From: Exiguobacterium sp. FSL W8-0210
GTDB lineage: Bacteria; Bacillota; Bacilli; Exiguobacteriales; Exiguobacteriaceae
DNA: 64,000 nt
Assembly (NCBI RefSeq): GCF_038006045.1
Contig: NZ_JBBOUK010000001.1
Coordinates: forward strand, 2,893,001-2,957,000
Direction of reading: 5' to 3'
Shown here piece by piece: positions 1-64,000 of the stretch. Each line of letters begins with the position of its first letter. Position 1 is the first letter of the stretch. The notes under the pieces are model-generated. The model made no database searches. It was not told the DNA's origin and worked only from the letters and a program-made list of their open reading frames with translations. Position numbers and translations under genes: made by a program.

Positions 1-1064
1 ACTTTACGCGCTTTTGGAAACTCGTTCTGAAGAATAGTGATTCGACAAGTGGTAACGCGCAGGAGCAACTGCCTAAGGTTGCTCTGTTGCTCATGTACTG
101 GTGGACGGCAAATGACGCGTCGACACTCGACATGACATTCGTCTGGTTCCCAATTGGTCTATTCGTCTTTGCATGGATTCTGCATCACTACCTGTTCGAC
201 TGGAAACCGAAGTTGCCAGAAGCATTAACGACGGATGCGACACTTCCGACTTCAGAAAAAGTGTACGTTCTGATTGTCGATGGGATGCGTAAAGATCGCT
301 ACATGGCAGCAAACACACCGTTCCTCGAACGATTGCGTCAGGAAGGAACGGAATATACGAATATGGAGACTGTCTACCCCGCCCGGACCGTCGTCTGCTT
401 CAGTTCGATGTTCACCGGTGCTCGCCCGGAAGATCACGGCATTCATTCGAACATGGTCTGGAACACGACCGGCGTTAAAACGGATACCGTCTTCGACCGT
501 CTCCGTGCCGTCGATAAATCAGGAAAAATCCTTGGCATCGCACACCTTGTCGATGCGTTCGGTTCAACTGACGTACAGACCGTCACGGCGGTCATGCATA
601 ACGATGTCGCGGATCGAAATATCGTAGAGCGCGCCAAACAAATCGTCCATGAAGAGGATCCGGATCTACTCGCAATCCAGCTGATCGGAACGGATCAAAC
701 GGGACACAGTCGAGGCACCCTTTATTCCGAGTATGTCGAAAAAATCGAGGAAGCGGATGCGCTACTCGCTGAGTTTTGTGAGGAGCTCGATCGTCTTGGT
801 AAACTCGAGGATGCGACACTCATCGTCATGGCGGATCACGGTCAAGCGGACGGAATCGGTGGACACGGTCACTTGGATGAAGGCGAACGGTTCGTTCCGT
901 TCTGGATGTATGGCAAGAACGTTCATGCCGGTCTGAAAGTGGATACGCACCGCCATATCTTGTCACTCGGACCAACGATCACCAAAGTCCTAGGGGCAGA
1001 CATCCCGCACGATAGCCGTGGTGTGCTGCTGACAGAAGCGTTCAAGGAGGCGAAGTCTAAATGA
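1..1064 (+). CDS. Membrane-anchored phosphodiesterase / nucleotide pyrophosphatase family protein (5' end outside window)
   Basis: The frame is open from the first base, so the start lies upstream; TTG at 87 is an internal codon without a ribosome site. A hydrophobic stretch (bases about 130-215) is followed by a type I phosphodiesterase/nucleotide pyrophosphatase domain (PF01663-like). Metal and nucleophile motifs are visible: VDGMRKD, the TVVCFSS threonine region, GTDQTGH and MADHGQ with a further GGHGH. The family hydrolyses or transfers phosphate esters; substrate here is unknown. It overlaps the next gene by 4 bases (ATGA), so they are translationally coupled. The membrane part plus the glycosyltransferase neighbours suggest work on a lipid or surface glycan, which is inference. 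Confidence 0.8.
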   Translation, partial: FTRFWKLVLKNSDSTSGNAQEQLPKVALLLMYWWTANDASTLDMTFVWFPIGLFVFAWILHHYLFDWKPKLPEALTTDATLPTSEKVYVLIVDGMRKDRYMAANTPFLERLRQEGTEYTNMETVYPARTVVCFSSMFTGARPEDHGIHSNMVWNTTGVKTDTVFDRLRAVDKSGKILGIAHLVDAFGSTDVQTVTAVMHNDVADRNIVERAKQIVHEEDPDLLAIQLIGTDQTGHSRGTLYSEYVEKIEEADALLAEFCEELDRLGKLEDATLIVMADHGQADGIGGHGHLDEGERFVPFWMYGKNVHAGLKVDTHRHILSLGPTITKVLGADIPHDSRGVLLTEAFKEAKSK

Positions 1065-1789
1065 AGATCATCGTCTTTTTACCAGCACACAATGAAGAAG
1101 TGTCACTTCCGCTCGTCTTAAAACGAATCCCGGATATGATTGACGGCATTCCGGTCGAGACCCTCGTCATCGACGATGGCTCAGTGGATGCGACGAGTTC
1201 GATCGCGCGTCAACACGGCGCACATGTCTATCGGTTCGAGCAGAATCAAGGACTCGGCGCTGCAGTCCGGGAAGGACTCCGCCAGTCCTACGAACTCGGC
1301 GCTGATGTTGCTGTCATGATTGATGCCGATAACGAATATCCTGCCGATCAAATTCCGGATATCGTCCGACCGATCTTACACGATCAGGCCGACTACGTAT
1401 TCGGTTCCCGCTTCCTCGGTACCGTCGACGGGATGCGGCTCTATCGCTATATCGGTAATCATGTCTTCACGTGGTTGCAATGCCTTTTATTGAAACGTAA
1501 AATCCATGATGGTCAAAGTGGAATGCGTGCTTTTTCACGCGCAGCGTGTCACCATGCTGAGATCATTCACGATTATAACTATGCGCAAGTCTTAACTCTC
1601 AATCTCGTCCGAAAAGGCTTCCGCCTTCACGAAGTCCCGATCCGTTATCGGGTCCGGGAAGCAGGAAAGTCCTTTATCCGTCTGAATTATGTCCAACGTG
1701 TCCTCCCAGCGATTTACCGGGAGTGGCGACGACCGATCACACAGCTTAGCGTTGAAGAACGCATGGAACGAAAGGAGCACCTCGGATGA
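1061..1789 (+). CDS. Family 2 glycosyltransferase (dolichyl-phosphate-mannose synthase-like)
   Basis: The 242-residue protein starts with the GT-A pattern FLPAHNEE, then VIDDGSVDAT (first Asp motif) and a DADNEYP motif that would bind the metal and sugar nucleotide. There is no C-terminal membrane domain, so it resembles the soluble DPM1 type that loads a sugar onto polyprenyl phosphate at the cytoplasmic face. It overlaps both neighbours by 4 bases. The GT-C-like membrane protein two genes downstream could use such a lipid-linked sugar; this pairing is inference. Confidence 0.85.
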   Translation: MKIIVFLPAHNEEVSLPLVLKRIPDMIDGIPVETLVIDDGSVDATSSIARQHGAHVYRFEQNQGLGAAVREGLRQSYELGADVAVMIDADNEYPADQIPDIVRPILHDQADYVFGSRFLGTVDGMRLYRYIGNHVFTWLQCLLLKRKIHDGQSGMRAFSRAACHHAEIIHDYNYAQVLTLNLVRKGFRLHEVPIRYRVREAGKSFIRLNYVQRVLPAIYREWRRPITQLSVEERMERKEHLG

Positions 1790-2520
1790 AACGCCTTCTC
1801 TTGCTACCGCTCCTCCTACTCTCACTGTTCGTGAGCACTTCCACGGTTTCTGCTTATAGTTACGGAGACCCAGGAAAGGAAGCTTTTGCGGAAGCGTATA
1901 AACAATTTGAAGAACAACTCGATGCCAAGGATTATGCGCTTGCGAAAGAGACGCTTGCCGCCTATGATAAAGAATTCAAACTGTATTTCCCTGAAGCGAA
2001 AACGAAGATCGACACGGCGCTTGAACAAGAAGATGCCGAGGCTGCCAAACAAGCGTATCGCGTCGCTCTCCGTCAAAATATCGAACGTCGCCTGCACTTT
2101 GCTGAAGAGCAGTTCGAGGACTTCGGTCAAGCGAAACTCTTACTCGCGAAAGCCCACGGGACATATGATGTGCTCGCGCCTTATGTCAAGGAAAGCAAGG
2201 ATGCACAAACATCCGATGACGTGTATACTGCATTTGATGAATCATTAAAGGCACTCGGAAACCCTGGTCTGTTTGGGGTCGGGAAAAAAGCGAGTGATGA
2301 AGAATCCTTCAAGAAAAACATTACGATGATCGAAGATACGTTGACGCCTCTTTTCGTCCTGCCGGGTGAAGAAAAAACAGGAGTCTTCACGGAAGAAGAC
2401 TCCTTCCTCGGTCAAACGTTCGGAACGGACGCGATCTGGAAATTAATCGCACTCGGACTCGTCGTTGTACTCATCGTCATCGTCATCATTGGTCAATGGA
2501 AGAAGAAACGTCGCTCATAA
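1786..2520 (+). CDS. Exported, C-terminally anchored partner of the FTR1 permease
   Basis: 244 residues: a signal peptide (MKRLLLLPLLLLSLF, then VSAYS), a helical, charged extracellular domain of about 190 residues, and one C-terminal membrane helix ending KKKRRS. I do not recognise a named family with certainty. FTR1-type permeases often carry or are encoded next to an extracytoplasmic helical domain that presents iron, and this gene ends 12 bases before the FTR1 gene. A role in ferrous or ferric iron delivery is therefore likely but inferred from context. Many Glu/Asp residues could bind metal. Confidence 0.65.
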   Translation: MKRLLLLPLLLLSLFVSTSTVSAYSYGDPGKEAFAEAYKQFEEQLDAKDYALAKETLAAYDKEFKLYFPEAKTKIDTALEQEDAEAAKQAYRVALRQNIERRLHFAEEQFEDFGQAKLLLAKAHGTYDVLAPYVKESKDAQTSDDVYTAFDESLKALGNPGLFGVGKKASDEESFKKNITMIEDTLTPLFVLPGEEKTGVFTEEDSFLGQTFGTDAIWKLIALGLVVVLIVIVIIGQWKKKRRS

Positions 2521-2532
2521 GGAGGAAGACAG

Positions 2533-3450
2533 ATGGATTTTCAAGCGTTTTTGATTACGCTTCGGGAGTGTCTCGAGGCTGTTCTCATCGTTGGGTTGAT
2601 CTTAGGTTATCTCGATCGATTGAACGCTCCACAATATAAAAAGTGGGTCTACGCAGGTGTCGGGTTGGCACTTCTCGCTAGCCTTGGTGTCGCGTTCCTG
2701 TTCCAAGTCGTCTTTACGAGTTTTGCGAGCTTCGGAAGCGATACGTATCTCCGTCTCGGCATCATGATGGTCTCCGTCCTGCTCTTGACACACATGGTCC
2801 TCTGGATGGGGAAGGAAGCGAAAGAGAATCAAAAAGCCTCCCAAGCTAAGGTCGCCGCTGCCGTCTCGACGGGTAGTGCGATCACGATGATCATCCACTC
2901 CTTCCTCGTCATCGTTCGAGAAGGAATTGAGACAGTCTTCTTCTTCGCTGCCATCTCAGGTGGGGAAATCGAAAAAGTCCTGACGAGTTACGGTGCGGTT
3001 TCTGGTCTGTTACTCGCCTTGATCTTCGGATACTTATTCGTTTCCGGCTCAATGAAAATTCCCGTCAAACGCTTCTTCCAAGTAACGGGCGTATTAATTC
3101 TCTTCATTGCAGCCGGCATGCTCGTCCAAACGATTGGACGCTTCCAAGATCTTGGTTTGCTCGGTAGTCTCCTGATGAATGCTGACGGCACACCAGCTGC
3201 TGTGTATAACATCGTCGGCTTCATGCCGGAGCACTACATCGATCAGGTACAATACTTGCGTGATACAGGAAACTCAACATTGATCAGTGGACAGATCGGA
3301 ACGTTCATGGGTGCAATGTTCGGATACAGTCATAACCCATCGCTCGAACAAGTCATCGCTTGGTGGGGTTATTTCGCCTTTGCTGGTTGGATGTTGCTCC
3401 GTCAAAACAAACCATCGAAGTCATCGAAGTCCTTACAGGAGGTTTCTTGA
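2533..3450 (+). CDS. FTR1-family high-affinity iron permease (EfeU-like)
   Basis: 305 residues with about seven membrane helices. Both hallmark REXXE motifs are present: RECLEAVL near residue 11 and REGIETVFF near residue 129. These glutamates bind iron in FTR1/EfeU permeases, which take iron up through the plasma membrane after oxidation. Start ATG follows GGAGGAAGAC. The exported partner lies directly upstream. No EfeB-type peroxidase is in the window, so the oxidase partner, if any, is elsewhere or the system differs. The stop codon overlaps the start of the next gene. Confidence 0.9.
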   Translation: MDFQAFLITLRECLEAVLIVGLILGYLDRLNAPQYKKWVYAGVGLALLASLGVAFLFQVVFTSFASFGSDTYLRLGIMMVSVLLLTHMVLWMGKEAKENQKASQAKVAAAVSTGSAITMIIHSFLVIVREGIETVFFFAAISGGEIEKVLTSYGAVSGLLLALIFGYLFVSGSMKIPVKRFFQVTGVLILFIAAGMLVQTIGRFQDLGLLGSLLMNADGTPAAVYNIVGFMPEHYIDQVQYLRDTGNSTLISGQIGTFMGAMFGYSHNPSLEQVIAWWGYFAFAGWMLLRQNKPSKSSKSLQEVS

Positions 3451-4826
3451 CCGTCCGAAGCGATCGTTCACGTCCGCGTGGACGATCGCTTTTTTTGATC
3501 ACGTTGCTATTCATCGGTGGCTGGATTGGTTTACGGATTGCCTACGTCAGTCCTTTCATCGCAAGCTATGATATCGCGAACTTCACGCTCGCCGTGACCG
3601 ATTATGATTTGGCAGATTTACGTCCGCATTTTCCGGGCTATCCCTTTTTCATCTTATTTGCCAATCTGTTTCTGCCACTGCTGATACCTGTCAAAGCGCT
3701 CGGTCTCGTCTCCACACTCGGACTGGCAAGCGCCCTCTTGCCACTCTACTGGTTCTTTCGCCGTCATGCTTATGATACGACGCGGCTGATCGCTGCCTTT
3801 ACCGTTCTCTCCACTGCCTCACTCGTGACGTTCGCTGCAACCGGGATGTCAGATGGACTCGCCCTCGGACTACTCGTTTGGTACGGCTGGAGCATCGAAC
3901 GCGCCCGACATCAGATTCGTCGCTGGCTTCCGTATCTTCTGTTCGGTTTACTGATGGCGACTCGACTGTCCTATGCGCCGTTTGGTTTCATGTTGCTTGT
4001 CTTGCTGTGGCAAGTACGAAAGGATTACTGGCAACTCTTATCCGAGAGCGCTATTCTTGTTCTGGCACAACTGGCTTGGTTGCTCCCGGTCGCCTTTTCC
4101 GTCGGGGGTCCCTACTCGTTTCTTCAACTGTCACTCCGTTTCGTCAGCGGTCATTTTTCCGATTGGGGTGGTTCTGCTCAGACCGATGATGCATCCATCC
4201 TCCAACGATTCGTTCAAACACTTCAGCAACTCTTCTGGCATGGGATCGGTTATGGCACGTGGATTGGACTAGTGTCTGGACTGCTGCTATTCTTACGGAA
4301 ACGTTGGACAGTCGATGTCTCTTGGGGAGCGACGGCTGGACTCTATTTCGTCTGGGTCTGGCTCGGACAAAACATCGATAAACCCCGTCATGTCTTACCG
4401 CTTGTCCTATTGCTACTCATCTGGTTGATCCGTCAGCTTCCGTTACAGATGTATCTACCATTTTTAGTCGTTCAGTTGACGATCGGTAGCCTCGCGTTGA
4501 ACGAACAAGCCACGCGTCCGCCGGCGACGATTGAACTGGCTCGTTACGTAGCGACTCTTCCAATCGGCGCGACAGTCTTTACCGACGAGGAAGCTCGCCA
4601 ATTCCAGTCTGAACGACCGGATGCTGCGATCGTTCCGATCGGATCAATCAGTAAATGGAACGCAGAACCAAAATCCGATCAGAGTTACGTGACCGGTCGA
4701 TTGCTCGAGCGCCTTCACGCTCAAGGCGTGCGACCAAACGTCAAACAAGTCGTCCGCTTCACGAGTGATACCCGCTACGAACCAGAAGACGCGCAGGCGA
4801 TTCTGTATCAACTAACAGCGCCTTGA
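3447..4826 (+). CDS. Polytopic membrane protein, GT-C glycosyltransferase-like
   Basis: I place the start at TTG 3447, which overlaps the FTR1 stop (TTGA) and follows AGGAGG at 3437-3442, giving 459 residues. An upstream extension of the frame would lie inside FTR1 and is unlikely. There are about ten membrane helices. An early extracytoplasmic acidic loop (FTLAVTDYDLADLRPHFPGYP) resembles the first loop of GT39/GT-C enzymes that use polyprenyl-linked sugars. The acceptor is unknown. The first 17 codons contain a perfect terminator-like hairpin followed by seven T, so synthesis of the full mRNA may depend on coupled translation. Confidence 0.65.
   Translation: MTVRSDRSRPRGRSLFLITLLFIGGWIGLRIAYVSPFIASYDIANFTLAVTDYDLADLRPHFPGYPFFILFANLFLPLLIPVKALGLVSTLGLASALLPLYWFFRRHAYDTTRLIAAFTVLSTASLVTFAATGMSDGLALGLLVWYGWSIERARHQIRRWLPYLLFGLLMATRLSYAPFGFMLLVLLWQVRKDYWQLLSESAILVLAQLAWLLPVAFSVGGPYSFLQLSLRFVSGHFSDWGGSAQTDDASILQRFVQTLQQLFWHGIGYGTWIGLVSGLLLFLRKRWTVDVSWGATAGLYFVWVWLGQNIDKPRHVLPLVLLLLIWLIRQLPLQMYLPFLVVQLTIGSLALNEQATRPPATIELARYVATLPIGATVFTDEEARQFQSERPDAAIVPIGSISKWNAEPKSDQSYVTGRLLERLHAQGVRPNVKQVVRFTSDTRYEPEDAQAILYQLTAP
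3458..3496 (+). terminator. Terminator-like hairpin inside the start of the downstream gene
   Basis: AAGCGATCGT at 3458-3467 pairs perfectly with ACGATCGCTT at 3482-3491, with CACG/CGTG extending the inner stem, and seven T follow (3490-3496). By shape it is a normal rho-independent terminator for the iron-permease operon. It lies within codons 4-17 of the following reading frame, so it can act as an attenuator or polarity element. Confidence 0.75.
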
Positions 4827-4845
4827 CGGCATGACTGCATGCATA

Positions 4846-4899
4846 CGAAAAACCATGTCGATTCCCGAATGACACCGTGGGGATCGACATGGTTTTTTT
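4846..4899. terminator. Bidirectional terminator between convergent genes
   Basis: AACCATGTCGAT (4851-4862) pairs with ATCGACATGGTT (4883-4894). An A-run precedes it and seven T follow, so it serves the plus gene ending at 4826 and the minus gene ending at 4899. Confidence 0.85.
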
Positions 4900-5465
4900 C
4901 ATTGCTGCGTATCGTAACGACGTTCCATATAATCAAAGGTACCGCCGCTAATTTCAATCGTCCGAATCGGTTCGAAGCCGAGACGACGATACAGTCGCTG
5001 TGCCCCGGCATTCGTTTGATCAGCGTTTAAGGTGAACGCTTGTAGTCCTCGTTTCTCGCCCTCTTCCGCCGCTGCCTGAAGCAGTTCCGTACCAATTCCT
5101 TTTCCGCCATGACGCGCGTCAACTGATAAAGTATCCAGGTAATAGACCGGACCTTCCGTCTCGACGTCGATTTGGATATCTTGACCCGTCCAGTGCTTCA
5201 GTTGGTCTTTAATCGGTTCGTCGAGTCGTTTCGCATCCGTCCCGGCATATGCAATGACGATTCCCGCTACTTCACCCTCGATGATTTTCACGAGGATGTT
5301 CTCATGGCTCAGTCGGTTTCCTGTTTCAGCGACAAAGTACGCGAGTCGCTCTAAAACGTCCTCCCGCTTTGTCGTTCCCGTCAATGTCTCAGCAATCTCA
5401 TGAATTGCTTGCTCAATCAACGGGGCAATCTGTTGTGCTTCTGAAGCATATGCTTTTCGAATCAT
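4899..5465 (-). CDS. GNAT-family N-acetyltransferase
   Basis: 188 residues with the GNAT fold signature: a strand carrying YYLDTLSVDARHGGKGIGTELL, where the GGKGIGTEL loop is the acetyl-CoA pyrophosphate site, then LNADQTNAGAQRLYRRLGF, the usual final helix-strand. The substrate (small amine or protein N-terminus) cannot be told. Start ATG has AAAGGAG 9 bases upstream. An IS30 element ends 29 bases upstream of the start codon in the same orientation, so the native promoter has probably been displaced and expression may now depend on the element. Confidence 0.85.
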   Translation of the reverse strand: MIRKAYASEAQQIAPLIEQAIHEIAETLTGTTKREDVLERLAYFVAETGNRLSHENILVKIIEGEVAGIVIAYAGTDAKRLDEPIKDQLKHWTGQDIQIDVETEGPVYYLDTLSVDARHGGKGIGTELLQAAAEEGEKRGLQAFTLNADQTNAGAQRLYRRLGFEPIRTIEISGGTFDYMERRYDTQQ

Positions 5466-5490
5466 CTAGTCGTTCTCCTTTGAATTTTTT

Positions 5491-6552
5491 TAATGACGGT
5501 TTGTCAAATTAAGCGCAACACTTCTTCGGAAAAGACCTCGTATGCAGTTTTCCAATCCAAACACTTTCGTGGTCGATTGTTGATTCTAGAAAGTGCGTGA
5601 TCTAATTCTGTCTTGTTGATCATTCCGAAGTTGGTTCCCTTTGGGAAGAACTCACGGAGAAGACCATTGGCATTCTCATTGCTGCCACGTTGCCATGAAG
5701 AATAGGGGTCCGCGAAGTACATCGGGATACCAAGAGAGTCCTGTATCCGTTCGTGACAGCTGAACTCCTTACCGCGATCCGTCGTCATGGTTTGAAACGT
5801 TCCCGATGGGAAAGAAGAATAAAGCGTTCGGATGGCGTGTTCCATCGAGTGAGAAGAACGATCGACCATCGGTAGTACGATATAGAACCGACTTTTACGT
5901 TCGATGAATGTCGCGACACATGCCTTTGTCTGTCCTCGTCCTGATACAACAGTATCCAACTCCCAGTGCCCGAACGTCTCTCGACCCCGGACGTCCGACG
6001 GACGTTTACTGATCGGAAGCCCGATGTTGAAGCGACCTCTTGTCTCACGTGGCTTTTGGCGCTTTCCTTTTTGTCGTAAAACGCCTAAATCGCTCTTGAT
6101 GAATCCTTTATATATCCATCGATAGATTGTACTGTACGATGGTCCCTGTTTGTGAAAGAGCCGTCTTGCGATCTGTTCGGGAGACCATGTCTCTCGCAGT
6201 TTCGAAAGGATACGTGAGCCAAGCGAAGCGCTGAACAGCGTGCGTGCTCCACAATTCTTTTTTTGCATCTCATAACGCCGCCCAGCGTTGATCGCATTGT
6301 AGGAAGGATTCCGTTTTAGCTCACGTGAAATCGTAGACGGCTGTCGTCCGAGATGCTGAGCGATCTTTCGCATTGAAAATCCAAGCTCTAGATAAGTTTC
6401 TATTTTGACTCTTTCTGATGTGGTAAGATGAACATAGCTCATAACGAATCCTCCGTTGAATTTTGTGTGGTAACTCTATTCTACACGAGGTCGTTATGGG
6501 TTTTTTTGTGTTTTCAGCTAGGTGTTGCACTTAATATTACAATTCGTCTAAT
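5491..6552 (-). mobile_element. IS30-family insertion sequence, copy 1, with target duplications
   Basis: The element proper runs 5495-6548 (1054 bp), bounded by imperfect inverted repeats that begin GACG and share TTGT, ATTAAG and GCAACAC. It is flanked by TAAT on both sides (5491-5494 and 6549-6552), a 4-bp target duplication. It carries one transposase gene. A second copy of the same length and identical transposase lies at 47960-49013 in the opposite orientation. The end next to the GNAT gene carries an outward TTGACA box. Confidence 0.9.
5504..6442 (-). CDS. IS30-family transposase
   Basis: 312 residues. An N-terminal helix-turn-helix (residues about 1-45, with FSMRKIAQHLGRQPSTISREL) binds the ends, and an rve/DDE domain follows: Asp163 in ELDTVV, Asp222 in TTDRGKEF and Glu256 in SNENANG. 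The motif order and the DDE spacing are typical of IS30 transposases, and the gene is intact. Its start is ATG after GGAGG. The stop lies 9 bases from the element end, so readthrough continues into the GNAT gene. Confidence 0.95.
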   Translation of the reverse strand: MSYVHLTTSERVKIETYLELGFSMRKIAQHLGRQPSTISRELKRNPSYNAINAGRRYEMQKKNCGARTLFSASLGSRILSKLRETWSPEQIARRLFHKQGPSYSTIYRWIYKGFIKSDLGVLRQKGKRQKPRETRGRFNIGLPISKRPSDVRGRETFGHWELDTVVSGRGQTKACVATFIERKSRFYIVLPMVDRSSHSMEHAIRTLYSSFPSGTFQTMTTDRGKEFSCHERIQDSLGIPMYFADPYSSWQRGSNENANGLLREFFPKGTNFGMINKTELDHALSRINNRPRKCLDWKTAYEVFSEEVLRLI

Positions 6553-6562
6553 CAATAAACCT

Positions 6563-6595
6563 GAAAAATCGGACTCGACGATGTCGAATCCGATA
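6563..6595 (-). terminator. Terminator of the YitT-type gene
   Basis: On the minus strand ATCGGATTCGAC pairs with GTCGAGTCCGAT (plus positions 6568-6594, one wobble) and five T follow. It sits just past the IS30 duplication. Confidence 0.75.
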
Positions 6596-6622
6596 CATGA
6601 TTTTTTTAGACATTCATTCGTT

Positions 6623-7240
6623 TCACTGCGTGACTTTTTGTACGACTGGTGCCGGTACGATGACAGGCTCCCGTGTCATGACAGCAACGACACGTCCAGC
6701 GATCGCTACAGCTAGTAACGTATATAACGTTAAGCTGAGCGGCAGATAGACGAGTGAGATGACTAACACGATGGCGTCGAGTCCGAACAAGATTGTTCCG
6801 ATCGATAGACCTGTCAGTTTGCTGAGTCCCATCGATAGCAGGTCGTCCCCACCTGTTGCCGCTCCACTTTTCAAAACAAGTCCGAGACCATATCCGGTCA
6901 CGATTCCGCTAGCAATCGCTGCGCTGAGCGTCGCTGGCCAAGCCTGTTCTGGAAAGTGGAACAAATCAAGTCGGTGCCACATTTCATAAAAGACTGATAA
7001 CGCACCTGCTGAAAGTAACGCTTCACTGACAAAGCGTTTTCCTTTGAAATACAAAGCACCAATGAAAAATGGAATATCGAGCACGATCATCGAAATTGAA
7101 GGATTGATATCAAAAAAGTATCGACCTAGCAACGATAATCCGATGAAGCCGCCTTCTGCTAATCCGAACTGTTCATTCAATGTGTAGTAACCAAACGCCA
7201 TGATGAGCGTTCCGGTTAAGATGGTTGCGATTCGTTTCAT
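6623..7240 (-). CDS. YitT/DUF161-family membrane protein without the DUF2179 tail
   Basis: 205 residues with five to six membrane helices. The stretch SGAATGGDDLLSMGLSKL followed by SIGTILFGLDA is the conserved core of YitT/YxkD proteins. Usual YitT proteins are about 280 residues with a cytosolic DUF2179 domain; this one ends soon after the last helix, so it is the short form. Function is unknown in the family; some members sit behind guanidine riboswitches and are thought to be transporters. The ribosome site (GGGAGAGG, 10 bases from ATG) is held in a hairpin at the end of a 200-base structured leader. Confidence 0.8.
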   Translation of the reverse strand: MKRIATILTGTLIMAFGYYTLNEQFGLAEGGFIGLSLLGRYFFDINPSISMIVLDIPFFIGALYFKGKRFVSEALLSAGALSVFYEMWHRLDLFHFPEQAWPATLSAAIASGIVTGYGLGLVLKSGAATGGDDLLSMGLSKLTGLSIGTILFGLDAIVLVISLVYLPLSLTLYTLLAVAIAGRVVAVMTREPVIVPAPVVQKVTQ

Positions 7241-7452
7241 GTTTTATTGTCCTCTCCCGTTTACATCGTGGGAGAGGTTTTATACGTCCCGTTTGGGTAT
7301 TCATCTATTTTCGCTCTCCCTGATTTTTATAAGCCATTACCGTCTGTTCGTTATGACCGGTACTGCTAAAAATCAGGTAAGCTGAATAGATGATTGGTCC
7401 TCTCGGTATCCATCGGTTTCCACCCTTTCATTAAAAATCTACTTTCATTATA
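7241..7452 (-). promoter_or_regulatory. Candidate translational riboswitch leader and promoter of the YitT-type gene
   Basis: On the minus strand a TATAAT box (plus 7447-7452) would start RNA near 7440, giving a leader of about 200 bases. Visible pairings: CATCTATT/AATAGATG as a closing stem; CCTGATTTTTA/TAAAAATCAGG, 11 perfect pairs; TACCG/CGGTA inside it. Just before the start codon CCTCTCCC (plus 7270-7277) pairs with GGGAGAGG (7251-7258), which is the ribosome site. The same CTCTCCC can instead pair with GGGAGAG (plus 7314-7320), and GAGAGGAC occurs again at about 7398-7405. The two pairings exclude each other. I could not assign a known riboswitch class. Confidence 0.6.
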
Positions 7453-7563
7453 ACCCGAATTTCAGTAACTAAAACAGTATTACGCATTCTTCACATAATC
7501 CAAACAGTTTTGCTCACTCATTCACAATTTAGACAAGATTATGCTCAACATTGAACAAACTAC

Positions 7564-7624
7564 TTGAAAACGATCTTGTGAAGGATTACACTAAGTATAT
7601 CAAATGAATGTGATATTTATCACA
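7564..7624 (+). promoter_or_regulatory. nox promoter with a Rex/Fnr-type palindrome
   Basis: TTGAAA (7564-7569), 17 bases, TACACT (7587-7592) form a plausible SigA promoter. The palindrome TGTGATATTTATCACA at 7609-7624 fits the Firmicutes Rex pattern and equally the Fnr/Crp-type TGTGA-N6-TCACA. Placed just downstream of the likely start site it would repress. Rex control of NADH oxidases by the NADH/NAD ratio is known; that Rex rather than Fnr binds here is inference. Confidence 0.6.
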
Positions 7625-7650
7625 AACAAAACACAAAGGAGACTTTACCC

Positions 7651-9000
7651 ATGAAAATAGCAGTCATCGGATGTACACACGCAGGAACAGCAGCAGTCAA
7701 AGAACTCGCTTCACAACAAGACGTCGAGATCACCGTTTATGAGCGGAATGACAATGTATCGTTTCTCTCTTGTGGAATCGCGCTTCACGTCGGTGGTGTC
7801 GTCAAACATGCGGAATCACTTTTCTACTCATCACCAAGTGAACTCGCTGAACTCGGCGCTGAGATGCGTCTGAAACATGATGTGCTTGAAATCGATAGTG
7901 AACGCCAAACGATCGTTGCGAAAAACCTCATGACTGGTGAAGTCGTTCACGATACGTACGATAAACTCATCATGACGACAGGATCATGGCCAATCATTCC
8001 GATGCTTCCTGGCATCGAGTTGAATCAAATCGAGCTTTGTAAAAACTATCACCACGCTCAAACAATCATTGAAAAAGCGACAGATGCACAACGGATCACC
8101 GTCGTTGGTGCAGGATATATTGGTGCTGAACTCGTTGAAGCGTTTGAAGCATACGGAAAAGACGTCACGTTCATCGACAGTGCGGATCGCATTCTCAACA
8201 AATACCTCGACCGCTCATTCACTGACGTCATCGAACGTGAATTGACAGACCGCGGTATTCGCCTCGAACTCGGACAAACCGTCCAAAGCTTCAAAGGAGA
8301 AAACGGTGCTGTGACACACGTCGTGACAGACAAAGGAACGTTCGAAACGGATCTCGTCATTCTCTGTGTCGGTTTCCGCCCAAGTACGGAACTCTTAAAA
8401 GGTCAAGTCGACATGCTACCGAACGGTGCCATCATCGTTGACGATTACATGCGGACGAGCAACCCGAACATCTTTGCTGCTGGTGACAGCTGTGCTGTCT
8501 ATTACAATCCAGCTCGGACACATGCCTATATCCCGCTTGCAACAAATGCTGTCCGGATGGGAACATTGATCGGTAAAAACTTACGCGCACCAAAGATTCG
8601 TTACCAAGGAACACAAGGCACATCAGGTCTTCGCCTATATGATCTGAACATTGCGTCGACTGGTTTGACAGAAGAAGCGGCACCCTTGTTCGGACTTGAA
8701 GTGAGCAGCACGACGGTCACAGATGCGTATCGCCCAGAGTTCATGCCAACAGCAGAAGACGTCCAATTGAAACTCGTCTTCGAGACGGAAACTCATCGTG
8801 TCGTCGGTGCACAAATTATCTCGAAAGTGGATTTGACACAAGCGATGAACACACTTTCTGTCGCGATTCAAAATGATATGACACTTGAAGAGCTCGCTTT
8901 CGTCGACTTCTTCTTCCAACCGCACTACAACAAACCTTGGAACTTGCTGAACCAAGCAGCTCTACAAGCGATGAACGAGCGCCAATCTGCTCGTGTTTAA
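7651..9000 (+). CDS. nox: NADH oxidase (probably water-forming), CoA-disulfide reductase family
   Basis: 449 residues. An N-terminal FAD-binding GCTHAGTAA, the single redox cysteine in SFLSCGIAL (Cys41), a second nucleotide site GAGYIGAEL for NADH, and the FAD-contact ATG-like segment NIFAAGDSCAV are all present, with the C-terminal dimerisation domain. A single conserved cysteine at this place is typical of Nox2 enzymes that reduce oxygen to water and of CoA-disulfide reductases, which I cannot separate by eye. It would reoxidise NADH in the cytoplasm. ATG follows AAAGGAG by 9 bases. The Rex-like operator supports a redox-balance role. Confidence 0.85.
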   Translation: MKIAVIGCTHAGTAAVKELASQQDVEITVYERNDNVSFLSCGIALHVGGVVKHAESLFYSSPSELAELGAEMRLKHDVLEIDSERQTIVAKNLMTGEVVHDTYDKLIMTTGSWPIIPMLPGIELNQIELCKNYHHAQTIIEKATDAQRITVVGAGYIGAELVEAFEAYGKDVTFIDSADRILNKYLDRSFTDVIERELTDRGIRLELGQTVQSFKGENGAVTHVVTDKGTFETDLVILCVGFRPSTELLKGQVDMLPNGAIIVDDYMRTSNPNIFAAGDSCAVYYNPARTHAYIPLATNAVRMGTLIGKNLRAPKIRYQGTQGTSGLRLYDLNIASTGLTEEAAPLFGLEVSSTTVTDAYRPEFMPTAEDVQLKLVFETETHRVVGAQIISKVDLTQAMNTLSVAIQNDMTLEELAFVDFFFQPHYNKPWNLLNQAALQAMNERQSARV

Positions 9001-9015
9001 ACGAATCACAGATAA

Positions 9016-9051
9016 ATAAAACAAGCAACGGATCATCCGCTGCTTGTTTTC
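9016..9051. terminator. Bidirectional terminator
   Basis: AAAACAAGCA (9018-9027) pairs with TGCTTGTTTT (9041-9050), with CGGAT/ATCCG inside, between the convergent nox and VOC genes. Confidence 0.85.
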
Positions 9052-9063
9052 GTTTATTCTCAT

Positions 9064-9525
9064 TCATTTTTCGTATACTTCTTGCCAGTCATGATACGGC
9101 ATCGTGCCATTCACTGTTTCCATGTCAAAGCGTAACGGTGCGATCAACTCGAGCGAATTACCATCTGGATCCTCAAAATAGATCGCTGCATGCGCATGCG
9201 GATGATTATCGAGAACGAGCGGTTGATCAACTGCCGCTACACCAAACGCAGATCGAACGGCAATGCCCCTCTCCTTTAACCAGTCCTGTGCTTTATCGAT
9301 ATTTTCTTGCTCCATTCGAAACGCTACATGTCGAATCGATGGATGATACGGTAACTCGACTTGACCGGCTTTCCATAGTCCTAACCAACTCTTACCGTGG
9401 TCGATCCAAAAGAAAGCGACGTGTTCATTTCGGAACGCACATGCAAGACCCAATTTTTCGTAAAAGACAATCGATCGTTCGAGTTCTTTGACCGGTAAAT
9501 GAGCTTCATACAGTCCAGCAATCAT
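9064..9525 (-). CDS. VOC-superfamily (glyoxalase/bleomycin-resistance-like) protein
   Basis: 153 residues from ATG 9525, which has GAGGAG 10 bases upstream; a GTG nine bases earlier abuts the ribosome site and is less likely. Two beta-alpha-beta-beta-beta modules are visible: YEAHLPVKELERSIVFYEKLG and HVAFRMEQENIDKAQDWL, ending in AIYFEDPDGNSLELIAP. His and Glu residues at the usual metal positions remain (AHLPV, ELIAP). VOC proteins include lyases, dioxygenases and thiol transferases such as FosB; the substrate is not evident. Confidence 0.8.
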   Translation of the reverse strand: MIAGLYEAHLPVKELERSIVFYEKLGLACAFRNEHVAFFWIDHGKSWLGLWKAGQVELPYHPSIRHVAFRMEQENIDKAQDWLKERGIAVRSAFGVAAVDQPLVLDNHPHAHAAIYFEDPDGNSLELIAPLRFDMETVNGTMPYHDWQEVYEK

Positions 9526-9589
9526 CTTCTTCACACTCCTCTTTTTCTAGTGTAAACCATCAATTTCCAAATTTACTACCATCAGAAAC

Positions 9590-9614
9590 GTTTAATCCGA
9601 CCTGTTGAGGGAAC
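9590..9614 (+). promoter_or_regulatory. SigB-type general stress promoter
   Basis: GTTTAA at 9590-9595, a 13-base spacer and GGGAAC at 9609-9614 match the Bacillus SigB pattern (GTTTAA-N12-15-GGGWAW). It stands 43 bases before the SDR gene, whose relatives in Bacillus are SigB-dependent general stress proteins. Confidence 0.65.
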
Positions 9615-9656
9615 ATACAACCTATACCAAAACCAACTTTTAGGAGGAATGTTTAC

Positions 9657-10541
9657 ATGGCTGCATCGAAAAATCCGTTAACACAATACTTCAATGACGA
9701 TTTTCCAAAACAATATCAGGACGCACCAGCGGTTCAAGCAAAAATGGAACCTGTTCCCGATTGTGGCGAAGAGAGTTACAAAGGCTCCGGCAAATTGATC
9801 GGTAAAAAAGCACTGATTACGGGTGGCGACTCCGGCATCGGCCGAGCAGCAGCCATCGCCTATGCTCGTGAAGGGGCTGATATCGTCCTCAACTACTTAC
9901 CGGAAGAACAACAGGATGCGGAAGAGGTCAAAGCACTCGTTGAAGCAGCGGGACAAAAAGCATATCTCTTACCTGGTGATTTAAGTGATGAAGCGTTCTG
10001 TGAACAACTCGTCAAAGAAGCACACGAATCGCTCGGTGGACTCGATATTTTGGCACTTGTCGCAGGTAAACAACAAGCTGTCGAAGACATTCTCGACCTG
10101 TCGACGGAGCAATTACGAAAAACATACGAAATCAATGTCTTCTCCCTCTTCTGGGTTGTCAAAGCAGCCTTGCCACTCTTGAAGGAAGGGGCTTCGATCA
10201 TCACGACGACATCCGTTCAAGGATACAACCCAAGCGCGAACCTCTTGGATTATGCATCGACGAAGTTTGCCATCAACGGGTTCACGCGTGGACTCGCTAA
10301 ACAAGTCGCGCCAAAAGGAATCCGTGTCAACTCCGTCGCACCTGGTCCGATTTGGACACCGCTTCAAATCTCGGGTGGTCAGCCAAGCGAGAACATTCCA
10401 GAGTTCGGACAGGAAACACCACTGAAACGAAGTGGTCAACCGGTCGAACTGTCGGATGTGTATGTCTTCCTCGCTTCAGACGCTGCGAGTTATGTCACGG
10501 CGCAAATCTATGGTGTCACAGGCGGAATCGAATTGGCATAA
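9657..10541 (+). CDS. Short-chain dehydrogenase, general-stress type (YdaD/YhdF-like)
   Basis: 294 residues. A roughly 45-residue N-terminal extension ([12 protein letters not shown]... PDCGEESY) is typical of the YdaD/YhdF stress SDRs. Then come the NAD(P) site [16 protein letters not shown], the active-site serine region ([10 protein letters not shown]), the catalytic YASTK motif and the PGPIWTPL loop. Substrate is unknown; relatives protect against oxidative, ethanol or salt stress. The start ATG follows TAGGAGG. A SigB-type promoter lies upstream and a terminator directly downstream, so it is a single-gene unit. Confidence 0.88.
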
Positions 10542-10554
10542 GGATTGAATCTCG

Positions 10555-10582
10555 ACAGGGTAGCTTCGGCTATCCTGTTTTT
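10555..10582 (+). terminator. Terminator of the stress SDR gene
   Basis: ACAGGGTAGC, TTCG tetraloop, GCTATCCTGT, then T5. Confidence 0.85.
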
Positions 10583-10663
10583 GCGTGTCTTAACGGGATA
10601 TCAGTTGCATCACGAGGTACCATTTAGTCTAATGAGAGTAATAACGATGAAGGAGTGATTCAG

Positions 10664-11215
10664 ATGACTGAAAAAGAAAAAATGATTCAAGGGGAACTCT
10701 ACTTAGCACAAGATCCGGAACTCGTGGCTGACCGCATCCGGGCACAATCACTCTGCTATGAGTTCAATCAATTGAGTGTCCATGATAGGGCTAAACGGAA
10801 GGCACTTCTCCAGCAATTATTCCGGACAGAGCAAGCCGACTTTTACATTGAACCGACGTTTAAATGTGATTATGGCTACAACATTACGTTAGGGGCTCGC
10901 TTTTATGCCAATTATGACTGTGTCTTGCTCGATATTTGCCCGATTACGATTGGTGACAACTGCATGTTTGCTCCAGGAGTACATATCTATACTGCGACCC
11001 ATCCACTCGATCCTGTCGAGCGCAACAGCGGTTATGAATTCGGAAAACCGGTCGTCATCGGGAATAACGTCTGGATCGGTGGACGCGCGGTCATCAATCC
11101 CGGTGTGACGATCGGAGATAATGCTGTCATCGCCTCAGGAAGTGTCGTCGTCAAGGATGTACCGGCAAACAGCGTCGTCGGTGGAAATCCGGCCCGAGTC
11201 ATCAAGACGATCTAA
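10664..11215 (+). CDS. maa: Maltose/galactoside O-acetyltransferase family (Maa-like)
   Basis: 183 residues from ATG 10664, eight bases after AAGGAG. The N-terminal mac domain ([16 protein letters not shown]) precedes a left-handed beta-helix of hexapeptide repeats with the catalytic histidine in ATHPLDP, and the end [11 protein letters not shown] is classic. These enzymes acetylate maltose, glucose or galactosides with acetyl-CoA in the cytoplasm. Which sugar is used here cannot be told. It stands alone; no terminator is evident before the TnpB element that follows. Confidence 0.88.
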
Positions 11216-11374
11216 TTCTCATCAAATTCTAATCTGTTCCTCAGCTTCCTTTCACGTGGTCTGGTTATTCTATCTAATATTAGGCGAGAGTACTTCCACT
11301 TCTAAACGAAGTGAACGTGGGAGGTGAATCGCCCCTTCCCTTTCGGGTATAAACCTTTCTAGGAGGTGAAAATC

Positions 11375-12547
11375 ATGCGGAAGCATAAGGCCTACAAATT
11401 CAGGATCTACCCGACAAAAGAGCAGGAAATCCTGATTACGAAGACCATTGGTTGTTCGCGCTTCGTCTTTAATCATTTCTTAGCGAAGTGGGATGAGACG
11501 TATAAAGCGACAGGCAAAGGACTGTCTTATGGTTCTTGTTCAAAAGAAATCCCGATGCTGAAACAAGAGTTTGACTGGCTGAAAGAAGTCGATAGCCATT
11601 CGCTTCAATCGAGTGTAAAACACCTGATCGATGCGTATGACCGCTTCTTCAAGAAGCAGAACGAACGGCCTCGATTCAAATCAAAGCGTAATCCCGTCCA
11701 ATCCTACAAAACCAATATCGAGAAGAAGAACCAACTTCCCGAAGTCTCAATCGTCGGTAGCAAGCTCAAACTGCCTAGGCTGAAGTGGGTGCGTTTTGCC
11801 AACTCCAGGCAGATAGTAGGACGAATCTTGAACGCCACAATTCGACGTAACGCTTCGGGGAAATACTTTGTCTCCCTGCTCGTCGAGCAGGAGATTAACG
11901 AACTGCCAAAGACGGGTGTGTCCGTCGGTGTCGACGTCGGGTTGAAGAACTTTGCCATCCTTTCGGACGGCACGGTGTATAAAAACGACCGTTACTTCCG
12001 AACACTTGAGAAAAAGCTGGCACGCGAACAACGCAAGCTCTCTCGACGTCAGCGCATGGTCTTGGATAAGAAAGTCAAGCTGTTCGAGGCGAGGAACTAT
12101 CAGAAGCAGAAGCGGAAGGTCGCCCGCATCCACGAAAAGATTGCCAACAAACGCACCGACTTCCTGCATAAGGTATCGACCGAGATCGTCAAAAACCACG
12201 ACGTCATCGGAATCGAGACCTTGCAGGTGAAAAACATGCAGAAGAACCGCAGGTTGAGTAAATCCATCTCCGAGGTCAGTTGGTCAGCGTTCTTCCGCAT
12301 GCTGGAGTACAAGGCAGGATGGTACGGGAAGACCGTCGTAAAGGTCGGCAAGACCTTCGCGTCGAGCCAACTGTGCTCGAGTTGCGGTCATCAACACCAA
12401 GATGTGAAACATCTTGGATTGCGCGAATGGATATGCCCGAGTTGCAGTATCCACCACGACCGTGATGTGAACGCGGGACTGAATCTCAAACAAGAAGCAG
12501 AACGCCTATTAGCTTCATCAACCGTTGGGACGACGGGGTTAGCCTGA
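11375..12547 (+). CDS. tnpB: TnpB, RNA-guided nuclease of an IS605/IS1341-type element
   Basis: 390 residues from ATG 11375 after AGGAGGTG. The N-terminal [14 protein letters not shown] helix region, then a RuvC-like nuclease with Asp in [10 protein letters not shown] (about residue 186), Glu in [10 protein letters not shown] (about 280) and Asp in DRDVNAGLN (about 363), and a CSSCG...CPSC zinc ribbon between the last two. All three catalytic acids are kept, so the protein looks active. TnpB proteins cut DNA next to a short target motif under guidance from an RNA made from the right end. The gene is full length for the family. Confidence 0.92.
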
Positions 12548-12622
12548 TCACGTTTCGACCGATTGGTCGGATCACTCAGGAATCCACCACCTCTAAGCAA
12601 AGCGTAGGTGGTGGTAGTTCAA
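12480..12622 (+). ncRNA. Candidate omega (right-end) guide RNA of TnpB
   Basis: In IS605/IS200 elements the guide RNA overlaps the 3' end of tnpB and runs through the right end, with the guide drawn from flanking DNA. Here the region after the stop codon contains two stable hairpins (12556-12569 and 12584-12614), and the sequence after about 12622 would be the guide. The 5' limit and exact end are estimates. Confidence 0.5.
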
Positions 12623-12661
12623 GTATAAGAACAACAGCCACTACTAAAGGAGGATATGATC

Positions 12662-13546
12662 ATGACTGAAAAACGAACAGATAAAGGGAATAAACGCTTC
12701 AAAAAAGGAATCGCTACACTTGCCGTAACGGGTACAGTATTAACAGGAGCCGGTGCGTTCCTACTCTTCACAGGTCCGGGACACTCTCTCGTCAATTCGA
12801 CGGTCACCACTTCACAGCAGGCAGAGCAAAAAGTCGAAGCTGCTTCGCGCCAAGTCGAACAAAAGCTTCCTGCTTCCATGCGTGACGATCAGGAAATCGA
12901 AGGCACATTGCAGAAACTATCGGATCGTTCGATGACGATCGACGTCAACGGTGAATCTCGGACGTTTGACTTTGCATCGTCAGTCGAACGCGAAGCCGTG
13001 CAAGAAGGCGATTGGGTTAAAATCGATTTGAATGCGAATCAGCAAATCACGGAACTCGAGCGAGAAGATCAAGATGATCGGAATGACCGAGAGGACGATG
13101 GCAATCGCTCAGATGATTCATCGGATGATGCGAATGAACGGTACGGCATCCTTCGTGCCCTATCACAAAGTGAATTGACACTCGAACAAGATGGACAAGA
13201 GACAGTCTACGCGATTGCGGATCGTGCGGAACGCGACGCTGCGAAATCTGGGGATATCGTGAAAATCGAATTGAATGCAGACGGTCAAGTTCGTGAGCTT
13301 GATCGGGAAGATGACAACGAAGATCGTAATGCTACACGCGACGAAGACCGTGACGATGCACGGGAACAAGAAGTCCGCGGCACGCTCGCTAAAATAACGA
13401 ATCAAGAGATCGTCATCGAACAGAATGGTGCGCAAAAATCGTACTCTCGTGCATCGAACATGGAGCAAGATGATGACGTCCGAGTCGGTGGTTCCGTTAA
13501 ACTTGAGTTAAACGCGTCAGACGAAGTGACAGAAATCGATGAATGA
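12662..13546 (+). CDS. Exported/membrane-anchored protein with three tandem DUF5666-like repeats
   Basis: 294 residues from ATG 12662, eight bases after AAAGGAGG; ATG 12656 is too close to it. After a basic N-terminus comes one hydrophobic helix (residues about 17-38), so it is anchored or exported. Three repeats of about 55 residues follow, each starting EGTL/YGIL/RGTL and ending in VKI(D/E)LNA..ITELERED-like segments, separated by very acidic linkers (DDRNDREDD and similar). The repeat looks like a small beta domain. No enzyme motif is seen. It heads the operon with the response regulator and kinase, so it may be their target or a sensory accessory protein. Confidence 0.7.
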   Translation: MTEKRTDKGNKRFKKGIATLAVTGTVLTGAGAFLLFTGPGHSLVNSTVTTSQQAEQKVEAASRQVEQKLPASMRDDQEIEGTLQKLSDRSMTIDVNGESRTFDFASSVEREAVQEGDWVKIDLNANQQITELEREDQDDRNDREDDGNRSDDSSDDANERYGILRALSQSELTLEQDGQETVYAIADRAERDAAKSGDIVKIELNADGQVRELDREDDNEDRNATRDEDRDDAREQEVRGTLAKITNQEIVIEQNGAQKSYSRASNMEQDDDVRVGGSVKLELNASDEVTEIDE

Positions 13547-13565
13547 TCATTAAAGGAGGATGTTT

Positions 13566-14249
13566 ATGCCAACCACCATCTTAATCGTTGAGGACGATGC
13601 GAAAATTGCACGCCTCCTTGAACTCGAACTCCAATATGCCGGGTACGCGACACGTGTCGCCCCCAACGGAAAAGATGGTCTCGCTGCCGCTGAGCATTCG
13701 GTTGATCTCGTCTTACTCGACGTGATGATGCCGGAGCTGAGCGGCTTCGAGGTGTTGCGCAGGCTCCGTGGGAAAGGCATTCACGTCCCCGTCATTATGC
13801 TCACAGCACGTGGGGAAGTCTACGATAAGGTCGCAGGACTCGATCTTGGTGCGAATGATTATGTGACGAAACCGTTTGAGATGGAGGAACTCCTTGCCCG
13901 GATCCGGGCGTTACTACGTACTCCGACTTCAACTAATAACGCATCGCGCACGTTACAGTTCGCCGATCTTATACTCGACCTTGATCGACACGAAGCATTT
14001 CGCGATGAATTACGACTCGATTTGACACCACGTGAGTTCGAACTTTTGACGTATTTACTGGAAAACAAGGAACATGTCCTGACACGCGAACAAATCCTAA
14101 ATCGCGTCTGGGGGTACGATTACTTCGGTGAGACGAATATCGTCGACGTCTACATCCGTTATCTTCGGAAAAAAGTCGATGCCCACCCTCCTGCTTTGAT
14201 CCAGACCGTTCGTGGAGTGGGGTATGTGCTACGGGAGGCGACGCCATGA
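13566..14249 (+). CDS. OmpR/PhoB-family response regulator
   Basis: 227 residues from ATG 13566 (AAAGGAGG six bases upstream). Receiver domain with EDD acidic pocket, phospho-acceptor Asp52 in LLDVMMPE, Thr in MLTARGE and Lys in VTKPF, followed by a winged-helix DNA-binding domain (LDLTPREFELLTYLLEN... IVDVYIRYLRKKVD). It overlaps the kinase gene by 4 bases and follows the exported repeat protein by 19. Target genes are unknown; autoregulation of the operon is usual for the type. Confidence 0.93.
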   Translation: MPTTILIVEDDAKIARLLELELQYAGYATRVAPNGKDGLAAAEHSVDLVLLDVMMPELSGFEVLRRLRGKGIHVPVIMLTARGEVYDKVAGLDLGANDYVTKPFEMEELLARIRALLRTPTSTNNASRTLQFADLILDLDRHEAFRDELRLDLTPREFELLTYLLENKEHVLTREQILNRVWGYDYFGETNIVDVYIRYLRKKVDAHPPALIQTVRGVGYVLREATP

Positions 14250-15517
14250 AGCTTCGAACGAAACTTGCTTTATCCGTCACTGCCTTTACGACACTCTTAT
14301 TGTTACTTTCGTTCATCGTCGTGACCTTCGTCGTCCGCAATCATTTGATTGAATCGCGTTATACCCAACTGGAACAGGCAGAGGAATTGATGGAGGATGA
14401 TTCATCGGTCCGAGCATTGCTGACGCTTCATGAAGATTCCGTCGTCTTATCGAACGAAGATGGACGATGGGTCATTTCAAACGACGAAGATGACGACGAC
14501 TCGTCTATCGTTAACGGAGACGTACGAGCAAGTGACCTACCCGGTATTCCGCGTTCGAATGATCCATTCAAGTCTGGCGATTGGTTCGGTATCGTCCATC
14601 AGGATCAAGCTTATTTGTTCGAAGATGAGAGCGTCGATGATACGGTCTCGACACTCGTCTTGACCTTCACCATCGTGTTGGTCGTTGGCATCGTCATCGC
14701 GTTCATCAGTAGCTTCTGGATTGCGTATCAGACGCTCCGCCCGCTCAGGCAACTGAATGATACGATGCAACGGATTTCGTCTTCCGGTACGCTTGAGACC
14801 GTGCAGACCGAACGCGATGATGAGATCGGTCGCCTCGGTCGCGTCTTCAACCAGATGATTGGTCGTGTCGATCAGACGATGGAACAACAACGGCAGTTCG
14901 TCGCCGATGTCTCGCATGAGATGAAGACACCATTGACGGTCATCGAGGGCTATACCCAATTGTTGAAACGATGGGGCAAAACGAAGCCGGACGTCCTCGA
15001 TGAATCGATTGAACACATCTTGCAGGAGACGCACGCGATGCGGACGACATTGATTGAACCTATGCTTGAATTGTCGCGTCTCGGTTATGAGGAAACATCT
15101 GTCGAAGCGATCGACTTAGCGGAACTTGGGAGCGAACTCGCCGATCGGATGTATCATGCGACAGGGACGATCATCCCTGTTGATGCCTCTGGGACGATCC
15201 GGGCGAATCGCGAAGCGGTGCTACGGATCTTGACGATTTATATCGATAACGCCCTGAAATATGCTACTTCTCCCGAATTGCATCTGCGCAAGGAGCGACT
15301 AGCTGTTCTTGACCGTGGGACATCTCTAACGGACGAAGAACGTGCCCGGTTATTCGATCGGTTTTACCGACTTGATGCAGCACGCGACCGTTCAGGAAGT
15401 GGACTCGGATTGTCGATTGCTGCTGCGCTTGCAACGACACATTATTTTCAGGTCGGTAGTGAAGCGCGTCAGCCAGATGGTAGTTGTTTCTATCTAATTC
15501 CCGAGCAGTCTAAATGA
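14246..15517 (+). CDS. Membrane sensor histidine kinase
   Basis: 423 residues. Two membrane helices (about 10-30 and 137-160) enclose an extracellular domain of about 105 residues that is rich in acidic residues (EDDDDSS). Then a HAMP linker, the phospho-acceptor His224 in DVSHEMKTPL, N box YIDNALKY, a short G1 region LDRGTSLT, F box FDRFYR and G2 GSGLGLS. The ATP-binding domain is compact. The acidic external domain and the acidic linkers of the first gene in the operon suggest cation, antimicrobial peptide or envelope sensing, which is inference. Confidence 0.92.
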   Translation: MKLRTKLALSVTAFTTLLLLLSFIVVTFVVRNHLIESRYTQLEQAEELMEDDSSVRALLTLHEDSVVLSNEDGRWVISNDEDDDDSSIVNGDVRASDLPGIPRSNDPFKSGDWFGIVHQDQAYLFEDESVDDTVSTLVLTFTIVLVVGIVIAFISSFWIAYQTLRPLRQLNDTMQRISSSGTLETVQTERDDEIGRLGRVFNQMIGRVDQTMEQQRQFVADVSHEMKTPLTVIEGYTQLLKRWGKTKPDVLDESIEHILQETHAMRTTLIEPMLELSRLGYEETSVEAIDLAELGSELADRMYHATGTIIPVDASGTIRANREAVLRILTIYIDNALKYATSPELHLRKERLAVLDRGTSLTDEERARLFDRFYRLDAARDRSGSGLGLSIAAALATTHYFQVGSEARQPDGSCFYLIPEQSK

Positions 15518-15584
15518 AACTTTTTCTACATTTGTGTCGTACACTTAAGGAAGAACGTCACATGATGAAAGAAGGAATTTCACG

Positions 15585-16658
15585 ATGGCTAAAAAACGTT
15601 GGGGTGGGCTTGCTGTTGCCGGCGCCTTTCTCTTAACAAAAGGAAAGGTCATCCTTGCCTTATTGAAATTTTCGAAGTTTGGAGGCACTCTGATTTCGTT
15701 TGGAGTTTCGCTTCTCTTTTACGCTCAAGTATTTGGCGTCTGGTTCGGGGTCGGATTGCTTTATCTCCTATTCATTCATGAGATGGGACATCTACTCGCT
15801 GCGAAACGACTCGGTTTTAAAACGGGTCCCGCGATTTTCGTACCGTTCATGGGAGCCGTCATCGGAATCAAAGATACGTTCCGGACACCAAAACAAGAAG
15901 CGATTCTTGCGTACGGTGGACCACTCGCGGGTCTTGTGTCCCTGATTCCGCTTGCGATTGGATACGCTGTGACCGGAAATGACTTTTGGCTCGTCATCTT
16001 CCATCTCGGGGCTCTATTGAATCTCTTCAACCTACTTCCCGTCAGTCCGCTTGACGGCGGACGGATTCTTGCGGGACTTCCGATCATCGTTTGGGTTGCA
16101 GGTCTTGCTGCCTTGATTGCTTACGGCATCACGAACTTCAGCTTGATTCTGCTCTTGATCGCTTTCTTCGGCGGCAGTGCCGTTTGGAAACGGTATAAGT
16201 TCGCGAAACAATATGAGGCGAACCGGTCGACCTTAATGTTGTATCGTGCTGCACGCGAACGCGTCTTACGCGCAAAGGCGGAGCAGGAACGCGTAAACGC
16301 TGAAGTCGCTCTTGCACCGGAAGTGGAGGAAGAACAAACGGTCGAAAGTACGTACGACCCGATTGCTTGGTCGCTTCGTCTCGATTTACAAGATTTGCGA
16401 CAAGCGAGTCCAGAAGAGGCACGTCAGGAAGCGGACGATCTGTTACGGTATCAATATGATGCTGCGAACGACTACGATGCGTTGTTGCGACGAATCGATC
16501 AGCGGATCGAACCGCTCCGACTCGCTGAAGAGTCGGTCCAGTATCACCAGATGCCGAAAAAACAACAAACGATCACCTTACTCGCTTACTTGGCGCTCGG
16601 TGCCATTTTATTCATTGCTTTCGAGTACTCGAAAGGGTACTTGCCTACACCATCTTAA
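15585..16658 (+). CDS. Site-2-protease-family (M50) membrane metalloprotease
   Basis: 357 residues. The zinc motif HEMGHLLAAKRLG sits in the first membrane region and the third ligand is in NLFNLLPVSPLDGGRIL. Between them is KDTFRTPKQEAILAYGGPLAG, as in the YdiL/YwhC-like M50B branch. After five to six helices comes a cytosolic charged segment of about 110 residues and one last C-terminal helix (LLAYLALGAILFIAFEY). Such enzymes cut membrane proteins within the bilayer, for example anti-sigma factors. The substrate is unknown. It follows the two-component operon by 67 bases and has its own ribosome site (AGAAGGAA). Confidence 0.85.
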   Translation: MAKKRWGGLAVAGAFLLTKGKVILALLKFSKFGGTLISFGVSLLFYAQVFGVWFGVGLLYLLFIHEMGHLLAAKRLGFKTGPAIFVPFMGAVIGIKDTFRTPKQEAILAYGGPLAGLVSLIPLAIGYAVTGNDFWLVIFHLGALLNLFNLLPVSPLDGGRILAGLPIIVWVAGLAALIAYGITNFSLILLLIAFFGGSAVWKRYKFAKQYEANRSTLMLYRAARERVLRAKAEQERVNAEVALAPEVEEEQTVESTYDPIAWSLRLDLQDLRQASPEEARQEADDLLRYQYDAANDYDALLRRIDQRIEPLRLAEESVQYHQMPKKQQTITLLAYLALGAILFIAFEYSKGYLPTPS

Positions 16659-16671
16659 AACGAGTTCCATC

Positions 16672-16699
16672 GGATGCGCTTCATGGCGCATCCTTTTTT
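16672..16699 (+). terminator. Terminator of the site-2 protease gene
   Basis: GGATGCGC, six-base loop, GCGCATCC, then six T. Confidence 0.9.
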
Positions 16700-16790
16700 C
16701 ATGGAACGAACACATTGACTAGAGTGATTTCTTGCATCTCTTCATAGAAGCGACTACTCTGAGTAAAACCCTACTTACCACTTGTCTAAA

Positions 16791-16811
16791 AAAGGAGGCT
16801 CTCCTTCCATG
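16791..16811 (+). promoter_or_regulatory. Ribosome site of the MATE gene held in a small hairpin
   Basis: AAGGAG (16792-16797) is followed by GCT and CTCCTT (16801-16806), a perfect 6-bp stem that covers the only good ribosome site before ATG 16809. It decides the start and could slow initiation. Confidence 0.6.
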
Positions 16812-18197
16812 AATAAAAACACTGCCCGTTTGGGTGAAGCACCTGTCAATCAGCTTTTACTTAGTCTCTCTTTACCAGCGATGGTCGGGATGCTCGTCAC
16901 GGCACTCTACAATATCATCGATACGATTTTCGTCGCTCAAGGAATCGGTACGGCTGCCGTCGCCGCCGTCGGAATCGCTTTCCCCGTCCAGCTCGTATTA
17001 ATGGCAATCGCCAACTCGATCGGGATTGGTGGTGCTGCAATTGCGTCACAACGGCTCGGTCAAAAACAAACGGATGGTGCCAGTCGTGCTTATGCCAACG
17101 TCTTGATCGCGGTTTTCTTCATCAGTATGCTCGCCATCATCAGTGCTTTCATCTTCGTCGAACCGTTACTTCGTCTCTTTGGAGCGACAGATGAGATCAT
17201 GCCGTATAGTATCGATTTCTTACGCGTCCTCTTGATTGGATCTCCGTTCTTCATGTTGACGATGGCGTCGAGTGCCATGTTACGTGCAGAAGGACGCGCG
17301 AACTATCAGATGCGCGTCATGCTGACGACGGTTGCGATCAACATCGTCTTGACCCCGCTGTTCATCTTTGGTCTTGATTGGGGCATCCAAGGTGCTGCAC
17401 TCGGGACAGTCGTTGCGCAAATCGTCGGTGCTGCACTTGTTTTCCGATTCTTCTTTACGAAACGTCGGCAAACGGGGTTAACACTCGATCGAAATGCTTT
17501 CAAACCCGATTTCCGTTTAACGTTTCGGATGATGCAAATCGGATCATCGTCGTTCATCATGCAGGTCTCTCAATCGATTTTGTTCATCACCGTCAACCAT
17601 ATGCTCGTCCGGTACGGGGGTACGACAGAACTAGCGACGTTTGCGGTCATCAATAAGTTCATGGCGCTTGTCGGTATGCCGATCATGGGGATCGTACAAG
17701 GGATGCAACCGATCGTCGGGTATAGTTTCGGTTCTCGGCAATTTAGCCGGATGTCGCTTGCCATCAAGCTCGCAATCCGTTACGGCTTATCGTTATCAAT
17801 CAGCTTGTGGTTACTGATTCAACTGTTCCCCCGTTTTTGGGTCGGCTTGTTCACGGAAGAAGCAGCACTGCTGCAGGAAGGCTCGAGTGCGATGCGCATC
17901 TTATTCGCTCTATCGTTCGTCTACGGGATTCAAATGATTGTCAACGGGATGTATCAATCGCTTGCCAAAGCAAAAGTCGCTTTATTCTTGTCCTTGTCAC
18001 GCCAAACGTTATACACGATTCCACTCGTCCTGATTTTACCCCTGTTCTTCGGTGTCAACGGTGTCTGGTTCGCTTTCCCGATTGCTGATGCGATGGCTGT
18101 TTTGACGGCCCTTGTCTTCGCCTATAAAGATCGCGTTCTGTTATTTAAACCGGAGGAATACGTCGCAGAGGAACAAAAAGTCGCCACCGCGAAATGA
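16809..18197 (+). CDS. MATE-family multidrug/cation efflux transporter
   Basis: 462 residues from ATG 16809; an upstream TTG (16782) lacks a ribosome site. Twelve membrane helices in two related halves. Typical MATE segments are LSLPAMVGMLVTALYNIIDTIFVAQG at the first helices, GSPFFMLTMASSAMLRAEGR in helix 4-5 and GMPIMGIVQGMQPIVGYSFG in helix 7-8. It exports cationic compounds by sodium or proton antiport. Closest in style to the DinF/MepA branch. Terminators lie on both sides, so it is a single-gene unit. Its ribosome site lies in a hairpin. Confidence 0.92.
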   Translation: MNKNTARLGEAPVNQLLLSLSLPAMVGMLVTALYNIIDTIFVAQGIGTAAVAAVGIAFPVQLVLMAIANSIGIGGAAIASQRLGQKQTDGASRAYANVLIAVFFISMLAIISAFIFVEPLLRLFGATDEIMPYSIDFLRVLLIGSPFFMLTMASSAMLRAEGRANYQMRVMLTTVAINIVLTPLFIFGLDWGIQGAALGTVVAQIVGAALVFRFFFTKRRQTGLTLDRNAFKPDFRLTFRMMQIGSSSFIMQVSQSILFITVNHMLVRYGGTTELATFAVINKFMALVGMPIMGIVQGMQPIVGYSFGSRQFSRMSLAIKLAIRYGLSLSISLWLLIQLFPRFWVGLFTEEAALLQEGSSAMRILFALSFVYGIQMIVNGMYQSLAKAKVALFLSLSRQTLYTIPLVLILPLFFGVNGVWFAFPIADAMAVLTALVFAYKDRVLLFKPEEYVAEEQKVATAK

Positions 18198-18211
18198 CTG
18201 GAAGGGATATC

Positions 18212-18241
18212 AGATCATCTGCCTTGCAGATGGTCTTTTTT
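18212..18241 (+). terminator. Terminator of the MATE gene
   Basis: AGATCATCTGC pairs with GCAGATGGTCT across a three-base loop, then T6. Confidence 0.85.
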
Positions 18242-18305
18242 AATGGACTTCTATAATACGAACATGTATTCTGTTACTAGTGAATGACAGAAAGGAGTCT
18301 GCTGT

Positions 18306-18872
18306 ATGTATACATTAGCGATTGACTTTGAAACGGCAAATCGGAATAGCGGAAGCATTTGTGCGTTTGGTTGGTCCGTTCTCTCCAACGGTCGCGTCAC
18401 GGAGAGTAAACAGGTCTTAATCAATCCAGAAGAAAACTTCGATGCCGGAAACATCCGGGTTCATGGAATTCGTCCGAGTGATGTCTTCGATGCACCGACG
18501 TTACCTGAAGCGATGGAAGCACATGGCTTATACGATTTAATCGCAGGTGCTCAACTGGTCGTTGCCCATAATGCATCATTTGATATGGGGGCGCTTCAGA
18601 AAGCGATTCAAAAATACGATATGTACCAGATGCCAGCTTTCACGTACGGCTGCACGGTCAAATTATCCCGCAAACTGTATCCATGGTTGCCGAACCATCG
18701 ATTGAATACGATGGCAGAATTCCTCAACGTCTCTTTCCAACATCATGACGCGAAAGAAGATGCCTACGTCTGCGCCCTACTCTTAAACGATATGTTGGAA
18801 CGAACGAATCTACAGGATCCGGTCACCTTGCATACATTCTGTGGCGTTCGGATGGGACAGGTTGCCTATTAA
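18306..18872 (+). CDS. DEDDh 3'-5' exonuclease (DnaQ-like)
   Basis: 188 residues. ExoI motif IDFETAN, ExoII VVAHNASFDMGAL and ExoIII HHDAKEDAYVCALL give the four acidic residues and the histidine of DEDDh exonucleases. The length and the single domain resemble the small epsilon-like nucleases seen next to DNA repair genes, not PolC. It could proofread or trim DNA or RNA ends; the partner polymerase is not evident. Start ATG after AAAGGAG; its own terminator follows. Confidence 0.88.
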   Translation: MYTLAIDFETANRNSGSICAFGWSVLSNGRVTESKQVLINPEENFDAGNIRVHGIRPSDVFDAPTLPEAMEAHGLYDLIAGAQLVVAHNASFDMGALQKAIQKYDMYQMPAFTYGCTVKLSRKLYPWLPNHRLNTMAEFLNVSFQHHDAKEDAYVCALLLNDMLERTNLQDPVTLHTFCGVRMGQVAY

Positions 18873-18874
18873 AC

Positions 18875-18912
18875 AAAAAAGCACTCTAGACATGAGATCT
18901 AGAGTGCTTTTT
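18875..18912. terminator. Bidirectional terminator
   Basis: AAAAAGCACTCTAGA pairs with TCTAGAGTGCTTTTT over a seven-base loop between the exonuclease and the old yellow enzyme genes. Confidence 0.92.
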
Positions 18913-18924
18913 GATGGTGTTCAA

Positions 18925-20040
18925 TTATTTGCTTGTTTGTTTGATCGGGAACCAGCCTGGACGACTTGTGATGCCTGCCCATAATGCATCTGGAACGACG
19001 AGTTCTGCTTGTGCCTCTGGATCAAGTTCTGTCCGGATTGACGCAAGGTCACCTGCTTCAACTTTTTCAACCCATTTCGGTTCCATGATCAGTTCACGAC
19101 CGAGAGCGATCATTGGAACGACAGCCAAACCTTGTTCGACTTCGTCCGCTGTGTGCAGCGATCCGACACCGATGACAGGTACTTGTTCGCCAACACGTTC
19201 TTGGACGAGCGTGATTGGTGATGTCGTTGCATTTTCGTCACGAATCGAACCTGCGAAGAAGTCCATTACGGAAACGTGCAAGTAATCGAGGTCTTTTTTC
19301 GCCAGCTCATCGACGAGGCGCATCGTGTCATCGAGTGTGATTCCTGGATTTTCGATCTCTTCTGGAGAGAAACGGTATCCGACGATGAAGGAAGGATCCT
19401 GTTTCGCGACGGCTTCGACTGCATCTACGACTGCTAATGGGAAGGCGAGACGTTTTTCTAAGCTACCGCCCCATTTGTCTTCGCGACGGTTTGAATGTGG
19501 TGAGAAGAATTGTTGGATCAAGTACGTGTTCGCACCGTGAATCTCAACACCATCAAATCCAGCTTCCATCGCACGACGTGTCGCTTGACCGAATGCTTCA
19601 ATGATTGCTTCAACTTCTTCTGCCTCTAACGCACGAGGTGTCATTGCCCCTTCACGTACAGGTGCGACAGCACTTGCACTAACTGTTTGTCCACCGACGA
19701 GTTCTGGTGGTGCCATACGACCAGCGTGGAAGATTTGTAAGATCGCTTTTGCGCCTTTATCTTGAATCGTTTTTGCGAGTCGCTTCAGACTTGGAACGAG
19801 ATCGTCACGATGCGCACCGAATTCATTCGGGAATCCTTGACCGTCTGCCGTGACATTCGCACACGCTGTAATGACCGCACTGACGCCACCTGAACGTTCT
19901 GCGTAGTACGCGAGTTCCGCATCCGATACTTCGCCGTTCTCTTGTGCCGCATAGTTCGTCATCGGTGCCATCAAGACGCGGTTTTTCAGCGTCACACCGT
20001 TTGGTAATGTAAATGGTTCAAACATTGCTTGAGTTGCCAT
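18925..20040 (-). CDS. Old yellow enzyme family NADH:flavin oxidoreductase (YqiG-like)
   Basis: 371 residues from ATG 20040, nine bases after GAGGAGG; a longer frame to 20136 has no ribosome site. A TIM barrel with FMN-binding FTLPNGVTLKNRVLMAPMTN, LQIFHAGRM, the GVEIHGANTYLIQQFFSPHSNRR block holding catalytic residues, and VIGVGSLHTADE for the phosphate. Length and pattern resemble Bacillus YqiG. Old yellow enzymes reduce activated double bonds using NAD(P)H; the natural substrate is unknown. It lies 92 bases downstream of the MMPL gene on the same strand. Confidence 0.88.
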   Translation of the reverse strand: MATQAMFEPFTLPNGVTLKNRVLMAPMTNYAAQENGEVSDAELAYYAERSGGVSAVITACANVTADGQGFPNEFGAHRDDLVPSLKRLAKTIQDKGAKAILQIFHAGRMAPPELVGGQTVSASAVAPVREGAMTPRALEAEEVEAIIEAFGQATRRAMEAGFDGVEIHGANTYLIQQFFSPHSNRREDKWGGSLEKRLAFPLAVVDAVEAVAKQDPSFIVGYRFSPEEIENPGITLDDTMRLVDELAKKDLDYLHVSVMDFFAGSIRDENATTSPITLVQERVGEQVPVIGVGSLHTADEVEQGLAVVPMIALGRELIMEPKWVEKVEAGDLASIRTELDPEAQAELVVPDALWAGITSRPGWFPIKQTSK

Positions 20041-20132
20041 GAGTGAAGTGCCTCCTCTAATTTCTTGAACTGAATATCGACAGTATACGCTCGTCTTCCT
20101 TCGAATAGCTACTGATGTGCTTACGCGATGTG

Positions 20133-22223
20133 TCACTTGCGAATTGCTTTACGACGTCCACCCGGCCACCACCAGTTCCAGTGACCAAATAGCTTCATCA
20201 ATGCGGGAACGAGCAGCATCCGGACAATCGTGGCATCAATAAAAATCGCAAGTGCGATACCGACGCCCAGTTGTTTGATTGGACTGACGCCCGTGAAGGC
20301 AAACGCCCCAGTGACGACGATCATGATCAAGGCTGCAGACGTAATGATCTTACTCGTTTTCGCAAGACCCATCTCGGTCGCGTAATCGTTATCGCCTGTC
20401 TCGTCATAATATTCTTCCATTCGCGAGACGAGGAATACTTCATAATCCATCGATAAACCAAAGACGAGTGAGAAGATGAAGACCGGTGTCAGAATACCAA
20501 TCGTCTCCTGTGGAAGAACTGCGCCCGACTCGAACAAGATGACGAGTAATCCGAATGTCGCCCCCAGACTAAGCAAATTCATCAAAATCGCCTTGATTGG
20601 GATTAAGATGGATCGGAACGCAATCAGCAGGATGATGAACGTTGCCAAAACGACGACACCGACTGCTAGTGGGAGTTTCGATTCAATGGCATCATAAATT
20701 TCCTGATTGAAGGCTGCCGGTCCCCCGACAAGATAACCGTCCGCTTGCATGTTTCGCACCCAGTCTTGCGAAGCAGCATCGCCGGGATCTCCTTTTAAGT
20801 TGACATCAATTCGTGCTTGGTCATTCTCTGACAGAAATGACGTCAAGGCTTCGCGTCCGGTCGGAACAGCGACTAACTGTTCGAGCGGCACTTGTTGCTG
20901 TTCGGCAATCGTTGCGGCGGATACGACGGAACGTACATCGGGATCTGATTCGAGTCGAATCGTCACATCTTCGATTTTTTCTCGTCCCACCTCTGAGGAA
21001 GCATCGGCAGACAAGATGAGGACAGCATCTGTTCCATCATTCCCGAATGTTTTTTCCCACGACTCAAAAGCGAGACGAGACGGATAGGATTCCGGTAAAG
21101 CGGTCGCTTGCGGAATGTTCAACGTCAAGTCACGTAACGGCAATAAACAAGGTAACAACAGCAATAAGGACAAAACAGTGACTGCGATAGGGCGCTTCAT
21201 GACGAAACGAGCGAGGCGACGCCAACGATCTTCACTACGCCCTGCTCGTTGCCGGAAGAGTCGCCCTTTCTCTAGCACCTTCCCGAAAACAATCAATAGT
21301 GCCGGCAGTAATGTCAATGCACTAACGACTGCTCCAAGAACTGAAACGAGCGTTCCGATCGCGACAGCGCGGAAAACATCCACATCAATCAATAATAATC
21401 CGGCAAGTCCGACGAATACACAGATTCCGGAAAATAAAATCGAACGTCCTGCCGTCTCGACCGAACGGATTGCCGCCTTCCGAATATCTTGTCCGTCCTG
21501 CCGTTCTTCGCGAAATCGATTGACGTATAACAGCGAAAAATCAATTCCGAGCGCAAGCGAAATCATCGCGACCGCATTCAAGACGAAGATCGATAACTCT
21601 TGTTGTCCGGCGACGAAATACAGAACACCGGCACCAAAGACAAAAGTAACGAGTCCCATGATCAACGGTAGGATGGCGGCAACCGGGGTACCGAAAACGA
21701 GTAGCAAGACGATCAACGCTGCTGGAATTCCGATCAATTCAGCCCGGATGAGGTCATTTTTTGACGCTGTATTCAAATCATCGACGACGACCGGTTCACC
21801 CGTTAGCCGAATCGTTCCGGTGTCATCCAGTTGACGTGTGACCGCAGCTGCCCATTTCGCATCAAGTGTCGGTACACCGACTGTCACGTATCCCTTATCG
21901 TCACGAATCGCTCGCGGATTTTCAACAGGACCAGTGACGTTCCCGACGCCATTAATATCACGGAAGCGCTCGACATGTTGCACCATCGTTTGTTGTAGAT
22001 TCTCTTGATTTTCAAATAGGACGATGATCGTATGCGGATCCTGACCGAAGTCTTGATCGAGTACTCTCTCGACACGTTGAAAATCACCGTCACGTGTAAA
22101 TCCGTTTCCTTCTAGACGATCGGGTAATTGATAGGCGAAATAACCAAGCACGACGAGCAGTATCGCCCAAACGATTAACACTCCTCGAAAATACGTACTC
22201 ATCAGATGACCAAGCCGTTCCAT
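20133..22223 (-). CDS. MMPL/RND-superfamily membrane transporter
   Basis: 696 residues from ATG 22223 (AAAGGGG upstream). Two MMPL repeats, each a first helix, a large extracellular domain and a five-helix bundle. Typical segments are LGIDFSLLYVNRFREER in the first half and GLSMDYEVFLVSRMEE in the second, carrying the conserved GxxxDY/DF acids used for proton coupling. Actinobacterial MmpL and Bacillus YdfJ/YdgH move lipids or drugs. Substrate unknown. It probably shares a transcript with the old yellow enzyme gene downstream. Confidence 0.9.
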   Translation of the reverse strand: MERLGHLMSTYFRGVLIVWAILLVVLGYFAYQLPDRLEGNGFTRDGDFQRVERVLDQDFGQDPHTIIVLFENQENLQQTMVQHVERFRDINGVGNVTGPVENPRAIRDDKGYVTVGVPTLDAKWAAAVTRQLDDTGTIRLTGEPVVVDDLNTASKNDLIRAELIGIPAALIVLLLVFGTPVAAILPLIMGLVTFVFGAGVLYFVAGQQELSIFVLNAVAMISLALGIDFSLLYVNRFREERQDGQDIRKAAIRSVETAGRSILFSGICVFVGLAGLLLIDVDVFRAVAIGTLVSVLGAVVSALTLLPALLIVFGKVLEKGRLFRQRAGRSEDRWRRLARFVMKRPIAVTVLSLLLLLPCLLPLRDLTLNIPQATALPESYPSRLAFESWEKTFGNDGTDAVLILSADASSEVGREKIEDVTIRLESDPDVRSVVSAATIAEQQQVPLEQLVAVPTGREALTSFLSENDQARIDVNLKGDPGDAASQDWVRNMQADGYLVGGPAAFNQEIYDAIESKLPLAVGVVVLATFIILLIAFRSILIPIKAILMNLLSLGATFGLLVILFESGAVLPQETIGILTPVFIFSLVFGLSMDYEVFLVSRMEEYYDETGDNDYATEMGLAKTSKIITSAALIMIVVTGAFAFTGVSPIKQLGVGIALAIFIDATIVRMLLVPALMKLFGHWNWWWPGGRRKAIRK

Positions 22224-22251
22224 GATGTGTCCCCTTTCTGTATAAACGTAC

Positions 22252-22289
22252 AAAAAACATCCTTCTTGCTGAAAAGCGAAAAGGATGTT
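22252..22289 (-). terminator. Terminator of the 264-residue unknown gene
   Basis: On the minus strand AACATCCTT pairs with AAGGATGTT and is followed by T6; it lies between this gene and the MMPL start. Confidence 0.85.
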
Positions 22290-22292
22290 TCG

Positions 22293-23087
22293 TTACGTCT
22301 TTTGAAAAATTTGAACCCATGTGTTGCCGAATGTCGCCGATGTCGATACGATCGCAAGACGTCGCGCCTCTTCATCGAGTAACACACTTTTGAGTAAAAC
22401 GGAGGAATGACATCCCTCGAACTTATATTTCAGCTGACTCTTCTCATACAAGTAAAAACGAGATGAATCGGTGATCGAAAACAATTGGTGCCGGTGATCA
22501 ACGAGTGAGTACTCCGCGTAATCTGAAAAAGGAATAATCGATTCCTGATTCGTCGCAGCGTCCCAAATCACATACCGTTCTTTTAGATCATCATAAGAAA
22601 TGATTGTCGTAGGTGCGATGAAACGTTCGAACGTCAAACGTGTATCATATCCTCGCTCCACTAAGCGTCCGAACAGTGGTGCCTCTTCATAATTTGAGTA
22701 CCGCCAGTCCCCTGTTTGAACGTTCACACATACGACGTCTGTTTCTGCCGTGTACAAGAAGATCTCATCGTCTTGCCACAAGAATAAATTACTGAACCAT
22801 GCTTCGGAAAAAGCAGCGGGTCGCTTGATATACTCTAAATGCCCTTGCTCTAAATCTAGTAAACCAAAATAAGCTGACTCTTCAAATACGATGAACAATC
22901 GTCCACCGCCTGGCTCAATGTACCAGGAGAATGGAACATACGCACATGCTGTTTCCCATAGTGGTCTTAAATCCGCATCACATTTCATAAATCCGTGGCG
23001 ATCTCGAAAAAGAAGCAAATCCTCCCCGATTCGATCGAACAGTGAGACGGATTCATGGAGTAACAGCTCTGCAGCAGGTTTATACAT
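22293..23087 (-). CDS. Uncharacterised beta-rich protein
   Basis: 264 residues from ATG 23087, eight bases after AGGAAG; GTG 23096 and ATG 23093 are too close to it. No family recognised. The sequence alternates short strands of the type LFIVFEESAYFGLLDLEQGHLEYI and FSITDSSRFYLYEKSQLKYKFEG, six to seven blade-like units, as in beta-propeller proteins. There is no signal peptide and no membrane helix, so it is cytosolic. No catalytic motif is visible. It stands alone with a terminator downstream. Confidence 0.6.
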   Translation of the reverse strand: MYKPAAELLLHESVSLFDRIGEDLLLFRDRHGFMKCDADLRPLWETACAYVPFSWYIEPGGGRLFIVFEESAYFGLLDLEQGHLEYIKRPAAFSEAWFSNLFLWQDDEIFLYTAETDVVCVNVQTGDWRYSNYEEAPLFGRLVERGYDTRLTFERFIAPTTIISYDDLKERYVIWDAATNQESIIPFSDYAEYSLVDHRHQLFSITDSSRFYLYEKSQLKYKFEGCHSSVLLKSVLLDEEARRLAIVSTSATFGNTWVQIFQKT

Positions 23088-23164
23088 ATGCATCACTTCC
23101 TACTTCATACGGTATCAACCTTCTCAGTTTCTCGCTACTATTGATGCGCTCGACTTGCACCTCC

Positions 23165-23173
23165 TGTTATACT
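23165..23173 (+). promoter_or_regulatory. Extended -10 promoter of the YycC-like gene
   Basis: TGTTATACT is a perfect extended -10 (TGn-TATACT), 30 bases before the small gene; no good -35 at 17 bases is seen. Confidence 0.5.
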
Positions 23174-23202
23174 AACTTCATGGAAAAAGGAGGACGAACA
23201 CG

Positions 23203-23376
23203 ATGAAACCTTTACAATTATCAGCAGAGACGGCTGTCGAACTCGCAAAACGTCTGAACGTACCACTTGAACAACTGATGCATATGCCGCGCCATATCTT
23301 GATTCAAAAGCTCGTCGAACTCGAGCAGGAACAAGCGAAAACGGAATCGGATTCGTCTAGCGAATCGGAATCTTGA
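23203..23376 (+). CDS. YycC-family small protein
   Basis: 57 residues, ATG 23203 six to nine bases after AAAAAGGAGG. The core LQLSAETAVELAKRLNVPLEQLMHMPRHILIQKL resembles the Bacillus YycC family (about 50 residues, function unknown). The last 15 residues form a Ser/Glu/Asp tail (TESDSSSESES) not usual in the family. One predicted helix-turn-helix-like helical unit; no membrane segment. It is a single-gene unit between a good extended -10 promoter and a terminator. Confidence 0.75.
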   Translation: MKPLQLSAETAVELAKRLNVPLEQLMHMPRHILIQKLVELEQEQAKTESDSSSESES

Positions 23377-23378
23377 GT

Positions 23379-23413
23379 AAAAAGCCTCTATTCCAACGCG
23401 GAAGGAGGCTTTA
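23379..23413. terminator. Bidirectional terminator
   Basis: AAAGCCTC and TTCC pair with GGAA and GAGGCTTT (23381-23412). The T-run is best on the minus strand, for the M50 gene. Confidence 0.75.
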
Positions 23414-23421
23414 ATCTTCGT

Positions 23422-23904
23422 TTAAGATTGTGGATGATAGTCGGATTTACCGTAACGGAAGACATTGATGATTGCTTTTCCGTCACTCGGATAACCATTC
23501 GGATGATCAATCGGAAAGAGGGAGAAAAAGACGAAATAAAACGAGAAATACGCAAATTGGTAAGTGAAGATTGATGCCTCAAACACACCGGCATAAATGA
23601 GACCATTGACAATAAGGATACTAGCCAAATTTGCAAGCGAACCTCCTGCATACACCAGGATATTGGTAAGCTTTGTCTCATGACCTAGTGCCTCATACTG
23701 ACACCAGCCATCCCAAAAATAGATACGATTCAAGCGGATTGGACCGACACGGAGTAACGATTTTCCTGAACCAATGTTGATCTCCATATTTCCACCGAAT
23801 AATCGGGCAAAAAAGTAATGCCCCATCTCATGAATCAAAGTTACGATAGGCAACAGTAAAAAGAACGACAAAAAGAATTTCCATAAATCCCCGAAACCAA
23901 ACAT
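23422..23904 (-). CDS. Small M50-type membrane metallopeptidase homologue
   Basis: 160 residues with four membrane helices. The zinc motif HEMGHYFFARLFGG follows the first helix, and the segment IDHPNGYPSDGKAI near the end supplies the Asp that is the third ligand in M50 proteases (usual form NxxPxxPLDGG). The protein is about half the usual length and has no PDZ or CBS domain. Active-site residues look intact. Substrate unknown. ATG follows AAAGGATG by eight bases. Stand-alone gene. Confidence 0.7.
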   Translation of the reverse strand: MFGFGDLWKFFLSFFLLLPIVTLIHEMGHYFFARLFGGNMEINIGSGKSLLRVGPIRLNRIYFWDGWCQYEALGHETKLTNILVYAGGSLANLASILIVNGLIYAGVFEASIFTYQFAYFSFYFVFFSLFPIDHPNGYPSDGKAIINVFRYGKSDYHPQS

Positions 23905-24045
23905 ACCACGTACATCCTTTCATAAAAACAACATCCCATATACTACTTAAGAGGTTTTTTCCCGAAAGATGCGTCTTCAAACAAGCTTTCAAAGATTTTA
24001 CGCAAGTCAATTGCATGACAGGTTGAAATCGAATTGTCATTCGCG

Positions 24046-24087
24046 CAAAAAAGAAGGACGAAGCCTTCTTTCGCTTCGTCCTTCTCG
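24046..24087 (-). terminator. Terminator of the pullulanase gene
   Basis: On the minus strand AGAAGGACGAAGC pairs perfectly with GCTTCGTCCTTCT and a T6 run follows. Confidence 0.88.
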
Positions 24088-24089
24088 AT

Positions 24090-26096
24090 TTAATCCGTTT
24101 TCTTACGACGTTTGTTCGCTGCGTACAACAATCCGATGATTGTCAGTGCTGCACCACCTGCTATTGCGTATTTCTTGTAGTCTGCTTTTCGTTCGGCGAT
24201 GACCGTCGTCGTCAATGCCTGGATGACCAACTGTTTCCCTTCATGCAACCGTGGTGCGTGCAACTTGACGGCACCCGACTCAACTAACACCTCGAATTCA
24301 CCGTTTGGCAATTCAATCGTGATATCCTCTTCCGTCGCATTATGGTAGACACGCTGTCGTTCGACGTATCCTTCATAGGTGCGTTTCAGTTCAAAGGCAA
24401 TCACGCCCTCCCCTTCTTCAAGGAAACGAAGGTGTTTTTTAATCATTGCTGCGTTTGCGAGACGGAACATCGGATACTGACGACGAAGAGCAATCAATCC
24501 TTTGACGTATTCGACTGCTGGACGCTCTGTTTCCGCCCGTTCATAGTCAAGACGATTGACAACCTCTCCTGCATTGAAGCTGTCACGAATCCCGTCCTTC
24601 GTCCGGAAGAACTCTTGTCCGGCATGAAGGAAAGGAATGCCTTGTCCCGTCAAGATGATCGCATTCGCGAGCATTTGTCGTTTCCGACGAATCTCCTCCG
24701 TGTCCTCTGGACGAGATACCGTTAATTTATCCCAAATCGTCAAATCATCATGAGCCTCGACGTACGAGACGACCTGATTCGGTTCATCGGCAAACCCTTG
24801 CGAAGAGACGTTACCAGCGATTCCCCGTTTGACTTCACTCGTCCGGTCAAATGCACCACTGATGAAACCACGATCTTCTGGTGTTTGAACGTCGCCTTTG
24901 ACCCCGTCCCGTAAGCCGTTATTGAAATGCGCGATTCCTGGCATCTTCGGTGCATTGAAGTAATTCGCTTTTTCTTCCGGATCAAGCGGCGTATCGAGAT
25001 CCCAGCCTTCACCAATGATCAGAATCGACGGATCAATGCGATCGAGTGCATGACGCACCTGATTCATCGTTTCGACATCATGCAGTCCCATCAAATCAAA
25101 TCGGAAACCGTCCAGATGGTACTCTTTCGCCCAGTACGTCACACAATCAAGAATGAACTTCCGCATCATCAAACGTTCAGACGCCGTATCATTTCCACAG
25201 AAACTACCGTTCGAGAGACTACCATCCGCCTCTTGACGATAGAAGTAGCCAGGAACGAACTGACCGAGCGGAACCGTTGCCGCATCATACGTATGATTGA
25301 AGACGACGTCCATGATGACACGTATCCCACGGTCATGTAACGCCTGAACCAATTGTTTTAATTCAAGGATCCGCGTTCGTGGATCATCCGGATTTGACGA
25401 GTACGAACCTTCCGGCGCAAAGTAGTTCACCGGGTCATATCCCCAGTTATAGTTATCCGGGTCGTTCGGCGCTGCCTCATTGACTGAGCCAAAATCGTAG
25501 ATCGGCAATAACTGGACATGCGTCACACCGAGATCCGCTAAATAATCAAGTCCTGTTAATCCACCATTTGGTGTCCGTGTTCCTGCTTCCGTCAGTCCAG
25601 CGAATGTACCACGTGCGACGACACCACTAGCCGGATGACTCGTTGCATCGCGTACGTGTAGTTCATAAACAACTGCGTCTTGCGAAGAATGGAACAGTGG
25701 GCGTTCTTCAATCCATCGTTCTGGTGTCACACTTGTCGGGTCAATCAGCGCACCGCGTTTTCCGTTCGTTCCGACGGCTTTCGCATACGGATCGACTGCC
25801 TCGACCTTTTGTCCGTTGATGCTCGCTTGAAACGTATAGAAATAACCTTCATATGCCGCTCGATCGAGTTCAACGACGTATGTTCCCCGTTCGCCTGCCA
25901 TCATCTCGACCTCTTCGACTTTTCGTGCGCGTAATGTCTTATAGAGACGAATCACGACACGTTCTGCCGTCGGCGCCCACAAGCGCACGCGAATCGCTGT
26001 CTCTGAGAAAGTCGCTCCTAAATCATTTCCACTATAGGCAAATCGCTCATCCAGTTCTTGCGGTGTGAGCGTCAACATGTCTGCTGTTTGTTTCAA
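24090..26096 (-). CDS. pulA: Type I pullulanase with a C-terminal membrane helix
   Basis: 668 residues starting at TTG 26096 (AAAGGGG nine bases upstream). A CBM48 domain (about residues 15-110, VRLWAPTAERV) precedes the GH13_14 barrel, with the pullulanase signature YNWGYDP, catalytic Asp in FRFDLMGLHD, Glu in IIGEGWD and Asp in EAHDDLT. It cuts alpha-1,6 bonds in pullulan, glycogen or limit dextrins. There is no signal peptide, but the end (YAIAGGAALTIIGLLYAA then NKRRKKTD) is a membrane helix with a basic tail. This tail-anchor is unusual for intracellular pullulanases. Single-gene unit. Confidence 0.9.
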   Translation of the reverse strand: MKQTADMLTLTPQELDERFAYSGNDLGATFSETAIRVRLWAPTAERVVIRLYKTLRARKVEEVEMMAGERGTYVVELDRAAYEGYFYTFQASINGQKVEAVDPYAKAVGTNGKRGALIDPTSVTPERWIEERPLFHSSQDAVVYELHVRDATSHPASGVVARGTFAGLTEAGTRTPNGGLTGLDYLADLGVTHVQLLPIYDFGSVNEAAPNDPDNYNWGYDPVNYFAPEGSYSSNPDDPRTRILELKQLVQALHDRGIRVIMDVVFNHTYDAATVPLGQFVPGYFYRQEADGSLSNGSFCGNDTASERLMMRKFILDCVTYWAKEYHLDGFRFDLMGLHDVETMNQVRHALDRIDPSILIIGEGWDLDTPLDPEEKANYFNAPKMPGIAHFNNGLRDGVKGDVQTPEDRGFISGAFDRTSEVKRGIAGNVSSQGFADEPNQVVSYVEAHDDLTIWDKLTVSRPEDTEEIRRKRQMLANAIILTGQGIPFLHAGQEFFRTKDGIRDSFNAGEVVNRLDYERAETERPAVEYVKGLIALRRQYPMFRLANAAMIKKHLRFLEEGEGVIAFELKRTYEGYVERQRVYHNATEEDITIELPNGEFEVLVESGAVKLHAPRLHEGKQLVIQALTTTVIAERKADYKKYAIAGGAALTIIGLLYAANKRRKKTD

Positions 26097-26207
26097 AGCT
26101 AAGCACCCCTTTCATTTCATGGTTTTTATTATAACAAAATTTCAAAGCAGTGGACGCTTCCGGTATTCCTCTCTAAAATAGAGAGTGGAATGAAAGGGGA
26201 GATTAAA

Positions 26208-26702
26208 ATGGCAGCAAAAGATAATTCATTTGATATCGTGTCACAAATCAACATCGAGGAAGTCAAGAACGCCGTCCAGATTGCACTGAAAGAAATCACG
26301 AATCGCTTCGACTTCAAAGGTTCAAAGAGCGACATGAAGCTCGAAAAAGAGGATTTGATTCTAATCTCAGATGACGATTTCAAACTCGATCAAGTCAAAG
26401 ATGTCTTAACAGCAAAATTGATTAAGCGCGAAGTTCCGACCAAAAACCTGCAGTACGAAAAAGTCGAGCAGGCTGCTGGGAACACGGTTCGTCAACGCGT
26501 CATTCTGAAAAGTGGAATCGACCGTGACGACGCGAAAAAGATCAACAATGCCGTCAAGGAATCGAAATTAAAAGTGAAGACACAGATTCAAGATGACCAA
26601 ATCCGTGTCACTGGTAAATCACGTGACGACCTACAACAAGTCATGCAAATCGTTCGTGAGCTTCCGTTATCAGTCGACGTGCAGTTCATTAACTTCCGTT
26701 AA
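26208..26702 (+). CDS. yajQ: YajQ-family nucleotide-binding protein
   Basis: 164 residues from ATG 26208 (AAAGGGGA upstream; the earlier ATG 26190 overlaps that site). The opening [18 protein letters not shown] and the pattern [10 protein letters not shown] are diagnostic of YajQ, a protein with two ferredoxin-like domains. Some members bind cyclic di-GMP, others bind nucleic acid or tRNA/GTP. A GGDEF cyclase is encoded 6 kb away, which fits but does not prove cyclic di-GMP binding. Divergent from pulA. Confidence 0.9.
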
Positions 26703-26747
26703 TCGATTCTCATCAATCGGCTGAACGTTCATGTTCAGTCGATCAAA

Positions 26748-26795
26748 CAAAAAAGGGAGGTGCTTTCTGGATCGTATCCAAAAAGTACCTCCCTT
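26748..26795 (-). terminator. Terminator between yajQ and the hydroxybutyrate dehydrogenase gene
   Basis: AAGGGAGGTGCTTT pairs with AAAGTACCTCCCTT (one mismatch). The minus strand ends in T6, so it mainly serves the dehydrogenase gene. Confidence 0.8.
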
Positions 26796-26815
26796 CATTT
26801 AATTTAAAGTGTTGC

Positions 26816-27601
26816 TTATTGCGCTGTGTAACCACCATCGAGAACGACGGCTTGACCCGTGACACCTGCTGCTTTGTCACTTGCAAGGAAAATAGCGTAA
26901 TCCGCGATTTCTTTGACTTGCAGTAACCGTTTTTGCGGAACAAGCGGATAAATGACCTCTTCTAAAACATGTTCGAGCGGTACGTTCCGTGTCTCAGCGA
27001 GCGAAGACAACTGATTTTGGACGAGTGGTGTATCGACATATCCTGGGCAAATCGCGTTGACCGTAATACCAGAAGTTGCTCCTTCTAATGCTGCGACTTT
27101 CGTTAAACCGATGACACCATGTTTCGCGCTGTTATAGGCAGCTTTCCCTGCAAAACCAATCAATCCGTTAATCGATGACATGTTCAAGATTCGTCCAGAG
27201 CCTTGTTTTTTCATGATCGGGAAGACATATTTCGTATAGAGGAATGGTGCACGAAGCATGATGCTTTGAAGCAAGTCGAATTTCTCAGTCGAGAACTCTT
27301 CGATTGGTGAGACGTGTTGCATCCCCGCGTTATTGATGACGATGTCAATCGTTCCGTAATGCGCGACCGTCTGATCGATACTTGATTTGATTGCCTCTTC
27401 ATTCGTCACGTCACCTGCGACAGCAAACGCATCGAAGCCTTTTTCACGAAGTGTTTCAGCAGAGCGTTTTGCAGCTTCTTCCTGAAGATCGACGATGACG
27501 ACCTTCGCACCTTCTTGAGCGAATTCTTCAGCAATCTCAAGACCGATTCCGCTTGCTGCTCCTGTAATTAATGCAACTTTTCCTTCGAGTTGTTTCATCA
27601 T
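26816..27601 (-). CDS. bdhA: 3-hydroxybutyrate dehydrogenase (SDR)
   Basis: 261 residues. NAD site TGAASGIGLEIA, VIVDLQEE (NAD preference), NNAGMQHVSPIEEF, catalytic Ser in NMSSINGLIG, Tyr/Lys in YNSAKHG and ICPGYVDTPLV. The NAGMQHVSPIEEFP-like loop is characteristic of D-3-hydroxybutyrate dehydrogenases, which interconvert 3-hydroxybutyrate and acetoacetate with NAD. It is divergent from a LysR regulator whose start lies 121 bases away, a likely control pair. Ribosome site GAAGGAA. Confidence 0.87.
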   Translation of the reverse strand: MMKQLEGKVALITGAASGIGLEIAEEFAQEGAKVVIVDLQEEAAKRSAETLREKGFDAFAVAGDVTNEEAIKSSIDQTVAHYGTIDIVINNAGMQHVSPIEEFSTEKFDLLQSIMLRAPFLYTKYVFPIMKKQGSGRILNMSSINGLIGFAGKAAYNSAKHGVIGLTKVAALEGATSGITVNAICPGYVDTPLVQNQLSSLAETRNVPLEHVLEEVIYPLVPQKRLLQVKEIADYAIFLASDKAAGVTGQAVVLDGGYTAQ

Positions 27602-27722
27602 GATGGATTCCTTCTTTCTTTACCTTTACGTGTTCGGTCTCTTTACTGTACGCTGATTGAAAGAATAATAAAAATGAATACTTGTTATGACATCTATAAC
27701 TCAAAAGAATAGGAGAATACTG

Positions 27723-28601
27723 ATGGATTTCCGCCAACTGGAATACTTTACGGAAGTGGCACGCTTCAAAAGCTTCACTCGTGCCGCTGAACATCTCCAC
27801 GTCACGCAACCGACACTCAGTAAAATGGTCCGTCACTTAGAAGAAGAACTTGAGATGGAATTGTTCGATCGGAGTAAACGACAAATCGTCCTGACGGATG
27901 CCGGTGAGACCTTATTGATTGAAGGTGAAAAGATTCTGCGGCAGTTATCTGACCTGCCTTCCCACCTCTATGATGTCATGCATCTGACGAAGGGAACGAT
28001 TCGGCTCGGTGTGCCCCCACTGATCGGTTCGCTGTTTTTCCCGGGTCTCCTGCGTCGCTTCGAAGAGATGTATCCGATGATTCAAATCGAATTAATCGAA
28101 GCCGGTGGGCATGCGCTAGAAAAAGCGGTCGTCGCCGGTGAAGTCGATTTGATCGCAACGGTGCTGCCTTCGGATGAGCATTTAACGACACACCCCTTCA
28201 TTGAAGAAGAATTGCATTTGTTTTTACCAAATGATCACCCACTCGCCGATCGGTCGATGATTGCGTTAGAGGAAGTCGCCGACATGCCGTTCGTCTTGTT
28301 CAATGAAACATTCTCACTACACGATGTCGTCTTGAACGCCTGCAAAGATGCCGGATTTACGCCTAACGTGTCTCGGGTGAGCTCGCAGTGGGACTTCTTA
28401 TGTTTACTAGTCGCAGAAGGAAATGCCGTGACTGTCCTGCCGCGTTCGATCGCGGATCGCTTTTCGATTCGTGGCGTCAAAACGATTCCGCTTGAAACAC
28501 GTGTCCCGTGGCACTTAGGAATCGCCGTTCCGACCGGTCGCTATCAATCGTACGTGACGCGGAAGTGGATTCAATTCGTCAGCGATATATATTCCAAATA
28601 A
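27723..28601 (+). CDS. LysR-family transcriptional regulator
   Basis: 292 residues from ATG 27723 (AGGAGA six bases upstream). An N-terminal winged helix (MDFRQLEYFTEVARFKSFTRAAEHLHVTQPTLSKMVRHLEEELE) and a periplasmic-binding-type effector domain (LGVPPLIGSLFFPGLLRRF...). The pattern is near CidR/CzcR-type regulators of Bacilli. It reads divergently from the 3-hydroxybutyrate dehydrogenase gene and so probably controls it; the inducer is unknown. Confidence 0.9.
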   Translation: MDFRQLEYFTEVARFKSFTRAAEHLHVTQPTLSKMVRHLEEELEMELFDRSKRQIVLTDAGETLLIEGEKILRQLSDLPSHLYDVMHLTKGTIRLGVPPLIGSLFFPGLLRRFEEMYPMIQIELIEAGGHALEKAVVAGEVDLIATVLPSDEHLTTHPFIEEELHLFLPNDHPLADRSMIALEEVADMPFVLFNETFSLHDVVLNACKDAGFTPNVSRVSSQWDFLCLLVAEGNAVTVLPRSIADRFSIRGVKTIPLETRVPWHLGIAVPTGRYQSYVTRKWIQFVSDIYSK

Positions 28602-28692
28602 GCATACCTTTCATAAAAACCATGTATTTGTAGCATGGTATTTCTTCCTTTACGATAAGAACATCGTTAAAAAAGAAAGGAAGTCCTTTACC

Positions 28693-29106
28693 ATGGCAAC
28701 TCATTTTGAATCACGTCACGAAACAGGCGTTAAAAAACTCAGCGAATTCACAGACGCAAACGCTGCACAATCTACGCATGACAAAATCTCTGAATCCCTG
28801 AAAGATATCGCTCCAGCAGTCGGTGAGTGGATCACGGATTTCGCATACGGTGAAGTTTACAGCCGCGATGGTCTCGTCAACCGTGACCGCGCAATCGTCA
28901 CGATTGCTTCCCTCGTCACACAAGGTACAGAACCACAACTTGCTCTCCACATCAATACTGGATTGACAGCTGGTTTAACAGGAAACGAAATCGTCGAAGC
29001 TATCATGCATCTTGTTCCTTACACTGGATTCCCACGTGTCTTGAACGCACTTGAAGTCGCAAAAGTCGTCTTCGCAGAACGTGGCGTCACAGTCGAAACA
29101 GAATAA
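28693..29106 (+). CDS. Carboxymuconolactone decarboxylase (AhpD)-fold protein without cysteine
   Basis: 137 residues. The CMD core is clear: RDRAIVTIASLVTQGTEPQLALHINTGLTAGLTGNEIVEAIMHLVPYTGFPRVLNAL. Family members with a CxxC motif are peroxidase partners; this protein has no cysteine at all, so it belongs to the decarboxylase-like branch. His in LALHINTGL is the conserved residue. Real substrate unknown. ATG after AAAGGAAG. The mRNA could end at the hairpin that overlaps the next gene. Confidence 0.8.
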   Translation: MATHFESRHETGVKKLSEFTDANAAQSTHDKISESLKDIAPAVGEWITDFAYGEVYSRDGLVNRDRAIVTIASLVTQGTEPQLALHINTGLTAGLTGNEIVEAIMHLVPYTGFPRVLNALEVAKVVFAERGVTVETE

Positions 29107-29134
29107 GATCCGTACGACTTAATTGAAAAAAGAT

Positions 29135-29200
29135 GGGCATGACGCATTTTCGGGTATCTCCTTAACAAAGGAGTGGTCGATCATGCGTTATGCCCTTTTT
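29135..29200 (+). promoter_or_regulatory. Large hairpin over the ribosome site and start of the metallophosphoesterase gene
   Basis: GGGCATGACGCA (29135-29146) pairs with TGCGTTATGCCC (29184-29195), 12 contiguous pairs in RNA with one G-U. Five T follow at 29196-29200. Inside, CTCCTT (29157-29162) pairs with AAGGAG (29168-29173), covering the ribosome site. The ATG at 29183 touches the outer stem. It can be a terminator for the upstream gene and a block to initiation of the downstream one. Confidence 0.65.
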
Positions 29201-29776
29201 GCGGATCTTCACAGTTCAATAGCTGACACAGCAGCTGTCCTAGCTGACATACGGCGGCTCGCTCCCGATGCGCATTTGTTTTGTCTCGGTGATGTTCATG
29301 AATGCCATATCGGTAAAAAACGAGCGAAGCGCTATTCTTTCGAATCGCTCTCCCTCGTCGTGACGCTCGATGATGATTTTTTAGAGCTGATTGATTTTAA
29401 GACGTTACTTGGTAATCAAGAAGAGCGCATCCTGTCGCTCGTTCCACCACATCTATCTCCTGTCATCGATGCATTACGCGATTGCCCTCGAAAACAACGC
29501 ATCGAGGGGGCATTGTTGATTCATGGAGACCAACTCAGTTGGTCGCGGGATTTTCTACCCGACCTGTCACAACAACGCGAACCGTTACTCTTTTTCGGTC
29601 ATAGTCATATCAGAGGTTTGTTTCGAAATGGCATCGCCAAACCGAGCCCACTAGGTCAAACTTTATCCATCAAAGGAAAACGGTATGCCGTTAATCTAGG
29701 TCCCGTCGTGTTCGAACGAGAATGGTGTCTTTACGATTCAGAGCAACAAACGATCGTGTTCTATCAGGCGAAGTAA
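29183..29776 (+). CDS. Calcineurin-like metallophosphoesterase
   Basis: 197 residues from ATG 29183 (AAAGGAG nine bases upstream). The five metal motifs are in order: FADLHSS, LGDVHE, GNQEER, LLIHGDQL and GHSHIRG. This is the YfcE/MJ0936-type fold that hydrolyses phosphodiesters or nucleotides with two metals. GDVHE replaces the usual GDxxD/G form and GNQE the usual GNxD/H, so specificity may be shifted. Expression is probably limited by the hairpin over its start. Confidence 0.82.
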   Translation: MRYALFADLHSSIADTAAVLADIRRLAPDAHLFCLGDVHECHIGKKRAKRYSFESLSLVVTLDDDFLELIDFKTLLGNQEERILSLVPPHLSPVIDALRDCPRKQRIEGALLIHGDQLSWSRDFLPDLSQQREPLLFFGHSHIRGLFRNGIAKPSPLGQTLSIKGKRYAVNLGPVVFEREWCLYDSEQQTIVFYQAK

Positions 29777-29785
29777 GAAGATACG

Positions 29786-29822
29786 ACAAAAGCCGTCGGG
29801 CACAGGGCTCGACGGCTTTTGT
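29786..29822. terminator. Bidirectional terminator
   Basis: ACAAAAGCCGTCG pairs with CGACGGCTTTTGT between the phosphoesterase and the unknown gene behind argS. Confidence 0.9.
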
Positions 29823-29837
29823 TCGTGTATCTATTGA

Positions 29838-30443
29838 TCAGAGATAACGGACAAGCGATGCCTTGACGATATCCACTTGTGTGAAGTTCGTCTCTTCCGC
29901 GAATGTTTCGATGACTTGACGGACATCCCCTTGACGACGTACGAAGCTCGTCGGGACTGGTGTCGTACCGACAAGTTGCTCATGCAGACTCGTCAATCGA
30001 TGATCATCGATGATCGTCGTCATCAAATCAAGGAATAGCAGAACATGCAGACGGTTCAAATAATCCCATGGTTTGTCTTCCGAACGGAATTCATTACGAG
30101 CGAGCCATTTTTTCAATCCGATCGCATCGATTTGACTCAACGTCTCTGTCGTACGTGCCGACTTCCAAAGCGTCAACAGTTCACCCAGTTTTTTCCGTGT
30201 CTGTTTCTTACGCATGAAGAATTCAAAATTGTCTTTCGTCCGTAATGCGTCTCCTTCAATCGGAGCAATCAAATCGGCTTCCGGCGCCGTCACGAAATCG
30301 TGAACGAAATCGACAGACTCTCCCGGTAACCAAGCAGCGACTTTCCCGTGAAAATCAGCCATAAAGGCGACCGTTTCTGCCAAAGGCTCCTGCTTCATCT
30401 GTGAAGCAGCTTGCTGTAATCGTTCTTTCGTCTCAGTCTTCAT
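29838..30443 (-). CDS. Uncharacterised helical protein co-transcribed with argS
   Basis: 201 residues, start ATG with AGAAGAGG six bases upstream. I recognise no family. The sequence is charged and mostly helical (MKTETKERLQQAASQMKQEPLAETV, then FFMRKKQTRKKLGELLTLW), with a Trp-containing middle (DKPWDYLNRLHVLLFL). No signal peptide or membrane helix. It begins 30 bases after the argS stop with no terminator between, so it is under the argS T-box and should rise on arginine shortage. Confidence 0.6.
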   Translation of the reverse strand: MKTETKERLQQAASQMKQEPLAETVAFMADFHGKVAAWLPGESVDFVHDFVTAPEADLIAPIEGDALRTKDNFEFFMRKKQTRKKLGELLTLWKSARTTETLSQIDAIGLKKWLARNEFRSEDKPWDYLNRLHVLLFLDLMTTIIDDHRLTSLHEQLVGTTPVPTSFVRRQGDVRQVIETFAEETNFTQVDIVKASLVRYL

Positions 30444-30473
30444 AATCTACCTCTTCTTATTCGTGGATTGGTC

Positions 30474-32156
30474 TTACATTTCTTCTGGAGCGCCGACACC
30501 AAGCAAACGAAGACCCTCTGTCAAGACGATCGTGACCGACTTGACGAGTGCAAGACGCGATTGTTTTGCTGCGTCATCTTCGAGAACACGGACGTGTCCG
30601 TAGTATTTATTAAAGCTTTGTGCAAGATCTAAGACGTAGCGGCTGATGATTGATGGCTCACGACGTGTGAACGCGCGATCGATGACCGTCGAGAATTGGT
30701 TCAGCATCGAGACGACACCCCATGCATGATCATCGGCACTACCAGCGAATGGTGTGCCATCATAGCCACCTTTACGGAGCAAGGAGTGCGCACGGGCATT
30801 CGTGTACTGGACATACGGTCCTGTTTCGCCTTCGAATTTCAACATCTGCTCAAGATCGAACTCGATATTGTTCATCCGTTCGTTCTTCAAGTCATGGAAG
30901 ATGACCGCGCCAACACCTACTTGACGAGCCGTAGCTTCAGCATTCGCTAAGTTCGGATTTTTTTCCGCGATGTTTTGCTTTGCGACGTCGATCGCTTCTT
31001 GTAATACTTCTTCAAGCAAGACGATCCGACCTTTACGCGTCGACATTTTCTTTCCGTCCTTCATGATCAGACCGAACGGCACATGGTGCATTCCGTCGAC
31101 GTTCTCAAATCCAAGTTTCTTCAAGACTGCGAACAATTGCTTGAAGTGAAGCGCTTGTTCCCCACCTACGACGTAGAACGCTTGCTCAAAACGGTACGTT
31201 TCGAGACGATAGACGGCAGCTGCTAAGTCACGTGTCGCATACAGCGTTGCACCATCTTTCTTTTTAATCAAGGCAGGCGGCATACCTTCTGCTTCGAGGT
31301 CGACGACCATTGCCCCTTCTGATTCGACGAGGAGATCTTTTTCTTCGAGCAAATCGATGACGTGTTGCATCTTATCGTTATAGAAGGCTTCTCCGTTCAA
31401 GCTATCGAATTTAACACCGAGCATCTCATAAACACGGTTGAACTCGACGAGTGAGACTTCACGGAACCACGTCCAAAGCGTCGTTGCCTGCTCATCACCT
31501 TGTTCGAGTTTTTTGAACCAGAGACGTCCTTCATCCTCAAGTGCCGGATTTGTTTCCGCTTCTTCGTGGAACCGGACGTATAATTTCAACAATTCCTTGA
31601 TCGGTTCTGCACGGACCTCTTCTTCCTCACCCCACATCGTGTAAGCCACCATCAATTTCCCGAACTGTGTTCCCCAGTCCCCTAAGTGGTTGACACCGAC
31701 GACGTCGTAGCCTTTTTTACGTGAGATTTGGTTGAGCGCGTTCCCGATGACCGTCGAACGCAAGTGGCCCATCGAGAATGGTTTCGCGATGTTTGGTGAT
31801 GAAAAATCAGTGACGATCGTTTTTCCATTCGCTTCACTTGATCCGAACGCCTCTTGCTCCGTCAGGACTTGATTGACGATTTCTTGCGAGACGACTTCTC
31901 GGTTCAAGAAAACGTTGATGTAAGGACCTACAGCTTGAACGTTCGAGAACAGCGGCGCATCGATTTTTTCTGCGAGGTCTGAAGCGATCATGTTCGGTGC
32001 TTTACGGAATGCTTTTGCGAGCATGAAACATGGGAATGCCAAATCTCCGTGATCTTCATGTTTCGGTTGCTCGATCAGTTGTTCGATTTGTTCAACCGAT
32101 AAGGCACCTTCCATGACTTGATGTAATACTTCTGCATACTGCGCTTTATAACTCAT
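30474..32156 (-). CDS. argS: Arginyl-tRNA synthetase
   Basis: 560 residues from ATG 32156 (AGGAGG upstream); a longer frame to 32219 runs into the T-box terminator. Class I signatures: the HIGH-like motif SMGHLRSTVIGNAL in SPNIAKPFSMGHLRS, the MSTRKG motif (KKMSTRKGRIVLLE), the N-terminal Add-1 domain and the anticodon-binding DALR domain at the end (RALIQS-like VLDLAQSFNKYYGHVRVL). It loads arginine onto tRNA-Arg. Length agrees with Bacillus ArgS (about 556). Expression is controlled by a T-box leader. Confidence 0.95.
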   Translation of the reverse strand: MSYKAQYAEVLHQVMEGALSVEQIEQLIEQPKHEDHGDLAFPCFMLAKAFRKAPNMIASDLAEKIDAPLFSNVQAVGPYINVFLNREVVSQEIVNQVLTEQEAFGSSEANGKTIVTDFSSPNIAKPFSMGHLRSTVIGNALNQISRKKGYDVVGVNHLGDWGTQFGKLMVAYTMWGEEEEVRAEPIKELLKLYVRFHEEAETNPALEDEGRLWFKKLEQGDEQATTLWTWFREVSLVEFNRVYEMLGVKFDSLNGEAFYNDKMQHVIDLLEEKDLLVESEGAMVVDLEAEGMPPALIKKKDGATLYATRDLAAAVYRLETYRFEQAFYVVGGEQALHFKQLFAVLKKLGFENVDGMHHVPFGLIMKDGKKMSTRKGRIVLLEEVLQEAIDVAKQNIAEKNPNLANAEATARQVGVGAVIFHDLKNERMNNIEFDLEQMLKFEGETGPYVQYTNARAHSLLRKGGYDGTPFAGSADDHAWGVVSMLNQFSTVIDRAFTRREPSIISRYVLDLAQSFNKYYGHVRVLEDDAAKQSRLALVKSVTIVLTEGLRLLGVGAPEEM

Positions 32157-32192
32157 CTTTATTTCCTCCTGCTTCACTGATTTTTTGGCAAT

Positions 32193-32445
32193 AAAAAACG
32201 CCCCTTGCGCCACGCGCAAAGAGACGGAATGACCGCGGTACCACTCTTCTTGGTGTCATTTTGACACCCACCTTGTTCGGGGATAACGGGGTTCCCCCGG
32301 CTACGCCTCTTCCATCAGGAATCGGGCAGCGTCTCAGAAGTGCGTTTCACGATCGGTTCGTCCTCAGGCTTCCACCATTCCCTGATTCGCTAGTTGACGA
32401 AAATCAACCGTTACTCTCTTCATCATCGACTATATTCGATATCTT
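32193..32445 (-). promoter_or_regulatory. T-box riboswitch of argS
   Basis: On the minus strand the leader shows an AGAGAGTAACGG stem I base, the GGTGGAAGCC distal loop, a candidate Arg specifier CGC followed by A (plus 32342-32344), the T-box GTGGTACCGCGG (plus 32233-32244) and a terminator whose GC stem ends in T6 (plus 32193-32227). Uncharged tRNA-Arg would stabilise the antiterminator. The specifier assignment is tentative; the T-box itself is clear. Confidence 0.9.
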
Positions 32446-32449
32446 TCAC

Positions 32450-32478
32450 ATTATACGCAATTCTTTCTTTTCTCTCAA
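32450..32478 (-). promoter_or_regulatory. argS promoter
   Basis: Minus-strand TTGAGA (plus 32473-32478), 17 bases, TATAAT (plus 32450-32455), directly ahead of the T-box leader. Confidence 0.8.
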
Positions 32479-32564
32479 CCTTATTTTTTTGGTAAATGGC
32501 TTATCAAAATTTCCACAATTCGGGTATAGGAATAAAAGATACTTCTCAAGGGGAGGGATGTTTC

Positions 32565-34241
32565 ATGCGCTACTACCAACATGTAGCCCGGACAAGCTGG
32601 ATCGTCTTCGGTCTCGTCGCCTTGACGTTATTAGTGATCGGCATCGTTCATCCACCAACCTTCCATCCTTCTGTCTCCATCATCAACACGCTTTATTTAT
32701 TCGGACTCGTTCTCCTGTTTCAGTTCGATAATGTCCGTCGTGGTGGCATTTACTATACATTCCAAGAAGGAATCATCTTATTTTTATTCCTCAATTACGG
32801 TTTAACGTACGCCTTGATTTTAAGCCAAATCGGTATTCTCGTCTTTCAATTCATGTCTCACCGAAAAGCGATTCGCTGGAAACGTTTCGTCTACCTCTAC
32901 CCGATCAACGCCCTATTCGATTTAGTCTATATTTCGCTTCCCGCCTTTGCGTATTATGCGCTCGGTGGTCCGATCGGCTCAAACTTTACGTATACGAAAG
33001 CCTTGATTCCTTTCACCGGCTTTTTAATCACCGTTTTCCTTGTCTCTTATTTCCAATGTCTATTCGTCAATCGCTTCCTCTTCTTGAAATACGATTGGCG
33101 CCGTCTCGTGAAGCTGCAATCCCTCGTCTACGGAATCAGCATGTTGAGCGCTTTACTTGGAATCTGGTTTTACGATGAGAGTCCACTCGTCGCGGCTACG
33201 GTTTCCGCCTTGATCCTCTTTTTGTTCAAACGTCTGTTGCAAGAACGCGGCGACTCCCTTGAAGCAAATGATAATGCCAAACGATTTGATGATGCGAAGG
33301 AACACTTGTTGATTTCCCGCTTTGAACGCGAGACGATTGATTCGTTACTCCTTGATTTACCGCATCTGCTACCGTTTTCTGAAGGTTGGATCTCAATCCA
33401 ACAACAGCGAAAACAAGTCATCTATAACATCCGGACGAAACAACCGATTGATGTATTACCACTGTTTCATTCCTTGACAGCCGACGATTTGCATACCCCG
33501 ATCATCTATGGTCTTCGTTGCGACTGGGGCAACGATATTCAAATCGGATTGCCTGTCGATCGTCACTCGATGCTAGCGATTCCTTCGATTACGAGCGGAG
33601 AGGTCGATGTCTCGATCATCCTGTTCCATCAAGTCGCAGATGCCTATGATGCGACGAATGCCGATGAGTTATCTCGTCTGCTCCGTATCTTTTGTCGTGT
33701 CTTAGAGCGCTCTCGTGAAACGGTTCAACTCTACACGGAAAGTCGGACCGATGCCTTAACGGAATTACCGAATAGTCGTGCCTTCTACGAACACGGTCGG
33801 CAGGAGTTTGCTGCTGACTGCTATCCGCTCTCCGTGATCCTGTTTGATATTGATCATTTTAAACGCGTCAACGATACGTACGGTCATAAAGTAGGCGATC
33901 TTGTCCTTCGTGAACTCGGTCGACGTATCCAAGCGATCCAATTGCAACATGATGAGGTCTTTGCTGCTCGTTATGGCGGGGAGGAATTCGTACTTCTCTT
34001 ACGAAATGGTAGTCAAGAGGCTGCCATCCAGATTGCCGAGACGGTCCGCCATGCGGTCATGGATCGTCCCTTCCTCGTCGATGGTCACCGACTGTCCTTA
34101 ACCGTCAGCCTCGGAATTGATACAGTGGAAGAAAGATATCAACGGACGTTCGAAGAGTCGTTACGTCAAGCCGACCATGCACTCTATGTCGGCGGAAAAC
34201 ACAACGGACGCAACTGTACCGCGCATTATGCAAACCTTTGA
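32565..34241 (+). CDS. Membrane-bound diguanylate cyclase (GGDEF)
   Basis: 558 residues from ATG 32565 (GGGAGGG seven bases upstream); ATG 32496 has no ribosome site. About seven membrane helices in the first 230 residues, a middle domain of about 150 residues of GAF-like character, and a C-terminal GGDEF domain with an intact GGEEF signature (about residues 471-475, RYGGEEFVLLL). FDIDHFKRVNDTYGHKVGD is the usual metal/substrate part. It makes cyclic di-GMP from two GTP. No inhibitory RxxD five residues before the signature is evident. The esterase gene follows within 15 bases. Confidence 0.9.
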   Translation: MRYYQHVARTSWIVFGLVALTLLVIGIVHPPTFHPSVSIINTLYLFGLVLLFQFDNVRRGGIYYTFQEGIILFLFLNYGLTYALILSQIGILVFQFMSHRKAIRWKRFVYLYPINALFDLVYISLPAFAYYALGGPIGSNFTYTKALIPFTGFLITVFLVSYFQCLFVNRFLFLKYDWRRLVKLQSLVYGISMLSALLGIWFYDESPLVAATVSALILFLFKRLLQERGDSLEANDNAKRFDDAKEHLLISRFERETIDSLLLDLPHLLPFSEGWISIQQQRKQVIYNIRTKQPIDVLPLFHSLTADDLHTPIIYGLRCDWGNDIQIGLPVDRHSMLAIPSITSGEVDVSIILFHQVADAYDATNADELSRLLRIFCRVLERSRETVQLYTESRTDALTELPNSRAFYEHGRQEFAADCYPLSVILFDIDHFKRVNDTYGHKVGDLVLRELGRRIQAIQLQHDEVFAARYGGEEFVLLLRNGSQEAAIQIAETVRHAVMDRPFLVDGHRLSLTVSLGIDTVEERYQRTFEESLRQADHALYVGGKHNGRNCTAHYANL

Positions 34242-34256
34242 AAGGTCGTGACTCTA

Positions 34257-35039
34257 TTGTCGATTACAGAAATTGAAATGACGCTACCGACATCACAAGC
34301 CCACCGGACGATTCGGATTCATCGTCCGCCCCATTTGGATCCTTCTGAAGCATTACCAGTGATTTATATGCACGATGGACAAAACGTCTTCAGTGGAGAA
34401 ACCGCCTCGTTCGGAAAAGGCTGGGAGATTCATCTTGCACTACAACAGACACAAATTCCGGCAATGGTCGTTGCGATTGACAGTCCAGAAGACGGCATGG
34501 ATCGTTACGATGACTACGCCCCCTGGAGTGACGAAGCTTTACTGATGCGGACTGCCTATCCTTCACATCGGTCGTCGATCGGGGGAAACGGTAAGGTCTA
34601 CATGGACTGGATCATCCGCGAGTTAAAACCATACATTGACGCCAACTACGCGACACGTCCTGATGATACGACGATGATTGGCAGCTCGATGGGTGGCGTC
34701 ATCTCGCTCTATGGATTATTCGCGTATCCGGAAGTCATCACGCGCGTCGCTGCCCTGTCGACTGCCGGATGGGCAAACTTTTCCTCACTCCTTGAATTCA
34801 TCGAGCGTAGTCCGTCTCTGTCTGCCACTCATCGCTGTTATATGGATGTTGGTACTAAAGAAGTGAGCGGTCCGATGACCGAGACAGATTATTTACACAC
34901 GAATGATGTCTTAGCACGAGCCGTCGAACAGAAACTTACTCAAAGTCGCTATACGATCATCCCGGAAGCGATTCATCATGAAACCGCCTGGGCGAAACGT
35001 TTACCGGATATTTTGCGTTACTTATTTCCTTCCTCTTGA
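34257..35039 (+). CDS. Esterase D-like alpha/beta hydrolase
   Basis: 260 residues from TTG 34257, which is best spaced from GAAAGG; GTG 34248 and ATG 34278 are alternatives. Esterase-D fold (PF00756): VIYMHDGQNVFSG for the oxyanion loop, the nucleophile Ser in MIGSSMGGVISLYG, and the catalytic His near EAIHHETAWAKRLP. Relatives cut acyl esters, siderophore esters or mycolates. It directly follows the diguanylate cyclase gene and is probably on the same transcript, without a known functional link. Confidence 0.82.
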   Translation: MSITEIEMTLPTSQAHRTIRIHRPPHLDPSEALPVIYMHDGQNVFSGETASFGKGWEIHLALQQTQIPAMVVAIDSPEDGMDRYDDYAPWSDEALLMRTAYPSHRSSIGGNGKVYMDWIIRELKPYIDANYATRPDDTTMIGSSMGGVISLYGLFAYPEVITRVAALSTAGWANFSSLLEFIERSPSLSATHRCYMDVGTKEVSGPMTETDYLHTNDVLARAVEQKLTQSRYTIIPEAIHHETAWAKRLPDILRYLFPSS

Positions 35040-35045
35040 GTACAC

Positions 35046-35090
35046 AAAAAGAGTCGGGTGATTTCTTTAAGTAGAAATCATCCGACTCTT
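35046..35090. terminator. Bidirectional terminator
   Basis: AAGAGTCGGGTGATTTCT pairs with AGAAATCATCCGACTCTT (one mismatch) between the esterase and trhO genes. Confidence 0.88.
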
Positions 35091-35099
35091 AGTCTTGTC

Positions 35100-36023
35100 T
35101 TATACTAATTCTTCTTGTTGCTCTTTTTCATAACGGTTGCGCGGATGCTCCCGGCATTCATCGGAACACGAACGCATGACTTTCGGTTCGCATTCTTCAC
35201 AGCAGAAGTGCTGTCGATTACATTCCGGGTTCGCACAATTAACGTAACGCGTCTCCGGTTTTCCACAGTAGTAACATTCTGAGACGACAGACGGATTGAC
35301 GGCATTGACAGGAACTTGTACACGCTCATCAAAGACGTATAGTTCGCCTTCCCAGTCTTCTCCTTGCGTCTGTTCATCTTTTCCGTACATGACGACTCCG
35401 CCTTTTAGGTGGAAGATATCATCACTCTGTTGCCGTTTACGGAAGTACGCCGTGAATTTTTCACAACGAACGCCACCCGTACAATATGTGAGAACCTTTT
35501 TTCCTTCAAATAAATGCTCGTTCTCGTCAAGCCACTCCGGGAATTCCCGTGAAGCATCGACATCGACTTTTACAGCATTCTTGAAGTGTCCGAGGTCGTA
35601 TTCATAGTTGTTTCGTACATCGAGAATGACGACATCATCTTGTTTCATCATTTCTTTCCACTCTGCTGGTTCAAGATACGCAGCGTGTTCTTCTGGTACG
35701 TTGAATTCATCCTCAAAACGCCATGTGACGAGTTCTTTTTTGTAACGGACGAACGTCTTTTTGAAGGCGTGCTCTTCGACTTCATCGATTTTGAATTCGA
35801 TGTCAGCGAATCGTGGATCCGCCGTCAAGTCCTTCATGTATTGTTCCGTTTGTTCGACCGTTCCAGAGAGTGTGCCGTTGATTCCTTCTGGTGCGATCAA
35901 AATCCGACCTTTAATACCGAGCTCTTTACAGTAAGCAAGATGCTCTTTCGTTAGCTGTTCCGGATTTTCGATCGGAACATACTTATAAAATAATAGTACG
36001 CGATAAGGTTTCATATTCCTCAT
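35100..36023 (-). CDS. trhO: tRNA uridine-5-hydroxylase TrhO (rhodanese family)
   Basis: 307 residues. An N-terminal acylphosphatase-like domain (YRVLLFYKYVPIENPEQL...), a rhodanese domain with the catalytic cysteine in YCTGGVRCEKFTAYF and a C-terminal cysteine-rich zinc-like tail (ECYYCGKPE, CANPECNRQHFCCEECE, CSDECREHP). This layout is that of TrhO/YceA, which makes 5-hydroxyuridine at tRNA position 34 using oxygen. ATG 36023 follows GGGGG; ATG 36014 is an alternative. The leader is short and structured, and the ribosome site could pair with it. Confidence 0.9.
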   Translation of the reverse strand: MRNMKPYRVLLFYKYVPIENPEQLTKEHLAYCKELGIKGRILIAPEGINGTLSGTVEQTEQYMKDLTADPRFADIEFKIDEVEEHAFKKTFVRYKKELVTWRFEDEFNVPEEHAAYLEPAEWKEMMKQDDVVILDVRNNYEYDLGHFKNAVKVDVDASREFPEWLDENEHLFEGKKVLTYCTGGVRCEKFTAYFRKRQQSDDIFHLKGGVVMYGKDEQTQGEDWEGELYVFDERVQVPVNAVNPSVVSECYYCGKPETRYVNCANPECNRQHFCCEECEPKVMRSCSDECREHPRNRYEKEQQEELV

Positions 36024-36152
36024 TAGCCCCCATGTCAGTTTTTTGCAGTAAAACGAACGTTGGCAAACGAAGCGTCTAGCTATTGACTAGCTGGGAACGC
36101 CTGCAAAACGCACCCATTTAAGTATAATACCAACTCCCTTTCGAATGTACAA
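36024..36152 (-). promoter_or_regulatory. trhO promoter and candidate three-way-junction leader
   Basis: Minus-strand TTGTAC (plus 36147-36152), 17 bases, TATTAT (plus 36124-36129). RNA would begin near 36117, just before TTTTGCAG (36108-36101), which pairs with CTGCAAAA (36048-36041). Between them GCGT/ACGC with AGCTA/TAGCT form one arm and CGTT/AACG another. An unpaired TCCC in the first arm can pair with the GGGG of the ribosome site. The class is not known to me. Confidence 0.5.
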
Positions 36153-36252
36153 TCTACAATTCCTGAATCCCTTTCAAGGAATTTCATTCCCTTTCTGAAT
36201 CAGAAAGAGGTAAAATAAAACACAGTAGTACATCTCGCAAGGAGGATTCCGA

Positions 36253-36900
36253 ATGCTCCATACACTTCGTGACTGGATCGAGCAGATGATTTTCTTTCTC
36301 CAAGACTTACCTGGAGGAGCTGCCACCGGTTTGATTGCCCCGTTTCTTGAGTCTCTATTTCCTTTCCTGCCACTCGTCCTGATCATTTCCGCGAATGCGG
36401 CAACCTATGGTTTTGGTATGGGTGTTCTCGTATCATGGGTCGGGAGCATGCTTGGATCACTCGTCGTCTTCGCTTGTATTCGATATCTATTTCGTCGTCC
36501 GGTCACGCGTTGGCTTGAAAAACACCATGCCGCGCAACAGTGGATCGAACGTGTTCGTCACATGAGTCCCATCTCACTCGGATTCTTTTTCTCGCTTCCG
36601 TTCATGCCTGCGTTCATCATCACGTCCATTTCCGCCATGATTCAACTATCGTTGCGGACGTATTTGATCGCTGCTGGTGCCGGTCGTTTGATCGTCGTCA
36701 TCATCTTCTCGCTGATCGGAAAAGAATGGTCGACGTTCCTTGAGCGTCCGATGCGTCTCGTTCTTCTATTTTTGATTTTACTCGCCATTTGGGGAGTCAG
36801 TCGCGGAACGGAAGAGTGGTTAAAGCGTCGCGCCCTTTCAAAACGCGCGGATCATTTACGGGAAATCGAAGACAAAATCGAACGTCCAACTGAAAAATGA
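36253..36900 (+). CDS. TVP38/TMEM64-family (DedA-like) membrane protein
   Basis: 215 residues with five to six membrane segments. FLESLFPFLPLVLIISANAATYGFGMGVLVSWVGSMLGS is the reentrant-loop VTT core, and SLPFMPAFIITSISAMIQLSLRTYLIAAGAGR the second. Such proteins act in lipid or undecaprenyl-phosphate movement across membranes. The substrate is unknown here. Start ATG after AAGGAGG. Terminator directly downstream; single-gene unit. Confidence 0.82.
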   Translation: MLHTLRDWIEQMIFFLQDLPGGAATGLIAPFLESLFPFLPLVLIISANAATYGFGMGVLVSWVGSMLGSLVVFACIRYLFRRPVTRWLEKHHAAQQWIERVRHMSPISLGFFFSLPFMPAFIITSISAMIQLSLRTYLIAAGAGRLIVVIIFSLIGKEWSTFLERPMRLVLLFLILLAIWGVSRGTEEWLKRRALSKRADHLREIEDKIERPTEK

Positions 36901-36903
36901 CTC

Positions 36904-36938
36904 AAGCCTGTCTGTGATTTCATAGACAGGCTTTTTTT
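36904..36938 (+). terminator. Terminator of the TVP38 gene
   Basis: AAGCCTGTCT pairs with AGACAGGCTT, then T7. Confidence 0.92.
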
Positions 36939-37029
36939 GAGTTAATTTCGTTTTTTGTCGTGCTAGGTCTTTTGAATCATTTTCCAGCGCAATTAATATA
37001 TAAAAATAACGTTCAAACAATGTTCAATA

Positions 37030-37045
37030 TTGCAAACGCTTACAT
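37030..37045 (+). promoter_or_regulatory. cre site (CcpA operator)
   Basis: TTGCAAACGCTTACAT fits the Bacillus cre consensus WTGNNARCGNWWWCAW at every position. It lies 120 bases before the DUF485 gene, upstream of a TATAAT box at 37069-37074. Catabolite control of acetate uptake by CcpA is well known; repression in glucose is expected. Confidence 0.75.
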
Positions 37046-37166
37046 TAAATTGGTATGACCAATATTAATATAATAATGCGCTTTTCTCCTTAAAAATTAG
37101 GATAGCTTTTCCAGAAACGACATCCTTATAATGAATTTACATTCATTCCTTAAAGGAGGCGTCCTC

Positions 37167-37493
37167 ATGCATCAAGTATCGGAAGTTCAAAAAAATGAAT
37201 CGACTCAATCTGCTCCAGCAATCGTCGAGAGCGCTACCTTTCAACAATTGATGCGTCAAAAGAATGGCTTCATTCTTCCCGCCATCAGTTTCTGTCTTAT
37301 TTTTTATTTTACGCTTCCGATTTTGACAAGCTACTTTACGATTTTAAATCAGCCGGTGTTCGGTGATATTACGGGTGCTTGGATCTTCGCTTTTGCTCAG
37401 TTCATCATGACATGGACGTTCTGCATGATGTATAGCAAAAAAGCACGTGCCTTTGATCGACTCGTCGAACAAATCAAGGAGGAGTCGAAATGA
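37167..37493 (+). CDS. DUF485 membrane protein, partner of the acetate symporter
   Basis: 108 residues from ATG 37167 (AAAGGAGG seven bases upstream). Two membrane helices (FILPAISFCLIFYFTLPILTSYF and ITGAWIFAFAQFIMTWTFCMMYS). DUF485/YjcH proteins are almost always encoded directly before an ActP symporter; here they overlap by 4 bases. Probably a small accessory subunit. The ribosome site sits in a weak GAGG/CCTC hairpin. Confidence 0.87.
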   Translation: MHQVSEVQKNESTQSAPAIVESATFQQLMRQKNGFILPAISFCLIFYFTLPILTSYFTILNQPVFGDITGAWIFAFAQFIMTWTFCMMYSKKARAFDRLVEQIKEESK

Positions 37494-39046
37494 ATTATAC
37501 TGCCGTTGCTTTATTTGCGGCGATCGTCGGTTTGACGCTCGTCATTACATACTTTGCTGCCCGTAAAACAAAAACTGCTAACGACTTTTATACAGCGGAC
37601 GGTGGACTCACGGGTGCACAAAATGGGATGGCGATTGCTGGCGACTATATGTCTGCTGCCTCGTTCCTCGGAATTGCTGGGATGATCGCTTTGGCCGGAT
37701 TTGACGGATTCTTCTACTCGATCGGTTTCCTCGTTGCCTATCTGGTTGTCTTGTACCTCGTTGCCGAACCACTTCGGAACCTTGGGAAATACACGATGGC
37801 AGATATGATTGCCGCTCGGTTCAATGCTTCAAAAGTTCGCGGAGTCGCTGCCATGAACTCGATCGCGATCTCGATTTTCTATATGATTGCCCAACTCGTC
37901 GGTGCGGGTGCCTTGATTGAATTGTTATTAGGAATTCCTTACACGACAAGTGTCATCATCGTTGGTATCTTGATGACCGTCTACGTCATCTTCGGTGGTA
38001 TGACAGCGACCTCATGGGTCCAAATCATCAAAGCGATTCTCTTGATGGCAGGAACAGCTGTCATTTCGTTCATGGTATTCGCCAAGTTCGATTTTTCGAT
38101 CTTCAAGATGTTTGCAGAAGTCAAACAAGCGACACCGCTCGGTGATTCATTCTTGAATCCCGGAAACAAGTTCAAGTTACCGCTCGATACGATTTCATTG
38201 AATCTCGCACTCGTTCTCGGAACGGCTGGATTACCACATATCTTGATTCGTTTCTTTACTGTTAAGGATGCTCCGACTGCTCGTAAATCCGTCGTATATG
38301 CGACGTGGATCATCGGTGCCTTTTATATCTTGACGATCTTCCTCGGCTTTGGTGCCGCTGCTTTCGTCGGTTCTGAAGATATCATCGCTGCCAATGCTGC
38401 TGGTAACATGGCGGCACCACTTCTCGCCCAAGCACTCGGTGGCGATTTACTCTTCGCGTTCGTCGCTGCAGTCGCCTTTGCGACGATCCTCGCCGTTGTT
38501 GCAGGACTCGTCTTATCCGCAGCATCCGCCTTTGCCCATGACTTCTATAGTCATATTCTACGTAAAGGACAAGCAACGGAAAAAGAACAGATGACGGCCG
38601 CACGACTCGCTTCCATCGCCGTCGCCTTGATTTCGATGGTACTGGCATTGTTCGCACAAACGATGAACGTCGCGTTTCTCGTTTCGCTTGCCTTTGCTGT
38701 CGCGGCAAGTGCTAACTTGCCAGTCATTCTCTTGACGATCTTCTGGCGCCGTTTCAATACTGGCGGAGCTGTCACAGGTATGGTCGTCGGGTTATTCTCT
38801 TCACTGATTCTCGTCGCACTCAGTCCAAACCTTTGGGCAGTCGACGGTTCAGCCTTGTTCGTCGGGGAAGCCCTCTTCCCGCTGACGAATCCAGGAATCG
38901 TCTCCATCCCACTTGGCTTCCTCGGAGCCATCGTCGGGACACTGTTGACGAAATCGAACGAAGTTGCCGGTAACTTCGAACGTATCATAGTCAAGGCCAA
39001 TACCGGTATCGATGCTGCTGCAGAAGTCGCCGCGTCAAAAGAATAA
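37490..39046 (+). CDS. actP: Cation:acetate symporter, sodium:solute symporter family
   Basis: 518 residues, 13 membrane helices of the SSS family. Typical segments: TANDFYTADGGLTGAQNGMAIAGDYMSAASFLG at the start and GTAGLPHILIRFFTVKDAPTARKS in the middle, a signature of ActP acetate permeases. It imports acetate or related short acids with sodium. Coupled to the DUF485 gene upstream; the cre site ahead of the pair implies repression by preferred sugars. Confidence 0.92.
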   Translation: MNYTAVALFAAIVGLTLVITYFAARKTKTANDFYTADGGLTGAQNGMAIAGDYMSAASFLGIAGMIALAGFDGFFYSIGFLVAYLVVLYLVAEPLRNLGKYTMADMIAARFNASKVRGVAAMNSIAISIFYMIAQLVGAGALIELLLGIPYTTSVIIVGILMTVYVIFGGMTATSWVQIIKAILLMAGTAVISFMVFAKFDFSIFKMFAEVKQATPLGDSFLNPGNKFKLPLDTISLNLALVLGTAGLPHILIRFFTVKDAPTARKSVVYATWIIGAFYILTIFLGFGAAAFVGSEDIIAANAAGNMAAPLLAQALGGDLLFAFVAAVAFATILAVVAGLVLSAASAFAHDFYSHILRKGQATEKEQMTAARLASIAVALISMVLALFAQTMNVAFLVSLAFAVAASANLPVILLTIFWRRFNTGGAVTGMVVGLFSSLILVALSPNLWAVDGSALFVGEALFPLTNPGIVSIPLGFLGAIVGTLLTKSNEVAGNFERIIVKANTGIDAAAEVAASKE

Positions 39047-39055
39047 GTTCCCCTT

Positions 39056-39095
39056 AACGGCTCCTTCAACCCCCTTGAAGGAGCCGTCCCCTTTT
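39056..39095 (+). terminator. Terminator of the acetate symporter operon
   Basis: ACGGCTCCTTCAA pairs perfectly with TTGAAGGAGCCGT; the following tract is CCCCTTTT, so termination may be modest. Confidence 0.75.
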
Positions 39096-39160
39096 ACATT
39101 CTTCTCGTTCATTGCCATACTAAGTGAAGAATAGAGAAGAAAAAGAAAGGAAGACTGTAC

Positions 39161-40018
39161 ATGGATCTCGCTTTTTATTATTTCTTAATCCTCGGATTTT
39201 TCATTGGAATCATCTCCGGCTTTTTCGGAATCGGTGGCGGTATCATCTTGACGCCTCTACTACTCATTTTAGGATATGCTCCAAGCGTTGCGATCGCGAC
39301 CAGTCTCATGTTGACTCTCGGATCAACGGTTTCAGGTACGATTTCTCACTTACGCCTTAAAAATGTCGTCTGGCGCGATAGTCTTGTCGTCGGGGGCGTT
39401 GGAATCATCGGTTCGACGATCGCGACACCACTCGTCCTTCGTTTAGAGGAAGTCAACGGTGCCCATCTCGTCATCTCAATCGTTTATATCGGACTCTTAC
39501 TCTACTTCGCGAATAAGTTCTTACGTCCGAAAGCAACGACCGGTGAACAGACTGGTTGGAAAAATCGATATCTTGCCCTTGCCTTCACTGGTCTGTTCGC
39601 TGGATTCATCTCTTCGCTCCTCGGTGTCAGCGGTGGATTCATCATCACACCGTTACTCGTCGGGATCGTTGGCTATGAGTTGAAACGTGCGGTCGGAACG
39701 AGTATTGCTTCCGCGTTACTGATCGTTCTATCGGGACTCGTCAACTATACGGTCGCGAGTACGAATATCGATATCCTCGTCGGTATCATGCTAATCGTCG
39801 GCGCCTTGCTCGGAGCACCGATTGGCGCGAAGCAGTTGACGCATTTCGAAAGTCCGTTCGTCAAAAAGTACCTCGGTATCTTCTATTTGACGGTTGCGGT
39901 CAGTGTGTTACTCGAGGTCATCGGCTGGAACGTCGCTTCACTCTCCGTTCTCGTTGCGCTTAGTTTGATTTTCTTACTGACACTCCTCATCTACAGCCGT
40001 CGTCGAACGAATGGATGA
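39161..40018 (+). CDS. TSUP-family (TauE/SafE) anion exporter
   Basis: 285 residues, eight membrane helices in two inverted halves, each with the glycine-rich motif: SGFFGIGGGIILTPLLLILGY in the first and SSLLGVSGGFIITPLLVGIVGY in the second. TSUP proteins move sulfite, sulfoacetate or other small sulfur/organic anions. The substrate cannot be read from sequence. ATG follows AGAAAGGAAG. It converges on the alanine symporter across a 250-bp palindromic element. Confidence 0.88.
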   Translation: MDLAFYYFLILGFFIGIISGFFGIGGGIILTPLLLILGYAPSVAIATSLMLTLGSTVSGTISHLRLKNVVWRDSLVVGGVGIIGSTIATPLVLRLEEVNGAHLVISIVYIGLLLYFANKFLRPKATTGEQTGWKNRYLALAFTGLFAGFISSLLGVSGGFIITPLLVGIVGYELKRAVGTSIASALLIVLSGLVNYTVASTNIDILVGIMLIVGALLGAPIGAKQLTHFESPFVKKYLGIFYLTVAVSVLLEVIGWNVASLSVLVALSLIFLLTLLIYSRRRTNG

Positions 40019-40031
40019 ATCGTCTCATCAG

Positions 40032-40281
40032 AAAAGGGGCTGACTCAAAAGTCAGTCTCTACAAAGATAAAGGTGGCAGACTGATGATCTGCCACCCTTA
40101 TCTCGTAACAAAAAGAATGACGCGTCACACGTCACTCCTACAGGAAAAGCGCATTTATGCGCTGTCAGAGACGAACAAGACCCGCTTTCCTGCTTAAATG
40201 AAGCAGGAAAACTGGATTGTGTCTCGCCTGAGGAAAGGGCGTGAAAAGACGCGTCATTCTTTTTTTGAGTCAGCCGCTTTT
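40032..40281. repeat. Nested palindromic element, MITE-like or structured RNA
   Basis: The ends AAAAGGGGCTGACTCAAAA (40032-40050) and the inverse at 40263-40281 match at 18 of 19. Inside, AAAAAGAATGACGCGTC (40110-40126) pairs perfectly with 40248-40264. Local hairpins: AGATAA..GGTGGCAGA with TCTGCCACC..TTATCT (40065-40103), AGCGCAT/ATGCGCT (40148-40163), GAGAC/GTCTC enclosing TTTCCTGCTT/AAGCAGGAAA (40168-40225). No reading frame over 60 codons with a ribosome site. It also acts as a terminator both ways (T-runs at 40258-40266). Confidence 0.75.
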
Positions 40282-40286
40282 TTCCG

Positions 40287-41663
40287 TTAAGCCACTCGTT
40301 TGTGACCAGCTCGTTCATAGTCTCTCGTTTGTTCAATGACTAAGTGCGACAAGAACAACATTCCAATCAAGTTCGGAATCATCATTAATCCATTTGCAAT
40401 ATCTGCGACCAGCCACAACGGTTCTAATTGCGCGACCGCACCATAACAGGCTGCGAGCGCAAAGAACACGCGGTATCCTTCGTTGAAGCGTGTCGTACCG
40501 CTCAAGTACTCCAAGCACTTCTCTCCATAGACATACCAACCAATGATCGTTGAATAACCGAAGAAGAAGACGGAGAAAGCGACCGTCCATTCTCCAAATG
40601 ATCCTAGAACACTCGCAAAGGCGGTTGCTGTCAGTGCTGCCCCGGAAAGATTCGCATCATGCATCATACCTGAATGTAGCCCACCTGACGGATCCCAAAA
40701 ACCTGTCGTCAGAAGGACGAGTGCCGTCATCGTACAGACGATCAAGGTTACGATGAAAGTACTCGTCATCGAGATCAATCCTTGCTCGACCGGACGTTCA
40801 CTTTTCGCAGATCCTGCAATCAAGGCTGCTGTCCCGAGTCCTGCTTCGTTCGTGAAAATGCCTCGTGCTACACCGACTTGCATCGCCATCATGATCGATA
40901 CACCGGTGAAGGCTCCCGCTGGCGCAAGCGGCTGGAAGGCGTACTCAAAGATTAAACCAAAGGCTGGTAGAATCTGATCCGCCTTCAATATTAAAAGGAC
41001 ACAAGCGGCACCGATATAAAGTAAGCTCATGATCGGAACAAAGATCGTCGAGATCGCACTGACGCGTTCAAGTCCACCACGAATCGATACATAGACCGCA
41101 ATCGCGAGCAGAATGCCGAACAATAGCAGCGGCACACGGAACGATTGCTCAAGTACCGTTGCCATCGCATTCGCTTGCACCGTATTCCCAACACCAAATG
41201 ATGCGATCAAACCAAATACCGCAAACAGAATGGCGAGGAATTTAAATTTAGGTCCTAGTCCCTTCTCGATATAATACATCGGTCCACTGACGGCTTCGCC
41301 GCGTTCGTTTCGACTTCTAAAGAGAATGGCAAGGAGGCTTTCTGCATATTTCGTCGCCATTCCAATTAAACCGATGACCCACATCCAAAAGACTGCGCCC
41401 GGTCCGCCCATCGTCAAGGCGACTGCGATCCCTGCGATGTTTCCGTTTCCGATTGTCGCCGCGAGGGACGTCATCAACATCTGAAAGCTACTGATTTCAC
41501 CTTCACCTTGCCCTGATTTTTGAACAGATAATTGAAACGCTTGTTTTAAACGCCGAAACTGAAGACCACGTAAACGGATCGTAAAGTACACTCCTGTTCC
41601 TACCAACAACATCATACTCGGAATCCCCCAGACCCAAGCCGATATCAGACGTAATACTTCCAT
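40287..41663 (-). CDS. Sodium:alanine symporter (AGCS family)
   Basis: 458 residues, about eleven membrane helices. AGCS hallmarks: GNGNIAGIAVALTMGGPGAVFWMW, GVARGIFTNEAGLGTAALIAGSAKSE and the W/GP repeat regions. It imports alanine or glycine with sodium. Divergent from adeR, with two AdeR-like palindromes in the shared control region, which supports alanine as substrate. The ribosome site is GAGAGGA before ATG 41663. Confidence 0.93.
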   Translation of the reverse strand: MEVLRLISAWVWGIPSMMLLVGTGVYFTIRLRGLQFRRLKQAFQLSVQKSGQGEGEISSFQMLMTSLAATIGNGNIAGIAVALTMGGPGAVFWMWVIGLIGMATKYAESLLAILFRSRNERGEAVSGPMYYIEKGLGPKFKFLAILFAVFGLIASFGVGNTVQANAMATVLEQSFRVPLLLFGILLAIAVYVSIRGGLERVSAISTIFVPIMSLLYIGAACVLLILKADQILPAFGLIFEYAFQPLAPAGAFTGVSIMMAMQVGVARGIFTNEAGLGTAALIAGSAKSERPVEQGLISMTSTFIVTLIVCTMTALVLLTTGFWDPSGGLHSGMMHDANLSGAALTATAFASVLGSFGEWTVAFSVFFFGYSTIIGWYVYGEKCLEYLSGTTRFNEGYRVFFALAACYGAVAQLEPLWLVADIANGLMMIPNLIGMLFLSHLVIEQTRDYERAGHKRVA

Positions 41664-41710
41664 GCCATTTCATCCTCTCTCTCTTTTCCGAGGCTTACCG
41701 TAGCATGTAG

Positions 41711-41771
41711 TTGTGTTTTCTTACAATACAAAAGAATACTTTTTGTGATTTTACACAATAGAAGATATACT
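41711..41771 (+). promoter_or_regulatory. adeR promoter with two AdeR-like palindromes
   Basis: TTGTGA (41743-41748), 17 bases, TATACT (41766-41771). Over the -35 lies TTGTGATTTTACACAA (41743-41758), and 32 bases upstream, three helical turns, a related TTGTGTTTTCTTACAA (41711-41726). The first recurs before ald. They sit between divergent adeR and the alanine symporter gene. That AdeR binds them is inference. Confidence 0.6.
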
Positions 41772-41807
41772 AAAACTATCGAGTGAAAGAGAAAGAAGGG
41801 AAACCCC

Positions 41808-43025
41808 ATGTTAGAAGCTTCATATCATTCCTTAGACGACTTAGCGGAAGCGATCGGTATTGCCTTGAATGCCCCGATTACGATTGAAGATCGCAATCAC
41901 CGCCTTCTTGCGTATAGTACGCATACGGCGGATACAGACCCTGCCCGTGTCGCAACGATCATTGGTCGCCGGGTACCGGAATCGGTCATCGACCAACTCT
42001 GGAAAGATGAAGTCATCCAGAGCCTTGCTACACAAGATGATCCACTCATTATTTCTGCACGCACGGATGTCGGACTGAATGACCGTGTCGCCATTGCGAT
42101 CAAGCAAGATTCAGAAATTCTCGGCTATATTTGGTCGATTGCCCGAAGCACGCCGTTTACTCCTTCGGAACTAGCGGACTTAAAGAAAGGAGCTCTACTT
42201 GCTCAACGTCAGTTACTGGCGATCGACATGCAGAAAAAACGGAAGGAAGAGCAGACGGAACAGTTTTTCTTCGAGTTATTACATGAAGAACTATCCGAGT
42301 CGGAAATCCTGAAGATGTTCTCTAAACTCCATGTCGCACCACCTGGCATCAGTCGTTTGACGGTCATTCGGTTTTCAGAGGCCATCACACCGCGTCTCGC
42401 CGATCGCCTGCGCTATTTATTGACGATTCAGCAGACAGTTCGTCCGTTACTTTACGCGTATGATGAAACAGATTTCATCTTGTGGATCAGCACAAACGAC
42501 CGCGACGCAGAACAAGAGCGTCTGCAGTTCGACGCCTTCATCCAGTCGTTTCGACAATTGCTCGCGGAGCGGTTCGATTATACGGACTTCGTCGCAGCAA
42601 GTAGTGAAGTCTTCACCGGCGTCCAAGCGATTCCCGAGCGCTATGAAGAAGCGGGCATTGTCTTGCGTCTAAAAGACGCCTTCCCATTTGAGCTGAAGAA
42701 CGTGACCCGTTACGAACGCCTCGGCTTATTCCAGCTCTTACCGATTTTCTCGGAGCGTCTGCGACGGCGGACGGTTCGCTTGGAAGAAATCGAACGGCTG
42801 CGTGCTTACGATGTGAAACATGCCTCCTCCTTATGTGAGACGCTAGAATGGTTCCTTCATTATGATGGAAACGTCAAACAAGTCGCTTCCCATCTCCATG
42901 TCCATCCGAATACGATCCTCTATCGGATGCGACGGATCGAGGAGGAAGCGGGCATTCGAATGGAATCTTTACCTGAACGCTCCTTACTTTATTTGTATCT
43001 AAAAGCAGACCGATATCCTTTGTGA
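41808..43025 (+). CDS. adeR: AdeR, PucR-family activator of alanine dehydrogenase
   Basis: 405 residues. PucR-type layout: an N-terminal sensory region (about 1-140), a GGDEF-like middle and the C-terminal HTH_30 domain ([47 protein letters not shown]). The gene lies directly upstream of ald and divergent from an alanine symporter, as for Bacillus AdeR, which activates ald. ATG follows AGAAGGG. Its stop codon lies inside the 15-bp palindrome at 43010-43045. Confidence 0.87.
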
Positions 43026-43053
43026 TTTTCCACAAAGGATATCGGTTGTTTTT
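43010..43053 (+). terminator. Terminator of adeR overlapping an AdeR-like palindrome
   Basis: A perfect 15-bp stem (43010-43024 with 43031-43045) and a T-rich tail TTGTTTTT. Its centre, TTGTGATTTTCCACAA (43020-43035), differs at one position from the palindrome in the adeR promoter. So the same DNA may end the adeR mRNA and bind the activator of ald. Confidence 0.75.
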
Positions 43054-43146
43054 GAAAACACCGATAAAGTAGAACGCTTTCATTTCTCGTATACTGAAGA
43101 TGAAGAGAAATTGATTTGTTTATTTGCGAAAGGGGATCGCGTTCAC

Positions 43147-44271
43147 ATGATCATTGGAGTATTAAAGGAAATCAAAAACAACGAAAACCGTGTTGCATTA
43201 ACACCTGCCGGGGTAGCAGCGTTACATGCACAAGGACATCGTGTCATCATTGAATCAATGGCAGGTATGGGGAGTGGCTTCACGAACGAAGAGTACGTTA
43301 AAGCAGGTGCTGAAATCATCGCGACTGCTGCTGAAGTCTGGGCAACAGCCGAACTCGCTCTAAAAGTTAAAGAGCCGATCGCTTCAGAGTACCAATACTT
43401 CCGTCCGGATCTGACATTGTTCACGTATCTTCACTTAGCGGCTGAGCCAGAACTGACACGTGCACTTGTTGATTCGAACATCACAGCAATCGCTTACGAG
43501 ACGGTTGAAAAGAACCGCACGCTTCCATTGTTAACACCAATGAGTGAAGTCGCAGGACGTATGGCATCGCAAATCGGTGCACAGTTCTTGGAAAAACCAC
43601 ACGGTGGTATGGGCATCCTGCTTGCAGGTGTTCCTGGGGTTCGTCGTGGAAAAGTCACAGTCATCGGCGGCGGTGTCGTCGGAACGAATGCTGCGAAACT
43701 CGCGGTTGGTCTCGGTGCGGATGTCACGATCATCGATGTCAGCCCAGAACGCCTTCGTCAGCTCGATGATATCTTCGGTAACTCGATCAACACATTGATC
43801 TCAAACCCATACACGATTGCTGAAGCGGTCGCTGAGAGTGATCTCGTCATCGGTGCTGTCTTGATTCCAGGTGCAAAAGCACCGAAACTCGTCACTGCCG
43901 ATATGGTCAAACGCATGAAGCCGGGCGCTGTCATCGTTGACGTTGCCATCGACCAAGGTGGTATCTTCGAGACGGTCGACCGTATCTCGACGCATGATGA
44001 CCCAACATATGAAAAATTCGGTGTCGTTCATTACGCAGTCGCGAACATGCCAGGTGCTGTTCCACGCACGTCTACACTTGCATTGACGAACGCAACGCTC
44101 CCGTATGTCCTTGAACTCGCGAACAAAGGCACACACCGTGCGCTTGCTGAAAACGAGGCTCTCGAAAAAGGATTGAATGTCGCACAAGGATTCGTCACGT
44201 ACGAAGCGGTCGCACGCGATCTCGGATACACGTACAAATCCGTTGAAGATGTGCTTCACCTACACGCATGA
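43147..44271 (+). CDS. ald: Alanine dehydrogenase
   Basis: 374 residues from ATG 43147 (AAAGGGG upstream). Start [23 protein letters not shown], the substrate-binding Lys/His residues in LKVKEP and FTYLHLAAE, the NAD site [12 protein letters not shown] and the Asp in VDVAIDQGG are all kept. It interconverts L-alanine and pyruvate plus ammonia with NAD. Its -10 box TATACT (43090-43095) lacks a good -35, which fits dependence on an activator, with an AdeR-like palindrome about 75 bases upstream of the likely start. Confidence 0.95.
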
Positions 44272-44284
44272 TCTTGAAAGTAGA

Positions 44285-44327
44285 AATAGTCGATGATTCC
44301 TTTTTGAGGAACCATCGACTATTTTTT
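44285..44327 (+). terminator. Terminator of ald
   Basis: AATAGTCGATG, TTCCT/AGGAA and CATCGACTATT form the stem, then T6. Confidence 0.9.
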
Positions 44328-44444
44328 ATGAAAAGAAGGAATCCCAGGCGAATCTCTTCATTACTTCTTGAGGCACCACCTGGCTTATCATATGATGAGA
44401 AACGAAGACTTATGATTTCGAACTAGTAGAGGGGATCTCATTAC

Positions 44445-45305
44445 ATGACACAAACCATAACCGCCCATTCTCATGAACTTCAGAGCCACGTCGCTGAAGT
44501 CGCGTTACTCGAAGCACTGACATCCGATACAGAAGAGAGCGTACGTATTGCCGCAACCGAGCGCTTACGTGTTCTTGTCCCATCTCATCCATTGCTCAAC
44601 ATTGCTACAGCCCATTCCCTTTATTTCAAGAACGAACACACTCAAGCGCGCCGGCTGATCGAAGAGACACATCAGCAACTCGGCGAACATGTGCAAGGAT
44701 ATATACTCCTCGGTATCATCAGTGAAGAGGAAGGGTATATGCACGAAGCAGAACAGTTTTTCCTTTCGGCCATCGCACGGTTCCCTGAAGAGCCGGCAGG
44801 ACATCGTTTCCTTGCCGTCCATTACAATCATCGTCAATTTTATGGGGAATCAGCCGTTCATGCGTTTACATATTTAAAGAAGGTTGGCGCATCTGGAATC
44901 GATACACTGATGGCCATTGATTCCATCCAACAATTAGACGGTCATTCGATCGACATGTTGGAAGCACTCTATGCGTTAATCATCGGCGTACCTCATCTCG
45001 ACAAAACCGCCGTCTTTCATGCGACAGCTTCTGTCAATCAAAGCATTCAATATGAGATGCTGCATGCTACATTGCGCGAAGACAGCGACGAGACCCTCTA
45101 CGCCAAGCTCGACGAATGCCTTTCTAACATGCTCGAGCACGGCTTGTACGCAGCTGTTTACGACGATTCCGAAGAAAAGATCTATCGCCATGTTTTTCGG
45201 GACATGTGTCGGGATATGACCATTCGTCATGCAGGTTGGCGCGCGTACCCAGACTATATTCGACTACGTTTTCTCTATTTCAAACAATTGTTGCTACGCG
45301 ACTGA
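44445..45305 (+). CDS. TPR-like helical repeat protein
   Basis: 286 residues, all helical, no signal peptide. Tetratricopeptide-type helix pairs are visible from about residue 50 to 150 (LLNIATAHSLYFKNEHTQARRLIEE, VQGYILLGIISEEEGYMHEAEQFFLSAIARFPEEPAGHRFLAVHYNHRQFY). The last third is different and ends with a conserved-looking DMTIRHAGWRAYPDYIRLRFLYF. Probably a protein-interaction scaffold; partner unknown. It converges with the kinase-like gene with only 3 bases between stops and no clear terminator. Confidence 0.65.
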   Translation: MTQTITAHSHELQSHVAEVALLEALTSDTEESVRIAATERLRVLVPSHPLLNIATAHSLYFKNEHTQARRLIEETHQQLGEHVQGYILLGIISEEEGYMHEAEQFFLSAIARFPEEPAGHRFLAVHYNHRQFYGESAVHAFTYLKKVGASGIDTLMAIDSIQQLDGHSIDMLEALYALIIGVPHLDKTAVFHATASVNQSIQYEMLHATLREDSDETLYAKLDECLSNMLEHGLYAAVYDDSEEKIYRHVFRDMCRDMTIRHAGWRAYPDYIRLRFLYFKQLLLRD

Positions 45306-45308
45306 ACG

Positions 45309-45956
45309 TTAAAAAGCAAACGCAACGAGTGCCGCGATCGTCCAAGGCAAGATCAAATTGTCGAGATCGCGATATGAGATGGCTTCGATCAAGGCTGCGA
45401 TGTTCGCAAGCAAGAAGCCATAACTGACAGCGAGCCAAACCGGTTGTCCATAAAATAAGAACGTCACGGTCAAAACGAGGAATGACGCCAAAAACAGGGC
45501 GATACTTCCTTCAAAGGATCGTTTCGTCTCACCACGGACGTAAAACGTCTTCCCATAGCGTTTTCCGACGAGAGCAGCGAGACCGTCGCCCCAAGCAAGC
45601 ACCATGCTTCCCGCAACGAGCGCCATTGGCTGTCGTTCGAAGAAGAATAGGACGAGTCCCGCTAGAGCGAGTGGATAATAGACCGTTCCGTAAGAAGGAC
45701 GATCGACGTCGTGCATCTGGCCGATTCCTTTTCGTAGTGTCACTAGATTCACGACAGCAAAGAATAACAACGGTACGATCGCCACGTACCAGTGATCCAG
45801 CCAGAGCAGCGCAAGAAATACCCAGTGACCGACAGCAATATGAATCCATTTCCGAACCGTCTCGGGAGAAAAGCCGAAACGGCGTCCAATGACTTCCAGG
45901 ATGACGAGAACTAGCCCGACGATTCCAATCGTGCCAAGAGCAGCTATCCATTCCAT
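45309..45956 (-). CDS. Diacylglycerol/polyprenol kinase-like (dolichol/phytol kinase) membrane protein
   Basis: 215 residues from ATG 45956 (AAAGGGGG seven bases upstream), six to seven membrane helices. RKWIHIAVGHWVFLALL and MVLAWGDGLAALVGKRYGK followed by KRSFEGSIALFLASF match the CTP-dependent polyprenol kinase/phosphatidate cytidylyltransferase superfamily. Such enzymes phosphorylate long-chain alcohols or diacylglycerol at the membrane. The true substrate is unknown. Confidence 0.78.
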   Translation of the reverse strand: MEWIAALGTIGIVGLVLVILEVIGRRFGFSPETVRKWIHIAVGHWVFLALLWLDHWYVAIVPLLFFAVVNLVTLRKGIGQMHDVDRPSYGTVYYPLALAGLVLFFFERQPMALVAGSMVLAWGDGLAALVGKRYGKTFYVRGETKRSFEGSIALFLASFLVLTVTFLFYGQPVWLAVSYGFLLANIAALIEAISYRDLDNLILPWTIAALVAFAF

Positions 45957-46071
45957 CGTCATTCCCCCTTTCTTTCCTATTATTGTACGTTGTTTCAGTT
46001 GCCATTTGCTCTATTGAACCTTCATTTGATAACATAAGGTCAAATGACGTCCTAGAGAGGAAGTTTTGGAA

Positions 46072-46695
46072 ATGTATGATGCTCAAGCAGTCCAAACATT
46101 ATCAAGTTGTCTGCAACGCTTGAACGAAGGAAAAGGAATCGAACCCCTCGTCGCAACGGAAGGCATAGAATTGCCGAAGGTCATCAATCGCTTGAAACAA
46201 TTCGATCCCTTAAAAAATGGTCTATCCATCAATGAAATCGTTCATTTGGCAAATGCCCTGATCGGCGAACATATGTCAGCGACGACGATCCAGAACTGGA
46301 CGAAACGTGAAGTCCGGGACATCATCGGCGTACCGCATCGCGGAAAGAAGTACTCGATCAATCAGGCTTCGATCATCTATCTACTGGATGATTTAAAACA
46401 CCTCTTCTCGTTAGAAGAAACACGGGAACTGCTGACGATCGTCTTCAAGAATCCGAATATTGATGAGGATGATTTAATCAGTCCGCTTAATTTTTATCTC
46501 GTCTATACGCAACACGCAGAAACAAGTGGTCCGATCGAATTAACGGAGAAGCGTCTCAGACGCTCGCTCGAGCGTATTAACGCTTACCGCCCTGAAACTG
46601 TCCACGTTCTCCAACTGTGTCTCTATGCCCGTCGTGTATCGCATTTGACGCACGAAGCGAAACAACGTCTCCATCATGTTCTGCAAACGACATGA
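46072..46695 (+). CDS. DUF1836-family protein
   Basis: 207 residues from ATG 46072, eight bases after AGAGGAAG. The core LSINEIVHLANALIGEHMSATTIQNWTKREVRDIIGVPHRGKKYSINQASIIYLLDDLK is a MerR-like winged-helix pattern and matches DUF1836. The domain probably binds DNA or protein, but no member has a firm role as far as I know. Single-gene unit with a terminator downstream. Confidence 0.72.
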   Translation: MYDAQAVQTLSSCLQRLNEGKGIEPLVATEGIELPKVINRLKQFDPLKNGLSINEIVHLANALIGEHMSATTIQNWTKREVRDIIGVPHRGKKYSINQASIIYLLDDLKHLFSLEETRELLTIVFKNPNIDEDDLISPLNFYLVYTQHAETSGPIELTEKRLRRSLERINAYRPETVHVLQLCLYARRVSHLTHEAKQRLHHVLQTT

Positions 46696-46697
46696 TG

Positions 46698-46738
46698 AAA
46701 AAAAGATGCCATCCATGTCATGGAAGGCATCTTTTTTT
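46698..46738. terminator. Bidirectional terminator
   Basis: AAAAAAAGATGCC pairs with GGCATCTTTTTTT between the DUF1836 and LURP-one genes. Confidence 0.92.
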
Positions 46739-46740
46739 AT

Positions 46741-47217
46741 TTAGACGGCTGTCAGTGATTTATAGTGGACGTTGTTCGTCAGACTTTTCAAGACAGAGAG
46801 TAGTTCGTACATCGAGAGTTTGTCCGCATCCTTGACGAGACGGTACTCATCACCGTCTTGCAACAATTCCGCAACGACTTCTCCAGCTGCACTCCGTACG
46901 GAGAATTTTCCTTTTGTCAGGTCGAAGGAAATCGTGAATGTACCACGCTCATACACGTTGTACTCACATTTCTTCGAGAAGAGCGAAAACTTCTCACGCA
47001 TTTGACCTACCTCTTGTCCATCATGGTTCATCACGACCCACTTCTTACACGTCGGAATGAACTTACCAAACGCTACCCCTCTACCTTCACCATTCATTAC
47101 TTGAACACGACCATTCTCGTCGTGTTGAACCGCACCGATCATTTGGTGCGCTTCATCATAAATCGCGGCATGACCTTGCGAAAAAACGCAACCCTGCACA
47201 TAGACAACTTTGCGCAA
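46741..47217 (-). CDS. LURP-one-related (tubby-like barrel) protein, YxjI-like
   Basis: 158 residues from TTG 47217, seven bases after AGAGGAGA; GTG 47235 precedes that site. Repeating short beta strands with the pattern FSLFSKKCEYNVYERGTFTISFDLTKGKFSVRSAAGEVVAEL match LOR/YxjI proteins, a 12-stranded barrel around a central helix related to tubby and scramblases. Function in bacteria is unknown; phospholipid binding is possible. Confidence 0.72.
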   Translation of the reverse strand: MRKVVYVQGCVFSQGHAAIYDEAHQMIGAVQHDENGRVQVMNGEGRGVAFGKFIPTCKKWVVMNHDGQEVGQMREKFSLFSKKCEYNVYERGTFTISFDLTKGKFSVRSAAGEVVAELLQDGDEYRLVKDADKLSMYELLSVLKSLTNNVHYKSLTAV

Positions 47218-47388
47218 CAGAAATTCTCCTCTCACTGCTAAAACGTGCTGGTTTTTCGTCCCCAGTTTATTTAGACATCCTGTATAGTTTAACTTTCTTT
47301 ATCTGTATGATATTTCGTTAACGAAAATGATTATTGCACCGTTTCTCCAAATTGACAACCCCCTTTTGTCGACAATCATTCGACATGT

Positions 47389-47916
47389 TCAATGCAGGTT
47401 CATCTCCTTTGCAAATGCGAGCAATTCTTCCCGATCAATGAGGCGAACCTGATTTGGTTCCGCTAGCTGATACGCAGCTTCCGTAAAGGTCGAATTCGTA
47501 ACGACCCACCCCTCGTCCATCCCGTAGAATGGAACCGAGGCAGCGACCTGTTGAACCGCTTCGAGCCCTACAGCCGCACTATATCGCTTTGCCTGGATGG
47601 CAATCTTATACCCTCGTTCATCCTCTATCAACAAATCTGCTCCGAAGTCGCGTGAAGCAGGTGTCAACTCGACCCGATATCCTGCTGTTTCAAATAAATC
47701 GGCAAGCCATTCTTCAAATTCTCGTCCTTCCATTCGATCGAGTCGTTTTTCAAGCGACGGCGTTAAAATGGACAAAAGAAGAAAAAGGATACACCCTAAT
47801 ATACTGATGATTAAGATTAAAGGTTCCCAAGAACTCGAAAAAAAATAAGTTCCGAAAATTCCTATCATTGCAAACAAAGCTGCTAGTAACAATCGTTTTC
47901 GTTTTAATCGTTTCAT
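47389..47916 (-). CDS. Membrane-anchored Mrr-type (PD-(D/E)XK) nuclease
   Basis: 175 residues. Two adjoining N-terminal membrane helices (LLLAALFAMIGIFGTYFF and LILIISILGCILFLLLSILT) are followed by a restriction-endonuclease-like Mrr_cat domain: GREFEEWLADLFETAGYRVELTP, then DFGADLLIEDERGYKIAIQAKRYS with the Asp and the QxK residues of the active site, and WVVTNSTFTEAAYQLA. Mrr proteins cut modified DNA; the membrane anchor suggests action at the envelope, perhaps on incoming DNA (inference). IS30 copy 2 ends 43 bases upstream of the start. Confidence 0.8.
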   Translation of the reverse strand: MKRLKRKRLLLAALFAMIGIFGTYFFSSSWEPLILIISILGCILFLLLSILTPSLEKRLDRMEGREFEEWLADLFETAGYRVELTPASRDFGADLLIEDERGYKIAIQAKRYSAAVGLEAVQQVAASVPFYGMDEGWVVTNSTFTEAAYQLAEPNQVRLIDREELLAFAKEMNLH

Positions 47917-47955
47917 CGTGCTTTTCCCCTCTACTTCGTCGTGACCTTTTTTTCA

Positions 47956-49017
47956 CTATGACGAATTGTAATATTAAGTGCAACACCTAGCTGAAAACAC
48001 AAAAAAACCCATAACGACCTCGTGTAGAATAGAGTTACCACACAAAATTCAACGGAGGATTCGTTATGAGCTATGTTCATCTTACCACATCAGAAAGAGT
48101 CAAAATAGAAACTTATCTAGAGCTTGGATTTTCAATGCGAAAGATCGCTCAGCATCTCGGACGACAGCCGTCTACGATTTCACGTGAGCTAAAACGGAAT
48201 CCTTCCTACAATGCGATCAACGCTGGGCGGCGTTATGAGATGCAAAAAAAGAATTGTGGAGCACGCACGCTGTTCAGCGCTTCGCTTGGCTCACGTATCC
48301 TTTCGAAACTGCGAGAGACATGGTCTCCCGAACAGATCGCAAGACGGCTCTTTCACAAACAGGGACCATCGTACAGTACAATCTATCGATGGATATATAA
48401 AGGATTCATCAAGAGCGATTTAGGCGTTTTACGACAAAAAGGAAAGCGCCAAAAGCCACGTGAGACAAGAGGTCGCTTCAACATCGGGCTTCCGATCAGT
48501 AAACGTCCGTCGGACGTCCGGGGTCGAGAGACGTTCGGGCACTGGGAGTTGGATACTGTTGTATCAGGACGAGGACAGACAAAGGCATGTGTCGCGACAT
48601 TCATCGAACGTAAAAGTCGGTTCTATATCGTACTACCGATGGTCGATCGTTCTTCTCACTCGATGGAACACGCCATCCGAACGCTTTATTCTTCTTTCCC
48701 ATCGGGAACGTTTCAAACCATGACGACGGATCGCGGTAAGGAGTTCAGCTGTCACGAACGGATACAGGACTCTCTTGGTATCCCGATGTACTTCGCGGAC
48801 CCCTATTCTTCATGGCAACGTGGCAGCAATGAGAATGCCAATGGTCTTCTCCGTGAGTTCTTCCCAAAGGGAACCAACTTCGGAATGATCAACAAGACAG
48901 AATTAGATCACGCACTTTCTAGAATCAACAATCGACCACGAAAGTGTTTGGATTGGAAAACTGCATACGAGGTCTTTTCCGAAGAAGTGTTGCGCTTAAT
49001 TTGACAAACCGTCCTAT
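47956..49017 (+). mobile_element. IS30-family insertion sequence, copy 2, with target duplications
   Basis: The element is 47960-49013 (1054 bp), opposite in orientation to copy 1 and apparently identical. It is flanked by CTAT on both sides (47956-47959 and 49014-49017). It lies between the Mrr-type gene and the PAS kinase gene, 123 bases before the kinase start, with an outward TTGACA box (49002-49007) at the end facing the kinase. Confidence 0.9.
48066..49004 (+). CDS. IS30-family transposase (identical to copy 1)
   Basis: 312 residues, identical to the protein at 5504-6442, with the same helix-turn-helix and DDE residues Asp163, Asp222 and Glu256. It is intact and has GGAGG before its ATG. 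Complete identity means the copies separated very recently, so the element is probably active. Confidence 0.95.
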   Translation: MSYVHLTTSERVKIETYLELGFSMRKIAQHLGRQPSTISRELKRNPSYNAINAGRRYEMQKKNCGARTLFSASLGSRILSKLRETWSPEQIARRLFHKQGPSYSTIYRWIYKGFIKSDLGVLRQKGKRQKPRETRGRFNIGLPISKRPSDVRGRETFGHWELDTVVSGRGQTKACVATFIERKSRFYIVLPMVDRSSHSMEHAIRTLYSSFPSGTFQTMTTDRGKEFSCHERIQDSLGIPMYFADPYSSWQRGSNENANGLLREFFPKGTNFGMINKTELDHALSRINNRPRKCLDWKTAYEVFSEEVLRLI

Positions 49018-49136
49018 ACTAAAATTCTTCGTCGGTTGCTTCCTTCAACAGGAAACACGACTCGTCTTGCAGAAGTAAACTAACGAGGAAAGACTGTCTT
49101 AAAATCCATGGTCGAAGACCAGTCAGGAGGTAGCTC

Positions 49137-51272
49137 ATGGCAGAACATTCATCTCCTTCATCGCTACGAATCATTCACGCGACGTTACGTGCTATGAAAG
49201 ACCCCGTTCTTCTTATCGATGCAAATGGAAGGATTCAATTTCATAATGACGCGTTTCAACACCAGTTCATGAACACTCCGAATATCGAAACCGTTCAGGA
49301 GCTGTTTCCCATCACGGATGATTTCTTTCCATTACAGAAGGAAGCCGTCATTTCAACGACACATCAATTAACAGTCACAGCGATTGAAGCAACGGACTAT
49401 TTTCTTGTCCATGTCGCTCCCCTGAAAATCGAGGACTTATTCAATTCAACACTAGATACCGCTCTATTCATCACCGACTCGGAGTTTCGGATTCAAACTT
49501 GTAACGAAGTGGCAAGCACCTTATTCCGTTTCGAGCATGCCGAAGACATCATTGGTCTCCAAGCGACGGTTCTACATGATGCGAAGGAAATCGCTACCCG
49601 CCGTCAACATCTCGAACAATTGAACTTAAAAGACTTATCGGACGCGCAACTGTTTTTACTGCATGGACGGGAAGCCGAAAATGAATGGACCTATCATCGC
49701 TTGGATGGCTCAACGTTCCATGGACGCCTTTATATGACACGGTTGCCAAACGATACGTACTTCCTGCTCATTCAGGACATCACACCGCAAAAACAAATCG
49801 AATGGCATCTGACAAAAAGCGAACGCCGCTTCCGACTCTTCTCGGAATCCGTCGTTGAAGCCGTTATCTTTCATGACCACGGAATCATCATCGATGCCAA
49901 TCGCGCAGCAGAAGTCATTTTCCGGACGAAACTCGAGAAAATGAAAGGCAAGACGACGCTTGAATTGATTCATCCGGATCATCACGCGCGTGTCTTGCAA
50001 CGCATCGAGGAGCATCGAGAAGAACCGTACGAAGTCCTCGGTCAACGTGCCGACGGAACTTCTGCCGAAATCGAAGTGTTTCCGCGTGAAATCATCTACA
50101 ACAACATCCGGATGCGTGTCGCCGTCGTTCGTGATATTACAGAACGAAAAAAGATTGAGAAAATGCTTGAACGCGAAAAAAATGCCATCATGCGTCAGCG
50201 TGATATCACACAATCGATTCTTCAGGCATCCAATGAAGGGTTCCTACTGACAGAAGAGGATGGGAGTTTCATCTTCATGAACGTCAAAGCACGCAAATTA
50301 CTCGATGTCCCAGGCATTGCACCAAGTAAGATTCAAGAACGAATCAGTCTGATTCCGAATCTCGATTTGAACACTCGATTCGAGATGCTCCGACAAGTAG
50401 AAGAATTACTCGCCGGAAAACATTCTGAACTATCGTTTCGTTTCACGTTACAGCGACCAAATGAGTCCAGTCCACTTTATTTCGAATTTTATGCGACTGC
50501 GATCAAAAAGGAGAAGAGCCGCATTTCTCGTCATGGCTTCCTATTTGTTTTCCGTGATCGGACAGAGGAAGCAAAGATGGATCAAGTAAAGGACGAACTC
50601 GTCAGTACAGTATCGCATGAGTTGCGTACGCCGCTGTCCTCCATTCTTGGCTATATGGAATTACTACGATATAAAAAACAATCGGCTGATCGAATCGAAC
50701 GGTATGTTGAGATCGTCCACGAAGAGACAAAACGCTTGACGACGCTATTAAATGAGTTTTTAGACATTCAGCGTCTAGAAGGTGGAAAACAGGAGTATAC
50801 CTTCACGTCGTTCTCGTTACGCGATCTTCTTGCATCAACCGTCGATGCCTATGGCGAAACCGTCGAGACGCATCGGATTGATCTAGAACTACCAGAGGAT
50901 CCTGTTCTGATTTTTGCGGACGAGCACAAAATCAAGCAGGTGATCTTGAACTTGCTTTCGAACGCCATTAAGTATTCTCCACAGGCGGATCATATTCGAG
51001 TCATTCTTTCAGCCAATCCGGAACAAGCAACGTTCTCTGTGACGGATCACGGGCTCGGTATTCCACAAAATGCTTTTGAAAAGCTCTTTACGAAATTTTA
51101 CCGGGTCGATAACTCAGACATCCGGAAAATCGGCGGAACCGGTCTCGGACTTGCCATCTGTAAGGAAATCATCGAATCGCACGGAGGTGCGATTTCCGTT
51201 GAATCAGAAATCAATGATGGTTCGACTTTCACCGTTGTACTCGAACGTGATCCAAGAAAGGAATGGAATTGA
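49137..51272 (+). CDS. Cytosolic multi-PAS sensor histidine kinase
   Basis: 711 residues with no membrane helix. Four PAS-like modules can be followed (about residues 10-95, 105-215, 230-345 and 360-475), two ending in QDITPQKQIEWHL and RDITERKKIEKML. Then HisKA with His494 in STVSHELRTPLSSILGYMELL and a complete HATPase (NLLSNAIKYS, DHGLGIP, GGTGLGLAICKEIIESHGG). It should sense an internal cue such as redox, light or a small molecule. No response regulator is adjacent. It is coupled by TGATG to an SDR gene. Ribosome site AGGAGG. Confidence 0.9.
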   Translation: MAEHSSPSSLRIIHATLRAMKDPVLLIDANGRIQFHNDAFQHQFMNTPNIETVQELFPITDDFFPLQKEAVISTTHQLTVTAIEATDYFLVHVAPLKIEDLFNSTLDTALFITDSEFRIQTCNEVASTLFRFEHAEDIIGLQATVLHDAKEIATRRQHLEQLNLKDLSDAQLFLLHGREAENEWTYHRLDGSTFHGRLYMTRLPNDTYFLLIQDITPQKQIEWHLTKSERRFRLFSESVVEAVIFHDHGIIIDANRAAEVIFRTKLEKMKGKTTLELIHPDHHARVLQRIEEHREEPYEVLGQRADGTSAEIEVFPREIIYNNIRMRVAVVRDITERKKIEKMLEREKNAIMRQRDITQSILQASNEGFLLTEEDGSFIFMNVKARKLLDVPGIAPSKIQERISLIPNLDLNTRFEMLRQVEELLAGKHSELSFRFTLQRPNESSPLYFEFYATAIKKEKSRISRHGFLFVFRDRTEEAKMDQVKDELVSTVSHELRTPLSSILGYMELLRYKKQSADRIERYVEIVHEETKRLTTLLNEFLDIQRLEGGKQEYTFTSFSLRDLLASTVDAYGETVETHRIDLELPEDPVLIFADEHKIKQVILNLLSNAIKYSPQADHIRVILSANPEQATFSVTDHGLGIPQNAFEKLFTKFYRVDNSDIRKIGGTGLGLAICKEIIESHGGAISVESEINDGSTFTVVLERDPRKEWN

Positions 51273-52336
51273 TGCGGACCTATTTCATGACAGGTTTCCC
51301 CGGTTTTTTAGCGACCAAACTGATCGAACAACTGGCACGTGTTCCGGACCAAATCGCTTGTTTTCATTTGCTTCATTTATCGTCAGAACGAAACGCAGCT
51401 GTTAAGCGACGCCAGGATCTTCTAGAACGTACATCCTTACGATCGGAGCAACTTGTATTGCACGAAGGCGATATCACGGTCGAACAGCTTGCTTTATCGT
51501 CTGATATACGGATGATCCTGCAACAAGAGGTCACACATATCTTTCATCTTGCTGCGCTATACGATTTAGCTACGGCATATGAACCTGCCTTTCGGATCAA
51601 TGTCATCGGTACCGCGAACGTGACACAGTTTGCCCACACGTGCCGTGCTTTAGAACGCTACATCTACTTCAGTACAGCGTATGTCTCCGGTCTGCGCTCC
51701 GGCACGATTCTCGAAGAGGAATTACAGGCAAGTCGCTTTAAAAATGCTTACGAAGAAACAAAATACCTTGCTGAAGTGCGCTTACGCAAAGAACTCGGAA
51801 CGATTCCCTATACAATCATCCGCCTCGGCATCGTCGTTGGACATTCTGAAACAGGTGAAACACCGAAATGGGATGGTGTTTATTTTGTTTTGAACGCGAT
51901 GCGTCTCCTGCAATCCTTTGCTCCTCTTCCGTATCCTGGTCGAGCAAACGCGCTCGTCAATCTCGTGCCATATGATTATGTCATTGAAGCGACTGCTTAT
52001 CTCAGTCATGCACCCGTCGGAAAAAATAAGACATATCATCTGACGGATCCATTTCCACATGGCGCACGCGCGATTTTCGAGATGTTACATGTCGCCTATT
52101 ATGGACGTTACCCGCGTGGTATCGTACCATTTCGGCTCATCAGTACAGCGTTGACATCCACCGTCGCAAAACGACTCCAGATGCAACGTCAGACACTCGA
52201 TTATTTCATCCATCCCGTTCAATACGATACGACACAGGTCTTACGTGATTTACGAGATACCGGAATCATTTGTCCGGACCTAACAGAAACGATGCCTCGG
52301 CTCGTCCATTATTACCAAACACACGCGACACACTAA
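51272..52336 (+). CDS. Extended SDR, fatty-acyl/thioester-reductase-like
   Basis: 354 residues from ATG 51272, which overlaps the kinase stop (TGATG); AAAGGAA lies eight bases upstream. NAD(P) motif TGFPGFLATKL, a GDIT loop, FHLAALYDLA, and YEETKYLAE with the catalytic Tyr and Lys. The segment TKYLAEVRLR and the downstream RLGIVVGHSETGETPKWDG resemble the reductase domains that act on acyl thioesters (male-sterility/NAD_binding_4). The substrate may be a fatty-acyl or other thioester; inference. Terminator follows. Confidence 0.78.
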   Translation: MRTYFMTGFPGFLATKLIEQLARVPDQIACFHLLHLSSERNAAVKRRQDLLERTSLRSEQLVLHEGDITVEQLALSSDIRMILQQEVTHIFHLAALYDLATAYEPAFRINVIGTANVTQFAHTCRALERYIYFSTAYVSGLRSGTILEEELQASRFKNAYEETKYLAEVRLRKELGTIPYTIIRLGIVVGHSETGETPKWDGVYFVLNAMRLLQSFAPLPYPGRANALVNLVPYDYVIEATAYLSHAPVGKNKTYHLTDPFPHGARAIFEMLHVAYYGRYPRGIVPFRLISTALTSTVAKRLQMQRQTLDYFIHPVQYDTTQVLRDLRDTGIICPDLTETMPRLVHYYQTHATH

Positions 52337-52381
52337 AAAAGTCCAATCGTTCTTCCTCAAGGGAAGTCGATTGGACTTTTT
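52335..52381. terminator. Bidirectional terminator
   Basis: AAAAAGTCCAATCG pairs with CGATTGGACTTTTT, with CTTCC/GGAAG inside, between the SDR and ktrB genes. Confidence 0.9.
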
Positions 52382-52387
52382 CATCGG

Positions 52388-53779
52388 TTACCCGATCAAC
52401 ATATTCTCTTTTGGATAACGAATCGTTCGATCTCGTTGCGTCGCGAACGTGAACAGAATCGTCAAGGAGCCGACACGTCCGAGTAACATCATGAACATGA
52501 TCAAAAACTTACCAAAGCTATTGAGCTCAGCTGTTACGTTCAAAGAAAGACCGACTGTTCCAAATGCCGAGACCGTCTCAAAGAATAAACCAATAAAGGA
52601 AATGTTCGGCTGGGTCAACGCAAGGAGCGTCGTAATTAAAGCGATGAACAATAAACTGAAGACAGCAATCGCGTACGCTTTTTGGATTGCCTGTGCTTGC
52701 ACCGTCCGTCGCATCAGCACGGTCTCACGCTGTCCGCGTAGATACGTCCAGACATTCTTTAAGATAACTGCCGCCGTCGTGACCTTGATCCCGGAGCCTG
52801 TCGACGCGGAACCTGCTCCGATGTACATCAAGACCATCATCAAGCCGATCGAGAGCGGCACCATCGTCGTTAAGTCGATTGTCTGGAAACCAGCCGTCCG
52901 TGTCGTGACGACTTGGAAGAATACGATATGAAGTGCATGAAAGAACGACTCGTCGCGTAATGAACCTAAGTGAGACACCCATTCATAGAGCATCATCGCT
53001 AAGACACCCAGTCCATTGATGACGAATAACGACAGCACCATCAATTTCGAGTGCAGAGAGATTTTTTTGAAGCTTCGTTTTCCCGCGATGTCAGCAATGA
53101 CCGTAAAGCCTAATCCACCAATCATCAAGAGCGCCGCGATCGTCAGGATGAACGTCGTATCTTGTTGGAAACCAATCAAGTTATCGCCCCAAAGTGCGAA
53201 CCCTGCATTGTTAAAGGCAGATACGGCGTGGAACAAACCGTAGTAAAGTGCTTTCCCAAAGCTATATTTGTATTGAATGAACAAATCGAGCGCAATCAAG
53301 AACATACCAACGATTTCGACAAGGACTGTCGTGACGATGATATTTCGAACAAGACGAATCGTTCCCCCTGGGCTATCGAGGTTGAACATCTCTTGGATGA
53401 TGATGCGCTGACGAATTCCGATCTTTCGCCCTGTCACGCTCAGTAAGACGAGCGCAATCGTCATGAAGCCGAGCCCTCCTACCTGAATCAAGAGCATCAT
53501 GATAAGTTGCCCGAACAGATTAAAGGCTTCCGCGATATTAATCGTCGAGAGACCGGTAACGGTTCCGGCAGAAGTCGCGACGAACAAACAATCGATGAAG
53601 GAGATATCTTGCCCCTCCTGTTGCGAAATAGGCAACCACAACAAAAAACCACCTAGCAAAATCGTCAATGTGAAACCCGTCGCGATGAAGCGTGCCGGTT
53701 TATCGAACAACTGATGGTACATCAATTCACCCACACGACCAAAACGTGCCAGTGGTGAACGTCTTTTATGCGAGAACAT
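52388..53779 (-). CDS. ktrB: KtrB/TrkH-family potassium uptake channel subunit
   Basis: 463 residues, four M1-P-M2 repeats. The selectivity loops are visible: ATSAGTVTG, SAFNNAGFA, TRTAGFQT and SAFGTVGLS. The third helix region contains the SASTGSGIKV hinge typical of KtrB. It imports K+ with Na+, gated by a KtrA-type ring. No ktrA/ktrC gene is in the window, as in Bacillus ktrD, so the partner is elsewhere. ATG follows GGGGGAG. Could also be named ktrD. Confidence 0.9.
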   Translation of the reverse strand: MFSHKRRSPLARFGRVGELMYHQLFDKPARFIATGFTLTILLGGFLLWLPISQQEGQDISFIDCLFVATSAGTVTGLSTINIAEAFNLFGQLIMMLLIQVGGLGFMTIALVLLSVTGRKIGIRQRIIIQEMFNLDSPGGTIRLVRNIIVTTVLVEIVGMFLIALDLFIQYKYSFGKALYYGLFHAVSAFNNAGFALWGDNLIGFQQDTTFILTIAALLMIGGLGFTVIADIAGKRSFKKISLHSKLMVLSLFVINGLGVLAMMLYEWVSHLGSLRDESFFHALHIVFFQVVTTRTAGFQTIDLTTMVPLSIGLMMVLMYIGAGSASTGSGIKVTTAAVILKNVWTYLRGQRETVLMRRTVQAQAIQKAYAIAVFSLLFIALITTLLALTQPNISFIGLFFETVSAFGTVGLSLNVTAELNSFGKFLIMFMMLLGRVGSLTILFTFATQRDRTIRYPKENMLIG

Positions 53780-53938
53780 CTTACTCCCCCTAGATTTTTT
53801 CAGACAGAATTGTCTTTATCATACTCCCTCGAATTAAGAAGTTCTATCGAAATATGCAATCGACTAAACGTTTTCTTATTTTTTTGGTAAACTAGATAAA
53901 AGTGGACGTGTAATCATTAAAGGAGGTTGAGGGAAACA

Positions 53939-54178
53939 GTGGACCCTAAGACGGCTGATCATTCGATTGAGGATGTCTGGCGAAGGCTGGAACGGCAATC
54001 ACAATGGATGCCTGCGCAATTGTATTATCAATTTGAGGAACTCTTGTCACTACATTTGGAGCAACCGATTCTAAATGAATTGTATCAAGTGTTAAAAAAA
54101 TACGACGTACTGACCGATATAGAGCGTGACGAACGAAACGAAAGCATTCAAATGCTAATCGATGAAAACGGCGCTTGA
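53939..54178 (+). CDS. Small uncharacterised acidic helical protein
   Basis: 79 residues from GTG 53939, 12 bases after AGGAGG, a longish gap. TTG 53927 touches the ribosome site and is unlikely. The sequence (SIEDVWRRLERQSQWMPAQLYYQFEELLSLHL...) looks like three amphipathic helices with no cysteine and no membrane segment. No family recognised. It precedes the mot genes but a terminator separates them. Confidence 0.55.
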   Translation: MDPKTADHSIEDVWRRLERQSQWMPAQLYYQFEELLSLHLEQPILNELYQVLKKYDVLTDIERDERNESIQMLIDENGA

Positions 54179-54198
54179 TTCTCGGTTTTTGGATTTCC

Positions 54199-54227
54199 GA
54201 GCAGAAGAAGTGTCTTCTGCTCTTTTA
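54199..54227 (+). terminator. Terminator ahead of motA
   Basis: GAGCAGAAGA, four-base loop, TCTTCTGCTC, then T-rich tail. Confidence 0.88.
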
Positions 54228-54276
54228 TTTTTCGTTCTTATACGCATTACATACAGAAAGGTGGCACACATCAATC

Positions 54277-55062
54277 ATGGATATCGTGTCGATAATCGGG
54301 ATCATACTAGGTCTTATCACATTGATCGGAGGAATGATCTTAAAAGGTGCGCCTCCAGTCGCCCTACTTAACCCTGCAGCCCTCGTCATCATCTTTGTCG
54401 GGACAGCCGCTGCCATCATGATTTCCTTCCCGAAGGAACGCCTAAAGGTACTACCGGCACTGTTTAAAGTCATCTTTTTCGAACAAAAATTAATGACGAA
54501 ACAAGTCTTACTCGGACAGTTTCTGACACTTTCGACGCAAGCACGGAAAGAAGGACTGCTGTCATTAGAAGCAGCTTTAGAAGAAGTCGACAATGCGTTC
54601 ATGAAGCGTGGTGTCATGATGGTCATCGATGGGCAGCCATCTGAATATGTCGAGGACGTCATGACGCGCGACCTCGAAAACATGACGGAACGGCATCATG
54701 CCAATGCAAACATCTTCACGCAAGCTGGAACTTACGCTCCGACCCTTGGGGTTCTCGGTGCCGTCGTCGGTCTTGTTGCCGCTTTATCCGATCTGTCGGA
54801 TATTGAAAAATTAGGTCATGCGATCTCAGGTGCCTTCATCGCGACGCTGTTCGGGATTTTCACCGGGTATGTCCTGTGGTTCCCGTTCGCAACGAAACTG
54901 AAGCAAAAATCAGCGAGCGAGATTCAACTGTACGAGATGATGATCGAAGGCATTCTGTCGATCCAAAACGGTGAATCACCAAAAAACTTAGAAGATAAGC
55001 TACTCGTGTACCTGACACCGAAGGAGCGTGCGAACTATGAAGCGGAAAAAGAAGCCGCATGA
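54277..55062 (+). CDS. motA: Flagellar stator protein MotA
   Basis: 261 residues from ATG 54277 (AAAGGTGG upstream); a longer frame covers the terminator. Four membrane helices. The segments LTLSTQARKEGLLSLEAALEEVDNAFMKRG and FTQAGTYAPTLGVLGAVVGLVAAL ... LGHAISGAFIATLFGIFTGYVLWFP are classic MotA. It conducts ions with MotB to turn the flagellar rotor. Overlaps motB by 26 bases. Confidence 0.93.
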   Translation: MDIVSIIGIILGLITLIGGMILKGAPPVALLNPAALVIIFVGTAAAIMISFPKERLKVLPALFKVIFFEQKLMTKQVLLGQFLTLSTQARKEGLLSLEAALEEVDNAFMKRGVMMVIDGQPSEYVEDVMTRDLENMTERHHANANIFTQAGTYAPTLGVLGAVVGLVAALSDLSDIEKLGHAISGAFIATLFGIFTGYVLWFPFATKLKQKSASEIQLYEMMIEGILSIQNGESPKNLEDKLLVYLTPKERANYEAEKEAA

Positions 55063-55810
55063 CGAACATATCTCCGAAGGCTGGTTGATTCCCTACGCCG
55101 ACTTATTGACCTTACTTCTAGCACTCTTCATCGTTCTTTTTGCTTCGAGTAATGTCGATGCCGTCAAGCTAAAAGCGATGTCCCAGTCGTTTAGCTCCGT
55201 CTTCAATGGTGGTTCAGGGATGATTACGAACAGCTCGCTCTCCACTCAAGAAGAAGAGGATTCGAAAAAACTCGACGCACGAACGAAGGCACAAAGCTAT
55301 GAAATCGCAGAACTCGAGAAGATTAAAGACGAAGCAAACAAATATATCAAAAATGAACAGCTCGAAAAAGACATCAAGGTGGAAATTACAAATGAAGGAC
55401 TTGTCTTCACGATTCGTGACCGAGCCCTCTTCTCGCCAGCTCAAGCAGAAGTAAGAGGACGCTCGCTTCAAATCGCAGAAGGCATGAGTGCACTACTCGT
55501 CAAGGCAGGACAACGTCAGATTCAAGTCTCCGGTCATACGGATAATATCCCAATCAATACGGCACAGTATCCATCAAACTGGGAACTCAGTGCAGACCGG
55601 GCGATCAGTTTCATGCGTGCCTTACAACGCAATCCAAAGCTCGAACCAAAACGGTTTACTGTCAGCGGTTACGGAGAGTTCCAACCGATTGCGTCCAATC
55701 AAACAGAAGCCGGTCGTAGTCAGAATCGACGTGTCGAGGTATTGATTCGACCATTGATCGACTTAAAAGCAAACGTACTCGACGAAACGAAAGTTAAGTC
55801 CGGCACGTAA
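55037..55810 (+). CDS. motB: Flagellar stator protein MotB
   Basis: 257 residues from ATG 55037 (AAGGAG ten bases upstream). A basic N-terminus, one membrane helix with the essential Asp22 (PYADLLTLLLALFIVLFASS), a plug/linker and a C-terminal OmpA-like peptidoglycan-binding domain (ISGHTDN-type VSGHTDNIP, NWELSADRAISFMRAL, GYGEFQP, NRRVEVLI). The helix and the SSNVDAVKLKAMSQSF segment match Bacillus MotB rather than MotS, so proton drive is likely. Confidence 0.93.
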   Translation: MKRKKKPHDEHISEGWLIPYADLLTLLLALFIVLFASSNVDAVKLKAMSQSFSSVFNGGSGMITNSSLSTQEEEDSKKLDARTKAQSYEIAELEKIKDEANKYIKNEQLEKDIKVEITNEGLVFTIRDRALFSPAQAEVRGRSLQIAEGMSALLVKAGQRQIQVSGHTDNIPINTAQYPSNWELSADRAISFMRALQRNPKLEPKRFTVSGYGEFQPIASNQTEAGRSQNRRVEVLIRPLIDLKANVLDETKVKSGT

Positions 55811-55850
55811 AAAAGATCCTTCGTGGTTGGTTACCACGAAGGATCTTTTC
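55808..55850. terminator. Bidirectional terminator
   Basis: AAAAGATCCTTCGTGGT pairs with ACCACGAAGGATCTTTT between motB and the DUF420 gene. Confidence 0.92.
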
Positions 55851-56382
55851 AATAATACGGACGAATCATGATATAGACGATGACGCCAGTGAAGCTGACG
55901 TATAACCAAAGCGGCATCGTAAAGCGTGTCCATTTTTTATGCTTCTCGAAATTTTGATTCACAGCATGCGCGAGTGACATCAAGACGAGCGGGACGATGA
56001 CTGCAGCTAGAATGATGTGCGTAATCAAGATGAAGAAATAGATCGGACGAACAAATCCTTCTCCACCGAACTTCGTCGATTCACTGACTGCATGGTACGT
56101 GACGTATGAAATCAAGAATAGCGTTGTCGTCGTCATCGCACCACCAATGAAGCGGCGATGATTCACACGGTTACCGCGACGAATCGAAATCCATGCCCCG
56201 AGCAACAGCATGAAGGTAAAACTATTAAAGATGGCGTTCAAAAAAGGAAGTAACGTCCAATCGAATCCTGAGTCGACTTGTACAGGTGGCGCAAAAAATA
56301 AGAGAGCCACGAGTAGGTTGATGACAAGAGTCAACAGGATGACGAGTGGGACAAAATTCCGTTTAGTAGCAGGTTGTTGCAT
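55849..56382 (-). CDS. DUF420 membrane protein (CtaM/YozB-like)
   Basis: 177 residues with five membrane helices. FLNAIFNSFTFMLLLGAWISIRRGNRVNHRRFIGGAMTTTTLFLISYVTYHAV is the DUF420 pattern, with histidines in helices as in CtaM, which is needed for maturation of haem-copper oxidases in Staphylococcus. ATG follows AAGGAG by eight bases, and it starts 3 bases after the flavoprotein stop, so it is co-transcribed with it. Confidence 0.85.
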   Translation of the reverse strand: MQQPATKRNFVPLVILLTLVINLLVALLFFAPPVQVDSGFDWTLLPFLNAIFNSFTFMLLLGAWISIRRGNRVNHRRFIGGAMTTTTLFLISYVTYHAVSESTKFGGEGFVRPIYFFILITHIILAAVIVPLVLMSLAHAVNQNFEKHKKWTRFTMPLWLYVSFTGVIVYIMIRPYY

Positions 56383-56385
56383 GAA

Positions 56386-57813
56386 TCATTCTCCTTGTTT
56401 CCAGTCGAAATAACGTTTCAACCATTTTGGGATCGGACCAGCGAATAAACGCTCACGCCAGTAGACATCAGCAGCACGCTGAACGGCAGCACCACGAATC
56501 GGATACGGATGCACGACACGTGACAGTTGACCGACCTTATCTTTACGTGCCATTGCATAGACGACTTCTTGCATCCACTCGCCGGCTTGTTCTCCGATCG
56601 CATGTGCCCCGATCAGTTTCCCGCGTTTATCGGCGATGAGCTTGACGCGCCCTTCCGTCTGACCATTGATGACGAAACGATCCACTTCATCGAGACCCGT
56701 CTGGTAGACTTTGATGTCACCGTGTTTCTTACGTGCTTCTTCTTCTGTCAAACCGAGATGGAACAATTCAGGCGTTGTGAATGTTACCCACGGGACCGCT
56801 CGATAATCAGGTTTCGTCCGTAAACCGAACAAAGCATTTGTGACGACGGTTTTTCCTTCTAGTCCTGCGACGTGCGTAAACGGTAAGGAATCAATCGTAT
56901 CTCCGACGGCAAAGATATGCCGCTGACTTGTCCGGAGCGAACCGTCGACTTGAACGAATCCTTTTTCGACATGAACACCAGCCCGATCAAGACGTAACGC
57001 CTCGATGCGTGGCTTACGACCGACCGCGACAAGAACGGCATCCGTTTCGATGACACGTGATTCCCCATTTGCTTCGACCGTCACTTCGATGCCTCCAGCT
57101 GACTTGCGGACATGCGTGACCTTCGTATCGAGATGCAACGTCAATTCTTGCTCGAGCTGACGTTGAATGACTTCGACCATGTCACGATCTTCTTTTCCGA
57201 GCAGCGTCTTCATGCCCTCGATAACTGTGACTTCCGTTCCGAGGTGCGCGTAAGCTTGCGACAGCTCAAGACCGATCGCCCCACCACCAATAACGAGCAG
57301 CCGCTCAGGACGCTCTGTTAATTCAAAGATCGTCTCGTTCGTTAAATAATCGATCGTATCTAGCCCATCAATCGGTGGAATGATCGGTTGGGATCCTGTT
57401 GAGATCGCAAACTTTTCACCAACGACAAGCTGTCCCGCTACTTCGACTTCATGTGCACTAAGGAATGTCGCTTCTCCGATATAGACATCGACACCAAGAT
57501 CTTCAAATCGTTTCGTTCCATCATGGGATTGAATGATGTTACGCGCACGATCAACGCTTGCTTTCGTTTTAGAATAGACCGCGTCTCCGTTCAGCGTCAC
57601 GTTGTATTTTTCAGCCGTCCGCTTCATGACGTGCACGTCGTGTGCGGCTTCAATCAAAGCCTTTGAAGGAACACAACCATAATGGAGACAATCTCCACCT
57701 AGATGTGCATGACGTTCAATCAGGGCAACATGTGCACCAAGACTTGCTGCACCGGCAGCAATCGTCATTCCGGCTGCACCACCACCGATGACAACTAATT
57801 GATAGGTCTTCAT
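56386..57813 (-). CDS. Pyridine nucleotide-disulfide oxidoreductase (mercuric-reductase/Lpd-like)
   Basis: 475 residues. FAD site GGGAAGMTIA, redox pair in GGDCLHYGCVPSKALIE, NAD(P)H site GGGAIGLELSQ and the ATGDT-type FAVGDTIDSLPFTH. The C-terminal His region reads VVHPYPIRGAAVQRAADVYW; in Lpd it is HPHPTLSE and the acid is missing here, so it is not a normal dihydrolipoamide dehydrogenase. There is no vicinal C-terminal Cys pair or HMA domain for mercury. Substrate unknown. It overlaps the DUF1499 gene by 4 bases. Confidence 0.85.
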   Translation of the reverse strand: MKTYQLVVIGGGAAGMTIAAGAASLGAHVALIERHAHLGGDCLHYGCVPSKALIEAAHDVHVMKRTAEKYNVTLNGDAVYSKTKASVDRARNIIQSHDGTKRFEDLGVDVYIGEATFLSAHEVEVAGQLVVGEKFAISTGSQPIIPPIDGLDTIDYLTNETIFELTERPERLLVIGGGAIGLELSQAYAHLGTEVTVIEGMKTLLGKEDRDMVEVIQRQLEQELTLHLDTKVTHVRKSAGGIEVTVEANGESRVIETDAVLVAVGRKPRIEALRLDRAGVHVEKGFVQVDGSLRTSQRHIFAVGDTIDSLPFTHVAGLEGKTVVTNALFGLRTKPDYRAVPWVTFTTPELFHLGLTEEEARKKHGDIKVYQTGLDEVDRFVINGQTEGRVKLIADKRGKLIGAHAIGEQAGEWMQEVVYAMARKDKVGQLSRVVHPYPIRGAAVQRAADVYWRERLFAGPIPKWLKRYFDWKQGE

Positions 57814-58187
57814 CGCAAACCCTCCTCATACCGACGTGTGATGTCTTCCATCCGTTTACGGTTGACGCCCCAGTCAGAGTATCCGACACGTGATGCCGAA
57901 CGGAAATGAATCACTTGTGCGGCTTCATCGAAGTAAAATTCGACGTCATCCTTGAAGCGAAAGACTTTACTCGTGAAGATGGCATGGATGTATGTTCCTT
58001 CCTCCTTAACGATTTTGACTCGGTCGAGGCTTTGTAGAATACGTAAGAGGTGGAACTTCGAATCCGCAAGCGTTTCTTTGAACGGGAGCGGACGCATTTT
58101 CATATCCTGTAGATCGGTTTGAGTAGATACCGCATTCGGTTTTCCGGAGAGCGGTTGAAGCGTACCATTTGAAACACCAAGTGCCAT
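57810..58187 (-). CDS. DUF1499-family protein
   Basis: 125 residues. PNAVSTQTD near residue 17 and FRFKDDVEFYFDEAAQVIHFRSASRVGYSDWGVNRKRMEDITRRY at the end are the DUF1499 core (usually FRF.DDVEF..... RSASR.GxSDLGVNR). Cytosolic here, no signal peptide. Function unknown. It leads the operon with the flavoprotein and the DUF420 protein; ATG follows ACGGAGGA. Confidence 0.82.
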   Translation of the reverse strand: MALGVSNGTLQPLSGKPNAVSTQTDLQDMKMRPLPFKETLADSKFHLLRILQSLDRVKIVKEEGTYIHAIFTSKVFRFKDDVEFYFDEAAQVIHFRSASRVGYSDWGVNRKRMEDITRRYEEGLR

Positions 58188-58280
58188 GACTGATTCCTCC
58201 GTTTCCTATCATCTGATCCATTTCGTACTATAATCCACTTTACTTTACCAGTTTCTGTTTCACTCTGCCTGTCTGAGTGT

Positions 58281-59666
58281 TTACGCTTTCGTGACAGGGA
58301 GCAGAATCGTCGCGATGACGCCGCCTTCTGGCTGATTGTCGATGAATAGCTTGCCTTCATGTGCTTCAACAAGCTCTCGACAAATCGATAGCCCGAGTCC
58401 CGTTCCGCCCTTTCCTTTTTGCACTTGATAAAACTTTTCCGTGACATGACGTAGGTGTTCTTTCGGAATACCAGGTCCTTCGTCACTGAAAGAAAGGAAT
58501 AACACACGCTCGGAACGAACGAGTCGAACCGTAATCGCTCCTCCAATTGGTGAAAAACGGATTGCATTATCAAGCAGGTTCAAGAAGACTTGTTTCAATC
58601 GGTTTTCGTCGTATAGACCAATGACTTGCGCCGGTAACTTTTGCACGATCTGAACATTTTTCTCTTCCAGCTTTTGACGTAGTTGCGCTGCGACGGTCTC
58701 GATGATTTCCGTTAAGTTGACTTCCTGACGGTATAGGACGAGACGACTCGTCTCGAGTTTTGAGAAATCGAGTAACTGTTCAACGAGCGAAATCAAACGC
58801 TCCGTCTCTGAATGAATGATGCCCATCCCAAGCGACGCCTCTTCCGGCAACTGATCCTGTTCGACGAGTAATGTCTCACTCCAGCCTTTGATCGATGTCA
58901 ACGGTGTCCGTAATTCATGGGAAATACCAGAAATGAATTCATCTTTTAATGTTTCCTGCTGTTTGATCTGTTGTCCCATATAATTGATCGTCCGGGCTAG
59001 TTCTCCAAGCTCGAACGAGTATTCCTCGTTCACCTTGACGTCGTAATGCTGTTTCGCAATTTGATCCGATGCTCCGATGACTTCTTGAATCGGTCGGACG
59101 ATCGACGAGACGAGACGTGAGGAATAGATGAAGGCAAGTCCCCAAATTACTGTACCCAGGAGGACGATCGCTAAACAAATTTCGATCACACGTCGATCGA
59201 TTCGTTCAAGCGACGTCGTATAACGAAGCGCTCCCGTCGTCTGACCAAACGACACGACAGGTTCTGTTACTTCCAGTAAATGTTCTCCCGTCGCCTCATC
59301 GTCATATCGTTTCGTGACGGTCTGTCCCGCTCTTACTTGATTGATCGCCTCTAGCGTCAACTTACGTTCCGAGATGAATCCGGTCGAAGAGTAACGTGGA
59401 ATCCCTGTCGCATCCAACACTTCGATCTCAGCGTCTGGATAAGCATAAGAATCAAGTACATCATGGATTGTCGCTTCTGAATCAGCGTAATCATAAGCAA
59501 GGCCACTATTCGCAAATAAGACAGCACTCGCATTCGCATGGCGTTTCAAGACATCCGTCGCCGTCACGTAGTAATAGTTATAGGTCACGAACGAGAGGAT
59601 CCCGATGACGAGTAAGACTGTCACCGTGATAATCGTCATGAACCGCATCAATATCTGGCGCTTCAT
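58281..59666 (-). CDS. Membrane sensor histidine kinase
   Basis: 461 residues. Two membrane helices (about 10-30 and 161-182), an extracellular sensory domain of about 130 residues (PAS-like, DAEIEVLDATGIPRYSS), HAMP, His250 in GISHELRTPLTSIKGWSETL, N box NLLDNAIRFS, G1 DEGPGIP and G2 GGTGLGLS. Intact PhoR/WalK-like kinase. It overlaps the response regulator by 4 bases. Confidence 0.92.
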   Translation of the reverse strand: MKRQILMRFMTIITVTVLLVIGILSFVTYNYYYVTATDVLKRHANASAVLFANSGLAYDYADSEATIHDVLDSYAYPDAEIEVLDATGIPRYSSTGFISERKLTLEAINQVRAGQTVTKRYDDEATGEHLLEVTEPVVSFGQTTGALRYTTSLERIDRRVIEICLAIVLLGTVIWGLAFIYSSRLVSSIVRPIQEVIGASDQIAKQHYDVKVNEEYSFELGELARTINYMGQQIKQQETLKDEFISGISHELRTPLTSIKGWSETLLVEQDQLPEEASLGMGIIHSETERLISLVEQLLDFSKLETSRLVLYRQEVNLTEIIETVAAQLRQKLEEKNVQIVQKLPAQVIGLYDENRLKQVFLNLLDNAIRFSPIGGAITVRLVRSERVLFLSFSDEGPGIPKEHLRHVTEKFYQVQKGKGGTGLGLSICRELVEAHEGKLFIDNQPEGGVIATILLPVTKA

Positions 59667-60355
59667 TCTTCGTTACGCCACTTGTATCCATGTCCCCACA
59701 ATGTCTCAATGAACTTCGGTTCCGCTGGATTCTCTTCGATTTTTTGACGAAGACGGCGAATGTTGACATCGACCGTCTTCCGATCACCAAAGTAATTCTC
59801 ACCCCATACCGCATCGAGTAATTCATCTCGCGACATGACTTGATCTTCGTTTTTGATGAAGTGGCAAAGTAAATCGTATTCAGTTGGTGTCACTTCGACA
59901 TCGACACCTTCTTTTTGGACGCGCTTCGCCCCTAAATCAATCCGAAACGGTCCAGAGATGAGTTCACGTGGCTGTTTTCTGCGGCGTAATGTCTCTACCC
60001 GTCGCAGGAGCGACTGGATGCGCGCGAGTAGCTCTGCTGGACTGAATGGCTTCGCGATGTAATCGTCCGCTCCTACGCTCAGTCCCATGACTTTATCCTC
60101 TTCTCGTGTCCGTGCCGTCAGCATGATGATCCCGACGACTTCATCCTTTGTCCGCGCCTGTTCACAGACGGCAAAACCGTCGACTTCCGGCATCATGATA
60201 TCGAGTAACAGAATATCGAAGGTTTGTTGATCAAACTGCGCAAGCGCTTCTTTCCCATTTTCCGCCTCGATGACATCATAGCCTGCCCGTTTCAAATTAA
60301 TGACGATGAAACTGCGAATCGCATGTTCATCTTCAGCTACTAGTATTTTGGTCAT
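59663..60355 (-). CDS. OmpR/PhoB-family response regulator
   Basis: 230 residues. Receiver with AEDE, Asp52 in LLDIMMPE, Thr in MLTART and Lys in IAKPFSP; then a winged-helix DNA-binding domain (VEVTPTEYDLLCHFIKN... TVDVNIRRLRQKIEENP). Preceded by the lipoprotein gene, 20 bases between stop and start, and coupled to the kinase gene. Confidence 0.93.
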   Translation of the reverse strand: MTKILVAEDEHAIRSFIVINLKRAGYDVIEAENGKEALAQFDQQTFDILLLDIMMPEVDGFAVCEQARTKDEVVGIIMLTARTREEDKVMGLSVGADDYIAKPFSPAELLARIQSLLRRVETLRRRKQPRELISGPFRIDLGAKRVQKEGVDVEVTPTEYDLLCHFIKNEDQVMSRDELLDAVWGENYFGDRKTVDVNIRRLRQKIEENPAEPKFIETLWGHGYKWRNEE

Positions 60356-60375
60356 TCTTTTCTCCCCCTGATTCT

Positions 60376-61635
60376 TTATTCCACGAGTGTGACACGATTG
60401 ACGAACACTTCATAATCCTTCGTCGCACCAATCACATAGACATAATCGATACCTTCTTTGATTTTTCGCTTTTGATCACTCGCAATGTATTGATTCTTCG
60501 GAATGACCTCTAATTCGAAATCAATCTGCTTCGTTTCTCGATTGATGAACCGAACACGATTTTCGCGTTTCTCGATCGTTTCACGCGTCGCCCAGTTGGC
60601 AGGGAACCGCATGACGAAATTGTATTCTTGATCGATGTACTGCTCTTCTCGCAGTTCGAACCCACTCTCGAGAAATGGTGGATTATCTGATCCATTCCAT
60701 GTGTAGTATGCCGTGATGCGTGGTTTTGGTTCACCTTCACGCCCTTTACTGCCTTCTGGCGTGTATTGATGACCGAACTCGACGATTCCGTCTTGATCGA
60801 CATCTTTCGGGAAGGTATACATCGGCTCGACGATCTCATCGACCTGACCGAAACGGACCTGTTCCAACGTATCGTTCGCTAAACGGAATAATGCGATGTG
60901 CATCTTAGCATCACGTGTATAAGAGACAATCAAGCCTTTATTGCGCGCAGCATTGATCGTATCGACTTCAAATAAATCATGTTCTGCGAATAAATCGCCA
61001 TCTTTTGTCGCTAGCGTCGTCTCTTGACGCTTTTCCGACAAGATATCCTTATAATAGATCAAACGAGATGGACTTCCCTTTTGTAGAAGCACCATATCTC
61101 GCTCGCGATCTTGATTCAAATCATTCACCGACAGGCGGTCATACCGATCCACCTTCGTGACATCTCGTTGCTTCGACAACAGCTGTTCAATGATATATAA
61201 CGTGTTTTCACCATAACTGGTAATCCCGATGACTAAATGGTTTTGTTTATGTTGCGCGTCAGATACGACTTCGAGTCGATCGATGGCTCGCCCATCAGCA
61301 ACTGTCTGCCGTGTCACAAGTCGCCATTTTTCACCTTGTCGTTCATGAACGAGAAGATGAATCGTGAAACGTCCATCCTGCTCACTACGGTAGAAGGTGA
61401 TCGCCTCATCCTTACCGTTTCGATCTAAATCAACGAGTTCATATAGACGGGATACTGCTTGATTTCGTGGCGCCACGATTTCTGCCTGTTTCGGCAAATC
61501 GCGGTCAATCCGCTCTTTCAACGACTGCTCCCATGCCGGAAGGGACGGATGTTCGAGTAGAGAGGCGGGATGCGGAAACATCGTACTGCATCCTGCTAAT
61601 AATAGACTTGATATGATCATGAAGAGATATTTCAT
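60376..61635 (-). CDS. Lipoprotein with FG-GAP/VCBS-like repeats
   Basis: 419 residues from ATG 61635, ten bases after AAAGGA; the upstream extension lacks a ribosome site. The lipobox LLLAGCS puts the acylated Cys at residue 15. Calcium-like loops DLDRNGKDEA, DLNQDRERDM and DVDQDGIVEF recur as in VCBS/FG-GAP propellers. The last 100 residues differ (EQYIDQEYNFVMRFPANW...). It is on the outer face of the membrane and opens the two-component operon, so it may deliver or sense the signal (inference). Confidence 0.75.
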   Translation of the reverse strand: MKYLFMIISSLLLAGCSTMFPHPASLLEHPSLPAWEQSLKERIDRDLPKQAEIVAPRNQAVSRLYELVDLDRNGKDEAITFYRSEQDGRFTIHLLVHERQGEKWRLVTRQTVADGRAIDRLEVVSDAQHKQNHLVIGITSYGENTLYIIEQLLSKQRDVTKVDRYDRLSVNDLNQDRERDMVLLQKGSPSRLIYYKDILSEKRQETTLATKDGDLFAEHDLFEVDTINAARNKGLIVSYTRDAKMHIALFRLANDTLEQVRFGQVDEIVEPMYTFPKDVDQDGIVEFGHQYTPEGSKGREGEPKPRITAYYTWNGSDNPPFLESGFELREEQYIDQEYNFVMRFPANWATRETIEKRENRVRFINRETKQIDFELEVIPKNQYIASDQKRKIKEGIDYVYVIGATKDYEVFVNRVTLVE

Positions 61636-61759
61636 AAAGTTGGAATCCTTTCCGTACTGGCTCTGTTTCCACTTTATCATACTCTCTCAATGGAGAGTAT
61701 ATTGTCGAATGGGACACAAGTTGTTACGATATACAGATAATTGAAAGGGGTTTGAATGT

Positions 61760-62590
61760 ATGACGTATAAAATGATTGTTCTCGATTTAGATGATACCTT
61801 GTTGACAAGTGACCATACGATTTCACCACGTACGAAAGAAGCTTTACTCGCTGCGCAGCGTCGCGGGAAGAAAGTCGTGCTCGCTAGCGGTCGTCCGACA
61901 TTTGCCATGCTCGACCTCGCAAAAGAACTGGAACTCGCCCGCTACGGCAGTTACATCCTAAGCTTCAATGGCGCTTCAATCATTGATTGTAAAACGAACG
62001 AATCGCTCTTCCTCAGCACGCTTTCCCCGGAGACGGTCCATCGTCTTTATGATGTAAGTAAACGGGAGGATGTCTACATTCACACGTATGTCGGACATGA
62101 GATTCTGACAGAACAACCGAACGAGTATACGACACTCGAAGGACAATTGACTGGTATGGACGTCATTCCCGTCGCTGATTTTAAAACAGCGATTCAAACA
62201 CCTGTCGTCAAGTGTTTAATGATGGCAGAAGAGACACACCTCGCGCGGGTCGAGCAGACGCTTCAACAAGAGCTTGCAGGGGAACTCGCGGTTGCTCGCT
62301 CAAAGCCATTTTTCCTTGAATTCACGGAAGACGGTGTCACAAAAGGCACAAGCCTTGCCTTACTGTCTGAGAAGCTTGGTATCGCTCAGGAAGAAGTCAT
62401 TGCTTGTGGAGACGGCAACAACGATCTATCGATGATCGAATGGGCAGGTCTTGGCGTCGCGATGGCGAATGCAGCCGATACCGTTAAAGAAAAAGCCCAG
62501 TATATGACCGCTTCGAATGATGAAGATGGTGTCGCCCTCGTCGTCGAAAAGTTCATGATGGATGAAGAACCGACTATCTCAAGTCACTGA
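61760..62590 (+). CDS. Cof-type HAD-superfamily phosphatase
   Basis: 276 residues. HAD motifs: I LDLDDTLL, II LASGRPT, III Lys in GTSLALLSEKLG and IV GDGNNDLSM. A C2-type cap (about residues 85-190) is inserted after motif II, as in YwpJ/YxeH/YidA. These hydrolyse sugar phosphates, FMN or related metabolites in the cytoplasm; the substrate is unknown. ATG follows AAAGGGG. Confidence 0.92.
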   Translation: MTYKMIVLDLDDTLLTSDHTISPRTKEALLAAQRRGKKVVLASGRPTFAMLDLAKELELARYGSYILSFNGASIIDCKTNESLFLSTLSPETVHRLYDVSKREDVYIHTYVGHEILTEQPNEYTTLEGQLTGMDVIPVADFKTAIQTPVVKCLMMAEETHLARVEQTLQQELAGELAVARSKPFFLEFTEDGVTKGTSLALLSEKLGIAQEEVIACGDGNNDLSMIEWAGLGVAMANAADTVKEKAQYMTASNDEDGVALVVEKFMMDEEPTISSH

Positions 62591-62596
62591 GTAACT

Positions 62597-62639
62597 CAAA
62601 AAAGCGTGTATTCCGCATTCAACGGAACACACGCTTTTG
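62597..62639. terminator. Bidirectional terminator
   Basis: AAAAGCGTGT and CCG pair with CGG and ACACGCTTTT between the HAD and ung genes. Confidence 0.88.
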
Positions 62640-62641
62640 AT

Positions 62642-63301
62642 TTACGATAAACACCAGTCAATTGGCTCTCTTCCCTGCTCTTTCAGCCAAGCATTCGTTT
62701 GCGAATAAGGTTTGCTACCGAAAAATCCTCGGCTCGCTGATAAGGGACTTGGATGAACGGCTTCGAGAACAAGATGACGATTCGTATCAATCAGCACCTT
62801 TTTACTCTTCGCGTGATTTCCCCATAGGATGAACACGATCGGTTGTGTCTGTGTTCCTAGGACTTCAATGACCTGATCCGTGAATGATGCCCAGCCTTTT
62901 TTAGCATGCGATCCCGCTTTTCCTTCTTCAACCGTGAGCGACGTATTCAGTAAAAAGACACCTTGTCGTGACCAAGCTTCGAGATTTCCGGATGTCGGAG
63001 CCGGACAACCGATATCCGCGACGAGTTCCTTATACATGTTTCGAAGGGACGGCGGGATCGGAACTCCGTCATGGACAGAAAAGCTGAGTCCATTCGCCTG
63101 ACGTGGACCATGGTAGGGATCTTGCCCTAAGATGACGCACCGGACATCTTCTGGCGCGACTGCATCGAACGCATGAAAAATCCGCTCTTTCGGAGGGTAG
63201 ACGGTCGTCGTTTGATAGGCTTCCTTCAAAAAAGCCCACAGTTCTTGAAAATAGGGTTTTTCCTTTTCTTCTTTTAACACGGTTTGCCAAGATGGATGCA
63301 C
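62642..63301 (-). CDS. ung: Uracil-DNA glycosylase (family 1)
   Basis: 219 residues from GTG 63301, nine bases after AAGGAG; the frame extends to 63328 but that part contains the ribosome site. Water-activating loop GQDPYHGP, uracil-contact SFSVHDG, LLLNTSLTVEEG and the minor-groove loop HPSPLSA are all intact. It removes uracil from DNA to start base excision repair. Length is that of Bacillus Ung (225). Confidence 0.95.
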   Translation of the reverse strand: MHPSWQTVLKEEKEKPYFQELWAFLKEAYQTTTVYPPKERIFHAFDAVAPEDVRCVILGQDPYHGPRQANGLSFSVHDGVPIPPSLRNMYKELVADIGCPAPTSGNLEAWSRQGVFLLNTSLTVEEGKAGSHAKKGWASFTDQVIEVLGTQTQPIVFILWGNHAKSKKVLIDTNRHLVLEAVHPSPLSASRGFFGSKPYSQTNAWLKEQGREPIDWCLS

Positions 63302-63381
63302 GTGAATCCGCTCCTTTTTCAGTCTCAAGTCGCTGTTCGTCCGTCTTGATTCTGCTATGATGGATGATGAGGTGGAAAACT

Positions 63382-64000
63382 ATGATTCAGACAAAACAAT
63401 TATTCGGACTACCATTCGTCGATGCGACACCTTCGCAATGGTATACCCATATTAAAACAATCTTACACGACCGCGGAAAAGCCTTTCTTGTCACAGCGAA
63501 TCCCGAGCTCGTGTTGCGTGCATTACGCGAACCTTCTTACGATGCCATCTTACGACGGGCGACGTTCATCACACCAGACGGAATCGGTGTGACGGCTGCC
63601 AGTAAACGGATGGGAGCACCGCTCACTGCGACATTGCCGGGAATCGAGACGGCACGTGAACTATTGCGGACGGCAGACGCACTCGAGAAGCGTGTCTTTT
63701 TACTCGGTGGACGTCCGGAAGTCATGAAATCGTTGATCCGTCAGTTATCGATTCGTTTTCCGAACATCCACTTCGTTGGAACGTTTCATGGTTTTGGAAA
63801 GACAGAAGAAGCAACGCAAGCCATTACAGAAGCAGACGCTGATCTTGTTCTCGTCGCACTCGGTGCGCCAAAACAGGAAGAATGGATCGCTTCCATCTAT
63901 GATCAAGTCGATCACGGCATCTTTATCGGTGTCGGTGGTGCGTTCGACGTCTGGTCCGGACACAGTAAGCGCGCGCCTAAATTATTCCGTCGCTTCAAGC
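63382..64000 (+). CDS. WecG/TagA/CpsF-family glycosyltransferase (3' end outside window)
   Basis: The frame runs from ATG 63382 (GAGGTGG six bases upstream) to the window end, 206 codons without a stop. The start FGLPFVDATPSQWYTHI, the catalytic Asp region TPDGIGVTAASKR, LLGGRPEV and the signature LGAPKQEEWI plus GVGGAFDVWSG identify GT26. TagA adds N-acetylmannosamine to undecaprenyl-linked GlcNAc in wall teichoic acid; other members make other surface glycans. About 30-40 residues seem to be missing. Confidence 0.9.
   Translation, partial: MIQTKQLFGLPFVDATPSQWYTHIKTILHDRGKAFLVTANPELVLRALREPSYDAILRRATFITPDGIGVTAASKRMGAPLTATLPGIETARELLRTADALEKRVFLLGGRPEVMKSLIRQLSIRFPNIHFVGTFHGFGKTEEATQAITEADADLVLVALGAPKQEEWIASIYDQVDHGIFIGVGGAFDVWSGHSKRAPKLFRRFK

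Follow-up and report, generated by a model that had tools for sequence, protein, structure and literature searches.

Translational attenuators of the erm type (ermC, ermA, ermB) comprise a short open reading frame (ORF) led by its own Shine–Dalgarno (SD) sequence, RNA segments that pair either as 1:2 together with 3:4 or as 2:3, and a main gene whose SD is masked. In tnaC and speFL arrest takes place where a short peptide ends, with the ribosome at its stop codon, and both systems act mainly on transcription termination. YitT-type genes, in turn, are among the targets of the ykkC/yxkD guanidine-I riboswitch. The leader of ermB has been described as holding two leader peptides (PMC8274638), and in the toiL–topAI system of E. 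coli a ribosome stalled on an upstream ORF (uORF) opens the structure lying over the ribosome-binding site of the next gene (PMC12121999).

The leader described here precedes a yitT gene of Exiguobacterium sp. FSL W8-0210 and was found in a stretch of 64,000 nucleotides, referred to below as the window. It is, in our judgement, likely to be a translational attenuator controlled by a leader peptide and following the logic of erm and cat, in which yitT would be unmasked by a ribosome that is kept on the UAG of the first uORF, uORF1. As far as the genome sequences tell, this arrangement precedes YitT of the present type in every genome found.

The yitT gene and the organisation of its leader

The yitT gene (positions 6623–7240, minus strand) codes for a membrane protein of 205 amino acids, in which PF02588 (YitT_membrane, E = 8.5e-35) is the sole Pfam family at E ≤ 0.001; the C-terminal DUF2179 domain is absent from the protein by the same search. 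All 19 genomes searched in the genus have an orthologue, with 85–100% identity to it, and the genome from which the window derives carries seven YitT-family genes, i.e., the gene of the window and the paralogues L001–L006. The AlphaFold2 model of YitT has a mean pLDDT of 85.9, and since the PDB yielded no relative, either in a structure search with this model (best E 1.1) or in a sequence search with the protein, it offers no clue to YitT function. The proteins encoded next to YitT, ten in number, taken from eight of ten regions and including one without an assigned family, share no family. A YitT-family gene is altered in mutants of M. pneumoniae selected with macrolides (PMC10240068), which may give a weak and distant hint at a link with drugs acting on the ribosome, and this is kept out of the evidence; PMC4944035 and PMC6016940 served as annotation context only. 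Directly downstream of yitT lies a gene for an IS30-family transposase (5504–6442, minus strand), and the sole Rfam match at gathering score in the window is a T-box leader at 32217–32435 of the minus strand (108.7 bits).

On the minus strand the leader of yitT occupies about 7440–7241; its features are collected in Table 1. The predicted energy of its fold is −61 kcal/mol, against −37.2 ± 3.6 kcal/mol in 200 dinucleotide shuffles, none of which reaches it (z −6.6). The stems enclosing each other, given in the initial annotation as having 8, 11 and 5 pairs, are present and are counted here as 9 + 4 + 10–13 + 4 pairs. The last hairpin, in which CCTCTCCC pairs with GGGAGAGG over the ribosome-binding site of yitT, was likewise rightly described; its 3' arm ends 10 nt upstream of the yitT ATG. 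The alternative pairing of the same CTCTCCC with GGGAGAG also holds, with 7/7 pairs at 7320–7314, and the clade of the window, with 16 distinct leaders, keeps the same seven pairs in 15 of them; the sixteenth, L026, has a 9-pair version of 2:3. The claim that GGGAGAGG is the only ribosome-binding site has to be abandoned, as two further SD–ATG pairs occur in the leader, one at 7429–7411 belonging to uORF1 and the other at 7320–7302 belonging to a second frame, uORF2. The second copy, GAGAGGAC, is indeed found further upstream, at 7404–7397 (about 7398–7405 in the initial annotation), but not as a mimic of the ribosome-binding site: its letters are the Glu-Arg-Thr codons of uORF1. Read on the plus strand, the region 7251–7277 is a hairpin followed by TTTT and scores as terminator-like, and no plus-strand gene is seen to end at it.

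Table 1. Features of the yitT leader in the window
Feature	Positions	Strand	Pairing, basis or conservation
TATAAT, probable −10 element of the promoter for the leader	7447..7452	minus	sequence; kept in 18/19 aligned clade genomes, not in L026
SD1 of uORF1, GAAAGGGTGG	7420..7429	minus	at most 1–2 changes in 19/19 clade leaders
uORF1, leader peptide MDTERTNHLFSLPDF, stop TAG then C	7366..7413	minus	
GAGAGGAC, uORF1 codons GAG AGG AC- (Glu-Arg-Thr)	7397..7404	minus	
P1 5' arm, within uORF1	7385..7393	minus	pairs with 7301–7309
Segment 1 = P2 5' arm, end of uORF1 including its stop	7365..7377	minus	pairs with 7319–7328 and 7332–7334
Apical stem-loop	7338..7362	minus	7359–7362 with 7338–7341
Segment 2 = P2 3' arm and GGGAGAG (7320–7314), SD2 of uORF2	7314..7328	minus	
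P1 3' arm, carries the uORF2 start codon	7301..7309	minus	
uORF2, MNTQTGRIKPLPRC..., 43 codons and stop	7173..7304	minus	+1 frame to yitT, overlaps the yitT start
Segment 3, CCTCTCCC, anti-SD	7270..7277	minus	pairs with segment 4 or segment 2
Segment 4, GGGAGAGG, SD3 of yitT	7251..7258	minus	sequence and folding

uORF1 and its relatives in Bacilli

uORF1, which is SD-led, consists of 15 codons and a stop, with constant length, in all 37 Exiguobacterium orthologue leaders, derived from 19 genomes of g1 (the clade of the window, a genus) and 18 of g2 (a sister genus of the same family). The peptide has the form MDTER(T/I)(N/D/M)HLF(S/A/G)LPDF in g1 and MDTER(T/A)WPLFQLPDF in g2, and from the peptide form in L067 and L079 it follows that E. 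aurantiacum and E. profundum should be counted in g2. Codons that differ by a single base among the 18 distinct uORF1 sequences do so synonymously in 13 of 18 cases, the expected fraction being 0.21, and the swaps include the leucine codons TTA, TTG, CTT and CTG; the other two frames give 6/24 and 4/25 synonymous differences. This codon signature points to selection on the peptide that uORF1 encodes. The codons GAG AGG are invariant in 18/18 distinct sequences, though other Glu and Arg codons would be possible, and the region of GAGAGGAC that holds them could form 6–7 bp with segment 3.

When the genome_contigs collection (84,980 species) was scanned for the form seen in Exiguobacterium, 24 stretches matched, all from Exiguobacterium and all 48 nt long, and YitT lies downstream of 23 of them; in the case of L074, where YitT was not found after uORF1, the match lies near the end of the available DNA. 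Among viral contigs none has an exact match. At the paralogue loci (six from the genome of the window and eleven of the closest paralogue elsewhere, the start of L001 being poorly placed) a simple scan of the 260 nt upstream found an SD-led uORF in none of 17.

NCBI places Exiguobacterium in the class Bacilli, and the uORF has counterparts in other families of this class. A comparison of the window's YitT protein with 299 genomes of the class gave 73 with YitT at E ≤ 1e-36, of which 27 belong to Exiguobacterium and 46 to other families, and a uORF in one version or the other is present in all 73. In the nearest YitT orthologues of the other families the related uORF has the form ...RTIWKR(Y/F)DLSY(T/I) before its stop. 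Half of the 46 leaders from outside Exiguobacterium, i.e., 23, were chosen by similarity of YitT (44–52% identity), 20 of them picked blind to the leaders and three taken automatically, and an SD-led uORF ending in ...WKR(Y/F/C)DLS(Y/D)(T/I) is located at the same place in 23/23. Examples of leader peptides from outside Exiguobacterium are MLPRRTIWKRFDLSDT, MCPRRTIPQRTIWKRYDLSYT, MRPHRTIWKRFDLSYI and MVPYRSVWKRYDLSYT, each followed by a stop. Since the pattern used for the search permits synonymous letters, a coding test over all the non-Exiguobacterium leaders is biased, and it was set aside in favour of the 23 protein-chosen loci; their 15 distinct uORFs show 21/28 synonymous differences, against 0/26 and 6/28 in the other frames. 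When the peptides are aligned at their ends, they share with the g2 form of Exiguobacterium a Trp (−9 from the stop), a residue that is mostly aromatic (−6) and a Leu (−4), and from these three aligned residues and the position of the frame the WKR-type and Exiguobacterium uORFs are likely to be of common descent.

A pattern search of 398 genomes of the class, allowing up to two mismatches, matched 80 genomes, among them 46/46 of the non-Exiguobacterium genomes with YitT at E ≤ 1e-36. Eleven matches were rejected as false. They had appeared as a second copy of the uORF in g2, and consist of a single 31-base stretch that is identical in the 11 genomes and has two mismatches to the pattern. In L132 an ORF resembling the ATPase of an ABC transporter, presumably oppD-like, begins with this stretch, and no YitT accompanies it in L132 or L136; the other nine matches were judged by their identical letters. 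After this removal YitT lies downstream on the same strand in 69/69 pattern genomes, as confirmed by script in 55 and by comparison of coordinates in 14. The pattern occurs in 0/382 genomes of other classes of the phylum, and a phylum-wide draw of 398 genomes gave six matches, all among its 16 genomes of this class. In L135 (G374) two tandem WKR-type uORFs, with stops 157 and 263 nt before one YitT gene, look as if the attenuator had been duplicated.

UAG followed by C would be expected to act as a slow stop. The stop of uORF1 is TAG followed by C in 60/60 protein-chosen leaders (37/37 from Exiguobacterium and 23/23 others); TAG is the stop in 0/37 of the mechanical ORFs of at least 250 amino acids in the window. 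The next hairpin starts +1 to +5 nt past the stop of the uORF in 42/42 folded non-Exiguobacterium leaders (L097 was left out of this count), and in Exiguobacterium its first arm takes in the last codons of uORF1 together with the stop. Judging from these alignments and folds, the stop keeps its place with respect to the hairpin, and since the arm spans or abuts the stop, a ribosome standing there would cover segment 1.

Conservation of the peptide across several families would also be expected of a small functional protein acting in trans, in which case the RNA fold would be a separate, simple control of translation. This is extremely improbable for a product of about 15–21 residues that is encoded in cis just before YitT in each of the 69 genomes and whose stop is placed 1–5 nt before a hairpin; moreover, two 21-residue forms match nothing in Pfam or NCBIfam, although with queries of this length the evidence is weak. 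A short SD-led uORF followed by exclusive hairpins is, in turn, the layout of an attenuator answering amino-acid or tRNA starvation, where uORF1 would gauge the supply of Trp, Leu or Phe codons. We regard it as very unlikely, as the peptides contain no run of a single amino acid and most of their residues are conserved, Asn, Asp or Met stands in g1 where g2 and the other families have Trp, and the minus strand of the leader has no terminator-like site in a simple scan, which scored such sites on the plus strand only.

The initial annotation saw in the leader a translational riboswitch, possibly of a new class. On this reading the leader would be a ligand-binding aptamer and the ORF incidental. 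The strength of the fold and the conservation of the internal loops within the clade speak for it, but the region in question turns out to be largely uORF1 with its SD, its fixed UAG and its selected peptide. The coding signature of uORF1 is seen in two lineages, the leader RNA differs between families whereas the end of the peptide and its stop persist, and it is by this stop that the following hairpin is positioned. No riboswitch of Rfam matches the region 7100–7660 even at E ≤ 5, and none of 16 leader loci has an Rfam match at E ≤ 0.1. The suggestion of a link to guanidine and the ykkC class finds no support in Rfam at the leader nor, with matches taken at the gathering threshold, at the six YitT paralogues of the genome. 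The chance that we allow to an aptamer is very slight.

Competing folds and access to the ribosome-binding sites

The leader comprises four segments pairing either as 1:2 together with 3:4, with the SD of yitT masked, or as 2:3, with this SD exposed. In terms of complementarity both folds are encoded in the leaders, and the exclusive pairings are kept in relatives, which supports the earlier view of a switch-like leader governing access to the ribosome-binding site of yitT. The covariation expected among orthologue leaders was seen for 1:2 and 2:3 in 20 leaders of another family, but it is weak inside Exiguobacterium.

The 20 leaders (alignment A4) represent one genus of family f22 and 20 of its 22 distinct leaders, L110 and L125 being left out. 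For the 13 pairs of 1:2, 95.8% of cells are standard and the covariation is 0.154 versus 0.099 in shuffles, and for the 20 pairs of 2:3, 95.5% of cells are paired and the covariation is 0.222 versus 0.173, with 0/500 shuffles reaching either value, although relatedness among the leaders can inflate this comparison. The 3:4 helix is paired in 89.6% of cells and displays no covariation. Slid versions of the structures are paired in 17–57% of cells, a comparison in which the counted structures are favoured since they were drawn from one member of the set, as is also the case for Exiguobacterium. Changes on both sides, three pairs in each structure, are not beyond chance, being reached by 50/500 shuffles for 1:2 and 188/500 for 2:3. 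In the Exiguobacterium set of 33 distinct leaders 83% of cells are paired for the 1:2 stems, but the structure (0.111) is outscored by two slid registers (0.122 and 0.159) and has fewer pair types than the shuffles. The longest ungapped 3:4 helix (8–11 pairs) exceeds that of 2:3 (6–7 pairs) in 32 of these 33 leaders, so 2:3 cannot win on stability alone.

Accessibility of the SD sequences was predicted with a ribosome placed on the stop of uORF1. In the window the predicted cost of opening falls from 10.8 to 1.6 kcal/mol for SD2 and from 9.8 to 4.2 kcal/mol for SD3 of yitT, each matched by 0/40 5'-shuffles. SD2 is predicted to open more easily with the stop covered in 33/33 Exiguobacterium leaders, and in 6/6 of those tested its masking by uORF1 goes beyond 5'-shuffles (0/40 each); release of SD2 is the strongest effect of a covered stop that the folding predicts in Exiguobacterium. 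Elsewhere the masking of SD2 is mixed, being reached by 0 to 34 of 40 shuffles in nine leaders, including 34/40 in L100, 26/40 in L083 and 19/40 in L080. The SD of yitT becomes easier to open in 34/41 non-Exiguobacterium leaders and is unchanged or harder to open in seven, L097 (start misplaced) and L135 (tandem uORFs) having been dropped from the SD-opening counts. Masking of this SD in the resting fold, as predicted by folding, is weak in some relatives (2–4 kcal/mol); it is reached by 0–5 of 40 5'-shuffles in six Exiguobacterium leaders and by 0–10 of 40 shuffles in 10 of 12 leaders from outside the group, and is matched by 38/40 in L083 and 35/40 in L102.

uORF2, which SD2 precedes, is in the +1 frame to yitT in 19/19 leaders of the window's clade and in 18/18 of g2. 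The +1-frame start codon is located 61, 64 or 70 nt before yitT in Exiguobacterium, and in 33/43 non-Exiguobacterium leaders an ATG is found exactly 85 nt upstream of yitT. The uORF2 peptide shows no sign of selection (synonymous differences 2/18 and 52/197, near chance), and it is possible that this frame serves as a road along which ribosomes would pass through segment 3. In the 61 nt that immediately precede yitT in g2 (L038–L055), the part between the start of uORF2 and the SD is almost invariant, third codon positions included, and the pairings described above explain only part of this near-invariance.

A fold that is predicted to open when a ribosome is near the end of uORF1, and a UAG-C present in every leader examined, would also fit a general sensor of translation stress with no dedicated ligand, in which any slowing at the UAG-C of uORF1 would turn yitT on. 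There is a precedent in toiL, which answers five classes of ribosome-targeting antibiotics (PMC12121999). Nevertheless, the strong conservation at the level of the peptide demands more than a generic pause site, and we hold a sensor of this kind to be rather unlikely.

A model of yitT control and its relation to known systems

In the peptide-controlled attenuator preferred here we infer the arrest of the ribosome, its place, the inducer, the translation of uORF2 and induction as the sign of the response. In the resting state ribosomes would read uORF1, terminate at UAG-C and depart, after which the RNA would fold as 1:2 together with 3:4; the codons of uORF1 would then cover SD2, segment 3 would cover the SD of yitT, and yitT would be off. 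If the nascent peptide, probably with the help of a small molecule that binds the ribosome, stalls translation at or close to the stop of uORF1, the ribosome would cover segment 1 and break 1:2, and segment 2 would be freed. In the other families the free segment 2 would take segment 3 to form 2:3, and the SD of yitT would be directly exposed. In Exiguobacterium SD2 would be released, and translation of uORF2 through segment 3 would melt the last hairpin, with 2:3 as a weaker, perhaps co-transcriptional, alternative.

The putative arrest peptide has the consensus ...RTIWKR(Y/F)DLSY(T/I)-UAG-C and a divergent form in Exiguobacterium, MDTER...LFxLPDF-UAG-C. A further proposal, which we put forward tentatively and consider somewhat doubtful, is that these peptides constitute a new arrest-peptide family of Bacilli that senses a ribosome-binding small molecule, holds ribosomes at termination and controls a YitT transporter by a two-tier RNA switch, the substrate of YitT being either the molecule itself or something that arises from the damage it causes. 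Membrane proteins of the YitT/DUF161 type are common in bacteria and their function is obscure; the agent that stalls ribosomes on uORF1 would point to the substrate of YitT or to the stress in which it takes part. If true, the model adds a family of peptides, possibly of a termination-arrest type, with natural variants available for structural work on the sensing of nascent chains.

In the literature searched, from which most subscription papers were absent, neither the leader-peptide strings nor a description of the YitT leader was found. The type of mechanism is known, while the peptide, the target and the geometry of the stop appear to be undescribed. Where YitT-type targets of ykkC/yxkD have the guanidine-I riboswitch, the present leader has no Rfam match and carries a uORF in its place. 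With tnaC and speFL it would have in common the arrest at a stop codon, as proposed for uORF1, yet it displays signals of translational control only. The likeness to toiL–topAI, which is one of description only, extends over a different organism and a different target, and the YitT leader peptide is selected across families. With the erm type the leader shares a short SD-led ORF, four segments that could pair in two ways and a main-gene SD that is predicted to be masked, and the presence of a second ORF recalls ermB. The YitT leader differs from erm in the peptide and in the gene downstream, which is not a known resistance gene, and it is distinguished by an invariant UAG-C and by a stop that abuts the first hairpin.
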